64,000 nt of DNA, taken from assembly GCA_032358165.1 (NCBI GenBank), contig JAALGY010000057.1:868001-932000 (forward strand), written 5' to 3'. The stretch is from Diplosphaera chodatii. Its lineage: Eukaryota; Chlorophyta; Trebouxiophyceae; Prasiolales; Stichococcaceae. The position numbers were made by a program, and so were the translations under genes. Within the stretch, counting starts at the first letter, position 1, and every line of letters begins with the position of its first letter. Positions 1-64,000 of this stretch are shown piece by piece. Below the pieces are notes generated by a model, which made no database searches, had not been told where the DNA came from, and worked only from the letters and a program-made list of their open reading frames with translations.

Positions 1-86
1 GCCTGGAAGTTTCATGCATTATCGACACTCTCCACCTACCTGAGGGCATGCTGGTTGGCACTAATGCGATGTCTGTAAGTGTGCAG

Positions 87-148
87 GTGGGGTCGTCATC
101 ACGGGCGACCTGGTCCAGCACAGCATGAAAAACATCTATGATGCAAAG
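87..148 (+). CDS. orphan exon, possible metallo-hydrolase fragment
   Basis: A 62-nt stretch between a GTGCAG acceptor and an AAG|GTTGAG donor reads GGVVITGDLVQHSMKNIYDA in one open phase. The VITGD motif resembles the metal-binding strand of MBL-fold hydrolases, but the piece is too short to assign. It could be the end of a gene lying left of the window or an upstream exon of the GFA gene that follows. I could not find a phase-matched partner exon. Confidence 0.2.
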
Positions 149-362
149 GTTGAGCATGTGTGGAGGCCGCAATTATGCATGTATACGTATGAAGCCATGG
201 GACAACTCCCTGCTGAGATGTTCAAATGCAAGTCAGTGTGGGCATCATCACCTGCATGCTTGTGTCATCCATGGTACCACAGCAATCATGCCTGAATACA
301 TAGCGACCCATCGCTGTACCATTGTTGATGCGGTACCATCACCACTGTTGGCATCGGTGCAG

Positions 363-1662
363 GTGCAGTGCCTGTGCGGGAGGGTCGAGGCCGTGGCTGA
401 GGGTCCTCCGCTCGAGAAGATGCGCTTCCTGTGCCACTGCAGGCGGGTCCTACTATGAGCACGGGCAGATTCAGCTATAGATGCACCGGGCACATGTCCT
501 TCGTGTGCTTTGTACTTTGTAGGTGGTCAACAAAGGATGCACCACCGAAACATTGCCTTGCTTCAAGACCCGGCAAGATGCTAAGCCTTGAATGGCCTGT
601 TGTCTGCATGTTTGCAGCATTTGCCAGCAGTACCACTCAGGCCCCTTTGCGCACATCCTCGGCTGGCCCTTTGGCAAGGTGCGCTCTGAGTTGGCTATGC
701 AAACACAGCGCAAACAATTGAATGCGGCCGGTCGGCAGGTTGACAGCAGGTCAGAGAATAAAGCTTTCCCGAAACCCCGCTGTTATGACAACGGTGCAGG
801 TCAAGGTTCTGAAGGGCGCAGAGCATTTGGATACGTACGCCTCCACTCCCAGGTGGCCCCATGCTTGAAATGCAGGATACCAATGGATCAGTGCAGGTGC
901 ACGATGCCTTCCACACGAGGTCACCTGTCCTGTGCATGCCTGCGCAGAGTGATTCGCCAGTTCTGCAAGCACTGCTCATCGCCTGTGGTGATGCACGAGT
1001 TGCCTTCGTTTGGGCGCGCACCAATGCAGGTGCGCCAATACCCATGCCTGCATTTGGCCAGATGCCTGCATACTACTCGCTGCTCATCAGCCCCGCCAAC
1101 CCATTAAACCTGTGTGATCCACAGGTGTTATTTGCCGGCACACTGGGCCGTGATTAAAAGACGAAGAAGTCGCTGTACTACGGGGACGAGCAGCTTGAGG
1201 TGCGATGAATGGGAGCTGAGTGGCCAACTGCGTGCAGTGGCGACTCGTATGCCACACCAAGTGCTACACTGTATGCAGCCAGTGGGGCATGTCTTCTACA
1301 AGGACCGCATCATCGACATGGTGCGGGGGTGACTGTGCTTGCATGATTCATCGTCTGGCTGGTCAACAGCACAGCATGGCTGCCTGGTTCAGCACCTGAC
1401 ATATGTACTAACCTACACATTGCAGCCAGAACACTGCGCCAACAGCCTGTTGATGGATGCAGGACTTTGATGGCCGCCCTAAGTGGTGTTGCTGGCTGCC
1501 GAGCAAATTGACATGGCTGGTCATGGCAGGTCTGATGCACATTGCACTCGTAGACAGTGATGTTCTTTGTGATGTGCAGTGACATGATGCAGGGATGCAT
1601 TCCCGCCTTGGATTCAGCAAGCTGGCAACAAGCAGCCCAAGAACCACGAGGACCTGCTGTGA
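363..1662 (+). CDS. GFA/CENP-V domain zinc-binding protein (partial model)
   Basis: Exons 363-442, 618-678, 800-852 and 948-1029 join in phase and spell the GFA fold. Visible motifs are VQCLCGRVEAV, then CHCSICQQYHSGPF across the first intron, VKVLKGAEHLDTYAST, and RQFCKHCSSPVV. The Cys pairs (CxC, CHCxxC, CxxC) are the zinc ligands of the glutathione-dependent formaldehyde-activating enzyme/CENP-V family; actual substrates in algae are unknown. Later exons near 1159-1199 (SLYYGDEQLE), 1279-1320 (GHVFYKDRIIDM) and 1463-1485 (DFDGRPKW) fit the family C terminus, but the link from 1029 to 1159 and the last exon are unclear; the stop at 1660-1662 is tentative. The first intron needs a GC donor (AG|GCGGGT at 442). 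The start codon was not identified. Confidence 0.65.
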
Positions 1663-2118
1663 CACGCTGAAGTTGTACCACCAAGACCGCATCAGATGAG
1701 CCACAAGTAAGGCTCGTCAAGTCTGCTATGGACTGTTCAATTTGTAAGTGACGTGCAATGCTTATTCAGACAGTCTGTCTGATGGCATTGACGCCGGCTG
1801 ACTTTTGTGCATTCTTTGCCTGCAGTGTGCTCAAATGCATGCAGGGGTAAATGAGCATCCGTGCCGAGGTGCAGTTGCACGTTGCAACAGGTTTAAACAA
1901 GACAGCCGCCAAAGCAGGGGTCACAGACGCAGGAACATGACAATATGCTTTCAACAGATCCAGAGGTGATACACCACAACCAACCACAAGCAAAGCAGGT
2001 CACAGCAAGCAATGTGCCTGTCGCACAGAGTAGTTTGCCATCGTTAAGCCAAGCTGTCCAGACAACAAGCAAGCAAGTCGCAACACATGCTGAAGACAAG
2101 CTGCAACTTCAGTACTTC

Positions 2119-2247
2119 GGTTGAGCCAATGCTCAGTACTTCATAGCTTCGACATCCAAATGCCTAGGGTTGGGACCATCTTCAGTTGAGCAAGTGCTCA
2201 GTACTTCATAGGTTCGACATACTGATGCCTAGGTTGGGACCGTCCTT
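2119..2247. repeat. two-copy 65-bp tandem repeat
   Basis: Copy one starts TTGAGCCAATGCTCAGTACT at 2121 and copy two TTGAGCAAGTGCTCAGTACT at 2186. Both continue through CTTCATAG, TTCGACAT and a TGCCTAGG-TTGGGACC block. The copies differ at several positions and by small indels. They lie between the GFA gene and the kinase 3' end and contain no gene that I can see. Confidence 0.85.
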
Positions 2248-2330
2248 GATGAATGAGCCCTGGTTGGCAAGCTTGATGGCTATTATTCTGGCAAGCCTGC
2301 CAAAAGTGGGAGGTGCTGGATCCCTCCCCT

Positions 2331-2343
2331 CCCCTCCCCTCCC
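2331..2343 (-). repeat. (CCCCT)n tract, G-rich on the minus strand
   Basis: A short run of four C-blocks separated by single T bases. On the minus strand it gives successive G-runs joined by single A bases, a pattern able to form a G-quadruplex. It sits about 120 bp beyond the kinase stop codon, in its 3' flank. Confidence 0.6.
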
Positions 2344-2464
2344 AACTAACCCTCTCCGTCGGTCGCACTCGCCACCCCGCAAGCTGGCATGGGGCAGATC
2401 AGGTCAGCAAGACAGCCGTCCCGGAACACGGCCAGATCCTGTGTACTGTGAGATGGCCGCAGGC

Positions 2465-5400
2465 TCATGCTCCTGGTGCCGCGCGAGCAGGCAGCTGACT
2501 GAGGCGCTGCAGGGTGTCCAGAATACTGGCGAAGGTCGGCCGCTCCTTGGGATTGCCCGCCATGCACTGCAGCGCCAGCTCCTGAAGGGGCAGTGCATGT
2601 TGTTGACAACCTGCCTGCTGAGTCATGCAAGTGCACCAGGAGCACATACATGCATACAGCAGCAAGTCTGCCCTGACCACCTGCAGCTCTGATGGTGCCG
2701 ATGCCGGCATCCTGGGACGCTTGCCGCTGAGCACTGCTGCAATGACCTGCGCATGTGACTTCAGGGCTGCCCAGGCAGGCTCCCCTGCTAGCAGCTCCGC
2801 CAGCAGAACGCCAAATGCGAACACATCGGCACATGGTCACGCTCTCTGTCAAGGCATCTGGGCGTTGCTGATGCCTATCACAGGTTTGCTTGTGCTTAGC
2901 GCCACACCTGTGGCAGGTGACAGGCGGCCCTCACGAACCAACTCTGGAGCGGCATGTGTGACGCCTCCGCATGTCTTCGTCGCCACTGTGTGCTTGTTGG
3001 GGTTGTGCCGGGAAAGTCCAAAGTCTGCCACCTTTTCATCATGACCACCCGTACTCAGCCGCATACTCATGACAGTGAGCGTGTGGCTGCTCTGAACGTG
3101 GAAGTGGAAAGTATGTGGCTGTGCGAGCAAGGAGCATGTCGCTCAGCTGGTGCTGGGTCTGCGCATGATTTGTGTGTGCTGTGAACTCGGTGCACACTTT
3201 ACGATGTGGCTTGAGGTCACACCTTGCAGTTGACGCTGCAGCCTGAGTCAGGCAATGGCTCGGCCAGCAGCACATTCGTCAGCGACAGGTCGCTGTGAAT
3301 GATATTGTGTGCGTGCAGGTGCTTCATTGCCATTGCAATCTGCTCCGCTGCTGCTGTCACAACTGGCACGTTTGGCGCCCTCTGCTGCTCCCCGGCAGGC
3401 GACGCCGTGGCAAATAGGCCATCCGCCAGCCCTCTCTGTAGTCCCCAACGTTGACGAGTAGTTGAGCAGGTTGAGCATCAAGGGACACACATGCAGGCAA
3501 CAGGAGGGCCCTATGCAGATTTGGTCGTGATAGGCGCACTGCATGCGCACAGGGCAGTGCATACATGCCATATGAGGCAGTACCTCGAGATCACCACGCC
3601 CGCAGTACTCAAGGACAACCCAAGTCTCCACCTCTGCCTGCGCTGGGCCGTCTGGCTCGTCTGTACTGCCATATCTTGCCAGCACCTGCGTGCATGTCCC
3701 AACAGCATCATGGCATCGGTTCCTCTGTCGCTGGTGCAGCACACAGTCCTTGTGCGCCCCTCGGCACATACCTCGCCACGGCTGCTGACGTCAAAGCTGC
3801 TGCGCCGCGGCTGTGCAGATGCAAAGGCTCGGTTGTGTTCGGTGCTGCCACGAAGATCTCTCAAGCCGTCGGAGCTGGCTCGATGCACAGCGGCGTCATG
3901 CAGGGCGGTCCGCCGTGTGCTGCAGCCCGAGTCGAGGGACTGTCGTGTCATCGCCGTCGGCGGTGGTGGTGCAGGAATGAGCACTGTCGTGTGTGCCTAC
4001 ATGGAGGGAGAACCTACTCGCGTGTGTTCTCATCTTGTGCTTGCAGGCTGTGAACAGATGCAGAAGATAACGTCTGCAGGTAGATGGCATCGTACCAAAG
4101 TCTTCACGAGGTACGGGTGGTCAAGCCTACGCGACTGCTGAGCCTCCACCCCGCTCCACGGTTTGAGGGAGCGGCCCTCGCTTGCACTGATGCCGCTACC
4201 ACATACCTGCAGCATGATAGCCATCATGCTCCCTGAGCACTGGCAAGATGGTTATGGCCCACGGCTGATGTTGCTCTGCATGACAACCCTTCGCCACTTG
4301 CTTGCAACACTGTTCCACTGGCAAACCTTGATTGCCACTGTCTGGTTGTGCCACTTGCCAACAAACACATTCGAAAAGCTGCCGCTGCCAATGTGTCGAC
4401 CCAGCTCAAGACCCTGCATCGGATGCCAAGCCCTTATGATTGCGGTCACAAGCTTGCTTCGACCATCCATGGCCCTTGCCAAGGGTGACGTGCAGCTCGC
4501 GCGTCATGGTCGGTAGTATAGCTGCCACTTATACAGGAAACGCGCACCGAGATTGGTACAGGTGGGACGCTTGTGCATGCGCCAGGGCTGCAGCTGCTGT
4601 TGCGGGCAGCAGCTCCAGCTGCTGCATCGCGCCTGAAGGCAATGTAGGACAGAGCCGCCTGCGCCGCAGCCGGCTGCATGCTGGTGCCTAGGCGTGAAGG
4701 CCGCAGGTTGAGGTTCCTAGATGCCTGGGCCAAAGAGGGCTGCACAAATGCTGCCTCCATCAGTACTTGGTCCGCCGTGATGCTGACGAAGTAGATGCCT
4801 GCAGGCTTGGCGGCCAGGCCGGAAATTGCAAACGTTGACACCGCGCCACGCAATGCCAGCTGCTGCCAGTCGTCTGGTGTTGCCTCCTGTGCCGGCCTGT
4901 GCAGACAGCGCACGACATGTTGGTGGGCATTAAGCAACATATCTGCTGCTGTGCTTCGGGTTGTTACCCTGGGCAACCCCTGTGATGTGGTCAACCCACC
5001 ACGTTAGTGGGCGGCTGCAGCGCACCTGAATCTGAGGGCGAAGGACCCGGCTGCAGGCTGATTGCGTGCGGTCACACCTTGGATGAAGAAGTGACCGCCA
5101 TGAGTGGCCACCTGCAAAACCAGTAGGATCGTGTTTCAAGGTGAGGTTTTGCACTGCCTTGAGCCAGTGGGCTCGTGCCGCTTGGCAGGATGGTACCTCG
5201 AGGCAAGCAGTATGCTTGCTGTCATCCAGTATAGAGTGGGCAGTGCCCCGGCGGAAGCTACTGGCAGTGCTCTGCAACGCAGGTGGGAACTGCAGGAGGA
5301 GCGGCATGCCACCTCGCAGATGGCACGCCAGGGCACCGAGTTCAGGTCGCAGGGCGCCCGCAGCACCTGCCACAGCGCGTGCTTCAGCAGTGCGCTCTGT

Positions 5401-7405
5401 CGCACGCCCACCAGCTGCAGATCAGTGTCCATTGCATCGTCAGACGGTTTGCATGCAATCAGGTACGCATCAGACGCAGCAGCTGACACGCTGGCATTGG
5501 CTGAATGGTCGCAGGAGGTTCTAAGCGAGTGTTGTGGGGTGTGGCAGTGCCGGCGTGTCACCCGGTCAATGGCGCGGTCGCAGCACACCACACGCCAGTC
5601 GCCTGGCCCCGCGGTCACCAGCATCAGTGCCTCTGCAGGGGCGCGCTCGAGCGGCTGCGCCACACGCACGTCCTGCGCCGCGGCCCCTGACAGCCTCTGC
5701 ACACGGCACAGCATCGGAGAGGCTGATCCGTGTATGGGACCATGTACCACGCCAAGGTACAACACAGGCAGACCCTGGCACCTTGTCGGATCAGGACGGT
5801 TCAGGATCGAATCGTGTGGCCTTGAGCAGCACCTCGCAGGCAAGTGCCTCGGCGAAGGCGCCGTCCGTGCGGTTGACGATGTGGCGAGCCTCGGCGCTGT
5901 TTTCCCGCAGCGAGGCATCGGAAGTGCAACTGCTGTTCGACACGCGGCTGATCTGGCACTCGCTGCTGCTGTCACCGTCATCTGCTTCCAGCGCCACCGC
6001 CACTTTGCCTGCACTCAGCCAGCTGTGCTCAGCTTGACCCAGCATATGCATTGACCCGGCTGCCATAGTGTCGTGTCCCGTGTCCCGGGGTGGGATGCTG
6101 GATGTGACACATCGGAGTCGACCCACCTCCCAACTGCAGCAGCAACTGGCGATCTCCTGGCCGTTGGGCACCGCGCTTGCGGCTGGCAATGGCCAGGCGG
6201 CCGATGACGCGGCCGCTTGCGCAGTGCAGCACCACCTCTGCCACATAAGGCAGAAAGGGCGGCAGGGCGCCTGCACAGGCGGTCGCTGGGCTGACTAGAC
6301 GCTTGCTGGCATGTGCAGTGCCCAGCCCAGACCTCACCATGATCAACAGGCAAACGACAGCCTCCCACTTGCCCTCTGCTGTTGGTCCTGCAGCTACGTG
6401 TGGGCACCAGTGCCAGAGGCAGCAACACTCGCAAGGCAGCGTCGCTCACCTGGTCTGACGCCAGCTGCATCCCTCACGAAGCTGCGATCTGGCGGCCCGA
6501 TGACACTGAGCTGCACAAAGTCGGGGCACAGCAGCCGGTGCACCAACTCCAGCATCCGCGCGACAGGCTGCGACATCTGCATACATACAAGTTTGCACCA
6601 CGCTGAGCCGAGAACTACCATGCCCTGCCTGCACCCTATGTGCCAGTGCGCACAGCAGAGACACCAGCCACATCGTCACTGCCTCCAGATGCATGACATG
6701 ACTGACGTTCTCATCAGGTGGTGCAAAGGCAGCACTTACCTCGGAGGACTGGCTGAATGACGGGTCCTGCTGCTGGGCTGACGGCGACTGAGCGCACGCT
6801 GTGTGCTGCATGTTGCCTTTGGGGCTGGTGCTGAAAAGACCACAGTGAGCGTGCGCATCCAGGGTGTCCCATGCTCCCCGTCGGCATGCCTCCGCTGCGA
6901 TGTCGTTGGCCCCGGGCAGCGACCCCGCTGGTATGCCAGGCACCGAGATGCTGCGTGCATGCGCCTCCGTTGACGGCAGGTCTGTGCGTCCGCAGCACCG
7001 GGACTGCGCTGCCTGCGCCGCAGTGTCGACCCCGACATGGTCACTTGCTGGCGTGTAATCACTCTGCCTGTGATCAGATCAGGAGGCAGGCCCTAAAGCC
7101 ACAGTCCGACCCGATCTTACCTGCCATGCTTTGACGCCGCCAGCAGTGTCTCGAAAATGCGCTCCTCGCAGCTCTGCTGTGCTGATGCTGGCCGGTGCCT
7201 TGACTGTGGGGTCCAGCTCGTCGGCAGTGTCTGAACGCAGGCTGGCAGTGTTGCGGGTGGCATAGTCACCACTGCTCACCGTCCGTCCGTCTAGAAACGT
7301 AGCTGGGCAGCTGTTCGCAGCGGGCAGCTCCTTGAGACGGCCATCAGAAGCAGCTGCCGGCGCCACACTGCCACTCTGTGGGCGCAGCACCATCGATGCT
7401 GTCAA
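2465..7405 (-). CDS. TKL-type protein kinase with GAF-like N-terminal region
   Basis: Phase-consistent exons (5' to 3'): 5696-5337, 5289-5155, 5111-5078, 5025-5000, 4979-4548, 4413-4327, 4206-4096, 3939-3772, 3685-3584, 3435-3223, 3031-2908, 2826-2681, 2581-2465. The kinase domain shows the glycine loop GRHIGSGSFSNVFVGKW, the VAIK lysine, the helix-C piece EAQQSRRLDHPYLVKTL, hinge VVLEYCGRGDLE, catalytic loop HSDLSLTNVLL, VADFGLS, APELVREG, DVFAFGVLLAELLAGEP and a final NPKERPTF. This is the plant/algal tyrosine-kinase-like (Raf-like) group. Further coding stretches upstream (about 5800-7405) include pieces that read like GAF domains, such as VLHCASGRVIGRLAIASRK near 6200 and LELVHRLLCPDFVQLS near 6570; their exon borders are not resolved. 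The catalytic Arg of HRD is Ser, and the 2826 exon lacks an AG acceptor. Confidence 0.7.
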
Positions 7406-8740
7406 ACTCTGCCTCTGTACAGGCTTTGATTCTGCAACCCCTCATACCCTTCATAGGCACGCAGTGCATTAGCTGCCCACATCCATGCGGCTGATAGATC
7501 GACCGTGAACGCTTGCCTGTGTCTTAGGTGACGCAAGACAGTTGCCCATGCTGGGGTGGGTCCAATCAGCTGGCGCGCATGGCCAATTGCCTGCGCAGCG
7601 ACATGTGGCAGTGCTAGCAACAAAAGGGTGTTGCATGCGATGCAGGACACCGAAACAGCCCAGATGATGGGCCAGATCGCTGACTGATCCAGCCCGCAGT
7701 ACAGTTTGTACTAACAATGTGCAGCAGGCAACCTAGTTGGGTGGCCTGGCCCGTGGCACCAACGCTGATGACGTTAGAAGCGATACGGGGGCTCGTCGAT
7801 TGGTGGTACGCACCTGTTGCTGGCGCTTACGCCCCAGTGCGATTAGCACAACGCACGCAGAAACCTCCAATCACGCCGCCGCGCGTTCACGGCAGCCGCG
7901 GCATCCAGCACGACGCTGTAGACATGGAAGACCGGAATACGATGGTCCTCACTGATGAGACAGATGTCGTTCGTGCAGCGGGAGCTTTTGGTCGACTCGA
8001 CGCCGCGTGTGGGCCACAGCCGCTGCCTGACGCATTTACGGGACCTGGCAAACCGGCTTGCAGCCGCGCACTTGCTTGTGAGTCATAGCTGTGACCCGCA
8101 CGATGTGAGCCAAGCATGCTCCTGCTTGTGTGACTTGTCTGCACGCGGTCTCGGTAGCCCGGCATGCGGGGGCCGCTGCATTGCTTAGCACCCGCTGAAC
8201 TGCAGCTGCTGCTCGCAATGTCCACACTGCGACACATTTGTTCTCAGATGCCAAACCGCCATCGTGCCAGTTCATCGACTATAGATTGACTTTACGTGTT
8301 TGTATGCGCATCTCGCATTGACAGCCTGGGGCACGGTTGTCACGCAGGCAGGGCCATTTGCATCCGACCCGAATACCTTAATCGGTTGTGATCGTCTACA
8401 ACTCGTAAAAACCTGCGTGCTCCGCTGCGCCATGGCAGGACAGGCGTAGCGCTTGCACCTCCTGAGCGCACCAGTGTTTTACATGACGGCCTACACCAGT
8501 TTCCGCCGTGCGCGGCACCCACTGCTGGCGCCCACTAATGCATGGACTTGGAAGTAAGAGCTGCTTCCGCCGTCTGTGTCGTCCCTGAAGCTTTCCATCG
8601 AGTAGTTGTGCTGGCGTGTTACTGCCTGCATGCACGAGCCCAGCGAGATGCACCTCCACAGCGGAGGACGGTTGCCCTCAAACTCTGGAGTGTGCACCCG
8701 CAGGTTCATCCCAGGCGTATTGCTTGGCTTTGCAATCAAG
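7402..8740 (-). other. possible membrane-protein exons upstream of the kinase
   Basis: The minus strand holds coding-like fragments. About 7690-7402 is hydrophobic (SCIACNTLLLLALPHVAAQA) and about 7990-7880 reads ICLISEDHRIPVFHVYSVVL. About 8710-8490 begins MNLRVHTPEFEGNRPPLWRC. I could not join them with consistent splice phases. They may be 5' exons of the kinase gene, which would then be a membrane receptor-like kinase, or a separate gene. No family was recognised. Confidence 0.25.
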
Positions 8741-8753
8741 TGGTGGATGGATA

Positions 8754-9710
8754 ATGGTACAAAGGTATGAGATTAAGCAATGTGCTACAACACCGTCATA
8801 TACATCATGCTGTCCACTCGACACCACCGACGAATGCAGCCGCCAGCATGTGCAGGCTGACAGCGGCAGCCAGAGGGCCGAAAGGAAGACAGACCGCGTG
8901 CTAGCTTCCAAGCCAGCCGTCACCAGCAAAGAGGAATACAAGATGGTGCGCAAGCACCGTGTCAAGACTGCTGTCCAATTGCAACAAAACCCAAAGCTTG
9001 GATCCGCAGTGGACAGCGAGAAGGGTGCTGCTCTGCAGGTGCTGCTTGTCAACGAATCGCTGAAGATGGGCAAGGTGCGATCAGCTGCCGTCCTCCATGC
9101 GGGGACTACCCGCCCATGCTGTCAGGTCGGCGCGCCATTGTTGATTTTGACGGACAACATTCCATCAGCAGGGCAAGATCGCAGCGCAATGCGCCCATGC
9201 AGCAGTGGGCGTTGTGGAGCAGCATAAACAGCATGCAGCGGAGATCTTCCAGGCCTGGGAGCTCAAGGGGCATGCCAAGGTGGCTCTGCGAGTGCCAACC
9301 GAGCAGGAGATGGTGAGGTGTCATTGTGCATTTGCGTACAGTGGGATGCTCGACTTAAAGTACATCTTCAACAGTATCCTGCTCGCACCCCACTCCGCAT
9401 GAGCCACAACTCCTATCAACAGTGCGCCGCCTGCTCGCCCTGCAGCTGTCCATAGCCGAGGCGGCACGGGCGCAGGGCATCTTTTCATACATCGTGGTCG
9501 ACGCGGGGCGGACTCAGGTGAATGCGCACCCTACGATGTCACTGCTGCCCACTTTCACCATTCCCACACCAGAGTTCCAATAGGCCTGTCCAGCGGCTTA
9601 GCAGTCATGCTGTCCTGCAGATTGCCCCGGGCTCCAGGACAGTCCTGGCGGTGGGCCCGGCGCCGAAGTCTTTGGTAGATAAGCTGACGGGGCACCTCAA
9701 ACTTCTTTGA
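8754..9710 (+). CDS. PTH2: peptidyl-tRNA hydrolase 2 (PTH2 family)
   Basis: Exons 8754-9074, 9172-9312, 9446-9517 and 9621-9710 join in phase to about 207 residues. The product hydrolyses peptidyl-tRNA released prematurely from ribosomes and recycles the tRNA. Family motifs are clear: [19 protein letters not shown] across the first intron, [20 protein letters not shown] across the last, and the C-terminal [11 protein letters not shown]. The catalytic surface residues of the PTH2 fold (Lys/Gln/His in the first motif, Asp in DAGRTQ) are present. The N-terminal extension from the ATG at 8754 is rich in charged residues and poorly conserved; the true start or an extra 5' intron is uncertain. The third exon may begin slightly upstream of 9446. 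Confidence 0.85.
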
Positions 9711-10245
9711 GGTTTGAGGTCACGATATCAGTGAATCAGCTGCAGGGACATCATTGGATTGGCTGTGAGGTAATTTGGCGTTATGGATGCCTGGTACGCA
9801 GTGGTTTTGGTGCTCCTCCTGTGGCATGTCACACCATGCAGAGCATCATGCACCCACCATTCCGAGGTCTGAGATTCCGCTCTCGTAGGACCAGTCTGGG
9901 TAGCCATAGTTCGTGACAGACTGGGCCTGGCCAATGCAAGCAAGTCGCACTCGAAGGAGTGCACTCCCACATGTCTACCAGAAGCAGTACCTGTGCATTG
10001 CCTGGCACGGGGGTACCAGCCTGAAATGGCCGACGGAACTGAGGCAGTTGGAGGGCTTCTCATATGGACATTGGACTGGATTTCGCATGATTCGATAGTT
10101 ATACAGAGGACTCTGCATTCGCTTGACGACGTCAGCTGAGAGACGCACTTACAAGAGCAGAGTCACTAAAAAGGCCGCCAGTGATCACCGAGAGCGATCC
10201 AAACCTGTGGCGTTCTGGTGACCTCCAACGAGCAACCTCGCCACC
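9711..10245. other. intergenic region
   Basis: About 535 bp between the PTH2 stop and the CCT8 start, both on the plus strand. No conserved ORF or RNA gene was recognised. It must contain the PTH2 polyadenylation region and the CCT8 promoter. Confidence 0.6.
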
Positions 10246-13200
10246 ATGGCAATGGGAGCACCGTATGGCATGCAAGCCATGCTCAAGGAGGGGCACCAGA
10301 TGTTTTCGGGCCTGCAGGAGGCAGTGCTCAAAAACATCGATGCATGCAAGGAGTTGTCCCTGCTCACGAAGAGCTCAATGGGCCCCAACGGTAAGCATTG
10401 CTGATCTAAAGAAAAGAAAACCATCCGCTACTCCAAGAACACGTTCTTGAAACCCTGCCGAGGCGCTCCGGACGTCTTTACGGCATCGGCAGGCCATGGC
10501 GGCTACACCTAATGTGCCATTGACGGCGCGCAGGCATGAACAAGATGGTGGTCAACCACCTGGACAAGCTGTTCGTGACCAGCGACGCGAGCACCATCAT
10601 CAACGAGATGGAGGTGCAGCACCCCGCCGCCAAGCTGGTGGTGTTTGCCAGCCAGGCGCAGGAGCAGGAGATCGGCGACGGCTCCAACTTTGTGAGTGCG
10701 GGCCATGCCAGGCACAGCCACCCATGACTCTGGCTGCGGCTGCGGGTGCTCGGTTTGCTGCGCCCCTGATGGACCCAGCTGGAGCGGCAGCTGACCTCCG
10801 CATGCCCCGCTGCCCTGCAGGTCATCAGCTTCGCGGGCGAGCTGCTGTCAAATGCAGAGGGGCTGCTGCGGGACGGGCTGCACACGTCAGAGGTGGCAGA
10901 CGGCTACACCAAGGCGGCTGAAAAGGTAAGCAAAAGCATGCATGCACGCACCTGCTACACAAATCTGCTGCTCTGTGATCCTAGCGCTGCCATGATCTCA
11001 TGATCAAACGCGTCAAGTACACACTCAAGACGTCGCTGCACCATCTCGTTTCCGGACGTACTGCAACTTGCACCACTGCAGGCGTTGGCGGTGATCGACA
11101 GCCTGGTGCTGCCGGGCACGGAGACGCTGGATGTGCGGGACAAGGCGGCGGTCGCGAAGCGCATCAAGGGCGCGGTGTCCGCCAAGCAGCACGGCCTGGA
11201 GGATGTGCTGTGCCCGCTCATCGCTGAGGTGGGTGGCGAGGCCCCTGTCACCGAGGACATCAAGCGCCTGCACTGCTGGCGCTTGCCGCTACCAGCGCGA
11301 GTTTGCTGCTTCCGTTGAGGCAGACCAAGCAAAATAAGGCGGCCACAGCAGGGTATACGCCATGGCTCCTGTGCCCATCGCCATGTGGCTGTGCAGGCGT
11401 GCATTGCTGTGTGCCCCAAGAACCCGGCCAGCTTCAACGTGGACAATGTGCGGGTGGTGAAGATCCCAGGCGGCGGCGTCACCGACTCTGCTGTCGTCCG
11501 TGGCATGGTGAGTGGTGTGAAAATGGTGCAAGGTCAGATGACAATCTGCAGACGGCAGGGGACACACCGGTGTGGCTAGCATGATGCTGTGTTCTGACCT
11601 GACAGAGCACGTGCGCTGTGGAGCTCAATGCACGGCAGCGCCAGCTTCTCGATGCAAGGCCCTTTGTCACAGGTGCTGAAGCGCGATGCGGAGGGAACCG
11701 TGAAGCGGGTGGAGAATGCCAAGGTGGCGGTCTTTGCACAGGGTGTGGACACCACCTCCACAGAGACCAAGGTGCATCAAGCAGCAGCACCACTTGCGGG
11801 CCGCTTGTGCCTCCACTGAAGGAGCTTGCCAAAGGATCTGCCTTACATTGCTGTGCTGGCCTGCGCTTATATGTGCTTCCTCAGAAGCATGCCCGGGGTC
11901 TCACATATTAATGTTGCATGGGTCCTGGCTGCAGGGCACGGTATTGATACACAACGCCCAGGAGCTGCAGGACTACAGCCGGTCGGAGGAGGACAAGCTG
12001 GCGCAGCTGATACAGGGCATCGTGGACAGCGGCGCCACGGTCGTCGCCGCCGGCTCGTCCATCGGCGAGATGGCGATGCACTTCCTGGAGAAGCACGGCA
12101 TCATGGTCCTCAGGTGCATTACTTTACTGCTATGATCCTTGTGGAACAGGCGTGAGGTGCTTGAAGCGAGGCTGTTGGGTTCACACTCCCGAGGCGCAGA
12201 GTGCCGCTGACTGTCTGAGGTGCATCAGCGCGCCCCATCAACCCATCGGCAGCGCTGCCATGTGCTCTAATGACGATCTGCTTGTGTTGACATGAGTACA
12301 AAACACAGAGCACTGCTGCTGTACGCTGCTGTGCAGCGCTCATCTCATGGTGTGCCACAGATATTCACACGCCTTGGTGTGACCCGCAGGATACCCTCGA
12401 AGTTTGATCTCCGGCGGTTCTGCCGAGCCGTGGGCGCATCGGCGCTGGTCAGCCTGGGCGCCCCCCGCGCCGACGAGCTGGGCTTCACCGGCCTGCTGGA
12501 AGTGCGGGAGGTCGGCGGCGCCAATGTGACAGTGCTGTCCCAGGTGAGCGGCTTTGCGAGTCGGGGCACCAGGGCTGCGTTGGTAACTCGAGCAGATGGA
12601 GCAGCACCGAGGCTGCAAGGAGTTGCAGCCTCCAAGGCTGCTGGAAGCTCGAGCCACCACGCATTCTGGCAGCTTGAAAGCAGGATCACGGGCTGACAGG
12701 GGGGGTCGTCTCTTCTGGCCTGCAGGGCGGAGGCAGCATGGCAGAGCCCAGCGCCCCGGCGGCAGACGGCGAGGCGGCCACCAGCAGCGGCGGCGGCCGG
12801 GTAGCCACCGTCGTGCTGCGCGCCTCCACGGACAACCTGCTAGACGACCTGGAGCGCGCAATCGACGATGGCGTCAACAACTACAAGGTAGCCTCGGATC
12901 ATTCGACCACACCGAGTTTCCACAAGGAGCGGACACCGGCAGCAGGTGCATTTCTGTTGCAGCAGCTTGATTGCCCAAGCCCTGATGTCTGTCTCGGCTT
13001 GGCTGCGCAGTCGCTGTGCCGAGATTCCAGAGCGGTGCCCGCCGGCGGCGCGCTGGAGATCGAGGTCGCCCGCCAGCTGCGCGAGTTCGGCTCCAAGGAG
13101 ACGGGGCTGGACCAGTACGCTATCGCAAAGTTTGCAGACGCCCTGGAGGTGGTGCCCCGCACCATCGCAGAGAACTCAGGCGAGGCTGATGTCTGCCAGA

Positions 13201-13706
13201 ACAGGGCCTGCAAGCCTAGCGTATGTCATAACCGCACAGCGGGGCACACCAGATTTGTGTGCTCATCTCCTCCTTTGGCAGCACAATGTGCGATGTGCAC
13301 ACGGACGACATGTTCACTGCAGGGCTCAATGCGACGGATGTGGTGTCGGCGCTCAACAAGGCGCACGCGGAGGGGCAGAAGAATGCGGGGCTGGATGTGG
13401 AGACGGGGGAGCCGCGCAACCTGGCAGCCGATGACATCACGGACCTGCACTCTGTGAAGTGGTGCGTGCTGGGTGCCTGTCAGCAGGTGCAGCGTAGGGG
13501 CTGGCATGAGCAGAGGGAACCGCATGCCAGGGTGGTCAGGCAATCGCAACGAAGCAAACCGCAAAGCACAAACGTTCGTGTGCAGGTGGGCGCTGCGGCT
13601 GGCAGCGGATGCGGCCACCACGGTGCTCAAGGTGGACCAAATCATCATGGCGAAGGTTGCTGGAGGGCCAAAGCCGCGGGCGCCTGGCCCCATGGACGAA
13701 GACTAG
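10246..13706 (+). CDS. CCT8: T-complex protein 1 subunit theta (CCT8)
   Basis: Twelve exons: 10246-10390, 10534-10691, 10821-10925, 11082-11228, 11397-11507, 11673-11771, 11935-12113, 12390-12543, 12726-12887, 13011-13179, 13323-13461, 13586-13706. All phases agree and give 562 residues, close to the usual length of about 550. CCT8 is one of eight subunits of the cytosolic group II chaperonin that folds actin, tubulin and other proteins with ATP. Visible motifs: SSMGPNGMNKMVVNHLDKLF, the nucleotide motif EIGDGSNFV, KIPGGGVTDSAVVRGMV, the theta-type DTTSTETKG, and the C-terminal VDQIIMAKVAGGPKP typical of theta. The start has a good context (GCCACCATGGC). The tenth intron appears to use a GC donor (TCAG|GCGAGG at 13179). 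The exon at 12726 carries a low-complexity insert (Ala/Gly-rich, about residues 400-420). Confidence 0.96.
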
Positions 13707-13978
13707 GCGCTTGGTCAACGTGACTGTGCTGCGGTTTGCATGATTCTTGATGGTGCATGACCACAGCAGGTGTTGTAGCTGCTTCTTCTGTCAGGTTTAC
13801 ATCGCGGAGACTCGGAGTGCGCCATGGTGCATGCCACAGCAGAGTTTCATGTCACCGCTGAGCGTGGACAAGCTGTAGCCTGTTTGAGAACCAAATCCAA
13901 CCTGTTCACGCGGTCCACCATCTACTGACAGTCTGCTGCATCTCCTGCCGACACGATCGTCCTGCTATACCTCTAGGC

Positions 13979-16900
13979 CTACGCAGCTGCAGCCCTCTTC
14001 TTTGCCCCTCGCTCCGCGATCATTGCCTGAATGACGTTTTTCACCGCCAGGTTGGCGACCAGGTTCTTGTGTGGCAGCTCGAGACCCTGCAAACACGGCA
14101 GAAGATGTCGAGCTCAACAGTGTTGGCACAGCATGCCACAGCAGTAGTGCGTGCCGACTGCATCACATCCTATTGGACAATTCGCGTGTCCCTGCACCAC
14201 TCACTGTCAAGGGTGATGTGCCCTTGGTAGCCAGCCACTCTTCAATGACTTCGCGCTCGTAAGTGTGGCCGTCAGCTGCACACAGACATTTTGATGTCGT
14301 CAGCACTCAGGTTGTCAGCATTACTTAGATAAAATGCTCTGCACTGGCACTTTCACATCGGCAGAGCTAGAATACAGACGCCGCGGGGTGGTTGTGAAGC
14401 TCACCGCACACGACAGGGTCGTCCATTAGCTCCTAAATCAGCAAACACATGCACCTCAGATACCTTACATGAAGGACCTCCGCTGACTGCACCAGCAAGG
14501 CATGATGTACGCTTGCTGACATGCAGCAGGTCAGACATGACGAACCATGCACACGCTGCGAACAGCAGCCTTACCTGCGTGATGGGGCTGCAAGCAGCAA
14601 CACACAACTTGTCAGCGTCAGTCTCGACATGCAGGTGCGGTTGCAATGTCGTTACACCGCCTGTCGCATGGTTGTACAGGACGGTGTGCACATGCAGATG
14701 CCTGAACCACGCACCACAGGTATGCCTCATCGATCTCGTCAGGGTCCAGGGATACCGCCGCTGCCGGAGGCGTTGGTGTGGCGACCACTGGGAGGGGTGC
14801 CAGCGCAACTACTGGAGTTGCTGCTGCTGGCACCGCCACTGCCGGCGGCGCAGCCGCAATAACCACGTCCTCATCGGCACTGCCATCAGCGCTGGCTGCA
14901 CCCTGTGCCACAGACGAGGCAGGCTTTGGGAAGTAGTCTACATCCTGCCACACAGCATGTTTCAACAGGTCAAACACATTGCTTCCGTCGCCGCTCCATG
15001 GCATGTGTGCAATCCATGTTTTGGCATGTCAAACAGCAGCACCTCATCGTCGGTCATGAGCACGTTGTAGCTGGATTGCGTCACGACAGCGCGCTGTTGC
15101 TGCGGCGCTGGCTTCGCAGCAGCCGCCGCCTGACGCCGCTGCCTCGGGTGCTGCGGTTGCGCTGCAGCAGGCGGCTCCGCAGCAGCGGACTGGCCCTGCC
15201 TCTTCCGCCGCTCTGCGAAGATCAGGAGTCCACCATGAGCAGGCACTGCTGACCATGACAACATGCTTCGTCGGCAGGCATTTTGGAAATTCTGGTTGCC
15301 AGGCAGGCTATCTGTGCATGATGCAGGGCCTATCTAGAGCTGAAACTGCGAGCTGCCACGGTACCCGCTTTCGAGGCGCTGGCTGCACGGGATGGCGACC
15401 CCGCCTGCTGGCCCATAGCGGCCCCCCGCGTGCGATCGCTGCTGCTGCGCTCCGCAGAGGTCGCAGCCGGCTGCCAGGCCTGCGGTGGGCTGCTTGGCAA
15501 AGCAGCTGCTTCCTGCTGCTGCTGGCGGCGCTGCTGCCGGCGGGACTGCGTGTGCGGCGGCGATGTGGGTGTGGCCGCGACGCTGGCAGCAGCATGCTCC
15601 TTCCTCTGCTGCCGCTGCTGCGCCTGCACTGCTGTCTTGGGCTGCTGCACCTGCACAACATAGCCTCGCTGAGGTCTGAAGTCATGTGCAGTTGCCATCG
15701 ACCAAGATGCGAGTGTCCCAGTGTGCAATGTAGATGTGCAGGCATGCTGGACGTGACATGTGCTGAACTGAGCAGGGACCAAGGACACGTCTGCACAGAA
15801 GCCACAGGCAATGCTTTCACATAGCAGGCAGGCGGCTTGGCGCCTGCACCTTCAGCTCCTTGGCAGCAGCGGCGGCACGCAGCCGCTCAGCCAGTGTCAG
15901 TGCCGGCGGTGGCGGCGCCGCCTGCACATGGTGCACGTACATGTCAACGCAGGGCATGCGGCAACCGCACAGTCCCCTCCGGCATTGCTCTGATATGGGA
16001 ACTTTTTGAAAAGACTTGGTTGAAGATGGCAGGCAGTAGTCACCGCCAGGGCCTTCTTTGCGGCCGCCTCGGCGACGGAAAGCGCCGACTGCGTGCTGGT
16101 GCGCTGCGCTGCCAGCCGCGTTGGTGAGGCGCTGGCCAGCGAAGGCCACAGCTCCGGCACCCCTGACGGCGGCGGCGGTGACGCCTGCTTCTGCTGCTGC
16201 AGCCAGTATGCAGCAATTGTTCTGCTTGCATGAAGTAGACACTCCAGCGTCGCAGGGTGCTGACCCGCATGTGCAGCTTTTAAGAAGACAACACTGTGTA
16301 CATGTTGCGCAAGACGTCACACGCACTGCTGTTGGCTTTGCTTGAGGCACAGAGGTGGCGGTGGCGGCGGCGGCCACCGGCCGAGCGGTGCTGCGCTGGG
16401 CTGGCGGCTGCGGCGCCGGCACTGCCGCTGCTGGGAACAGGGGCACGGGCGGTGCCATCGCCAGCAGCGTGGGCCACAGGTCGACGGGCTGCCCCGACGC
16501 CTGCGGCCAGCCGCCCGGCGGCGGCGGCGGCGGCTGGCGCTGCTGCGACGCCATCGGGTTGTACCTCGGACGCTGGGCCGCCGGTTTGGGTGTGGAGCTG
16601 ATATCGCCGCTGGCGGCGCTGCCGATGCTGCTGACGCTGCTGGCGACGGGGGCCCGGCTGGCGGGCGCTTCAGGGGGGGTGCGGATGCCCGCCAGCTGCT
16701 GCGGGGTCAGGCGCTGCGCCTTTGGCCTCTTGGCGGGCGAGGGGGCGGCGGGCGCCGGCAGCGGCGGCCACACAGGCGGCTGCTGGCCGTCCGCGCCGGG
16801 CTGCTGCTGCAGGGTGGCACGGACCGGGGAGCCCGCCTCCTCACTAGGGAAGAAGTGCGAAAACGCTGACTCCACCTGAAGGGTAAAACAAGTCCGTAGG

Positions 16901-19900
16901 TGCCTCGGAGTGAGCATGTGCCGACCTTCTGGGTCAAGCAGATGCAGATGCTATCCGTTCCTGGATGGACTGCCTAAGGCTACGGTGGTGGACCTGTGCG
17001 GACGACAGAATGCACTTCACCCAGCTCACCGATGGTTCCGGTGCCGCCTCTGGCACAGTAGCAGGCGCCGCAGCAGGAGCTGCAGCACACGGTGCCTCTT
17101 CAGGGACGACGGAATTGGCAATCCATACGGGCGCATCGACTGACAGCTTGCTGAGCTTTGCTGGCGCCTGCGCCGCCTCTGGCTGCTCTGCCTCCTGCTG
17201 TTTGGCCTCGGACGGAGCGCTTGGCTGCTGTGCCGCAGCCGCATCCGCTGCCGCAGGCTGCTGTGTGCCGCTGTCCTCAGCAGCAGGTGCCAGCTTATCC
17301 CTGTCGGCTGCCTCTGAGGTGACAGATGCTCCCGTGCCCTCTGGAGCAGCAGGCGTACTTGATTTGCTACCTGGCTGCACAGACGGCGACTCCGGCTTGC
17401 TGCCCGGCTGCACGAGCGGCGGCTCCGGCGTGCTGTCTGCTGGCACAGGCGGCGGCTCTGGCATGCTGTCTGGCTGGACAGACGGCGGCTCCGGCTTGCT
17501 GTCTAGCTGCACAGGCCGCGGCTCCGGCTTGCTGTCTGGCTGCATAGGAAGTGGCTCCGGCTTGCTGTCTAGCTGCACAGACGATGGCTTCGGCTTGCTG
17601 TCTGGCTGCACAGATGGTAGTTCTGCCTCAGCACCGGCACCGGCAGGTGCTGCTGTTGCTGCTTCATGAGTGTCGGGCGCGCTTGCATCAGCAGCTGCCG
17701 ACACAGCATCGTCTGGGGCTGCATTGGCACCGGCTGCCTCAACTTGTATGCTGTTGACAGTGCTGTTGCCGCCATTGCTGTCAGACTCGAGCTCCATTTG
17801 CGCCTGAGCAGATGCAGGATTGCCAAAGGAGCTGCTGCCATCTGCTGGTGCCTCTGCTTTGGCCTTGTTGCCATTGCTGTCAGACTCGGGCTTTGCCTGC
17901 GGCTGAGCAGGTGTAGTGTTGCCCGAGGAGCTGCTACCATCTGCTGGTGCCTCTGCTTTGGCCTTCGTGCCATTGCTGTCAGACTCGGGCTTCGCCTGCG
18001 GCTGAGCAGGTGTAGCACTGCCCGAGAAGCTGCTGCCATCTGCTGGTGCCTCTGCCTCGGCCCTGTTGCCGCTGGTGTCAGACGCTGGCCCTTCTTGTGC
18101 CTGAGCAGGGGCCACGTTGCCTGATCTGGTGCCATCTGCTGACGCCTCTGCCTCGGCCTTGTTGCCGCTGGTGTCAGACTCTGGCCCTGCTTGTGCCTGA
18201 GCAGGTGAAGCGGTGCCCGAGGAGCTGCTGCCATCTGCTGACGCCTCTGCCTCGGCCTTGTTGCCGCTGGTGTCAGACTCGGGCCCTGCCTGCGCCTGAG
18301 CAGGGGCAGCATTGCGAGATGATAAGCTGCTGCCATCTGCTGGCGCCTCAGCCTCAGCTTTCTCGCTGCTGCTGTCTGGCTTGTCAGCTGCAGGCAACTG
18401 AGCAGGGGCAGCATTGCCTGCGGAGCTGCTGCCATCTGCTGACGCCTCTGCCTTGGTGTTGTCGCTGCTACTGTCAGGCTCGGCAGCTGCAGGCGACTGA
18501 GCAGGGGCAGCAGTGCTGCTGCCATCTGCTGACGCATCGGCCTCGGCCTTGTCGCCGCTGCTGTCGGGAGGCAACTGAGCAGGGGCAGCAGCACCAGCAC
18601 TGGCGGGCATGCCTGCAGCCGCCTTCGCCTCTGGACTGCCTTTGCTGCTGAGGGACTTGGCCGTTGCTGCCGGCGCCGCCTGTGCAGCAGGGCTGCTGGG
18701 AGTTGCAGCTGGCGGCCTGGGTGGTGCCATGCTGCCAGTCGCTGTGCCATTCGCAGCCGGCTGCTGCAGCTCCACACGGCGGTTGGCCCACAGGTACTTC
18801 TGATACTGCTGCACCTGCCAGGGCTTCAGCAACGCCCTGCTGCTCTGCGGGAATGGCCACGGCTCCCCACCGTGTGCATACGGGCAGCTCCTCCCCAGCT
18901 TGCAGTGGCCCTGCAGGAAGATGTACACCACTTGTACGGTACCAGCAATGCCCACTTGATGCACACCACATGCACAGGTTTTGACACTTGGCCCGCATGT
19001 TCTGCATCCCAGGACGGACCACACACCTGCTGCCAGGCAGCGCAGACCTCCGTCTTGTACCACGGCTGGTCTGACATCAGAGGCCTGCCCTGCTGCGGGG
19101 CCCTTGGCAGCGTCTGGGGCACCTGCGGCGCAGCATGCGCTCCCATGCTCCAGGGTGGTGGCCCTCCATAGCCGACGCCCGGCATCGCCATCATGGGGTG
19201 GGACACGTACACTGGGCCCGCATACTGCTGGGCGGGGAGCTGCGGGGCGCTGGCCACATGAGACGGTGCCCCACGCTGCACATGCACCAGACGAGTCAAG
19301 TGACGACCAGCGCATTGCGATCATACAATCAAAAGATGAATTGCGTTTCCATGGCATGTGCAAGCTTGAAAACCGGTTTGCCAATCAGGTTGCGTCGTCA
19401 CTAAAACATGCACAAGGGTAGAACCCACCAGCTCATGGTGGCCATGCGCATATGGGCATTGTAGCGCCTTGGGGCAAACCCCGGAGTTCATAAAGCTGTA
19501 GCACAGCTGCGTCTTGTACAGAGGAAAGCCGCCCATGGCCGCGGCACAGTGGCCGCTGCCGGGTCCACCCATCCCATCGCCACCATATGCATACCCATAG
19601 CCTTCACCAGCGCTGAAACCATTGCCATGATGGCCATGGCCGCTGTAGCCGTTGCCATGCGCCCACGCCTCTGGGCTGTAGTATTCCTCGCTGTCATCGC
19701 CGTACTCGCCTTCAGTGTTGCCGCTGCCATCTGCGTAGTTGGCACTGTTGCCGTAGCCGCCTTCTGCTGCATACCCGCTCTCACCAAAGGCTGTGTTCAC
19801 AGCTGCCGATGCTGGGTCCCATGCTGCTTCTTCCTGAACCCAGCAACAAGCTCCACTTGCAGCGAATAGTGCAGCAGCTGTAACGAAAGAGCGATTGCAC

Positions 19901-20040
19901 ACTGCAGGGCAGAAGCCGGTCGCTGCCAGCCCAGCACATCATCGCACCGAATCTTCGTGAGCAAAGCGGCAGGCTGCTCCCGCGGCGCAGTGCCCCACAT
20001 TGTGATAGAAGTGGCACTTCTGCTTCGGGACGCTGGCCAT
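13979..20040 (-). CDS. CCCH zinc finger-U-box protein A
   Basis: Fourteen exons: 20040-19948, 19833-19429, 19275-19027, 18910-17030, 16875-16327, 16196-16044, 15921-15850, 15650-15365, 15212-15043, 14944-14715, 14587-14575, 14432-14405, 14275-14205, 14086-13979. All phases agree; total 4308 nt, 1435 residues. Three CCCH fingers lie at the N terminus: KCHFYHNVGHCAAGAACRFA (from residue 8, closing with His), YKTQLCYSFMNSGVCPKALQ (closing with CPYAH), and YKTEVC...GHCKLGRSCPYAH across intron 3. A long disordered Ala/Pro/Ser-rich middle follows, with two repeat arrays. The last about 75 residues form a U-box, the E2-binding fold of ubiquitin ligases: YLCPITQELMDDPVV, DGHTYEREVIEEWLATKGTS and LELPHKNLVANLAVKNVI. 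Domain roles suggest an RNA-binding E3 ligase; this is inferred. An in-frame TAG precedes the ATG region. The 13-nt exon encodes CPITQ. Confidence 0.8.
17356..17625 (-). repeat. coding minisatellite, about eight 11-residue units
   Basis: Within exon 4 of CCCH-U-box protein A, about eight 33-nt units encode variants of VQPDSKPEPxS, such as SVQLDSKPEPL, PMQPDSKPEPR and SVQPDSMPEPP. The array is in frame throughout. Units differ by a few residues, indicating repeated slippage or unequal exchange with selection for the open frame. Confidence 0.85.
17780..18580 (-). repeat. coding minisatellite, about eight 33-residue units
   Basis: Also in exon 4 of CCCH-U-box protein A. Units of about 99 nt encode a pattern SDxxGxKAEAEAxADGSSSS followed by GNxxPAQxQAxPE. 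About eight units can be counted, from PPDSSGDKAEADASADGSS to SDSNGNKAKAEAPADGSS. The two youngest-looking copies (near 17860-18060) are nearly identical. Variants lose one or two residues but keep frame. Confidence 0.9.
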
Positions 20041-20695
20041 GACAGCTTGACCAGAGCCTGACCGGCGGTCGCGCGGAAACTTCTGCCTCTCAACCGCAAA
20101 CTACAGGCGCGTAGGCGGCCAACGGTCTATGCAGACGTTCAAACGCAGGCTGTGTAGCACTGGAGCGGAGTCCAAGGTGGATGAGAACACGCTCTGCTCA
20201 CGATCATGCACAGCGCCTGCGCCAACATGCTGACTCACGTTGCAAGTGCAAGACAATGCTCGCACCCAGCATACTCTGTGATCGGTACGCAGACGCATCA
20301 TCCATGCTCAGATGGACAGCCCTGAGCTCACTGGTGAGGGCAGTAACAAGCTTGACCGTCGAATCAGTTCAACATGTAGCATTGCACTCCTTAGCCTCGC
20401 ACAGGCTGTGCCATGAGCTCACGTCAACTGTATCAAAAGACCTGGCTCTTGAAGTCCCGAACACGGTGAAGTGCAGTTGTGACCGTGCTGCTGCACGCTG
20501 CGACGGCCTATCTGGACATCTTGCGTCCACCCTGGCATGCAGATGGGAGATGGCAGACCAGATTCTCATTCCTTCCGCATGTGTCCACTACTCCATTTGA
20601 CCGACCGTGGCAAGCCAACAACCATGGCAATGACAAAGCGTGCGTACTCTCATTAGGCCGCTCGCAGGCAAATATGCAGGGTTTCTGCATGCTCA
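20041..20695. other. spacer between the two CCCH-U-box genes
   Basis: About 655 bp separates the stop of gene B from the start of gene A; both are on the minus strand. No supported ORF or RNA. It should hold the 3' end of B and the promoter of A. Confidence 0.6.
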
Positions 20696-23600
20696 TCATT
20701 TGCGGGCCTGTCGCTGCTTCATTGTGGCGGCAATAGCACACTTGACAGCTGTGTTCTCCATCAGCGTGCGGTGCGGCAGCTCCAACCCTGTCAGCGGGCT
20801 GGTCGTGCTCTTCTCCAGCCACCGCTCGATCACCTCCCTGTGGGTGCAGCACGCCTTGGATGTGAGCACAGCACTGACTGGAAGCACAATTGCACAACCT
20901 GCGTCTGTAGACGGAATGCCAGGCAGACAGCTTGCACTTCGGCTTTTTACCGTTCATAAGTGTGTCCATCCTGCAACAGTACAATGAGACAATGAGGCAC
21001 AGATTGTGTGCGACGTGTGCTGCAAGGTAGAGGGCGCAGAGAAGTTTACGTAGGACAGAAATATCTTGCAGACAAAGCAGCCATACAGTAATACAGCCTC
21101 ACCGCTGCAACAACCGGGTCCTTCAGGAGCTCTGCAGGACATCAACAGCAATGTAAGGGGACGGATCTGCACAACAAGTTTATTCATTGGCAACAGAACG
21201 TCCAGCACAAATCATGTGCATCTAGATTGGACTGTTAGCCTCACTGCCTCACCCTGAGTCACAGGGCAGAAGAATGAGCCGAGGACCTGCACAGCACGAC
21301 CCACATCGGTCGAAGGTTGCAAGCAGCTCAGCAATATGGATGCAGTCGATGACAGCAAAGCTTCAGGCAACGCATCGGAAGAGATGGACAGGGCTTTTGC
21401 ACCTCCTCGTCCAAATCTTCATCAGAATCGATGTTCAGCTCTGCCATGACATTGGCCAGCCCAGTCTTGTTGACATGACCATTCTGCGCAGGCAGTTGTG
21501 CTGGAGCTGCCACCGCAGGGGCCGGCGCCACTGCGCCGCTCGACCCAGTATCTGACCCTGCATCCGACCTGTCATCATCGGATGTGGCCAGCAGCCCGAA
21601 GGCCGACTGCTGGGCAAAGCCCGACTGCTGCTGCTTGCCTATCTGCTTGTGCAGGTGCTGCGCCTGTGACTGGCGTGGCTGCTGTCGTTGTTGCTGCTGC
21701 GGCTGCTGCTGCTGCTGGCGGCCCTTTGACTGGTGTGCCGAGGCAGGGCGAGGCGCCGACGTTGGCGGCGGCGGAGGCTGCGACCGCTGCTGAGGGGCTG
21801 AGCTGCCCCTTGGGTGCGACGCCGGGAGCTGGAACGCAGCCGGCACATCTGCCTGATGCTGCTGCCGAGGAGCTGCCGGCTGCTGATGCTGCGGCGGTGG
21901 TGGCGGCGGCTGCGGCTGCGGCTGTGTTGGCCCTGGCGGGGTGTTGCTGGTAGTGCCCATCTGCGGCGAGTAGGGCCTGTAGGGCCGCGGCCGCTGCTGT
22001 GCACCACCGGCACCTGGACAACACCCATCCGAAGCAGCTGCAGCAGGAGCTAGATCTGATCCCAAGTTTCCAGAGTGACACAGAAGTACACATGAGCGAC
22101 CAGACAGGCAGGCATGCATGATGCAGCAGAGTATCTTGTGAATCCAGGGAGGCACAGAAGTGACACAATTGGCACCTGCAGCAGTTCGCCCGGATGCTGC
22201 TGCGACTTGCCGCATCAGCTCTGCCGGATCTGCCGCAGGTGCTGGAGGCTTTTGAGGCTGCTGCTGCTGTGGCCGCTGCTGCTGCTGCTGCTGCTGGTGC
22301 TGCTGCTGCTGATAGTGGGCAGGTTGCGGATTCTTTCGGCGAACATCGGTCCCGCTGTACTGCGGACGCTTATCTGCCTCACCATGGGCGTATGTGCAGC
22401 TGTCGCCACGTGGGCAGTAGCCCTGGTGCTTCCAGAAGTTGCACATCACCTGAACACAAGCAGACGTCTTCATTGCTTCTTTTGATGCCTACCCCGAGTG
22501 GACGACAGAACAGACACAAGCTGACCATGCTGTGCATTTGCAGGGCGGTGATAGGTCAACAGGCGAGTGCCACTCACTGTCTTGTAGAAAGGCATATCAT
22601 CTGGGCGTTTGCCTGCACAACAACGACCTGCCGCAGTGATCCACAGCGCAACACCCGACAGTCAGGTAAGCACCCTGATGGGTGCTGGTGGGTTTAACGA
22701 CGCTACAATTCCTCAACCTGCCAGCAATGACGCATGACACCATGCTCACCCAGCCGGGCTAGCGCCTCACGGGTCAACAAAGGGTCCTGCGTGTTGGCTG
22801 CAGACCGCACACCGCTCAGCTGCTCCTGCGTCAGGCCGTCTGCACGCACCCTGCCGCTGCTGGCCCCACCGGAAGCGCTGCTTCCAGCGCTTCCAGGTCG
22901 GGTGTGGCCTGGGTGGTCGGATCCCCCTGCAGTCCCGCTGGGTGTGCTGCTGGCGGCGGGGAACTGCGGCACATCGTGACTGTAGTGGCAGGAGTCACCG
23001 TAGCTGCAGTGGCCGCGCTGGTAATGGTGGCACGGCAGTATACGATGCTGATGGTAGATGTGCTGCTGCTGGCCCTGCTGCTGCTGCTGCTGGGTGTCCC
23101 TACCGCCACGGGCCATCAGGCGAGCCTGCGCCATGTGCATTATTAGGTGTGGCGCAAACCACGCTGGAAGCACAGCATGCTTTGCCGGTATGCCTGAGGC
23201 ATGACAGGAGGCTGGTGACATGCATCTGCATGCTGTCTACACCCACCTCGGCCTGCCGCGCCTCGCGTGCCTGCCGTTCTAACACCAGCTGCTCCACGAA
23301 AGCGCCTGCTTTGTCTGCTGGCACATCTGATGGCGGGAGCAAGAAGCTGGCCGCCGACCCTTTGGCTGCAAAGCGTCATGTATCACCCTCAAAGGTCCGG
23401 GCATGCTTCTGCAGTCATCCACCATTCTGTGGATGACCCTGTGTTTGGAAAAAAGAGTGACAAGGACGCTACCTGGTTTGACACTGCGCGGGTTCGTCAC
23501 CTCCACTGCCGCTGCCTCCGCTGGCGGTCGCTGGCTTTGCTCCCGTTCTGCTGACCGCTGCGCCTGAGCATGCATGGTGTACAGGCGTCATGTATGTGAC

Positions 23601-24134
23601 AAGACTTGCAACACCAGCGGCAGTGCTTCCAGGCCAAGTCTGTAAACTCACAGAAAACAGGGAAAATTAAAGACCACCAGCTGCAAGCAGAGTGGGCATG
23701 CTGCCAGTATCAGCACCTGTCGCTGGAGGCGCTTCTCAGCCTTGCTGCCTTTGCCCTCGGCCTGTGACGCAGGCTGCGACTCATCGACCAGTCCCTCGAG
23801 CACCGAGTAGTCCTGGCAGCGATGCATGAGAGAGGATGAGACGATGATTGGTTCGCACGTCACCAGGACAGATGCATCACCGACAGGAGACGTTTCTGCA
23901 GATGCGCCACTGGCATACTGATATAAGGTACAGCCACCTTCTATTCAGGTGTCGGTACATACATGAGCCTGATTGCACATCCAGAGACGCATGTTGCTGC
24001 ATACCCTCAGCATCCCGTGGCAACAGCGTGTTCAGCACCAGGTACCTTACCTCGAAGTCCGAGAGAGTGCATGCATGCAATTTGCTTGGTGAACAATGGA
24101 GCGGCTGCGTTTTGGAGAAGTTTATCACACGCAT
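20696..24134 (-). CDS. CCCH zinc finger-U-box protein B
   Basis: Twelve exons: 24134-24051, 23812-23717, 23557-23473, 23365-23247, 23125-22750, 22600-22578, 22449-22176, 22013-21403, 21286-21253, 21131-21103, 20970-20951, 20837-20696. Phases agree; 1893 nt, 630 residues. Two CCCH fingers: PCHHYQRGHCSYGDSCHYSH, and FYKTVMCNFWKHQGYCPRGD (closing SCTYAHGE), the latter spliced through a 23-nt exon. A Gln/Pro-rich linker follows. The C terminus is a U-box spread over four tiny exons plus the last: SFFCPVTQELLKDPVVAA, DGHTYEREVIERWLEKSTTS, LELPHRTLMENTAVKCAI. A shared LTxxQLxGxR motif and the same domain order mark it as a paralog of protein A directly downstream. The first exon and start (ATG at 24134) are the weakest part. 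Likely an RNA-associated E3 ubiquitin ligase, by inference. Confidence 0.8.
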
Positions 24135-24500
24135 TCTCTCACTCAGCTCACCATGCTGTATGCAGCCGTCTAAAGTCCTCGCGATGCGACGCTCTTTCAC
24201 GAGTGGATGGCCATATGAGGGCAAGCGGCAAGCGCGTGAATTTGCCTCGAACCCACCTGCGCTCTACTTGAAGCAGACATACTTCCTATGCTTAGCAGAA
24301 GTCAACATTGAGCGGGCATCGCCTGCGCGGCTCCCAAACATCAGCAGTAGTATATTATCATGTGTAGGTTTAACGAGCCAGATGATGCAGCCAGCGGCGC
24401 TCCTGGCAGCTGCAAAACCACAGGTTTGACGACACCCTGAGGCAATGAACTGCTGATTTGTGGTACGTGAGTTGGATCGACAGCTGCGCCGCCAGCGCCC
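24135..24500. promoter_or_regulatory. divergent promoter region
   Basis: About 366 bp between the divergently transcribed CCCH-U-box gene B and plastid ribosomal protein L3. It must hold both promoters; no specific element was identified. Confidence 0.4.
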
Positions 24501-25391
24501 ATGGCAGCCATGGGGGCCCTCGGGTCTCGGCAGATGTTTGCTCAGTTCCAGGGCCTGCGCGTCAGCAGCCCAGCAGGCAGCGCTAGGCCCTGCGTGCCAG
24601 CGGTCTCAGCCCAGCGCCGGTGCCAGCTCGCCCGGCTGCAGGTGTCAGCGCGGCAGGGCGAGGTGTCGGTCGGCCTGTTTGGCACCAAGGCAGGCATGAC
24701 CCAGATCTTCACAGACGACGGCCTGGCGCTGCCCGCCACCGTCATCGCGTTGGAGGATGGCAACGTCGTTGCGCAGATTAAGACAGTAGACACAGACGGC
24801 TACAACGCCGTGCAGGTCGGCTACCGTGTGAAGAAGGAGGACAAGCTCACTAAGCCGGAGCTGGGCCACCTCAAAAAGCACAATGCGCCGCCGATGCGCA
24901 AGATGCGGGAGTTCAAGCTCCAGGAGAAGCCGGAGGGCTATGAGCCAGGACAGCAGCTCAAGGTCAGCGAGATGTTCAAGGAGGGTGACCTCGTGGACGT
25001 TGCCGGTACCACCATCGGCAAGGGGTTCCAGGGCAGCATCAAGAGGTGGGGCATGGCGCGGGGCAACATGACGCACGGCTCCAAGTCGAAGCGGCAGCAT
25101 GGCTCCATTGGTATGTGCGCGACACCGGCCCGCGTCTTCCCCGGCCTGAAGATGGCTGGCCACATGGGCTCCGTGCGCCGGAAAACACGCAAGCTCAAGG
25201 TGATCAGGGTGGATGAGGAGCGCGGCGCCATCGTGGTGCACGGCAGCGTGCCCGGCAAGCCTGGCAACGTCCTGGAGATCACGCCCGCGAAGATCGTCGG
25301 GCGGACGTGGAAGTACCAGAGGAACCTTTCCCCCTCAAAGTCAGAGGTCAAGGAGAAGTTCGAGGCAATTGCACAGGCGACAGCCGCCTGA
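24501..25391 (+). CDS. RPL3: plastid 50S ribosomal protein L3 (uL3c)
   Basis: A single-exon gene of 296 codons. The first about 50 residues are rich in Ala, Ser, Arg and Gln and lack acidic residues, as in a chloroplast transit peptide. The mature part starts VSVGLFGTKAGMTQIFTDDG, the hallmark of bacterial-type L3. Later motifs include GTTIGKGFQGSIKRWGMARG, THGSKSKRQHGSIG and RVFPGLKMAGHMG, the loop that reaches the peptidyl-transferase centre. It is a structural protein of the plastid large ribosomal subunit and binds 23S rRNA. It is one of the few intronless genes here. The ATG at 24501 is the second of two close ATG codons in an ATGGCAGCCATGG context. Confidence 0.96.
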   Translation: MAAMGALGSRQMFAQFQGLRVSSPAGSARPCVPAVSAQRRCQLARLQVSARQGEVSVGLFGTKAGMTQIFTDDGLALPATVIALEDGNVVAQIKTVDTDGYNAVQVGYRVKKEDKLTKPELGHLKKHNAPPMRKMREFKLQEKPEGYEPGQQLKVSEMFKEGDLVDVAGTTIGKGFQGSIKRWGMARGNMTHGSKSKRQHGSIGMCATPARVFPGLKMAGHMGSVRRKTRKLKVIRVDEERGAIVVHGSVPGKPGNVLEITPAKIVGRTWKYQRNLSPSKSEVKEKFEAIAQATAA

Positions 25392-25948
25392 ATGGTGGCA
25401 TGACCGTCAGCGATGTTGGTTATGACACAGTGTATCCTTTGTCCGTGTAAACACATCGCAGATGCAGCTTGAAACCAAAGATCGTATAATAAGGTTATCA
25501 CCGCGGCACAAATTCGTTACTTTGCGGCACCCCAGTGCATACCGTGCTAGCTACTCTGCTTCCATGGAAACTGCTGTCTGCTGAGTGTTCATGTCTCCTC
25601 TCAGTATCGCCAACAGCACCAATAGCGGGCACAGCAGGTGCTGTTGTGATGCCCAGAGCATGACGAACACTTGCCTGTTCAGTTCTGGTGAACGGAATAT
25701 ATCGCCCAGGCACAATCGAAGGAAATCGACGAACTGCGAGGGCTGCGAGTTGAGACGGCCAGCGGCAGTGTGTGTATCCATCCGCATGCCAATCAATCTG
25801 CAGTCCCGGAATACCAGCGGGCAGTGCTGTGATCTAAGCAGTTATCAGTGCCTCCACGAGGCAGCCGTTCAGTCCACTGGCCTTGTAGTTATGTCGCCCT
25901 GCCTGCGCCTCGCAGAGAGAGGCCAGGCAGGGGCCAATGCTACCTCTA
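25392..25948. other. convergent 3' intergenic region
   Basis: About 560 bp between the 3' ends of RPL3 (+) and the Gln-rich bZIP gene (-). Apart from a TGTAA motif just after RPL3, nothing was recognised. Confidence 0.6.
25446..25450 (+). terminator. probable polyadenylation signal TGTAA
   Basis: TGTAA lies 55 bp after the RPL3 stop. TGTAA is the usual green-algal polyadenylation signal, normally 10-20 nt before the cleavage site. Confidence 0.5.
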
Positions 25949-28900
25949 CTACGACCCAGGAGGAGGCTGCTGACCCGCCTGGTTGCCCATCATCTCGGTC
26001 AGGCTCAGCAACTCCAGGCTCGCCTGGGTCATGGTGAAGTCCAGCGGCACATGCATGCTGCCGGACATCGATGCCAGCAGGTCATCGGAGTTGAGAAAGC
26101 TGAGGCTGGGCATTGGCACCATGCCGGAGGATGTACTGGCCGGCTCAGAGTACAGCCCGGCGGTGCTTGGCGCAAGACCGCTCATGGACACACCCGGCAC
26201 ACGGCCTGTGGCACCTGCCGGCGCCTGCCCTGCTGCTGGGGACACAACTGCCCCGCTTGAGGACATGCCGGCCGAGGCAGTTCCCCCGACGTGCAGTGGT
26301 GCGCCGAAACCTCCGTGCTCCGTGGCGCGCAGGTGTGCCTGCTTCTGCAGCAGCGCCTGCTGGGCGGACAGCTGCGGCTGCACCTGTTGTTGGCCGGGAA
26401 TGGCCGGCATCCCCGTGAAGGTGCTGCCGCTGCCGAGGCTGGGGGCATGCAGCTGCTGCTGGGTGGCCGGAGTGCTGCTGGCGCCAATGCCATAGGTGTT
26501 GGCAGGTGCTGAACTGCCATGCTGGGAACTGCCCATGGCCTGAGAGGCCATGCCGATGGGAGGGTGCTGCTGCCGCAACTGCTGCCGCTGCACCTGCTCA
26601 CGGTCTTGTGCCGCCTGGATGTGGCAGGCAAAGCAGTGTCAGCCGGTGCAGAGCACCGATCAGCAGGGTACTGGATAAGTCGCGATGAAGAGGGCCCTTC
26701 AGACCGCCAAACTTGCCATACCTGCGCCTGCATCGCTGCTCTTCTAGTCATCATGACCTGGCGCTGCTCCTGCTGCTGCTGCTGCTCCTGTCCTGCGGAC
26801 TGCAGTGGCTGTTGCTGCTGGGCTGCTGACAGCGGCACGCCTGTACAAGTTCGAAATGAGAACGTTGACATGTACTGCATCAGGCAGCACTGTGCAACCC
26901 ATTCAGCATGTAGATTGGCTGTGCAGAATATTGCCATCCCCATGTGACAGCAGAAACCAGTCTGCACTGCAGTACCTGGTACATACTGCTGCGGGGCTGC
27001 TGCCGCCTGTGAGACTGCAGCCACCCCCTGCGGTTGCAGCTGGTGTTGCTGCGGTTGTTGTTGGCCCCACTTGTTAGGGACAGCAGATGTCACTGTGACG
27101 CCCCGCCGCGCGATGTTGATGGTTGGCGGCGGCGCTTGCAGCGGGCCCTGGAAACCCGACGTCACCATCGTCGGTTGTGGCGGCGTTCCGGGCCGCTGCA
27201 TGGCCTGATGCGCACCAGGCACCCGGGTCAGGCTGTCATAAAGTGCAAGCTACTAAATGCTGGTCCATGACTGATGCCTGTACGAGCTTATGCAAATGGC
27301 CACGATCGTGGCCAGCTGGCTGTGTACAGCATGGCCCCAGGTAACTGCAGATGATAACATCTCGAGGAGATCCTTGAGGAAGCCAGGGCCCTCAGCTTGC
27401 GGAGGCACCTGGGACTGTTGTTGGAACTGCTGCTGCAGCTGCTGCTGCGCGGCTGCCTGGGTGAAGCGCAACCGTTGCGTCTCCTCCGCTGCTGCCTGCA
27501 GCTGCTGCCCCATGGTCACCACCTGTATCATGAATGGCCCGAGTCGGTTGCTGACAATGCAAACTGCAACACGTTGCTGCCGTGTTTGGGCTGACCACAC
27601 TTGGGTTGCCTGGGAGTGCTGCACACAATAGACCCTGCACTTCCGGCTGCTGATTCTGAACCGGGGGCTTGCTGCAGAACGAGCGACCGGTCTGCGAGCT
27701 GGCGGCGGACCTGCTGCTGCAGGGCGGAGCGGTCCGCCTCCACGGTGGCGACCTGCGCCGCGAGCGCCGAGTTGTGCTGCTCCAGCTGCGCCATGCGGGT
27801 GGCCAGCTCGCTGAGGGTGGCGCTGGCCTTGGCGCGCACCCTCCTGGCGCTCGCCCGGTTGAGCTCCCGCCTGCGATATTTTAACTTTTCATTCTGATTT
27901 GAAAACACACCACCCGTGTCATGCACATGTCAGAGTGGCTCAAGCAGCTGACCCGACCTTCTGCTGCACAGCCGCACCCATGTGTCTGTGCGATAAAGCT
28001 AGGATATCGCAACATGTCCAAAGTACGCATTGGTGTACATGTACTGTTTGACGCATCCGGGCAGAGGCGGGTCCCCACCGCCTGATGTGGCGGCGCTCGG
28101 CCTCAGTCAGCTCGTGGGAGTTGATGTCGCCCTGGAAGGCGATGGGGCGGCCCAGCTTCTTGCGCCGCCCCGCGGTGCTGCCGGAGCCGCCCGAGGAGTG
28201 GGTTGCGTTGGCGACCGCCGCCGCAGCGGCAGCCGCCGCCGCCGCCGACAGCGGCAGCGGCGGCGCCAGCGTGCCATCCGAGGGGGCGGCCGGCGACCCC
28301 GAGCCCAGCTCATCGCTCGCTGGCAGCGCCCGCCGGACGGACCCCGAGCGGGAAATGGACATTGCGCGGGTCAGGCTGGCGGCCTTGCCGAGAGGGATCG
28401 CAGGCCTGCGGAGGGACATCGATGTGCGCTTGTTGACAGGGTGTGTTCGCTGCTGGACGACCAGCAGACAGATCATGGCCAACGACCTCCATGGACTGTC
28501 TTGCAGCTGTTTAAACATCGTGAGCGTCAAGGCACAGCGCGCAGCTGGCAACTGCCTGCGTGCAGCACACCACCCACCGCCACATATGGCGCTGCGGCTG
28601 CTGGTCCTCGGACCCCTGCAGCAGCGGCGGCGGCGGCATGAGGCCCGCCGACTTGGCGGCCTGCCCGGACGGCGGCCCCTGCTGCCGCAGCGCCTCTCGC
28701 ATGCTGCTCTCCTTGCTGGACGCCATGCTGCTGGAGGGGCTGGCCACCCCGGCCGCCGGCGCCGCTGCAAACGGCGAGGGCAGCACTTGGATGGGGCCCG
28801 CCCGCCCGATGGAGGCCGTGGTGCCGGTGCTCCGGGCTTCCTCATCCTCCTGCAGCAGGACACTTGAGGATCTTCAGCGGAAATGACGGTTGCTAGGATA

Positions 28901-29072
28901 GTGCAGCGCATGCCGGCTGTCAGCAGTTTGTGTCGCTATATACAGCTCGGGCGGCGACGCCAGGGCTCTGGTGTGACGGCAGTGCGCCGCTTGCGTGGTG
29001 GCGCACCTGTTTGATGCCTGGCCAGGCGTCGTCAGCAAGCTGCGACCCTGCTGGAGGCGCAGTTGCAGCCAT
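25949..29072 (-). CDS. bZIP transcription factor, Gln-rich
   Basis: Eight exons: 29072-29007, 28849-28578, 28405-28079, 27870-27627, 27522-27346, 27204-26976, 26840-26758, 26593-25949. Phases agree; 680 residues. The basic region spans the third intron: IRRRELNRASARRVRAKAS (Asn-x7-Arg signature), followed by a heptad region LSELATRMAQLEQHNSALAA with further leucine/valine positions. The motif binds DNA as a dimer in the nucleus. N-terminal to it are Ala and Ser-rich stretches and GRPIAFQGDINSHELTEAER, which may be a conserved flank. After it come long Gln-rich and Met/Ser/Gly-rich segments that could act in activation. The donor at 27627 and the first exon (MAATAPPAGSQLADDAW) are less certain than the rest. 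Confidence 0.8.
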
Positions 29073-30269
29073 TGGTGTCCGAAGGTCCCACGCCACGTGC
29101 CGTGAAATGTCAGCCTGCACAGGTACACATGATCGTGAGCGAGACACGGATTTCTTGAGACATGGCGCGATCCGCTTGCCCTGTTGTCGGTTCGCACGGC
29201 ACCGCCCAACAGGCCCTAGAGGCACCCCCGGTCCCGGATACTGGCGGCTGATACTGGCACGGCGCCGCAGGGGTCTCATCAGGCGTGAGGCCAGTGATTT
29301 TGAGCCATGACGGTGCATGCGCACCCTGAGCGCCAGCGCGCAGGCCGTGCCGACGCATGCCTGTTGCTGAGGTCACCTTGTCCTGTGAGGTGCTTGACTG
29401 TAGGTGCCGCCGACTGGAACCCGACGGTGATGACGTGTCAGAGACGAGTTGACGCACCTACTGCGGAGGTGCGTCGGTGCCCGCACCGGTTGCAGGGCGC
29501 ATACGCTCGTGCCAGCGCAGCGATCCGAATCACTCGGTGTGCAACACGGTATGCCCTCGCGATCGTCAGTGTAGGATCCAGTCACGTCTGCAAACCAGCA
29601 GGCTGCCCTTAACTTACGGCCATGGCCTGTGCGCGCTCCGGCGTGCCGGCCACCAAGACACTTTCCTGCAAAACAGCTCATGGATCTCAGGGTTTAAGAG
29701 TTGATTCTGCATTCAGAAAATCCAATCGCAGCCTTGGGGGGTGGGGAGGTGAAACGGAATGGAAGCAGGAGGCTGCGGATGCTCCAACATGCTGGCAAGT
29801 CCGAGGAGCGCCAAACTCGTAAGGACGCACTGGCGTGACCCGACGTTCACGTTCACATTCTGTGAAAGTGGTCACGTTAGTTAAGCACGCCCATGGGCCA
29901 GGTGTGAAGGTTGAGTCAGCGTTACAGCAGAGCCTTGGTATGATCTGCCGCCAATCCCTTTGTATGGTTACCCCTGTAAGCTGGTCCTGCACAGACAGCA
30001 TCCATCCCATGCAGCCATGTGCCTTGATGTCATCTGCTGCCCCTGCCGGGCGGTCTGTGGATTGTTGAACAATTTGTGCGATTGTGTGATTGCCGTCTTC
30101 TGCTGGTGAGTAACCTACAACTGGTTCGCGTCACAGTCGTGTGTGTATCAACAGCGCAAGGTTGCCTGGCCATGCGCGCGAAGCGTGTTGTTGTGTGCAC
30201 CGCAGTCCCTGCCGCTGCTGCTGCGGCTGCCCCGCCACATCTTCCGAAGTGCGGTGAGCACCAGCGGCC
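29073..30269. other. divergent intergenic region, no gene recognised
   Basis: About 1.2 kb between the bZIP gene (-) and the L27 gene (+). Only short, compositionally ordinary ORFs were seen and none matches a known protein. It contains both promoters and 5' leaders; an unrecognised small gene cannot be excluded. Confidence 0.5.
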
Positions 30270-31183
30270 ATGGCGCTTGCCAGCCGTGCCGGCCGGCAGC
30301 TGGGCGGCCAAATCACTCAGCTGCTTCCGGGCCATGTTTCACCGTTCAGAGGTACGACGTGGCGCAGACATTTTGTTGATGACAACTGCAATTGTCATAT
30401 AGCACCGGTGCTGTCAAAGCACCCACCTCACATCTGTGGGCAAGCCGCATGTGCCGAGCAAGTACCAGCATGAGGCTGCTGATCTGATACCTTGCCTTTT
30501 GCCTGCAGAGTCCTTCAGCGCTGGACAGCTGCCGCGCGCTGCCGGCGCAGTATTCAGCATCCAATGCAGATGGTGGGCCACTCCTGCTGTCATTGCCACC
30601 CTCCGATGCAACTACATGGCCAGCATGTTTTAGCGGGTCTCATGAACACGGTTGCATGATATGCCACGCAATGCCAGACCTGCGGTTCGTTCAACAGCAC
30701 ATGCTGGTGCTGCAGCGCGTCCAAGAAGGCGGGGGGCAGCACGCAGAATGGCAAGGACTCCAACCCCAAGATGCTGGGCGTCAAAATCAGCGGCGGCGCG
30801 CAGGCCACCGCCGGCAACATCATCGTGCGCCAGCGCGGCACAGAGTTCCACCCCGGCGCCAACGTTGGCATGGTAGGACCCGCTTCGAAGCGCAGTAAAG
30901 GCGCCAATGTTCGTTGCAGTGCCAGACCGTCGTGCTCTTTCTATCTCCCACGGTGAAGCTGTTGGTGCACCCACTGCAGGGCAAGGACCACACGCTGTTT
31001 GCGCTCAGCGACGGCAGGGTGGTGTTCAGCCGCAGCCGCCACACCGGCCGCCGCAGCGTCAGCGTCGCAGCAGTGCCCGCAGCCGCAGCGCCGCTGGTAA
31101 AGCCGCAGCCCTCCATTCCTACGCACCTGCTGCGATTGCAGCGGAGAGCTGCGCGTGCAGCTGCAGCTGGGGCGCGGCTCTGA
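30270..31183 (+). CDS. mitochondrial-type ribosomal protein L27 (bL27m)
   Basis: Exons 30270-30351, 30509-30572, 30716-30872 and 30980-31183 join in phase to 168 residues. The core motifs are [39 protein letters not shown] and [16 protein letters not shown], characteristic of L27. The [10 protein letters not shown] and NPKMLGVK forms resemble plant mitochondrial L27 more than the plastid protein. The leader [20 protein letters not shown] is Arg-containing and free of acids, consistent with mitochondrial import. bL27 sits at the peptidyl-transferase centre of the large subunit. The C-terminal tail (Ala/Arg-rich, from about residue 125) is longer than usual and could instead contain an unrecognised intron. 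Confidence 0.9.
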
Positions 31184-32132
31184 TTACCGCGAGACGTGTA
31201 CCTGTAGCATACAGCTGACAGCCTGGTGTTGACATGTTTTGACGAAATCAGTACACTCTTCCAGTGCAACTGCAGCGGCTCAGGCAGCTAGATAGGAGTA
31301 GTTGCCCGATATCATCCTGTCGCCTTGAAAATATGTACGTCCTTTGAGGGCATGGCCATTCTACCTGTATTCTTTCCTATTGCATTGCTGATATGGAGCA
31401 CCCGCCGCCTGCCGCGTTCTGTCCCAGTGCATACCTGGACAGCAGCCCTGTAGCGGGATAGCCGCCCGGTCTTATCCGCGGGCCTCTAACATTTGCAAAC
31501 TCAGTTCATACTGAATTGTATGGACCTGCACTGACACAAGCATACGAGCGTTGAGTAGCTGCTGAACCATCATCCTGATCACCTCTGTTGTCAGCAAGAG
31601 TGAGCTTCCCACTTGCCCCTGAAACGCTCATCTCCCCCGAGGTTTATGCAACCTTTGTTTGCACGACGGCTGCTCTGATCGTTGGCGCTCTTCGCGACTC
31701 TGAAAGCTAAGTCACGCGCCTGCGCTTCTCTGAGCCCGCCACGGGAGGCATTTATCGCCAAGCTTGTTCAAGCAGCGCTGCGGTTGGCTTCAGCACACGA
31801 TGATGCCCCAGGCGAGCAATACTTGCAGTGCGTTACTACGGGCCAACCGAGCCTTGATCAGCTTTCAGTGACACTCCACACCGCGCTTTGGAGGCAGACA
31901 CTTGACTTGTCATCAGCACGCACGCACCCGCTGCGCAACTGTTGTCAGTGACAAGCCACAACCGGCGCCTGATCAAGCGCACAGCGTATTGCAGTCCTGT
32001 ACTCCGGCACACTCGTAAACTCGCTTATGCATGCTGCAGACACTGCCGCAGCGTGGGGCGCTGGAGACCCGCCATTAGGATGGACAGCCTGAAACAGCTT
32101 TGGGGCTGATAGAGAGATGCGTGGCTGACAGC
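31184..32132. other. intergenic region
   Basis: About 950 bp between L27 and the SANT/DUF3755 gene, both on the plus strand. No ORF with recognisable motifs, RNA gene or repeat was seen. Confidence 0.55.
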
Positions 32133-35100
32133 ATGAGCGTCCAGGCGGGCGCTGTCCATGCGGCACGCATGGCGCCCAGCGGTGCGCAGCGGCCTCTGGA
32201 GGGGCCTGCCGCAGACAGCGCAGCAGCGGTGGCGGCAGAAGGCCCTGTGCCCACCGCACAGCTGCAGGTATTGAAGTCTGGTCGATCACACCTGCTCGCA
32301 CTCACAGCCAGACAGACTTACCAACGCGGCTGCAGATCAGGGTATCCTGTGTGCATTGAACCCTTGCAGGCCCTCCCCATGGGCGAACTTGAAATCTGCG
32401 CTGGACCAACGCAGAGGCTCTGTCTTGATGCCGCAGGGCCAGGCAGACCGTTGCTATGCGCAGGAGTGGTCTGCGGAGGAGCAGCGCACGTTGGAGCTGG
32501 GCCTGGTGAAATGGCCGCAGGTACTGATGTGGCGCACGACCTGTCACCTGTCTACTGGAAGGAAGGGGTGCAGTGGTGCTGCCCCATCTGTACAGTCCCA
32601 AAGCTTCGTGTTGAAGGGTTCTCATGGGGCCTCATGCCTCCTTTCAGGAGCGCACGCCGGCCCTGGAGCGGTATCTGCGGATCGCGGCCACGCTGCCCAC
32701 GAAGGGCGTCCGCGATGTGGCGCTGCGTGTGCGGTGGATGCAGCGCTTTGCACAGCAGAAGCGGCGGGTGTGCTGCACAATCATTATGACATGCGTTCTG
32801 CCATCAGCGTTCCACAGGGATCTGTAGCTTTCTGGTTGGCCACTGCTGCTACGGGGCATGTGCCTGCATTGCAGGTGTCAGCGGTGTATCAGGACCCGGA
32901 CACCAACCGTGCGCCGCAGCGGCAGCGGCAGGGGCACACCGGCTCCATCTTTGCGCAGGCGCAGCCGGCGCCCGCCGCGGGGCCCGCGCCAGCCAACGGC
33001 GTGCCGCAGCCCAGCGCCTCGCTGCCGGTCGTCAACCCCTACCAGATACCCGCCAACATGCTGGTCATGCCGTCCATGATGCCCGACGGTGAGGAACGCC
33101 GCACAATGTCTGACAACGTCCGTTTCGGCAGGTCAGCAACTGTACCAACGGTGAGCTCACCGGCACCCCTGATCAAGAACCTGGATCCTGGCCAGGTGCC
33201 GTGGCCCAGCATCGCAACTTGACGAGACCACATGACGACACGTGAGGAGCTCGTTTGTTGCAGGCACGATGCTGGGGACGATGGCCCCGGGTGCCATGCC
33301 GGGTATGGCCAGCCTGCCGATGCAGGCGCTGCAGCCATATGGCGGCTTGCTGCCCAGCAGCATGCCACCGCTGCCGATGCAGGCCACGGCGCCGCCAACC
33401 ATGACCCTGGACGACCATGGCAGCGGGTGTGCCTCAATCACATAACCATTATCTGGAATATCAAATCGCACAGTGACATGTGCAACTGACTGATCGGCAG
33501 CATGACGGCAGCGTTACCATGTCGGCTCGGAGCATGGCTATGGTGCTGGTTGGCTGAGGGGTAGCTCTGGCAATGTGACAGGGGCGTGGGCGGCGTGGAC
33601 GGGCCCATTGCAGCGATTCTGACCACCAACTACAGCATCCTCGACACCTTCAAGCAGAACATGCAGACCTGGCGGGTAAGTGTCCAGCTGTGTGCCACTG
33701 TGTTACCTGTATGCTGACGACAAACAGTCCCTGTGCCGGGCGAAGGTTTCAACGGGCACCAAGCTTGTTGTGTCGCCCTCGCGCAGGTGAACGAGAACAC
33801 GGAGCTGCTGATGCAGTTCCGGGACAACATCCTCAGCATCCTGAACCACATGAACAGCATGGGCGGCGTCATGGTGCGTCCCCGGCAGTGGACTGCGCTC
33901 TGGCATCTGCAGTGTGCATGCATTCGGACCTCGCGTGCCTGCAGATGTCGCAACAAGCCCTTGCCAGGGCGTGCGCAGCAGTGGCTCAGCACATCGGCCT
34001 TTGCCGGTGTGCGCCATCGTGGGTTCGCTTGCGGCGACGATCCTGATGATCCCCACGGCTGGTGCAGGCGGACATGCCGGCGTTGCCTGTGCGCATGAAT
34101 GTGGAGCTGGCCAACAACTTCCTGCCCCGCGGGCCGCCCGGCCTGGGCATGCCCCCCTTCTCCCTGCAGGTGCTGACCCTAAAACCTAAACCCTACGCAC
34201 GACAGCATCATTTGGTCGATGCTGCGTCCCCGTGCACACCCCGGCAGTTCCCTGTCCACACGCATCCTTGAACTGCATGTGGCTGTGTGCTGCCAATGCT
34301 ATGCAGACGAACTACGTGAAGCGTAAAACAGTGCACAGCTGAGGCAATCTCCACTGTCGGGCGCACAGATGCCAATGATGGGCATGTTCCCCAGCGGTAT
34401 CCCGGGCGTGCCGGCGCAGCCGCTGCCGGCCTCCGCCACCGCAGCGGCGCCAGCTGCCACGCAGGCAGTCGGCTACCCCATCGGCATGGCAGCGTCCCTG
34501 GACCCAGCAGCCAGCGGCGCCATCGCCGCCTCAGGGCAGCTGGCAGCCGCTGTCTCCGCTGTGACGGCGGCGCTTCCTGCCGGGGTGGCGCCGCCGCCGC
34601 TGCCTCAGCAGCCGGGTGCCCCGATGCAGCAGCCGCCGCAGCAGCAGCAGCAGACGCATCATCCACCAGCGCAGCAGCAGGCGACCATGAAGCGGGAGCC
34701 TGGACTTGGCGACAGCCCGCCAACAGCCGTGGCATCCAGTTCGCCGGCTGTGTCGCCGGTCGACATGGCCACGCCTCCAGCCCCATCCAGTGCAGCGCAG
34801 GTGACACCCGCCACAGGGCCGTCAGCAACGGCGGGCCGTCCGGCAGCAGGCAGTGGTGCTGCGGCCGGTGGCACAGCTGCTTCTGCGCCGCCGCTTCAGC
34901 CAGCGGCAGCGCCGGCCTCAGCTAGCCCTGGGGCTGGTGTGGCAGTGCCGAGCGTCGCTACCGCTTCTGCACCTCAGCCTCAGGCACAGCCAGCTGCGCA
35001 GGCGTCGAGGCAACCGCCCACTGCAGCACCTGCCAAGCCCGGTGCAGCCGCAGCAGCCCCGGTGCAGTCGCACCCTGCCACACGGCGGCCACTGCAGAAC

Positions 35101-35214
35101 GGCGGCACCAGCGCTCCTCAGGTCAAGGCTGATGGGTTATCAGCAGCGGATGGTATCAGCAGCGGACCCACGAAACCGACAGAGGTAGCAGTGAAACAGG
35201 AGCCGAAGCTGTGA
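32133..35214 (+). CDS. SANT/Myb-like and DUF3755 nuclear protein
   Basis: Nine exons: 32133-32267, 32437-32520, 32648-32767, 32875-33088, 33264-33426, 33582-33675, 33787-33873, 34068-34169, 34369-35214. Phases agree; 614 residues. A SANT-like unit is visible: EWSAEEQRTLELGLVKWP, then IAATLPTKGVRDVALRVRWM. The middle matches the plant DUF3755 pattern, with NTELLMQFRDNILSILNHMN and ADMPALPVRMNVELANNFLP spliced from exons 7 and 8. Arabidopsis has proteins with this SANT-DUF3755 order whose function is poorly defined. The last exon encodes a long Ala/Pro/Gln-rich disordered tail. Exons 4-5 are Met/Pro-rich. The start ATG at 32133 is chosen as the first in frame; role in transcription is inferred. 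Confidence 0.85.
34177..34195 (+). repeat. interstitial plant-type telomeric sequence / telo-box
   Basis: Within intron 8 of the SANT/DUF3755 gene, starting 8 nt after the donor, the sequence CCCTAAAACCTAAACCCTA contains two and a half units of the plant/algal telomere repeat CCCTAAA, one with a substitution. It also contains AAACCCTA, the plant telo-box. Confidence 0.7.
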
Positions 35215-35571
35215 TTGCGTCCATGCAGTGTTAGAGATATACTGGCCACTGCCGCACACAGTCCTCTGTATATATATCAGGGCGGTGGCTGGTACGATGC
35301 AGGTTTGTTGCGAAGTCCTTTGCAGGGTCGTGCTCCCATGGTTTCCTTGTTCGAGAGCGAGCGCAGTGCACAAGCACGCGCAATTGAGCGTAGAACCCGA
35401 TCACCTGGTCAACTAGCAAGTGCGGTCTGCAGTTCAAAGCTCGGCAGCAAGATCAGCTCCAGCTGGAGCGGTGCTCACGTGCGCCCACTGCCCATAAGGC
35501 ATAGCAGGGCAGGTTTCGAGCTCATTCCCGACCAGCCACACCTGCTTACAGGCAATCGAAAGCTACATCAG
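35215..35571. other. intergenic region
   Basis: About 357 bp between the SANT/DUF3755 stop and the bicupin start. It is open in one frame but shows no conserved motif. Confidence 0.5.
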
Positions 35572-38337
35572 ATGTTAGCCATGGTCCGGCAAGTGTGGAA
35601 GCTGCTGTTGCTGCTGGCTACAGTACGCAGCATCGTAGCAAACCATCTGAAGGTGCAGGCATCGCAATCGCTGCTTGAATGCATGGTGCTGCTGTTGCTT
35701 GCATCTTGGTGCACTGAAACCCCTCAGGCTAGAGTCTCACGCTACTTGATGCACGTTGCGATCAGCATGTCAATCAGTGTATGCTACCGCTCCACCACTT
35801 CATGGTCGTACCCCTCCGCCTGCTGCACCAAGGGAACCCTTTTGCTACTACATGTAGGACTTAGACACGAAGCCGAAGCTCTACAGTAGGCTTGGATCAG
35901 CTAAGTGGACTGTGGCGCCAGGTGGCAGGTTCAAAGAGAGTAGCGCTGCAGATCTGCCCGGAACAACAATCTCAGCGAGCCTGGTGGAACTCGGCCCTGG
36001 CGGTGTGCGCGAGCCGCACTGGCATGACCCTAATGAGTGGGCCTACGTGCTGCGTGGACGCTGCAGGTGCGAGGTATGCAATGCCGCAGTCCATCGACAC
36101 TGCTGGGCCTTACTCCCCTTTGGCCGTGAGTTGCGGCCGTGATACGTTTCCTAGTGGCCTGCAGGGCAACCCTCGTGGATCAGGGCCAGAAGCACCCAGT
36201 CGAAAGCTGGGACTTTGAGCAAGGCGATGTCTGGTGCGATGGCCGCATGCGTACCCTACAACACCTCAAGCACCTGTCAGACGATCTCTGCAGGGCCACT
36301 TCCGTCTCCATGTCCGTGAAGGCGTGCAATACGCTTGTCCTGCAGGTACTTCGACTCGAACCTGGGCCACACCATTGTCGGCCTACCTGGCGACGATAAC
36401 TGCACCTACCTTGCCGGGTGCACACCAGCAGTGGTTGCAGGAGCAGTGCACTGCAAAGTCGGCAACATGCAACCACTACTTTGGCACCCGTGCTCATACC
36501 ATCACGGTTACGATGCTGCAGGTATGACCAGGGGGATTTCAAGGAGACAAGGGATGGACGCGGGCTGTCAAATTGGCTTTCATCGGCCCCGATTGAGATT
36601 GTGGCGCAGGTGAGTTGCTGCGGGCATCGCTATCTGGCCAAGCTTTGCCTAAAAGGCTTGTGACACCCATAATGCAGAGAAACGGGGGCTGCAGCCTGTT
36701 GTAGTGGTGGCCTTAGCCTTGCAATGACTTCAGGCTATGACTGCCTTGCAGGGCCTGGGCATCACGGAGGAGGCAGTGGAAGCCAACATCCCGTCAGGGA
36801 TCAACAGCTTTCTGGCACAGGTACAGGGTCAACAGCCCAGCAGCACGTGCATCAGTGACCACCTTGAGCATTGCACTTCATGCTGCACCGTCCTTCCCAG
36901 CCGCTTGCTGGGGTACGGACGGCTGATCGGGCCCGAGCATCAGGCGGCGGCGCTGCTGTGCAGGGTGATGTAGATGCGCTCACGGCGGGGGCGGGCGCGC
37001 CGCCAGTCCTGGCCGCGCAGGCCGCGCCGCTCCGGCCGCTGCAGCTGACAGCGCTGAGCCACCGCCTGCCGCTGTACAGCGCCACAGCGCCCGAGGCACG
37101 CTCCCTGGGGCCCACCCGTGCAGCACGCGGCCTGACTGAGGGGCACTGCTCACCGTCTGCACACACGTACCAGAATGCTGCAGCATGTTCGGTTCATCTA
37201 TATGATGCAGCAGTGGCATATGTTCATGCTGCTGTTTGGATGTGTGCCAGGTGGCCACAGGCGCCGGCACAGTGCAGGTTGCGTCAGCAGCCAACCTGCC
37301 TTCGTCCAAGGCTTTATCTGGTGCAATCGTGCGGATGCGGCCTGGTGCACTTCGGCAGGTCAGCAGCATCGAGTGTCTTGCCTGGCGTTAGCAGCATCCT
37401 GCCTGCCAGCCACTCACACACTCGCCATTGTGCAAGGCCTTGGCCTCATGCAAACTGTTGCAAACATCATCGGTGGGAGACCGCAAGAAATTGGGATTTG
37501 ACATGGAGTCCTGCTGACGGTGTCCTGCTGCTCGTTTCACTTGCAGCTGCACTGGCATCCGAAGGCAAACGAGTGGTGAGCCTTTAATGCTTGGCGAGGC
37601 AATGTCAGTCTCACGTGGTTGTTCCACCGTTCTGATCAACCAGAACGGTTCGCATCGCTGGTCGCAGGCAGTTTGTCATCAACGGGACTGCACAGGTCGG
37701 TCCCGACATGTCCGTGCAGCACCAAACGCACATCAACACATGCAGTGCCGCAGCTACCATGGCGTCCCTCGTCGAAGGCCTTGGTGACCGGCTGTACAGC
37801 AGGTGGGGATATACAACGGTCCCGGCCAGCTGTGGAAGTTTGAGCTGTTCGCGGGAGACGCCGGCTTTGCTCCCCGCGGCAGCGGCCACTGGATCCAGAA
37901 CACAGGTTTGTCACGAATAGTGACACTTTCTATCAATCCACCTTGCGATACTACCTTCATTGCGTGTATCCTTGTGGTCCCTCAGGGCCATTGAACAACA
38001 GGGCTGCGTGCGGGTACTCTGAGGAGTGAGCTGTCATGCCTGCCATGTCTGCAGATGACGACAGGGACCTTTGGATGGTCCTGATATTTGACTCGGGTGA
38101 GACGTTGTGCATGGGCAGTGCCCAGCATCAACTGTGCAGCTGTTGCTAGCCGTGGTATGCATTCCGCTTCATGGCAACGGTGGCGCAGCATGCTCATGTC
38201 CCTGTAATGCTGATTGCACAGGTGAATTTACTGATGTAGAAGTGACGAATTGGATAGGAACCCAGCCCCTGCAGGCAAGAAGTCCTTCATTGGCTCCTGA
38301 TCTTGGATACATTGGCAAAGGACGCTCCTTTGCCTGA
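35572..38337 (+). CDS. secreted bicupin, oxalate decarboxylase-like
   Basis: Exons 35572-35652, 35858-36066, 36165-36233, 36346-36417, 36522-36609, 36752-36820, 36964-37117, 37261-37358, 37547-37575, 37668-37695, 37803-37905, 38055-38096 and 38222-38337 join in phase. The N terminus MLAMVRQVWKLLLLLATVRS is a signal peptide. Each half carries a cupin metal site: EPHWHDPNEWAYVL with GDVWYFDSNLGHTI, and LHWHPKANEWQFVI with GFAPRGSGHWIQNTG (His-His-Glu plus His). This two-domain layout is that of oxalate decarboxylases, which use Mn to split oxalate to formate and CO2; other bicupins are possible since the lid loop is not visible. Two exons are only 28-29 nt. The 3' end is doubtful: read through, translation stops at 38337, but a coding-like stretch (LDTLAKDAPLPDTEWPIAGS) continues to 38554 in another frame. 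Confidence 0.82.
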
Positions 38338-38554
38338 TACAGAATGGCCTATTGCTGGTTCCAGCGTGTTACCCGACATCAGTGCCATTGCAAATGGTAC
38401 ATCCGCATCATCTTTGCCTGCGCAGTATGCGGCAACCAGCCTCGGCACAGACGCTCACTTCCCGGGCAGCTGGGATTGGTCGCTCAAAGGGCTGGTGCCG
38501 AGCAACAAACATGCCAGGCAGCAGGCCGGCGTGACGGGCAGGAGCACTGAATAG

Positions 38555-39352
38555 TCTCCTCGCTGGTCGCAGTGCAGGAATGTCAGGTAGGGCTGCCACA
38601 GCACAGGATTCCCATTTTTGCGAGCTGCAATCAAACCAACAGCTCGGCTGCTGGAGTGATGGTTGGGTACGTAGTTGAATTACAGTGCTGGCATGAAAGC
38701 TTTCAAAAGAGCGCACAACGGAGCTATCAAGTAGAAGCGGAGACAAGATTTGTTGCACAGCAACCGCCGCGGGGTCCAGTGGCAAACGAAACATAGTATG
38801 ACATCCAATCAAATTCGCGGTGCTGGCATACACATGGAAGGCAAAAGCAAACACAGTCGCACGGGGTCCGACTAAGAGACTGCACCTGAGCGACCTGCTA
38901 CGGGCTGCTAAAAGTTGTCGCAGATGTGCGTCTGGCTGCAAGCCAAGACACCTCAAAACCTGCTGCCGGCAGCAACATCTGCACAGGTCCTCGCCAGACC
39001 TGCTACTCTGACGAAACGGCAGCCACAAGAGATGCTTGGGGACACACAGATCACGTTAGCAGCACTGTAGGCGGGCTGCCAGTGCTGCCTGGTGCACCAT
39101 TGGTCGTTGGCTCGTAGACATGCCCATCTACCTACTGACTGACTGATGAATCGCACTACTGCGTTGAGGCTGTATAGGCACCCCTGCCAGCTGCCCTGGC
39201 AGCAGGGGCGCAGCCATTGGTTGCAGGTACCATGAGTGCTGCGGCTGTGACACGCAAGCGCCAAGGCATGCCGCCTGCTCCGCAGCAGCGGTCGAGCTGT
39301 GCATCTGAGTACTGCGAGCGCTGACCGCCTGCTGCTGGGCACAGCCGCACTC
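38555..39352. other. convergent 3' intergenic region
   Basis: About 800 bp between the end of the bicupin region and the stop of the leucine-zipper gene on the opposite strand. No supported gene or repeat. Confidence 0.55.
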
Positions 39353-42141
39353 TCAGGCCTGACCCGACAGCAGGGCCGCGCAGGATGGGTCCCCCATCTC
39401 GTCCGCCAGACAGTTCACTATTGCAGGCAGATCGGCGGCCCACGGGTACGCGGCGGTTGTCGCTATCGCAGCCTGCATCCAAGCAACAGGAGAGGCTGGA
39501 GTGTACAGATCAGTGCCTGCACTAGGTGCGCCAAAGGCGACCTGCTACTCCCCACAGCTGTGGAATTTGTTAGTCCAGCGAATATGCCAGCTATGCTGGT
39601 TGCTGTTGTGTTATGGCGACCAAATGGTAAAAACCGGGGCTTCACGACCCCAGACCACACGTCTTCACGCACCTGGACGGGCGTGAAGACACGGCCCCAC
39701 ACGATCATCTTGTACTGCGTGAGCAGCGAGTGCTCGTCGCGCAGCACCGCCCGCAGCGCCTCCAGCCCGTCCAGCGCCGCCTCGTAGCCCGCCGCCCCCA
39801 CATCGCCGCCATCCGCCACCGGCACCGCCGCCTGGGGGATGCGCCAAACAAGCGTTCAAGTTTCCGAGCTCTGGACATCAGGGTTCGTGGGCATGCACGC
39901 CCTTTGCTGATGGTGCAGGGCTAGCAGGACACCTTGCCGCTGGGACACCTTGCCGCTGGTGCACGCATGCGAGGTGCTTGCCGCTGGTGTGGTGGGAGCC
40001 ATCAGATACGGGACACATGTTGACGTGGAACCGCACCTGCAGGGTGGCGACCATGTCGCGGCGCTGGCGGGCCATGCGGCCCAGGACGCGCAGGTACATC
40101 ACGCGCAGCTGGCTGAGCTGCTGGCGCTGGTGCGGGGTCACGTTCAGCGCGGCGGCCACCGCGCGCCAGGCGTCGGCGTCGGGCAGCGGCGGCCGCGGCT
40201 CCCCGTCCGGCAGGAAGCACAGCAGCGAGGCGTGGCGGTTGGGGCTGGCCGTCTGCAGGCACCCCCGCAGTATGCCTGTCTCGTACACAAGCCGCGCGAG
40301 GCGCTTGGCTGTCGAGCACTCCACACCGGGGTGCGCCGCTGCAAAGCCCGACACCTCCGACAGTCCATCCCGCAGCGCCGTCATGTAGTCCTTCCAAAGT
40401 TTGCAGAACTCCAGCCATGACAGCGCCGCCACCTGCTCGCGTGTGAGGTTGATGGGCCGCCCACCCCGCAGCGTGAAAGTGAGCATGCCTGACAGATTGA
40501 GGCGCTGCTCCACCATCTGCCGAGTCACCGCATCCAGCCACCACGTGTCCGTGTGTAGCGGCGGCGGCGGGCCCCCAGGCGCTGTGTACTTTGCCTGCAG
40601 GCCGACAAACTGCTCCAGGAGCTGATTCCGGCCCTCCAGCATCGCATTGCCGGACAGCGCTCGCTCCAGTTGCACCGACAGGTCCGCCAGACGGCACTCC
40701 GTCTCGTGGGTCCCCCCCTGCGCAATGCAGTTGAGTGACATCAACATACGTTGACAGGCATTGCTGCGTGCGTAGGTGGCACAGCAAAGACCTTCGGGGT
40801 GCGAGTACGATGGGGCGAGCTGCTCTGAGTTTTGGCAGCTGTGCAGTTCGGTAGGAGGGCAGGTCGGCGGACGACAACGCCAGCAGCGCCTCCATGCGCA
40901 GTCAGGACTGCCAGATGCATGGTATTGGGCACTGCACGCGGCCAGGGCTGCGGTTGAAGCTGACGCAATGCCGGATATGTGACGCCCGAGCAGGGGCCAG
41001 CGCATGGCTGACCACAACCAGCTGTGCAGTGGGCCTGCGCATGTCGGAGCAGACCGCATCGCCGACCAAGCACGACCAAGATCGGAAAGTTGCTGGTTTG
41101 CTCACCCGGGCGCTGCCCCCTCGGCGCAGGCTGCGTCTTCGCTGAACGCCTGCCGACCTGTCAACCGCCAGGCCGCGCAGCGGCGGCCCATTCTCAGGCG
41201 ACGGCCGCGGCTGCGAAAGGTTGCTGGTGGCCCGCCCGCCGGTGGGGCTGCAGCGGTCCGGGTCCGGCGAGCTGGGCGACAGATACGCGGGCTCGCTGCT
41301 CCGCCGCTCCCAAGACTCAATCTTCACCCTGTACTCATCCTGCCGCACCGATGCCAGGTCGCCTGCAACGAGAAGAGAGCTACGATCGCCAAATGGAGCC
41401 GACACCAGCGGGAAGGGGCTCGGAGGCTGGCTGCCCGTATCCGAGAGTACACTTGCGATACGTGGCGTGAAGCTGCCGCGGATGGCCGGGCAGCGCGGGA
41501 TACGCGTACCTGCGTCCGATCGGAAGCCCGGCCCATTGTGGGCCTGTGCTGTGAATGAGGGCCGCATCGACTGCGGCATCGGCGGCAGCGGCACATCGTG
41601 CCGTCCGCCTGGACTCGGGGAGGCTGCACTGGCTGGCGGAAAGGGCGGCAGCGGGGCCGGCTGCTGCACCAGCTGCACCACCCCGGCGGCTTCATCGCCA
41701 TCGGGCTGGCTGCTGAAAGCAGAGGCCGGCACCGAAGCCCGCTGCGGTGCCACGCTCGGCACGTCAGGCAGCGAGATGCCGGACCCGGAAAACCCGGCCT
41801 CAGCGCTGCCCGGGCTCAAGAAACCGCCTGCGTCGAGGCTGTCTAGGTTGTCCAGTTGCCAGGTGTCCATCTCGTCCTGTCCGCAGCAGACCACAAACCA
41901 TCAGCAAAATACAACAGGCGCAAAGTTCCCCCCTTCGTCTGTCGCGCTCAAATATACATGCACGGCCTGCGCCACTGATCCGGGGCGCTAGTGCTGCCCT
42001 CACCGCCAAATTGTCCAGAAACGACACGTCCAGCGTGCCATCGCCGCTGTTGAGCTGAGGCAGAATTGGCACATCCGTGGCAAGCATGGCGCTGCTCGCC
42101 AACCCACTGTGCTGTGCCTGAGCGCTCCCCAGGTCAGTCAT
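39353..42141 (-). CDS. leucine-zipper protein of the green-algal bZIP-associated type
   Basis: Five exons: 42141-42004, 41876-41106, 40717-40037, 39831-39673, 39472-39353. Phases agree; 622 residues. A coiled-coil segment LADLSVQLERALSGNAMLEG continues with RNQLLEQFVGLQ, as after the basic region of bZIP proteins. The following helical region (WLDAVTRQMVEQ, LTREQVAALSWLEFCKLWKD, LSQLRVMYLRVLGRMARQRR) and the ending FTPVQ/AYPWAADLPAIVNCLAD recall algal bZIP-family proteins as I remember them. No Asn-x7-Arg basic region precedes the zipper; the residues there are RRRSLRRGGSAR then GGTHETECR. The N-terminal half is acidic/Pro/Ser-rich and disordered. Either the protein lacks DNA contact or a basic-region exon was missed in the 40720-41105 intron. 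Confidence 0.65.
39927..39986. repeat. 16-bp intronic tandem repeat
   Basis: GGACACCTTGCCGCTG occurs twice in a row at 39927 and 39943. A shortened related copy (GTGCTTGCCGCTGG) starts at 39974. It lies in the third intron of the leucine-zipper gene. Confidence 0.75.
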
Positions 42142-42514
42142 TATCGCAGGCAGCACCAGAGCCATGCAGCGGCAACGCTGTCACCGCTGCGCTTCAGGAC
42201 CCATGACAGTTCGTTTATGTCAACATGAGGAGAGCGGCTGATAGACAAGCCTTCTGTGGCCTGCGCCCCGCCCGCCTGCACTAATCCTCAATCGAAGGGC
42301 AATGCACCACTACTGGGCCGTCGGACAGCACTTTGTCAGGCATGCACGTTTTTGCTGCACCCACTGCTGCACCCGTAATCTCTGACTGCAGGGTTTTGCC
42401 CTCGAATGAAGCATGGCGTTGGTCTCCGGGGGTGAAGGTCTGAAGGAAGCATGAGAATGCACCCACATGCGATGCGCATGCACATGCCCGTACTCGTGTG
42501 ACCACATGCACAAC
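42142..42514. promoter_or_regulatory. divergent promoter region
   Basis: About 373 bp between the start codons of the leucine-zipper gene (-) and the HDA14-type deacetylase (+). No defined element was recognised. Confidence 0.4.
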
Positions 42515-45500
42515 ATGTCCCAGCCCCTGCTGAAGGGGAGCGCCGCCCAAGCGACCGCCCTGTGGCATGCTGCATGGCAGCATGCCACTGCCGCGCGGCA
42601 GGTACAAGCGACTTCAGTATGACTTCAGTTGCATGCAAGATGTGGCGGCGAACAAGTAGGCTGCGAACAGAACTTGTGGACAAGGGAGCACCTGCTGACA
42701 TCTGACTTGACCTCTCTGCCGTAGCTGGGGCCCCGCGCAAATGTCAGATGCCAGAGCACGCTGCAGAGCAGCGTTGCGGAGCAGCAGGGTGGGGCGGACA
42801 ACGGCAGGCACGTCATCTACGCGGTAGCTGCCGGCACAGAACACGACAGCCCGGGTGAGGAGGCCCCGCAGCAGTGGACGCCCAGCATCCCCCGCGTGTC
42901 ATCGGACACATGGGCCCCACTGTGGCAGGACCGTCCGATCTCCGTACACTCACCGACTGAATGCAACTGAGAGGCATTGTGTTGTGCACGTGTGGGCAGG
43001 CCACCCCGAGTGCGCAGCTCGGGTCCCAGCCATTCTGGAGGCACTAGAAGCGGGTGGCCTGACCGCCGGGGCGCGGCCGCAGCAGGTGGGCACCTGCTGG
43101 GCTACGACGTTTCTTACATGCTCTCTCATCACCCTTGGCCTACTTTTATTTCAGTTCTCTCAGGCCACATTTGCATGTTGTGTACACCACTCGATGTCCA
43201 TGTCTGCAGGCATGCCATGTGCGCTCATCGGCAGTGCTCTGTGCGTGCAGCTGACCAACCTGCGGGACTTCCGGCCTGCCACGTTCTCGGAGCTCACAGC
43301 CATTCACAGCGAGCGATATGTCAGCATGCTGGAACAGGTCTGTAGTCGTGCATGGTGCAGACCGTGCAGGTGCAGATGCGACTGGCCACCTCAGATGCGC
43401 CGACACTGATGCCGCAACACTGCACTGTATGCTGCTAGTCAGCTATGTCATCCTTGTCTGCAGGTTGTGCTGAACAATGCGCCCACGAATGTTGATGCTG
43501 ATACCTACATCACCCCGAGCTCCTTCCAGGACGCCATCAAGGCAATTGTCCATCTACCCTTGTGATATATAATGGTCGCCAGCATGACAGTGCAGGCGGG
43601 TGAGCAAAACATAATAAGATGATGATTCCTCGCACTTTGGGCAGGCGTCTGGCGCCGCCATATCGCTGGTAGATGCCGTCATTGATGCATCGGCCGCAGC
43701 GGTGCCCGGCGGCGGCAGCACAGCAGGCTTCGGCATCTGCAGGCCCCCTGGACACCATGCAGTGGTGTGCACCAGAGCTGCGCTGGAGTTGTGGCCGCAT
43801 ACATGCACCAAGATGCACTTGCTTGCAGTGAGATCATCTGGCGGCAGAGTTGCAGCTGCCATGTAGCATACAGTATCCGTGCATCGGAGATGCACCTCAG
43901 CAGGCTGGGTTGCCCATTGCAGGCAAAGGGGCCGATGGGCTTCTGCCTGTTCAGCACAATCGCCATTGCAGCACGGCATGCGCAGCGGCGCGGCTGCCGC
44001 CGCATCATGATCTTCGACTTCGATGTGCGCTGCTGGGCAATGCAAACTTGCAAACGTCAGCTCCCTGTATATATGCTTGTCTGAAGTTCAGCAGTGGCCA
44101 AGCACATACCTGCAGAGAACATGAGCAGATGCAGTCCTGTGACCATGTCGTCAAAGGAAATACATGTCCCAGCAGGTGCACCATGGCAATGGGACGCACG
44201 ATGTCTTTTATGATGACCCAGACATCCTGTTTGTCAGCACACACCAGGTGTGACCCCTCGCTCTCTCCTGCATCCACAGGGCGTTTATGCACCAGCCTAC
44301 CAGGCCTACAAGGCATGCAGCGACAGCTGCGCATGTGCATGCATGCAGGCAGGCAGCTTCCCCCAAACGGGGGCACTGCATGAGGTCGGCACAGGCGATG
44401 GGGAGGGCACCTCCATCAACCTGCCCATGCCAGGTCTCACTCGACTGCCTGCTTCACTAGGTTTACCATCTAATGCTGTCTGGCTGTGTGGCTGTTACGC
44501 CACCACAACAACCACCACTGATCACCCAAACAACCACCACAGCCCCTGATGCAGCCAGTGATCTGTCCAATCAAACTGACCAGAGAAATCGGTCATGCAG
44601 GGGACTCGGGGGATGCTGCCATGCAGGCGGCCATGGAGGACATAGTCCTTCCAGCTGCGGAGCGCTTCCAGCCAGACTTCATCCTGGTAACCTTCCTTCA
44701 TGTTGAGCGTCGCTGCTGTTATCGAGGCTGCTCATCGTTACGGATGCTAAGACCCCAAACCTGGTCGATGGGCGCAGGCCAGATCCACCGCATGTTTCCT
44801 CAAATCAAGTGTCTGAACCTCGGTCAGGTGTCGGCGGGGTATGATGCGCACTGGCGGGACCCGCTGGCGGGGCTGCAGATGCGGACGGCGACATACCACC
44901 GCCTGGCGACGCAGCTGCAGGCCCTGGCGGACCGGCTGTGCGGCGGCCGGCTGGTGCTGCTGCTGGAGGGCGGCTACGACCTGCGGGTGCGCCGGAACTG
45001 CTGCTTGCACGGATGCGACGTGATGGCGCCAGACAGCCCGTCAACTCATCGATGTGTGTGGGGACACGATGGTCCGTGGTAGGGTACGTATGCTGGCGTG
45101 CTGTCAAGTGGCGTCTAGGCAACCGAGTGACAATCTGCTGACCGCCCGCGGCTGCTCTCGATCAGCTCACAGGGCCCACCGTCAGCAGGAACTTCTGCAT
45201 TGTTGCACTGCTCGTCGTGGCCAAACACCTGGTGTTCATGCTGCCGCAGGCTCTGGGCTCTGCAGTGGCAGACAGCTTCCGAGGCCTGCTCGGGGAGCCA
45301 TCGGCCGACACCTTCAACCCCGACCTGCTGCGAGATGAGCCGGTGGACAAGGTGTGTGCATGCTGTGGGCGCTGTCTTTGGAACAGCAGGTCAGATGTGT
45401 GGCACAAGCTGCAGTTCGTGTGGACTGCAGTCGTCCAGCAGCGATGCTCAGCAATGATGAGGCTTGCCTCAGATCATGGAAATGGTACATGCGTAGGTGC

Positions 45501-45541
45501 AAGCGGTGCTGAAGGAGGCACGCAGCATTCACGGCTTGTAG
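42515..45541 (+). CDS. HDA14: class II-type histone/lysine deacetylase, HDA14-like
   Basis: Thirteen exons: 42515-42601, 42725-42854, 43000-43085, 43251-43337, 43464-43541, 43645-43764, 43923-44024, 44176-44247, 44349-44433, 44601-44686, 44828-44986, 45250-45351, 45497-45541. Phases agree; 412 residues, near plant HDA14. It removes acetyl groups from lysines using Zn. Active-site blocks are intact: GICRPPGHHAV, KGPMGFCLFSTIAIAARHAQ, FDFDVHHGNGTHDVF, VSAGYDAHWRDPLAG and LLEGGYDL. The N terminus MSQPLLKGSAAQATALWHAA has no acidic residue and precedes the conserved domain, suggesting an organelle transit peptide; plant HDA14 acts in plastids and mitochondria. Exon 5 ends with a probable GC donor (AAG|GCAATT at 43541). 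The exon at 44349 was chosen to restore the family GSxPxTG segment; an in-frame alternative near 44281 exists. Confidence 0.92.
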
Positions 45542-46294
45542 GCAATCAGCCTGTGATTGGGTTTGGTGGTACATGTGAAGGCAGTGGTCTTGTATACGGT
45601 GTGTGTGGTTTGATGCGTCAGAACCAGCGTCGGGAGGGTGGGTCGCTCATCATTAACATGCAGTTCGTCAAAACAAGTACAAGTCTGTCGGCTCTGATAT
45701 GCGCTCCCATTCACCCTCCGGCACCTGGCGCGCTCACGCTCTCAAAAACACCAGTTGCAGTGCTGCTATTTGGGGACACTCTGCCCGAGGCACAAAATGC
45801 CACAGAGCCCTTGCCCACCGCCGCAACTCACGTGCCTCGTGTATACGAGCCACGCCGCCAGCGTCACAAACGAAGCGGCCCACATCACCGTGCTTCCGAA
45901 ACCAAGCATTGCAGACTGGTCAAAATTGCATTGGGCTGCTGCATGCAGCACCGCACGTGCTGGTGTCGCCTCGCCGCTCGTGCACTGGCTCGCTGGGCAT
46001 GTCTAGTCTGCATCAGGGGGGACTTGCGGCTCAGGCCATGCCACCGCCCGCCGCGCCGTCCCCGTGATCAAAACTTGGGTACATTGCAGTGTGTTGGCGC
46101 TGCTGCGCGGCTCTCGACAGCTGTAGAAAGCCGCTGCTCTAGCAGCAGTGCCTAGCCCCACTCCACATCTCTGCTGCACTGCCACCTGCCCCCCAGCTGC
46201 TCTGCACCGCCCCTCGACCCCCGCCACACTGCCGCTCCTCCGATACGCCGCGCAGATGACAGCTGAGCTGGGCTGCGGTGCGGTGCGGGCGGCG
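45542..46294. other. convergent 3' intergenic region
   Basis: About 750 bp between the deacetylase (+) and the second bZIP gene (-). Long frames are open here by composition only; no motif supports a gene. Confidence 0.55.
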
Positions 46295-48625
46295 TCAATC
46301 GTCGGGGTCTGCGGCCTTCCGCTTGCCGACCTTCCCCTTCCCGGGCAGCGGCGGCTTGCTGTCGCTGGTGGGGCGCGCGCTGGCTTGGCCGTGCCCCTTG
46401 ACCTGGGCCTTGGCCGTCGGGGGCGGCGCCTGCGCCATTGCAGCACGCAGCCGGCGTCAGGTGTGCGGACAGCAGGGGGTGGTCGTTCGCTATGTGGTCT
46501 GGGTGCAGACGCACACTGCCGCCAGCAGAGGAACTGATGCCATACCAAGCGCCACAACGCCAGCAGCCTCCTGTGTCCTTGTGCAGCCGTCCCTGACGTC
46601 ACCGCTGCCAGCTTGAAGCACCGACAGGCACAGCGGAGCGGCGCGGCGCACCTCGGAGCCGCCCAGCTGCGCGCGCATCTGCTCGTTCTGGGCGCGCAGC
46701 TGCCCGATCTCCTGGTCCTTGCGCTTCAGCTGCGCCCGCGCCGACTCCAGCTCGTCCGCCAGCTCCTCCTTCTCCTCGCCCAGGTTGGCGATCTGCGCGG
46801 CGCCCAGAGTCCTTTTTAAAACCTCTTGACGCCGACTGATTGCCGTCGCCAGCCCCAGCCGGCTGCAGCCTCGACCAAAGCCAGGGTTTACTTGGCGCAT
46901 GGCAGGATACATCTGGTGTGATCGACGAGAGGCTTCTGTGGGTGCTGCGCAGAGTGTGTCGATTGTGGTATCGGTCGCTCAGCCGGCAGCGCACCTGGCC
47001 CTGCAGCTCGCCCAGGTGCTCCTGCTTTCGCTTGCGGGACCGCCTGGCCGACTCCCGGTTCGACAGCATCCTGCAGCACCAGAGCCCTCTCACCACCCGG
47101 ACACCAGGATGCAACACACAGCCTGTGCACAGCACCCACCAGGCCGCGAGGCCGTGGGGGAAAGGGTTGCACCTACTTCTGAACATGGAAAAGCAGAGCT
47201 GCTGCCAGAGCTGCTGCCCGGAGCGAATCAGTGTTGCTCACCTGCGGGCGCGCCGCAGCTCCGCCTTGGCCTGCAGCTCCTTCTCGCGCTCCGTCATGGG
47301 CGCCGCCTGGGGCATGGGCGCCAGGAAGCCGCCGCGCCCGGTGCCGGTGGTCGGCCCGCCGCCGCCGCCGCCCGCCGCCCCGTTGGCCGCGCCCCCCGGC
47401 GACGGCGCCCGCAGCGGCAGCACCCGCACCGGCTCCGGCGCCGAGACGCCTGTCGATGCATTGCACCGTGGTTGTGGCCACGTGCTGTGACTGACGGCCG
47501 GCAGCAGATGCAAAGCGCAGCCCGACCACACTGTTTGCATGCGGTGTGGCACCATTTGACCATGCAGTGCATTGCTAGCATAGATCGGCACGCCTAACAG
47601 ATAGATGCGGGGGTCCTGGAATGTTGCAATGCAGGTTGTCACCTGTCAGCTGCAGGCTGGAGCTGGTGCTGACGCCGGGGATGGGGGGCAGCTCCGAGGG
47701 GAATGACGGCGGCGGGGGCGAGAACGCGCTGCCTGCTGATGGCTCCATCTTGCCGCCTCGCCGTAACCCGCCACCCCCCTCGTCATCGTCGTTCCCTACG
47801 GCACGAGCAGATCGTCTGCTGACGTAGGTTTGTGCTTCATCACACGGAGGAGTGCCAGTGCTGGTGTTATATTGACCCTCAGGCGAGGCCAAGTCATAGC
47901 CAGGCGGGGTGGCACCTGCGTTGCCGGCCGCCGGCCGCGCGCCGCTGACGTTGAGCTGGTTGACGGGCAGCAGCTGCCGGAAGAAGTCCAGGCTGGCGAC
48001 GCGCGGCACGCCTGAAGCCGGAGCGCCATTCGCATCTGGAGCTGAGGAGGTGGACTGGAGCGCGGCGGCTGCTTGGCTCGCCAGGTTCGCCTGCAGCGAG
48101 TGCAGCTGCGCCGCCTGCGCCGCCAGGTCTGATTGGCTGCCGCCCTGGCCACCGAAGGCGGCGAGGCTGTTGCTGGAGGGGATGCGCTTCAGAAAGTCCT
48201 GCGCAGCAGCATGCATGCACAGTTTGGATGGAGGCAGGGTCACCTGAACAGCGGAAGCCTTTGGACGAATCTAAATGCATGTTGGATCTGCTGTCTCGGG
48301 TCCAAGGTGCGCAGGCTCTTGACTGCACCAAATGCTGGCTATCATTGGAGGGATGGGCTGAGGTGGCACAACTTCACGTGGAAGCGGCGTTACGCAGCTC
48401 AGCTCCGCTACCACGGTCAGCTGAGACACAGGAGACGCCACTTGACCGCGGGGAGAGGCACAGCTGCCGTTGTAACGGCTTCAGAGGGTAGGATAGGGGT
48501 GCCCACACCTGGAAGGCCTGCTCGCTGGGGCTCCTGGGAAAATCGCCGCCCAGGGAGCCGCCCATGGATCCCATCTTCGTGAGGCCGCCGACTATGTCTT
48601 CAAACGAGAATGTCTTGGCCTCCAT
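46295..48625 (-). CDS. bZIP transcription factor
   Basis: Six exons: 48625-48509, 48198-47643, 47449-47242, 47070-46995, 46792-46652, 46429-46295. Phases agree; 410 residues. The basic region crosses an intron and reads AELRRARRMLSNRESARRSR then KRKQEHLGELQ, a canonical N-x7-R plant bZIP motif. The zipper continues IANLGEEKEELADELESARA and QLRAQNEQMRAQL with regular heptads. The protein begins MEAKTFSFEDIVGGLTKMGS. A conserved-looking SLDFFRQLLPVNQLNVSGAR and Ser/Pro-rich stretches lie between. The C terminus GKGKVGKRKAADPDD is basic and may add nuclear-import signal. It binds DNA as a dimer; targets cannot be told from sequence. Confidence 0.92.
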
Positions 48626-48962
48626 CTACGGCTGGACCGACCGAGGCACCCGCTGCGGGCGCCCTGGCACCGTTGTGGACCACAGCCGCTGGGACAGCGG
48701 CAGACGCACCCACGACCGCCCGACGGCGCCTGAGTGCTGCTGCCGAGGCTGCTGGGACGCTTGTAGCCGAGCCGGGAGACCAGTGGCTGCGTTAATTGAT
48801 GATGGGTGGGCCTGCTGCGTCAGCCTCCCCGTCCCAGCTCTCCCGACATGTGCAGGGACCCACATATAGCGAGGTTCGCCTCGGCTCACGTGCCGCTTGT
48901 TTGCATACATTCACCGCGCTGGACGCCCATTTCCACCCTTGCCGCTCACATAGACCTGGCAC
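48626..48962. promoter_or_regulatory. divergent promoter region
   Basis: About 337 bp between the second bZIP gene (-) and the small membrane protein (+). Both promoters must lie here; no element was identified. Confidence 0.4.
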
Positions 48963-49713
48963 ATGTCAATCACGATGCGGGCCTCGGTGCAGTGCTTCCG
49001 CAGCTCTGTGCTTCGGCCACAGCAACGGGCCTTCACGCCAGGTGATGATCTGGAATCAAAACGCATTGCTGCCGGATTGATGGCGTTCAGTGCTGCGAAC
49101 AGAGAACGAACGAACGGCACACAGTTAGAAAGCATGCAGCGCAATGTGGGCGAGTTACAGGCTTCTGTTGTGCATGCGCTGCATGATGGCATGCACCGCA
49201 TCGTGATGTAGAGCTGACATTGACCTGGTGCGCATGCGAAGTGCGGCCCAGCCTGCGTTTGTTGAGCAGTCGCACAGTCTGCCAGCCAGTGCGGGCGCAG
49301 CAGAGCAGCGACTTAGGCAATGCGGGCCTCGCTGCAGCAGCTGCTGGCATTGTTGCAGCGCCGATCTGCCTGCTCTCCGAGTACACGCTGGCGACGACAG
49401 GATCTGGTCTGCCACCGGGGCCGGGTGCGCCGAGATGCTACGCTGTATTCATGTGCATTTAATCGCATTGCACTTGGACTCATACGGCTGTGACATGCTG
49501 CTGTGCTGGCCCCTAGGCGGGCTGTATGGTGCTTTTGAAGGCGTATCGTATCTGGTGATCGTCGGCATCACGGCTTGGAGTCTGTACACCAAGTCGCAAA
49601 CAGGCAGTGGGCTGCCGGCGGGGCCCTCAGGGCTGCTGGGCGCCGCCGAAGGCTTCAGCTTCCTCAGCCTTGTCGTCGGCATTGCAGTGGCAGCTCTTCA
49701 GGCCCTGAAATAA
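48963..49713 (+). CDS. small plastid-type membrane protein with duplicated TGSGLPxGP unit
   Basis: Exons 48963-49041, 49242-49424 and 49517-49713 join in phase to 152 residues. The first about 55 residues (MSITMRASVQCFRSSVLRPQ onward) are rich in Ser, Arg and Gln, like a chloroplast transit peptide. Three hydrophobic segments follow: AGLAAAAAGIVAAPICLL, VSYLVIVGITAWSLY and FSFLSLVVGIAVAALQAL. The motif TGSGLPPGPGGLYGAFEGVS is repeated as TGSGLPAGPSGLLGAAEGFS, each placed before a membrane segment. Similar repeated-motif proteins exist in plants and algae without a known function, as far as I recall. Exon 2 uses an AAG acceptor, which is less common here. Confidence 0.75.
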
Positions 49714-50097
49714 CTGCTTCCGACGTTTGACACAACCCCAAGTGACACAACTGCTTCGTGTAACGCCATCGCAAGGTTTGAAGCATATGGAATATGATTG
49801 CGCTTTTGCCCTGGAAAACTGCGTACGTCTCGATGGCAGTAGGCATGCCATCCATAAAGAAGCCAGGCACAAACAGCACCAACACAACAGGACCACGAAG
49901 CTAAACGTCTACCTACTTGTCCTTCATAGCCTCTTCAGGCTCGCTGTCCTGGGCCGAGTGCGGACCACGCACCGATGACCATGTCGAGTTGCCTGTCATT
50001 TCCACGCCTGTGTCGTTGCGCCGTCTCAGGCTGGCGCCTGCAGCCATTGCACAAGACATCAGCCGTGGCGGTCACCTGGAAATTCAAATATGGCTCC
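49714..50097. other. convergent 3' intergenic region
   Basis: About 385 bp between the small membrane protein (+) and the RHD3/SEY1 gene (-). Nothing recognisable beyond 3' flanks. Confidence 0.55.
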
Positions 50098-53000
50098 TCA
50101 TGCAAGGATACAATATGCACTCAGCACCGCAGGGTGTTCACCATGACCTGTGGACGATGCTGACGACTGCTGGGCCCGGTGCACCGGGCTGCGCACTGCC
50201 GCGATGGTGTCCTGTGTACGACGCGGGGCCTCCGCAGCAAACTGTGAAAGCACACAGCGCTGTTGCTCTGGTGGCATTCTGCACGACCATGGTCCTGAGG
50301 CCAAATGTTGCCAGTTGTCGTGGGGCTTGCAGGTGTTGGTCAGGCAGTGTGTCGTGCAGTCTGGCCGGTCTGATCTGGCCGGTCTGTTGAAACACACTGG
50401 GTCTGCAGGTCGGGGGTGCACCTGCGCTACGCTGTGCAGGGTGCGCTGCGTGGTGGCCCGCAGCGTGGGTGCCAGCTTGCCGGACAGCACCACCAGCCCG
50501 GGCAGCAGACCCCGCGACATCTCGTTCTCGACCTCCAGGTCCTGCCAGACGGTCTGCAGGCGATTGAGGAAAATTGGGGTCACCCTGCCAGCAAGCTGCC
50601 TCTGGTGTCACACACCAACTTGCACGACCTGCCCCCAGCCCCGACTGCATAACACCGAGGCAGCAGGCACATGCTGCAAGCCGCATGTTGCACCATCTTC
50701 GGAGCTGCGCTCACCTTGAAGAACAGGAACAACAGCACGCCAACAATGAGCCACAGCGGGTTGCGCAGCGCGCTGAAAAATTCGTTCCACCCCAGCACGG
50801 CCATCGCAATGATTGCCCAGATGGGCGGCATCCGGTTGCTGGCTGCCCTGTTGGCCTCCTGTGTCGCCGCTGCCTGTGTCGCAGCAGCGGAGCAGCACGA
50901 CATCGCTTCATGCATGGCTACTGGCTGGGCGGTGCATGCTGTTGGAAGGATCTGCAGCATGCAGGTGATGCAGGTGATTGACTATCACAATGGGGGGCAC
51001 CTGCTGCACGATGAAGTTCGAGTCGGAGACGAACTGGCGCCACAAACTGCGGCATTGCCCTGGCGGCAGCAGCACTGCTGCCTGCGGCACGCCCGGCCAC
51101 TCCGTGAGCGACAGCATGTCCAGGCCGCTGCCGTCGGCAGTGCTGCTGCGCCGCCCGCCATCCAGGCTGCTGGTCATTGACGCTGTCCCAGAGCTGCGTG
51201 ATGCCCGGTCCTGCAGAACAGATGCATACTGGGTTGCCGGACGAGCCACCATCGACTGCTCACCAGCAGTGCACAGAGTGGCACAGATCACAGCCGCTGC
51301 TTCTGCAGTGAAGGGGCGGCGGGCAAGTGAGTTTGTGCTTGGCCAGCTGCTGTGTTTTGCTGATGTTCGGACTCACATGCTGAGTGGCCAGGCTGCAGAC
51401 AGACGCCTCCACAGCCGCAGCTGCAGACGCGGGCACGTCCAATCGAACGATGGTCAGCAGGGACAGCAGCTGGGCCGCTGCGCCGCGGGCCTGCGCCGCT
51501 GCCCCGGGCACATCTGCACGCGGGCCCCAGCTGCGCGGGAGGCCGCCCTCGTCCCGCGAGAACACCTCGCCGAAGCTGCAGAGCACGCAGCAGAGTTGCT
51601 GACCAGACCCATCATCAACAGTTGGGATCATTCATTGGCTTGATAGCATTTGCTGTCCGTTGACTTCGAACATGCATGCCCACCGGTCCTTCATGCGGCT
51701 GAGGGCGGTGTGGGACCCCTCTCGCACAACTGCTTCCAGCCTCTTCCGCCCAAAGGCGTCCAGCCGCTGCCGTGCGTAGTCCCACTCCCCATTGCTCAGG
51801 TCGTAGCCTGCCAGCCCGCTTGTGGCCGCCTGCATGCACCGATCCACCCTCTGCACCGCTGTGTAGACCTCCGGGCCGAGGCTGTTTGGCTTGCAGATAG
51901 GCAATGGGGCTGAGCTGTTGCACTGGCCTGCCCTGCATGCGCAATGTCATGCTGTTAATGTGTGCCTGCTATCGTATAGATCCATGCAGCACCTCATTGG
52001 CAGATGCGACCGCTGACTGGTGCAGGCGCTGGGCACGGGGCCAGAAGTCTGCTGGTGCCGAGTCCAGCAGCGCCACAGCCGCACCCGTCACTGCCTCTGC
52101 CAGGCGAGCCTCTGCCTCCTTCAGCACTGACGCAACCTGCAACGAGCGGGAATGCTCTTGCACAACCGTGATTGCACTGCCAGCAGCACCAATCCACAGC
52201 CTGCGAGTGGAGCCCTGCTGATGCCATGACAATGGTGCGCATGCTGCCGCCTGTCAGTGCATGCGGCCAACTGCCACCCACAGCACAGCTTTGCTGGTCA
52301 CCTTCTTCTGCGTCAGATCGTGCACGTGCGCAGCAATGTTGCCCTCCAGGGCGGCACGCGTCTCTGCTGCTGTCCAGCCCGAGCCCTCGACCTCCAGGTC
52401 GCGGGCTGCCTCCTCAAAAGTCCCGAGTGACTCAGCACCCAGTCTGCATTTGACAGCAAAGCGTGCAACCATCACCTGATGTCCATCTGCTTGCCTTGCA
52501 GCCATACTCGCAATGTTGAGGCGACCTGCTCACTGCCGCTGGCAGCCGGGATTGCCCGTGCCATGCCAGTGTCCAGACATGTCAGATTGCCAGCACGAGC
52601 TCTGCACCCAGACAGGTGTGGCTGTGCTCCCAGGCTGCTGCTGCTGCTGCTGCTGCTGCAGCAGCTGGTTGCACTCACCTCGCAGCCGCCACAGAGAAGC
52701 CTTCCTGGCCTGCCTCCACTGCAGCCTGCAGGTCTGCCTGGAACCGCTGCAGGGTGCGCGCCTGCAGCGCCGCCAGCTGCGCCTCACGCACGCTTGCCAC
52801 GGCTGCATATGCTTTCGTGACCAGACCCGTGCGCTTGTCCGCCCGCACAGCTGCCTCGAAGTAGCGCGCCTCCTCATCATAGCCTGGCATGACCGGCAAA
52901 AAGGGTGAGTGTGGAACCCTGGCAGTGGAGAAAGTGGGACACCTGCTCTGGCTGTGCCCAAAATGCACTTCTGAAGGCTCTGCTGCTGCTAGCACAGCAG

Positions 53001-54866
53001 CGCAGAGAGGTTAGACGGCGCCATGGTCTTGCACCTGTCAGGCAGCTGTGAAGGAGCAGGCTGGCACGCTTGCCAAAGTCGGACACCACGCCTGCACCAG
53101 CCTCTGCTTTCAGCGACGCCCACGCCTGGTCCTCCAGCAACGCCGCCAACTGATCTGCCGCAATCTCCTCACACCTGATGTTGGCTACCATGACCTGTGG
53201 AACACGATGCCCACTGCAGCACACCTGAAGTAGCAAGCAGACGCAGATTCTGCTGAGGGCAGGTCAGACCGAGGCCAAAAGCCAAAGGCGGAAGCGCAGG
53301 TGTTGCACCTTGTGGGCCGGCAAGTTGAGGTCCTTCTGCTCGCGAATGATGTCCCACAGGCGCTGCATGCTGAGCGCCAGTGCGTCCCCCGGCAGCTTGT
53401 CCTCCGCTGGCCGCACCAGGCTTTGCCCCTCCTCCGCTGTGCAGGCAGTGGCACGATGAGTTGGGCATAGACGTTCAGACCTTGAGGATGTGGTTGTGCC
53501 ATGGCAGAAGGGCCCCGCAACGAGAAAGGCATGCCAACACAAGTACAGGATCACCCTCGTCAGTGAAGCGGCGGCGCAGCATCACACTCTCTGCCCGGAA
53601 ATCCTCCTCGCGCTCCTCAAAGTTTGGCAGCGCAGCATACTTGACCTGCATGACAAGCAGATGTCCCCAACTTCATGCGTCCGCGCCTTCATGGTCAGAG
53701 TCACCTGCAACCTGCGCCGGGCATGCACGGCACCTCGCTCACATGCCACGCAAGCCTCGACACAGGCCCGGGAACAGCCTGCAACCAGCAGCACCTCGAA
53801 GAAGTCGGTGACGCTCGTGTCCTCCAGCGCCGGCGGCTTCGGGATGGCGCCCCACATGCGGTGGAGGTCCTCCTCCCAGGTCTCCACCAGCCGGGGCAGC
53901 GGCGACTTGGTGCGGTCCCGGAACACAAACAGCAGCACCGTCCGTCGCTTGCCGGGCGCCGGCGTGAACAGCTTCAGGTTGACCTGCAGCAGGTGGACGT
54001 GAGCGTTGATCGTGCACCTTGCTCAGCCCAAGTGCTCATGATGCTGTGCATGTGCAGCTCGCAGGCGTGTTGGCAAGCTCGCCTGGAAGATGGTTTTGAG
54101 GAGTGGCTTGCCGGCGCCCGTCTCGCGGCCGATGTCCTGCAGGAATGCCAGCTCGCATCACTGCGAGCACGCGCTTTACTGACAGCATCATAGCACGGAT
54201 ACGTGACCCACCTTGGCCCACATGTTGACGAGCAGCACATCGGCAGCGGCTAGCGCAAACAGAGCCGACTGCCGCTCGAATGAGGTGTCATCCTCGCCAC
54301 GCTCCCGCCCGTCGCTGCCCTCCAGGTCCATAACCAGCGCCTGCACATCAGAACATGACGGTGTGCGATGATGCACTGTGCATGTGGTATGTGCAATAAC
54401 ATCCATGTGTGCGCAACATGCGGAGGTGCGTAGGTGTGATGCACGGAACATAACAATGCATGTGCAAACCTGCGTCTGCAGCTTGGGGCTGCGAGCAAGC
54501 CAGATGCCCCGCGTGGTCTGATGGCGTCCCGAGAGTGCATCCATCTCCGTGAACTTCGTGCCAAACTGCATGGCAAGAGCATGGCAAGTACTGCAGCGGC
54601 GTTTGGCGCGACCAGGATCCCCACGCCCACTTCTCCGAGATCCAGTAGACCATCATGCTATTTCCATACATCTTAACAATGCAAAGGATTCTCACCGCGG
54701 CATTCATAAGTGTGCTCTTGCCGCTGGACTGCGGGCCCATCACAGCTATGATCTGGTAGTCCTGCCCGCAGTTTTCCAGGCCGCTCTCTGAGGCGAATGC
54801 TTGCATGCCCTTCGTATTGTAGTCGCCCTCCGCATCGACCAGCTGCAGTGTCCGCATCTCCCCCAT
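50098..54866 (-). CDS. SEY1: RHD3/SEY1-type dynamin-like GTPase, ER membrane fusion
   Basis: Seventeen exons: 54866-54696, 54565-54470, 54340-54212, 54136-54083, 53983-53795, 53645-53555, 53436-53309, 53194-53035, 52883-52679, 52494-52287, 52136-51993, 51889-51684, 51575-51377, 51210-51001, 50873-50715, 50553-50422, 50241-50098. Phases agree; about 874 residues. It fuses ER tubules by GTP-driven dimerisation. GTPase motifs: P-loop [13 protein letters not shown], switch [13 protein letters not shown]3 [15 protein letters not shown], and G4 [11 protein letters not shown]. The helical stalk includes [33 protein letters not shown] and [15 protein letters not shown]. Near the C terminus a hairpin [15 protein letters not shown]...[16 protein letters not shown] anchors in the ER, followed by [16 protein letters not shown]. 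Exon 4 ends with a GC donor (CAG|GCGAGC at 54083). The start of the 51889 exon could be 51868. The tail beyond about residue 830 is poorly conserved. Confidence 0.93.
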
Positions 54867-55337
54867 GGCTGCTTACCACAACGTCCCACACGACACACTT
54901 CACATCAGCACGTTGAGGTTCTCGATCGCACTGTGGGCAGTCGTAGTATATCACATACGTACAAATAAATTAGGCTTGCTGATCCTCCCTTGGTGCAGGT
55001 GCACAAGTATAAACAGGCTGGATCAAAGCGCTTCATTCTGGCTTCAGCAAGGCAGCAGGAGGCAGATACAGCAAGTGACTGCTTCCACTGCAAGATGCAG
55101 GGGTTGTAGCCAACTCGAAATGTCGACCCCCCAGCCTCTGCACGAGACGGCGGGCCTCCTGACGCAAGTGTCTGCACAACGCTGACGATTGACGATAGCA
55201 GTACAAGCTGGAGCACCGTTTCGAGCAATCAGTGTTTGCTGCCAACGGCAGGGCGCGACGTGAGGTTGACTGAGGGCAGTGGGGACCAGCTTTGGGTGCA
55301 GCGACTTCCTTGCTCCGCCTGACGGCACGCAGCAGGC
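54867..55337. promoter_or_regulatory. divergent promoter region
   Basis: About 470 bp between SEY1 (-) and NOP58 (+). It must contain both promoters; no element was recognised. Confidence 0.4.
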
Positions 55338-58300
55338 ATGGCCGGCGGCCTGCTGCTGTTGTTTGAAACCGCCGCTGGCTACGCCCTGTTCAAAGTACAG
55401 GATGGGGGCAAGATCCAGGCCGCTGATGCACAGGTGGGATGTCGGAGCATGCACCGCTTGTCAGCAAGGCCTTTGAGCTGGCAGCATGAACTCCGAAAAG
55501 CATGAATGCCTTTCAATCGTTGCCTTACAGGATCTGCACAACGAGTTTGCCGATCTGGCGTCTGCTCAAAAGGTGGGGCCGCCAATGCAAGGACGCCGCT
55601 CTGTGTGGCATGTGCACTGCACTGCACGGCATCAGACTGCCATATTTGCTTACAACCCTCAACACCTGCAGGCTGTGAAGCTGCGAGCGTTCAGCAAGTT
55701 CGAAAACACCACAGATGCGCTGGCGGCGGCCACCTCAGTGGGCGACAGCAAGCTCGGCAAAGGTCAGCAAGCTGGGTGGACTTGGTGAAGCCATGGGCTG
55801 TGCGGGCGCCCGATTGTCATCACAGCGTCGCGAAATCTGAGGGCGACAGTCGTCCTGCCACTGAAGGTGCACTGATGTGCTGTGTGCAAGCCACAGGCTT
55901 GAAGAAGTTCCTGAAGAAGAATGTGGATGCGGAGACGGACACGCTGGCGGTGCTGGACGCCAAGCTGGGCGGCATCGTCAAGGAGAAGATGGGCATTCAG
56001 TGCATCAACAAGTGAGCCTGGTGCTGTACGAATGCGGCCGTTTTGGCATTTTGCCGCTCGCCTCCCGCACCGGCAGCTCCAGTTGGGCGCTAAGTCGGGG
56101 CATGCAGCTGTACCCTTTCAGGGTTCGGCCTCTGTGCACGTCACCAGCATGCCGTGCGCCTGCACGACAAGGCTGCAACCCGGCGTGCTGCCCATGATTT
56201 GCAGCAATGCGGTGATGGAGCTGGCGCGGGGGGTGCGGTCGCAGCTGGAGGGCCTGGTCGCGGGGCTGGCGGGGGCGGACCTGACGCCCATGTCCCTGGG
56301 CCTCAGCCACAGCCTGTCTCGCTACAAGCTCAAGTTTAGCCCCGACAAGGTGAGAGCAGACGCGCCTGGTCCCCCACCCAGGCTGCCTCCACTTTGAGCG
56401 CATGTGACGCCGACTGCGGCTGCCAGATCATCAGGGCAACTCCCAGAGTGCTGCAGAAAGCAGTGCATCAAAGCCTTGAGCATGCCAGAGCCATGTTGTC
56501 CAAGCATATTCGGATCGATGGGTTTCAACTTTCACGGCGCAGGTGGACACGATGATTGTGCAAGCCATCGGGCTGCTGGACGATCTGGACAAGGAGCTGA
56601 ACACGTATGCGATGCGGGTGCGGGAGTGGTACGGCTGGCACTTCCCGGAGATGACGCGGGTGGTGACAGACAACATCCAGTACGCTCTGGCGGTGCGTTC
56701 GACTTCATGCTGCAGCATGGCACTGCCCATGCCGCTGCCTATTGATGCTGCACAGTGCTAGTCTGCAGCCGTCGTTTCCTGCATAGCGTGTTGGTTTGTC
56801 CTCTAGTTGACCTCCTCTAGTTGACATACTGCTCATGCGGCAACCTGGCTGTGGATGCAGGTGAAGCACATGCAGACGCGGGAGAATGCGGCAGACACCG
56901 ATTTTGAGGGCATCCTGGAGGAGGAGGTGGCAGCAGACCTCAAGGAGATCGCCACAATCTCCATGGGCACTGAAATCAGCACAGAGGACATGTCCAACAT
57001 TACAGCGCTGTGCGACCAGGTGAGGACGATGCAGTCGTCTCAGCTATGATTTGTTGGAGCAATTTGCAGCGTAAGGTTGCATAGGGATCATGAGTCAATT
57101 GCTGTGATCACAGTCAGCGAATGGCACTGCTGCATCAGCAGCTGCGCTGACTGCACAACATTCTGTCTGCTGCAGGTCATACAGCTGGCAGAGTACAGGG
57201 CGCAGCTGTACGAGTATCTGAAGAGCCGCATGGCTGCCATCGCGCCAAACCTCACGGTGTGTACATGCACTTTGGTTGATCAAACAGGAGTTTTGCTGAA
57301 TCACTTGAACGAAGGGAGAATCGGATGAGAAGAAGCATTGTCATTCCTTGTTACGCCTTGTTGGCTAGCCTTGCAGGTGAAGCTTGAGCTCAGCGCATAT
57401 ACGATCTGATGTGACCCTCAGGTGCTCGTGGGGGAGCTGGTGGGGGCGCGCCTCATCGCACACGCAGGCTCGCTGATGACGCTCGCTAAGTACCCGGCGT
57501 CAACTGTGCAAATTCTGGGCGCCGAGAAGGTCGGTTGCTGGGCTGTTGCCTGCTGCTATAGCTCGTGCTCATTGTAAGCTCTGCCATATGTCGCTGGCCT
57601 TCTGCTGCTGTTGTAATGGTCGCACATTGTGAGCGTTGTGCGAGTTGCCTCATGTTGCTGCCGTCCATGCGCAGGCGCTGTTCCGGGCGCTGAAGACCAA
57701 GCACGAGACGCCCAAGTACGGCCTCATCTACCACGCCAGCCTCATTGGCCAGGCGGCGCCCAAGAACAAGGTGCGGAGTCCTTGGGATATTGCTCGTCTC
57801 GTCTTCTGCTCATCTCGTCTACTGCTCGAGAACATGACGCACGCTCGTAGGCATGTTCTTGTTCAGGTGCATGTCTATACGCAGCGAGGCTGCTGCACCG
57901 TGTCGAAAGTTGCACCTGCAGCTGACTTGCACGCGCCTCTCTGTTGCTGCAGGGCAAGATGTCGCGCATCCTGGCAGCCAAAGCCGCGCTGGCGACGCGC
58001 GTGGATGCGATGGGCAGCTCCGACGACGCCACCATAGGCCTGGAGTCCCGCGCAAAGGTGCAAAATGCCCACACTTCTGAGGCCTCTCTCCTCTCTGGCA
58101 GTCTGCTGCAGGCAGCATAACCTAGGCGCCGCCCTCATAGACGCGGGCAGGTGCTGCTGTCCCTGGAACCTACAAACCGATATCAGCCTTCTTACAGAGC
58201 TGCACAGCGACTGCCGAGGTGGTGATGGCTGCCGCAGTTTTGAAGGGGGGCAACATCACACCCCAGGCTGCATTTGTTGGTGGCCAAGCAGGCCTCTCTG

Positions 58301-59515
58301 CTGTCCACTGCATGTTTGCAGCCACATTTCTCCAGAAACCCTCGAGATGGAAAAACCCTCGAATGCATTTCTGCCCGCGGGGTCTGCAGCAAATGTACCG
58401 AATGGCTCAAACCATGTAGGTCTTTACCATCTAAATTGGCACCAGCCCTGCACGTGTGGCTGCTCGGGAGGCTCGGTGGATTGTGGAGGCAGAGTAAGGC
58501 TCTCTAACAGCCAGCAAGACAATCAGGCTTGGCCTTGGGCAGACAGCCAAGGGTGCCCTGCACACTGTGGCAAGTGGGCTGTGGTCTGCCGCAGATCGAG
58601 GCGCGGGCGCGGCAGATGGAGGGCCGCGACCTGGGGCAGCAGGCAGCCACGCCCGGCGGCAGGCAGCCGCCCCAGAAGTACGAGCGCGGGCGGCAGGGCG
58701 CCGCGCCCGGCCTGCTGACCACGCCCCAGGCGTACAACCCCGACGCCGACGTCACCGCCACCGCCGGCAAGGAGGAAAAGAAGGCGAGGGTCCTGAGCCC
58801 TTGTTCAGTCGGGCTCTCGTCATGCGCGCCGATACACAAACTTTGTGCCATTCGCTTGGAGCCTGCAGATGTCATGGAGTCTGCACATGGCCTGAGGCAT
58901 TGCTCAAGTGAGAATTTGTTGCTCACGATGGGGTGCTGTCCTTGATCCACAGAAGAAGGCGAAACTCACGGATGTCGAAGATGCTGTCGTACACGGTGTG
59001 CCCGACGCTGCAGCTGAGGCAGTGGACGCAAACGGTGTAGGGGAGAAGACGAAGAAAAAGAAGAAGCGGGTAACCTGCCCTTGCTCCGGCATGACATTGT
59101 CGGATTGCAGCAAGTCTGCCAGGCCTGGGCTGTGGCGGTAGGCAAGTCATGAGTCCACACCTTTGCAATGTTTGGGGTGTTCATGTGTCATCTGCTGGGC
59201 CATGCAGGAGGCAGAGGCAGCGGCGGCAGAACCTGATACAGCGGATGCAGAGCCCAAAAAGAAGAAGAAGAAGGCAGAACGGTATTTTGAAACCGCTGCC
59301 ACCAACGGCGCAGTCGTGGACGCAGAGCAGCCCAAGGTGAAACTGTTCGATCAGGCTGCGGCAATGGCATGTGAGCCTGGTAGAGCTAGTGAGCGTTCAG
59401 TCATGAGTCATGCCTGTTGGTACCTCTGTGGCGTAGCTCCTGTTGTTTCACTGACGTCTTCATGTGCCCCAACATGCAGAAAAAGAAGAAGAAGGTCAAG
59501 GCTGAAGCCGAGTGA
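55338..59515 (+). CDS. NOP58: nucleolar protein NOP58, box C/D snoRNP core
   Basis: Fifteen exons: 55338-55433, 55531-55572, 55672-55762, 55897-56011, 56205-56349, 56543-56692, 56861-57019, 57176-57256, 57422-57529, 57675-57770, 57953-58057, 58595-58789, 58953-59069, 59208-59336, 59480-59515. Phases agree; 554 residues. NOP58 pairs with NOP56 and fibrillarin in box C/D snoRNPs that 2'-O-methylate rRNA. The N-terminal domain begins [20 protein letters not shown]. The coiled coil includes [20 protein letters not shown] and [12 protein letters not shown]. The NOP domain includes [29 protein letters not shown] and [20 protein letters not shown]. The tail is lysine-rich (three KKKKK runs), typical of NOP58. 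The donor at 58789 (AGG|GTCCTG) could instead be a GC donor at 58783, changing two residues. Start differs from the usual ML by an inserted AGG. Confidence 0.96.
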
Positions 59516-60010
59516 CCGTCTGGTTCTGGGGGGCCGCCGCTGTGTAGCTGTATTCTGGGCCGTCAAGTTGCTGCAGTTACTGATCACACGACCATTTCTA
59601 AACCATGGGTGATCCATTGCACCTGGTAGCAGCTCAGATGCGACATGCGAAAGCCAGTAAACAACGCATACACTGTGTCCACACCACTAGTGAGTTCGTA
59701 CCGAACATTACCGTGCAAGCAACGGCTGGCAGCTGTCATAGTCAGGGCATCTCAGCAGCGGAAATCAGGGGGGCATTGAACTGCTTCACCACCTATCGAC
59801 GGCCCTGCAGGCTGTCTTGGTTCCAGCGCAGCTCTCTTCGGAGCCGCTCTGACAACGGCTTGCTGGCATTGGACCCCTCTGTGCCCCTGCAGAACGAATA
59901 GCTACTGGTTCTGCCTTGCCTTGCCGTGCCTACCGTTCCCATTATGGGTCAGTGGCAATACCCCTTGCTGCTAGAACTCCGAAGGCCATTGTTGCCACAC
60001 AGCTGGAGCA
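59516..60010. other. convergent 3' intergenic region
   Basis: About 495 bp between NOP58 (+) and the DUF1995 gene (-). No supported feature. Confidence 0.55.
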
Positions 60011-61712
60011 TCAGTCACACCTGATCAGTGCCTCCAGTTCACGGTAGCTGGGCCGCTGCGGCAGCGAGGCGACCAGTGCCGCCTCCCCTGTGCCCTCGTT
60101 CACCAGGTGCACCTGCCAGTCGCCTGGGTACGCTCTGAGTATCCTATGACCACACAATGCCGGCAGGTATCACCGACCACAATTGCAAGCCCGATGCTGG
60201 CACGAGTAAGCAGAAGTGCGTGGTGAGCCACGTTGTTGGGGCAGCATTGCAGTAGCGATAAAATTTCATGACATGCTCAGTGTGCAGCTTCAGTACCTGA
60301 TGCTGTCACCTGCATCTCATGACACAGCAGACGTGAGAGCACCTGATATTGCACACCTACCAGAAGGGCAGATATTACGTTTCACAAGCACTGCGCACCA
60401 GCAATCGTGTAGACTCTCACGAAGTACACATCCTCGAAGCCTGCAAGGGTGGTGTGCTCCTCAACCCCTACTGTTATGTGTGGCAAACCAAATGCTGTGC
60501 AACTGCTGAAGCCTCATTTGTACAAACTGTCCAGGTAGCCCGCCTGCCAGGAACTCCTCTGCTGCCTTTCTGCCAAACATGCCGAAATCGCTGATAACCT
60601 GCCCTTCCTGCCATTGCGGGTTGACCTGTAGCGGTGTCCGCATGCTGTTGAGCATGCCAAACTACAGTGAAGCCGATGGCAAGTCAACAGCTGCTGAAGA
60701 GGCTGGTACTCACAAAGATAAGGAGGCTGTCTGGCTTCTGCTGCGCCAGCTGCCGCGCCTGCAAGCAACAGCCACTGCATTTGCACGTGACCTTGACTCG
60801 CATTCATAGCTGCGGGTGAAAGCTGTGCAGGCATACGCATGACGCATTAGCAACCCACTCGTTTCACGGTCTCTGCAGTCGGGAAGACGATGACATCCAT
60901 AGCGCTGCCTAGCCATGCACCAACTGCATCCCCCTGGTCCCAGATCTCTCCTGACAGCCGCCCTTCCAAGCCTTTGCACCTGCGGAATGCATGTTTGAAG
61001 CCTTGCAAGCCTGGACGCTCCTGAACAAGCAGAGCGCTGGTTGAGCAGCGTGCTAAGCAGCCGACTCACTGCTTCAGGCCGTCCAGCATGCTCTCCACCA
61101 TCGGCAGCACCGCCTTGAACTGCTGCCGGATGCCGCCAGGCCTGCCGGTCACAGCATCAACTGTCACGAGCAGCTCAACCTAGTATGCAGGTCACATGCG
61201 GACAAGCTGCTGCGGATGCCGGGAGTTGCGGGTCAGCACCAGTCGTCCAGGTCGGTGGCGCCGATCAGCGGCAGCAGCAGCTCGATACGCTGGCGCTTGA
61301 CGCCGGCCTCCCAGGCGCGCTGCGCCGCCGCCCGCGCCTGCTGCGCCGTCTCCTCCGCGTTGCCGGGCAGCGGATACGTGCGTGAGCTGCACAGGGTGCC
61401 ACGAGCCGCTCAGGCCGCATGCGCTTGGCATGCGTCATGCTTGACTGCACGCGCGACGTGCCACTTGCATGCAAAGAAAGTTTGTGCATGTGGTGAGAAC
61501 CATGGCACGCCACGATACAAATGACGCATACAGCTGGATCAGCACCCTGATCGGGCCAGACGCACACACCTGAGGCGCAGTGCCTCATCCTCTGCTGATG
61601 CGCGCATGCGCATCGTGCGACAACGCTCGTCTGTGAACGGTCTACAGCCCTTCGTCCGCACTGCCCGTCCAGAATGCGGACTCGCAATTGTACGGCCATG
61701 ATACATGCACAT
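60011..61712 (-). CDS. DUF1995 domain protein, probably plastid
   Basis: Eight exons: 61712-61570, 61386-61240, 61141-61070, 60979-60859, 60758-60714, 60625-60544, 60440-60386, 60143-60011. Phases agree; 265 residues. Motifs fit the plant/algal DUF1995 family (LPA3 and relatives): YPLPGNAEETAQQARAAAQR, RIELLLPLIGATDLDDWPGG, QGDAVGAWLGSAMDVIVFPT, VNPQWQEGQVISDFGMFG and LRAYPGDWQVHLVN. LPA3 helps assemble photosystem II; other members have no known role. The N terminus from the ATG at 61712 (MCMYHGRTIASPHSGRAVRT) is basic and could be a transit peptide, but the start is not firm. The sixth exon ends with a GC donor (GCAG|GCGGGC at 60544), which links FLAG directly to FEDVYFVRVYTIAG as in the family. 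Confidence 0.85.
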
Positions 61713-62025
61713 CTGTCGATCGATCAGCGTCTGCATGCTGGCTGGTGCGCACTTGCAACCAGTAACCCCAATGCAGTAGAGCAGAGTACTGGCTTGCTTG
61801 TGCTCGCTGCACGCAATAGCTTACACCGAATTGCGCTTTCTCACTACTGTTCGATGCAGTTGCTTGGGTTGGAGCTTTCGGGAGTATTGGAAAGTGGCAG
61901 TGACTACAGGGTGGCTGTTCACAGCTGCACCGCAGGGGTCATGCATGCATGCTGCAGTTATCGTTCGTGTACACAGAATGTATACAGATGCTCTCCGACT
62001 ACCGATAGCCACAAGTGCGCTGTAA
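61713..62025. other. intergenic region
   Basis: About 313 bp between two minus-strand genes. It holds the 3' end of the upstream gene and the promoter of the DUF1995 gene; nothing else was seen. Confidence 0.5.
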
Positions 62026-64000
62026 TCATCCCAGGTTCGTATCTGCCTGCGGTGGCTGTGGCGCCGTCAACAATGTGGTGCCAGCTGGCGGCAGCGGCTG
62101 AGAGGTGACTGTCGGTACAGCCAAGCCCACTGGCACAAGCTGCGCGGGTTGCGCTGGTGCTGAGGTAGCTGCGAAGGCTACAGGCGGCAACATTTGGCCA
62201 GCCGCCGTCACTGCTGCAGCTGCGGCTGCGGCCTGTGCCTCCATAGCGGCGGCCTTTGCTCGCTCGACATTTGCGCCGGCTTCCGTGACCCCCGGGAAGG
62301 CGCGCAATGCGTAGTGATATGCGCCGACATTCACGAACGACGGCTCCTTGCTCATAACGCTGCTCAGGTAGCTGCGCTTGCTCCTGTCCGCACGCCAGTC
62401 AGCGATGCCAGACGTTGCTGCGTACTCCACAATGTCCGCAGTCCTAAAGCCCTTTGGCCCCGCGTGCATCAGGGTCAGATTGACCAGCGCCTTCATGCTG
62501 CCCTTGGTGAACGCGCGCAGGCTCGTGGTCAGCTGCTCGGGGTCGCCGCCCAGCAGCAGGCCCGCCGCGATGTGCGGCGCCGGGTCCACCTCCGCTGCAG
62601 CGATTGCACCGTTTGAGGTGTCGGCACCGGCGGCGGGTGGGTTGCTGTACTGGGCACCGGCCTGGCCCAATGGCGACGGCAATGCGGGCTGCAGCTGTGC
62701 GACGCCTCCCACTGACCCTGTGCGCAGAGGCGGAAGCGCTGCCTGTGCCGCAATGTGCTGCGCAGCTAGTGTCACGGGCGGCAGCGGCGGCGCAGGGAGT
62801 GGTGCAGTTGTGGCACCAGGAGCTGCAGCCGCTGCAGGGCTGATCGCTGGCATTGAAGGTGTAGGTACTGCTGCCGACGCCTGCTGCATGATCGCCGCAA
62901 CCTGTGCGGGTGCGCTGGCTGGGGTGGCTGCGGGCAGCTGTGTGGCGGGGGCTGCCGCTGCCTGCGCAGGGGCCGCAGCTGAGAGCGGCAGGGCGGTCGG
63001 CAGCACAGCAACAGTCCTGGGCAGGCCGGCGGCCAGCGCTCCCTTGAATGCCTGTTCGACAGAGGCGGCGTCCATCAGGCGGTGGTCGAACAGATCTGCA
63101 ATCTGGCTCCAGATCCTCCCGTTCTCTATCATCGCCTTGCCCTTGACCAGGCCACGCAGGTGCACAAAGGCCAGCAGGGTCGACAGCAGCTCCGGTGTCC
63201 AGTCGAAGCTGCTGCGCGCCGCCGCACCCTGCGCCCCCGCCTTCGCCTCCGCCGCTTTGCAGCCAAGCTTGATCTGGTCCCGCAGGACACCCTTTGCCAG
63301 GTCGTACTCCGAGGTGACCTTGCCCTTCCACTGGTTCAGCAGCCGCAGCAGGTTGCCACGTGTGGTGAAGGGCTCCATGAACTCCATCAGCGTGGTGGCA
63401 AGCACAGCCTGCGCGTCTTTATGCTTGGGCAAATCCCTGCGTTCCATGTCAGAGCCCTCACGCTTGCTGTAGGAGACACAATTATTGTTCACGGGCTTGT
63501 TCACAACAGGACGTAATCACTGTTGTGGTGTAAACCACCCTGAATATCAACAAGTCCGATTGGCATTCCGCATGTATGGTCCAATGAACTCCTCAGACAG
63601 TGCCAGGCGCAGGGACTCGGGGATCTTTTTGTGGGCGCCCTCTGGCGGTGCTGACGCCGCCTCTGCTGTCGCCAGCTGCCGAAGCGCTGCAACTACTGCA
63701 TACGCTTCCCTGCTTATCACAAAGGCCTTGTCACCTGATGTATTTGAGACATCAGCTGCTGCAGTTTTCCTCTTCTTTCGGGCGGAGCCCTGCCCACCGG
63801 GCGCTGGATGCTGGTGACTGATGCCGCCCGCGCTCGGCTCAGCACCTGCAAGGTGTGCAAGGGATATAGAGGCAACTGTGTTTTCGAATCCATCGCGCGT
63901 CTCCGGCACCACCTCATCTGCCGCAGGCGCCTGCATGTCGGCAGCGGGGCCGCTATCGTGCTTGAGACGCTTTGCAGGCTGGCCGCCCTCCTCAGGTGCT
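62026..64000 (-). CDS. Ala-rich nuclear-type protein with winged-helix-like C terminus (partial at window edge)
   Basis: A large exon runs from about 63466 to the stop at 62026. Upstream coding continues from 63548 to the window edge, so the N terminus is missing. The upstream part has a basic cluster SARKKRKTAAADVS (nuclear signal) and ESLRLALSEEFIGPYMRNAN. The big exon begins with a helical region (ATTLMEFMEPFTTRGNLLRL, FDWTPELLSTLLAFVHLRGL) and a long Ala/Pro linker. Near the end a compact segment, SMKALVNLTLMHAGPKGFRT through YLSSVMSKEPSFVNVGAYHY, resembles a winged-helix fold of the HARE-HTH kind. I could not match splice phases between 63548 and 63466, so the join, or even a single gene, is not proven. 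Confidence 0.5.

What the first reader, a model, noticed from the sequence alone, without database searches (positions are those of the whole stretch)
13979..24134. Tandem pair of CCCH zinc finger-U-box fusion genes
Two adjacent same-strand genes each encode N-terminal CCCH fingers (three in A, two in B), a long disordered linker with a shared LTxxQLxGxR motif, and a C-terminal U-box. All splice phases close in both models, so the fusions are not simply neighbouring genes read together. CCCH fingers usually bind RNA and U-boxes recruit E2 enzymes. RING-CCCH ligases are well known; a CCCH-U-box architecture is much less familiar to me. This could be a pathway that ubiquitinates proteins on selected RNAs.
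Basis: partly seen in the sequence, partly recalled or inferred. Interest (0 to 1): 0.8.

Follow-up and report, generated by a model that had tools for sequence, protein, structure and literature searches.

The report
Tandem CCCH-finger/U-box ubiquitin ligase genes
Two neighbouring genes, probably of a green alga, each join RNA-binding-type zinc fingers to a ubiquitin-ligase U-box; the fusion looks real and conserved, and is an uncommon variant of a known kind of protein whose function remains to be tested.

Summary
Gene A (14 exons, 20040-13979, minus strand) joins three CCCH fingers to a C-terminal U-box; gene B (12 exons, 24154-20696, minus) joins two. A second copy of the pair on a collinear contig (C46, about 76% DNA identity) keeps nearly all frames and every aligned splice dinucleotide, has exons far better conserved than introns, and lacks A's intron 13 exactly at the predicted junction. 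A public 604-aa protein, P0001, has B's architecture uninterrupted, so B is not two genes read together. No transcript of A was seen. Corrections: B starts at 24154, not 24134; A's exon 10 more likely starts at 14902. A and B are sister duplicates (U-box clade support 97). Best reading: RNA-binding E3 ligases acting on mRNP or ribosome-associated proteins; inferred, not shown. The architecture is uncommon but not unprecedented: a kinetoplastid CCCH/U-box protein was listed in 2010. A also carries a conserved PAM2w-like peptide, a weak hint of docking on poly(A)-binding protein.

The parts
13979..20040 (-). Gene A, 14 exons, 1421 aa in the corrected model: 20040-19948, 19833-19429, 19275-19027, 18910-17030, 16875-16327, 16196-16044, 15921-15850, 15650-15365, 15212-15043, 14902-14715, 14587-14575, 14432-14405, 14275-14205, 14086-13979
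   Evidence: C46 copy; the E5/E6 boundary is the least certain
20696..24154 (-). Gene B, 12 exons, 607 aa in the corrected model: 24154-24152, 23812-23717, 23557-23473, 23365-23247, 23125-22750, 22612-22578, 22449-22176, 22013-21403, 21286-21253, 21131-21103, 20970-20951, 20837-20696
   Evidence: P0001
19957..20016 (-). A finger 1, C-x8-C-x5-C-x3-H (aa 9-28); its first Cys is Trp in the C46 copy
19444..19503 (-). A finger 2, C-x8-C-x5-C-x3-H (aa 142-161)
18872..19044 (-). A finger 3, C-x7-C-x5-C-x3-H (aa 244-262), split by the intron between E3 and E4
17123..17146 (-). PAM2w-like peptide LSVDAPVW (aa 838-845) in the variable linker of A
   Evidence: not recognised by Pfam
16681..16710 (-). LTPQQLAGIR motif of A (aa 932-941), inside a linker block found only at the two copies of A in the genome
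15043..15066 (-). acidic motif NVLMTDDE of A (aa 1279-1286), identical in C46; aligns with FGLLATSDDD of B
14009..14728 (-). A U-box (aa 1345-1412), E10-E14; intron 13 inside it is absent in C46
22976..23032 (-). B finger 1, C-x7-C-x5-C-x3-H (aa 133-151)
22805..22834 (-). LTQEQLSGVR motif of B (aa 199-208), between the two fingers
22384..22443 (-). B finger 2, C-x8-C-x5-C-x3-H (aa 241-260)
21571..21600 (-). acidic motif FGLLATSDDD of B (aa 468-477)
20708..21274 (-). B U-box (aa 538-604), E9-E12

Best explanation
A and B are old tandem duplicates that encode RNA-binding U-box E3 ubiquitin ligases. The CCCH fingers anchor the protein to RNA, the long disordered linker with its short conserved motifs docks partners, and the C-terminal U-box recruits an E2 to ubiquitinate proteins on the bound mRNP or ribosome. 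Shown from sequence: the fusion, its conservation and the duplication. Inferred from the families: RNA binding and ligase activity. Unknown: RNA targets and substrates.
For: Pfam domains. The Cys/His ligands of all five fingers are present in the window genes, with aromatic residues at the positions that I recall as stacking on RNA in TTP-type fingers. By sequence the nearest solved structures are U-boxes of PUB12, LubX and CHIP and, for B finger 2, Roquin-1 and tristetraprolin fingers. U-boxes and fingers are constrained between the two copies: dN/dS 0.10 (A U-box) and 0.14-0.23 (A fingers); dN 0 for B U-box and B finger 1, 0.15 for B finger 2; against 0.56 and 0.38 in the linkers. Fingers and U-box stay in one open frame in P0001. 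A and B U-boxes form one clade. A CCCH-RING ligase, MKRN1, ubiquitinates RPS10 and PABPC1 (PMC6805484, abstract and passages).
Against: No experiment. A finger 1 has lost its first Cys in the C46 copy, so it is not essential there. Other stretches are as constrained as the fingers or more so (B N-terminal helix 0.026, B spacer with the LT motif 0.12, A lead to the U-box 0.13), so protein contacts may matter as much as RNA. The fingers lie 82-113 residues apart. The AlphaFold model of P0001 was poor (mean pLDDT 56.6). No relative of A's finger region was found: 4938 candidates, none at E <= 0.001.
Confidence: 0.55

Rival explanations
1. The proteins are mainly mRNA regulators, and the U-box serves to ubiquitinate and remove the protein itself, so that its level responds quickly to signals.
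For: Auto-ubiquitination is usual for E3s; MKRN1 auto-ubiquitinates in vitro (PMC6805484 passage). The U-box is the C-terminal end of a long disordered chain.
Against: Nothing here separates self from other substrates.
Confidence: 0.2
2. The CCCH fingers hold protein substrates or partners rather than RNA, and A and B are ordinary U-box ligases with finger-type substrate receptors.
For: In A the C46 copy tolerates loss of a zinc ligand in finger 1, and non-finger stretches are strongly conserved.
Against: Four of five fingers keep all ligands in both copies and match Pfam's RNA-binding-type zf-CCCH.
Confidence: 0.12
3. One or both fusions are artefacts: neighbouring genes joined by the model, or decaying copies.
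For: No transcript of A was seen; parts of A's linker model differ between copies.
Against: Conserved frames and splice dinucleotides, exact intron loss inside the A U-box, dN/dS well below 1, and P0001 for B.
Confidence: 0.03

Closest known systems
Kinetoplastid CCCH protein with a U-box (one listed in the 2010 screen, PMC2873481)
   Same: CCCH finger(s) and a U-box in one protein, proposed there as a putative E3 ligase
   Different: Unrelated lineage; I saw passages only, not its sequence, so homology and domain order were not compared
Makorin (MKRN1) and other CCCH-RING ligases
   Same: CCCH fingers plus an E3 module; MKRN1 also has a PAM2 motif, of which A has a look-alike
   Different: U-box instead of RING, at the C-terminus and far from the fingers; this genome has a separate CCCH-RING gene pair on C7 and C18
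Prp19 (PRPF19), a U-box ligase counted among RNA-binding ubiquitin ligases (PMC5707401 passages)
   Same: U-box ligase tied to RNA work
   Different: Prp19 has an N-terminal U-box and WD40 repeats, no CCCH
Plant and algal U-box (PUB) proteins
   Same: Typical U-box; PUB12 and CHIP are among the nearest solved structures
   Different: No armadillo, kinase, WD40 or TPR match in A or B; no CCCH among the 13 extra domains named for 30 Chlamydomonas PUBs
Tristetraprolin and Roquin CCCH proteins
   Same: B finger 2 matches their fingers by sequence
   Different: Fingers far apart, not a close tandem pair; no RING or ROQ domain match

Membership tests
CCCH zinc-finger proteins | C-x7/8-C-x5-C-x3-H fingers above the Pfam cut-off | tested here: met
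   A 3 stretches, B 2 stretches
CCCH zinc-finger proteins | RNA binding | not testable with these tools
   needs pull-down or CLIP
U-box E3 ligases | U-box domain above the Pfam cut-off | tested here: met
   63.6 and 61.4 bits, cut-off 21.4
U-box E3 ligases | E2-dependent ubiquitin transfer | not testable with these tools
   needs an in vitro assay
RNA-binding ubiquitin ligases (RBULs) | RNA-binding-type domain and ligase domain in one polypeptide | tested here: met
   met by domain content; B supported by P0001, A by the C46 copy
Makorin | C3HC4 RING | tested here: not met
   RING-type profiles only below their cut-offs in A and B
Makorin | PAM2 motif (PABP docking) | tested here: inconclusive
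   A has LSVDAPVW, conserved as LSVEAPVW in C46, pattern in 3% of shuffles, no Pfam match; B has none
Tristetraprolin tandem-finger class | two CCCH fingers a short, fixed distance apart (about 18 residues, recalled) | tested here: not met
   82-113 residues between fingers (positions)
Kinetoplastid CCCH/U-box protein | common descent of the fusion | not tested

The most novel reading that the evidence does not exclude
[quoted passage not shown] With its duplicate B it would form an algal branch of poly(A)- or ribosome-linked quality control working beside a normal CCCH-RING ligase.
Probability: 0.12. Interest if true: 0.65.

Novelty: new variant of a known kind. Interest (0 to 1): 0.42.

Why it matters
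RNA-binding ubiquitin ligases link mRNA fate to protein turnover; one review-type passage that I saw defines them by HECT, RING or RBR domains (PMC5707401). A conserved, duplicated CCCH/U-box pair in an algal lineage would show the CCCH combination built with a different ligase module, and offers a compact pair in which to ask which RNAs and which substrates such ligases choose.

Tried and rejected
'Replaces Makorin': rejected, since CCCH and RING matches lie about 1.3 kb apart on one strand on both C7 and C18 and unaltered stretches of C7 match both. TTP tandem-finger class: rejected on spacing. AlphaFold of P0001: mean pLDDT 56.6, so no fold search was run. Linkers of A and B compared without gaps: best score 92, equal to the best of 60 shuffles, so no linker homology beyond short motifs can be claimed from that test. 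PAM2w-like peptide: no Pfam match, pattern in 3% of shuffles of A; a lead only. Loose regex for CCCH in 32 other U-box loci (about 1.5 kb either side): 11 of 32 gave matches, none of them at a place of the zf-CCCH profile list. In one search the printed U-box translations of minus-strand loci were on the wrong strand; corrected (the regex read six frames). Literature: 10 searches; the listings showed no paper about a plant or algal CCCH/U-box protein, in this library only; the one paper holding both 'U-box' and 'zf-CCCH' (on WD40 proteins) was not opened. Papers: named sections of PMC4378952 (15, 16, abstract); abstract and passages of PMC6805484; passages of PMC2873481, PMC5707401, PMC7356810, PMC8875423, PMC3087547, PMC8409312; the rest only as listings.

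Full report
What is there. On the minus strand between 13979 and 24154 lie two genes. Gene B (24154-20696) comes first in transcription order, gene A (20040-13979) follows 655 bases later. With GT-AG introns both read from ATG to stop. A encodes 1421 aa: three CCCH fingers, about a thousand residues of low-complexity linker, and a C-terminal U-box. B encodes 607 aa: an N-terminal helical stretch, two CCCH fingers with the LTQEQLSGVR motif between them, a Q- and P-rich linker, and a C-terminal U-box. Pfam finds the U-boxes at 63.6 and 61.4 bits (cut-off 21.4) and three and two zf-CCCH stretches.

Test of the gene models. The window lies at C49:868001-932000 of an 85.6 Mb assembly in 55 contigs. 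The zf-CCCH search showed a second set of fingers on C46 with the same spacing. C46 is collinear with the window from 357 to 35764, at roughly 68-91% identity per aligned piece and 76-77% over the two genes. Projecting the exons: exons 77-100% identical, introns 50-80%; every GT and AG that aligns is kept (12 of A's 13 introns; B introns 2-11; the ATG|GTGAGC junction of B). A's intron 13, inside the U-box, is missing in C46 exactly at the predicted junction, which confirms that splice. B's exon 1 at 24134-24051 is only 56% identical and out of frame in C46; the conserved start is the ATG at 24154-24152 directly before the donor. A's exon 10 keeps frame in both copies only if it starts at 14902. 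At the E5/E6 boundary C46 needs a donor 4 bases further on. With these choices all four models (two genes, two copies) are open from start to stop.

Selection. Between the copies dN/dS is 0.10 for A's U-box, 0.15, 0.23 and 0.14 for its fingers (the third with 40 following residues), 0.22 for the block with LTPQQLAGIR, and 0.56 for the long E4 linker. For B, dN is 0 in the U-box (dS 0.25) and in finger 1 (dS 0.90), 0.15 for dN/dS around finger 2, 0.026 in the N-terminal helix, 0.12 in the spacer with the LT motif and 0.38 in the linker. Short regions have few sites, so these are rough. Against a strict need for every finger: A's finger 1 has Trp for its first Cys in C46, and Pfam finds only two passing zf-CCCH stretches in that copy's first 308 residues.

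Relatives elsewhere. Three searches of the large protein set were made. B alone gave 3 proteins, a B-family alignment 13, A's residues 1-330 none among 4938 candidates. Of the 14 distinct proteins P0001-P0014, one, P0001 (604 aa, source tag 'lgn', longest contig 5061 bases), carries both zf-CCCH and U-box. It matches B over its whole length at 54% identity and is one open frame where B has 11 introns, which looks like a transcript assembly; the tool does not say so, and an intron-poor genome would look the same. Seven or so others (P0002, P0004-P0010, P0012) look like single exons of B-type genes, some running into introns; whether their genes end in a U-box could not be seen.

Origin of the pair. 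A query with B's U-box found, after the two B copies, the A copy on C46 (64% over 56 residues); A itself matched at 62% over a 34-residue exon piece with a weaker score; the next full-length matches had 45-51%, and some short fragments up to 58% over 26 residues. In a tree of 40 U-boxes (32 of the genome's more than 150 matches, the four gene copies, P0001, P0003, P0013, P0014), A, B and P0001 form a clade with support 97, B with P0001 92, A copies 99. So A and B are duplicates of each other, and the duplication is older than the split from P0001's lineage; the sampling of the family was partial. A linker block of A around LTPQQLAGIR occurs only at the two copies of A (2 matches of 17 candidates).

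How common is it. In this genome the zf-CCCH profile gives 33 exon matches (76 of 76 candidates scored) and the U-box profile 151 listed (150 of 231 candidates scored). Reading the lists by eye, only A/B and their C46 copies bring both within 10 kb; intron-split domains are missed, as A's own U-box was. In print: a kinetoplastid CCCH screen lists one U-box type CCCH protein (PMC2873481 passages); a Chlamydomonas survey of 30 U-box proteins names 13 additional domains, among them RRM but not CCCH (PMC4378952, section 15).

Mechanism. The simplest reading is a reader-writer protein: fingers hold RNA, the U-box brings an E2, and nearby proteins are ubiquitinated. CCCH-RING Makorin is the model: MKRN1 binds PABPC1 through PAM2, sits upstream of poly(A), and ubiquitinates RPS10 and PABPC1 (PMC6805484, abstract and passages). 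A has a peptide LSVDAPVW (LSVEAPVW in C46) fitting L[N/S]xxAxx[F/W]; the LARP4/4B variant PAM2w has Trp at that place, with consensus LNxxAxx[F/W] (PMC7356810 passages). It lies in one of the best-kept 15-residue windows of the E4 linker (2 of 565 windows score as high), yet the pattern turns up in 3% of shuffles of A, the second position is Ser rather than Asn, the residue after next is Ala rather than Pro, and Pfam does not see it. MLLE, its would-be partner, is encoded in two places. B has no such peptide. I treat this as a lead.

Verdict. Real, conserved, and uncommon; a new variant of the known class of RNA-binding ubiquitin ligases rather than a new kind of system.

Noticed in passing
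Those looked at end in a C-terminal U-box after an alanine- and lysine-rich stretch.
   Followed up: partly
G000:C49:850-856k (12-18 kb before the window) and C46:647-653k; loci L036, L042, L043: A second kind of finger/U-box fusion close by: C2H2-like patterns (C-x2-C...H...H, by regex; not recognised by Pfam) followed by a C-terminal U-box in one open frame. Their U-boxes do not group with those of A and B.
   Followed up: partly
window 357-35764 against C46:664.9-700k: The assembly appears to hold two collinear, strongly diverged gene sets (about 76% identity over A and B); many single-copy matches come in pairs on different contigs. A hybrid, an old duplication or two organisms could explain it.
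   Followed up: partly
G000:C7:486552-488017 and C18:547252-548710 (L058): CCCH and RING matches about 1.3 kb apart on one strand, with a further weak CCCH pattern downstream on C7: a Makorin-like arrangement.
   Followed up: partly
14087-14204: Intron 13 of gene A is exactly absent in the C46 copy: a clean intron loss or gain inside the U-box.
   Followed up: yes
17030-18910: Exon 4 of A holds imperfect repeats of about 33 residues (PESDTSGNKAEAEA...) and PDSKPEP repeats; it is 1881 bases here and 1524 in C46.
   Followed up: no
23247-23473: B's stretch SAASFLLPPSDVP...FVEQLVLERQARE is nearly invariant in its relatives and matches no Pfam family.
   Followed up: no
24471-25391: Plus-strand gene for bacterial-type ribosomal protein L3 (TIGR03625, 246.9 bits), an organelle-type protein encoded in the nucleus, beside gene B.
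   Followed up: yes
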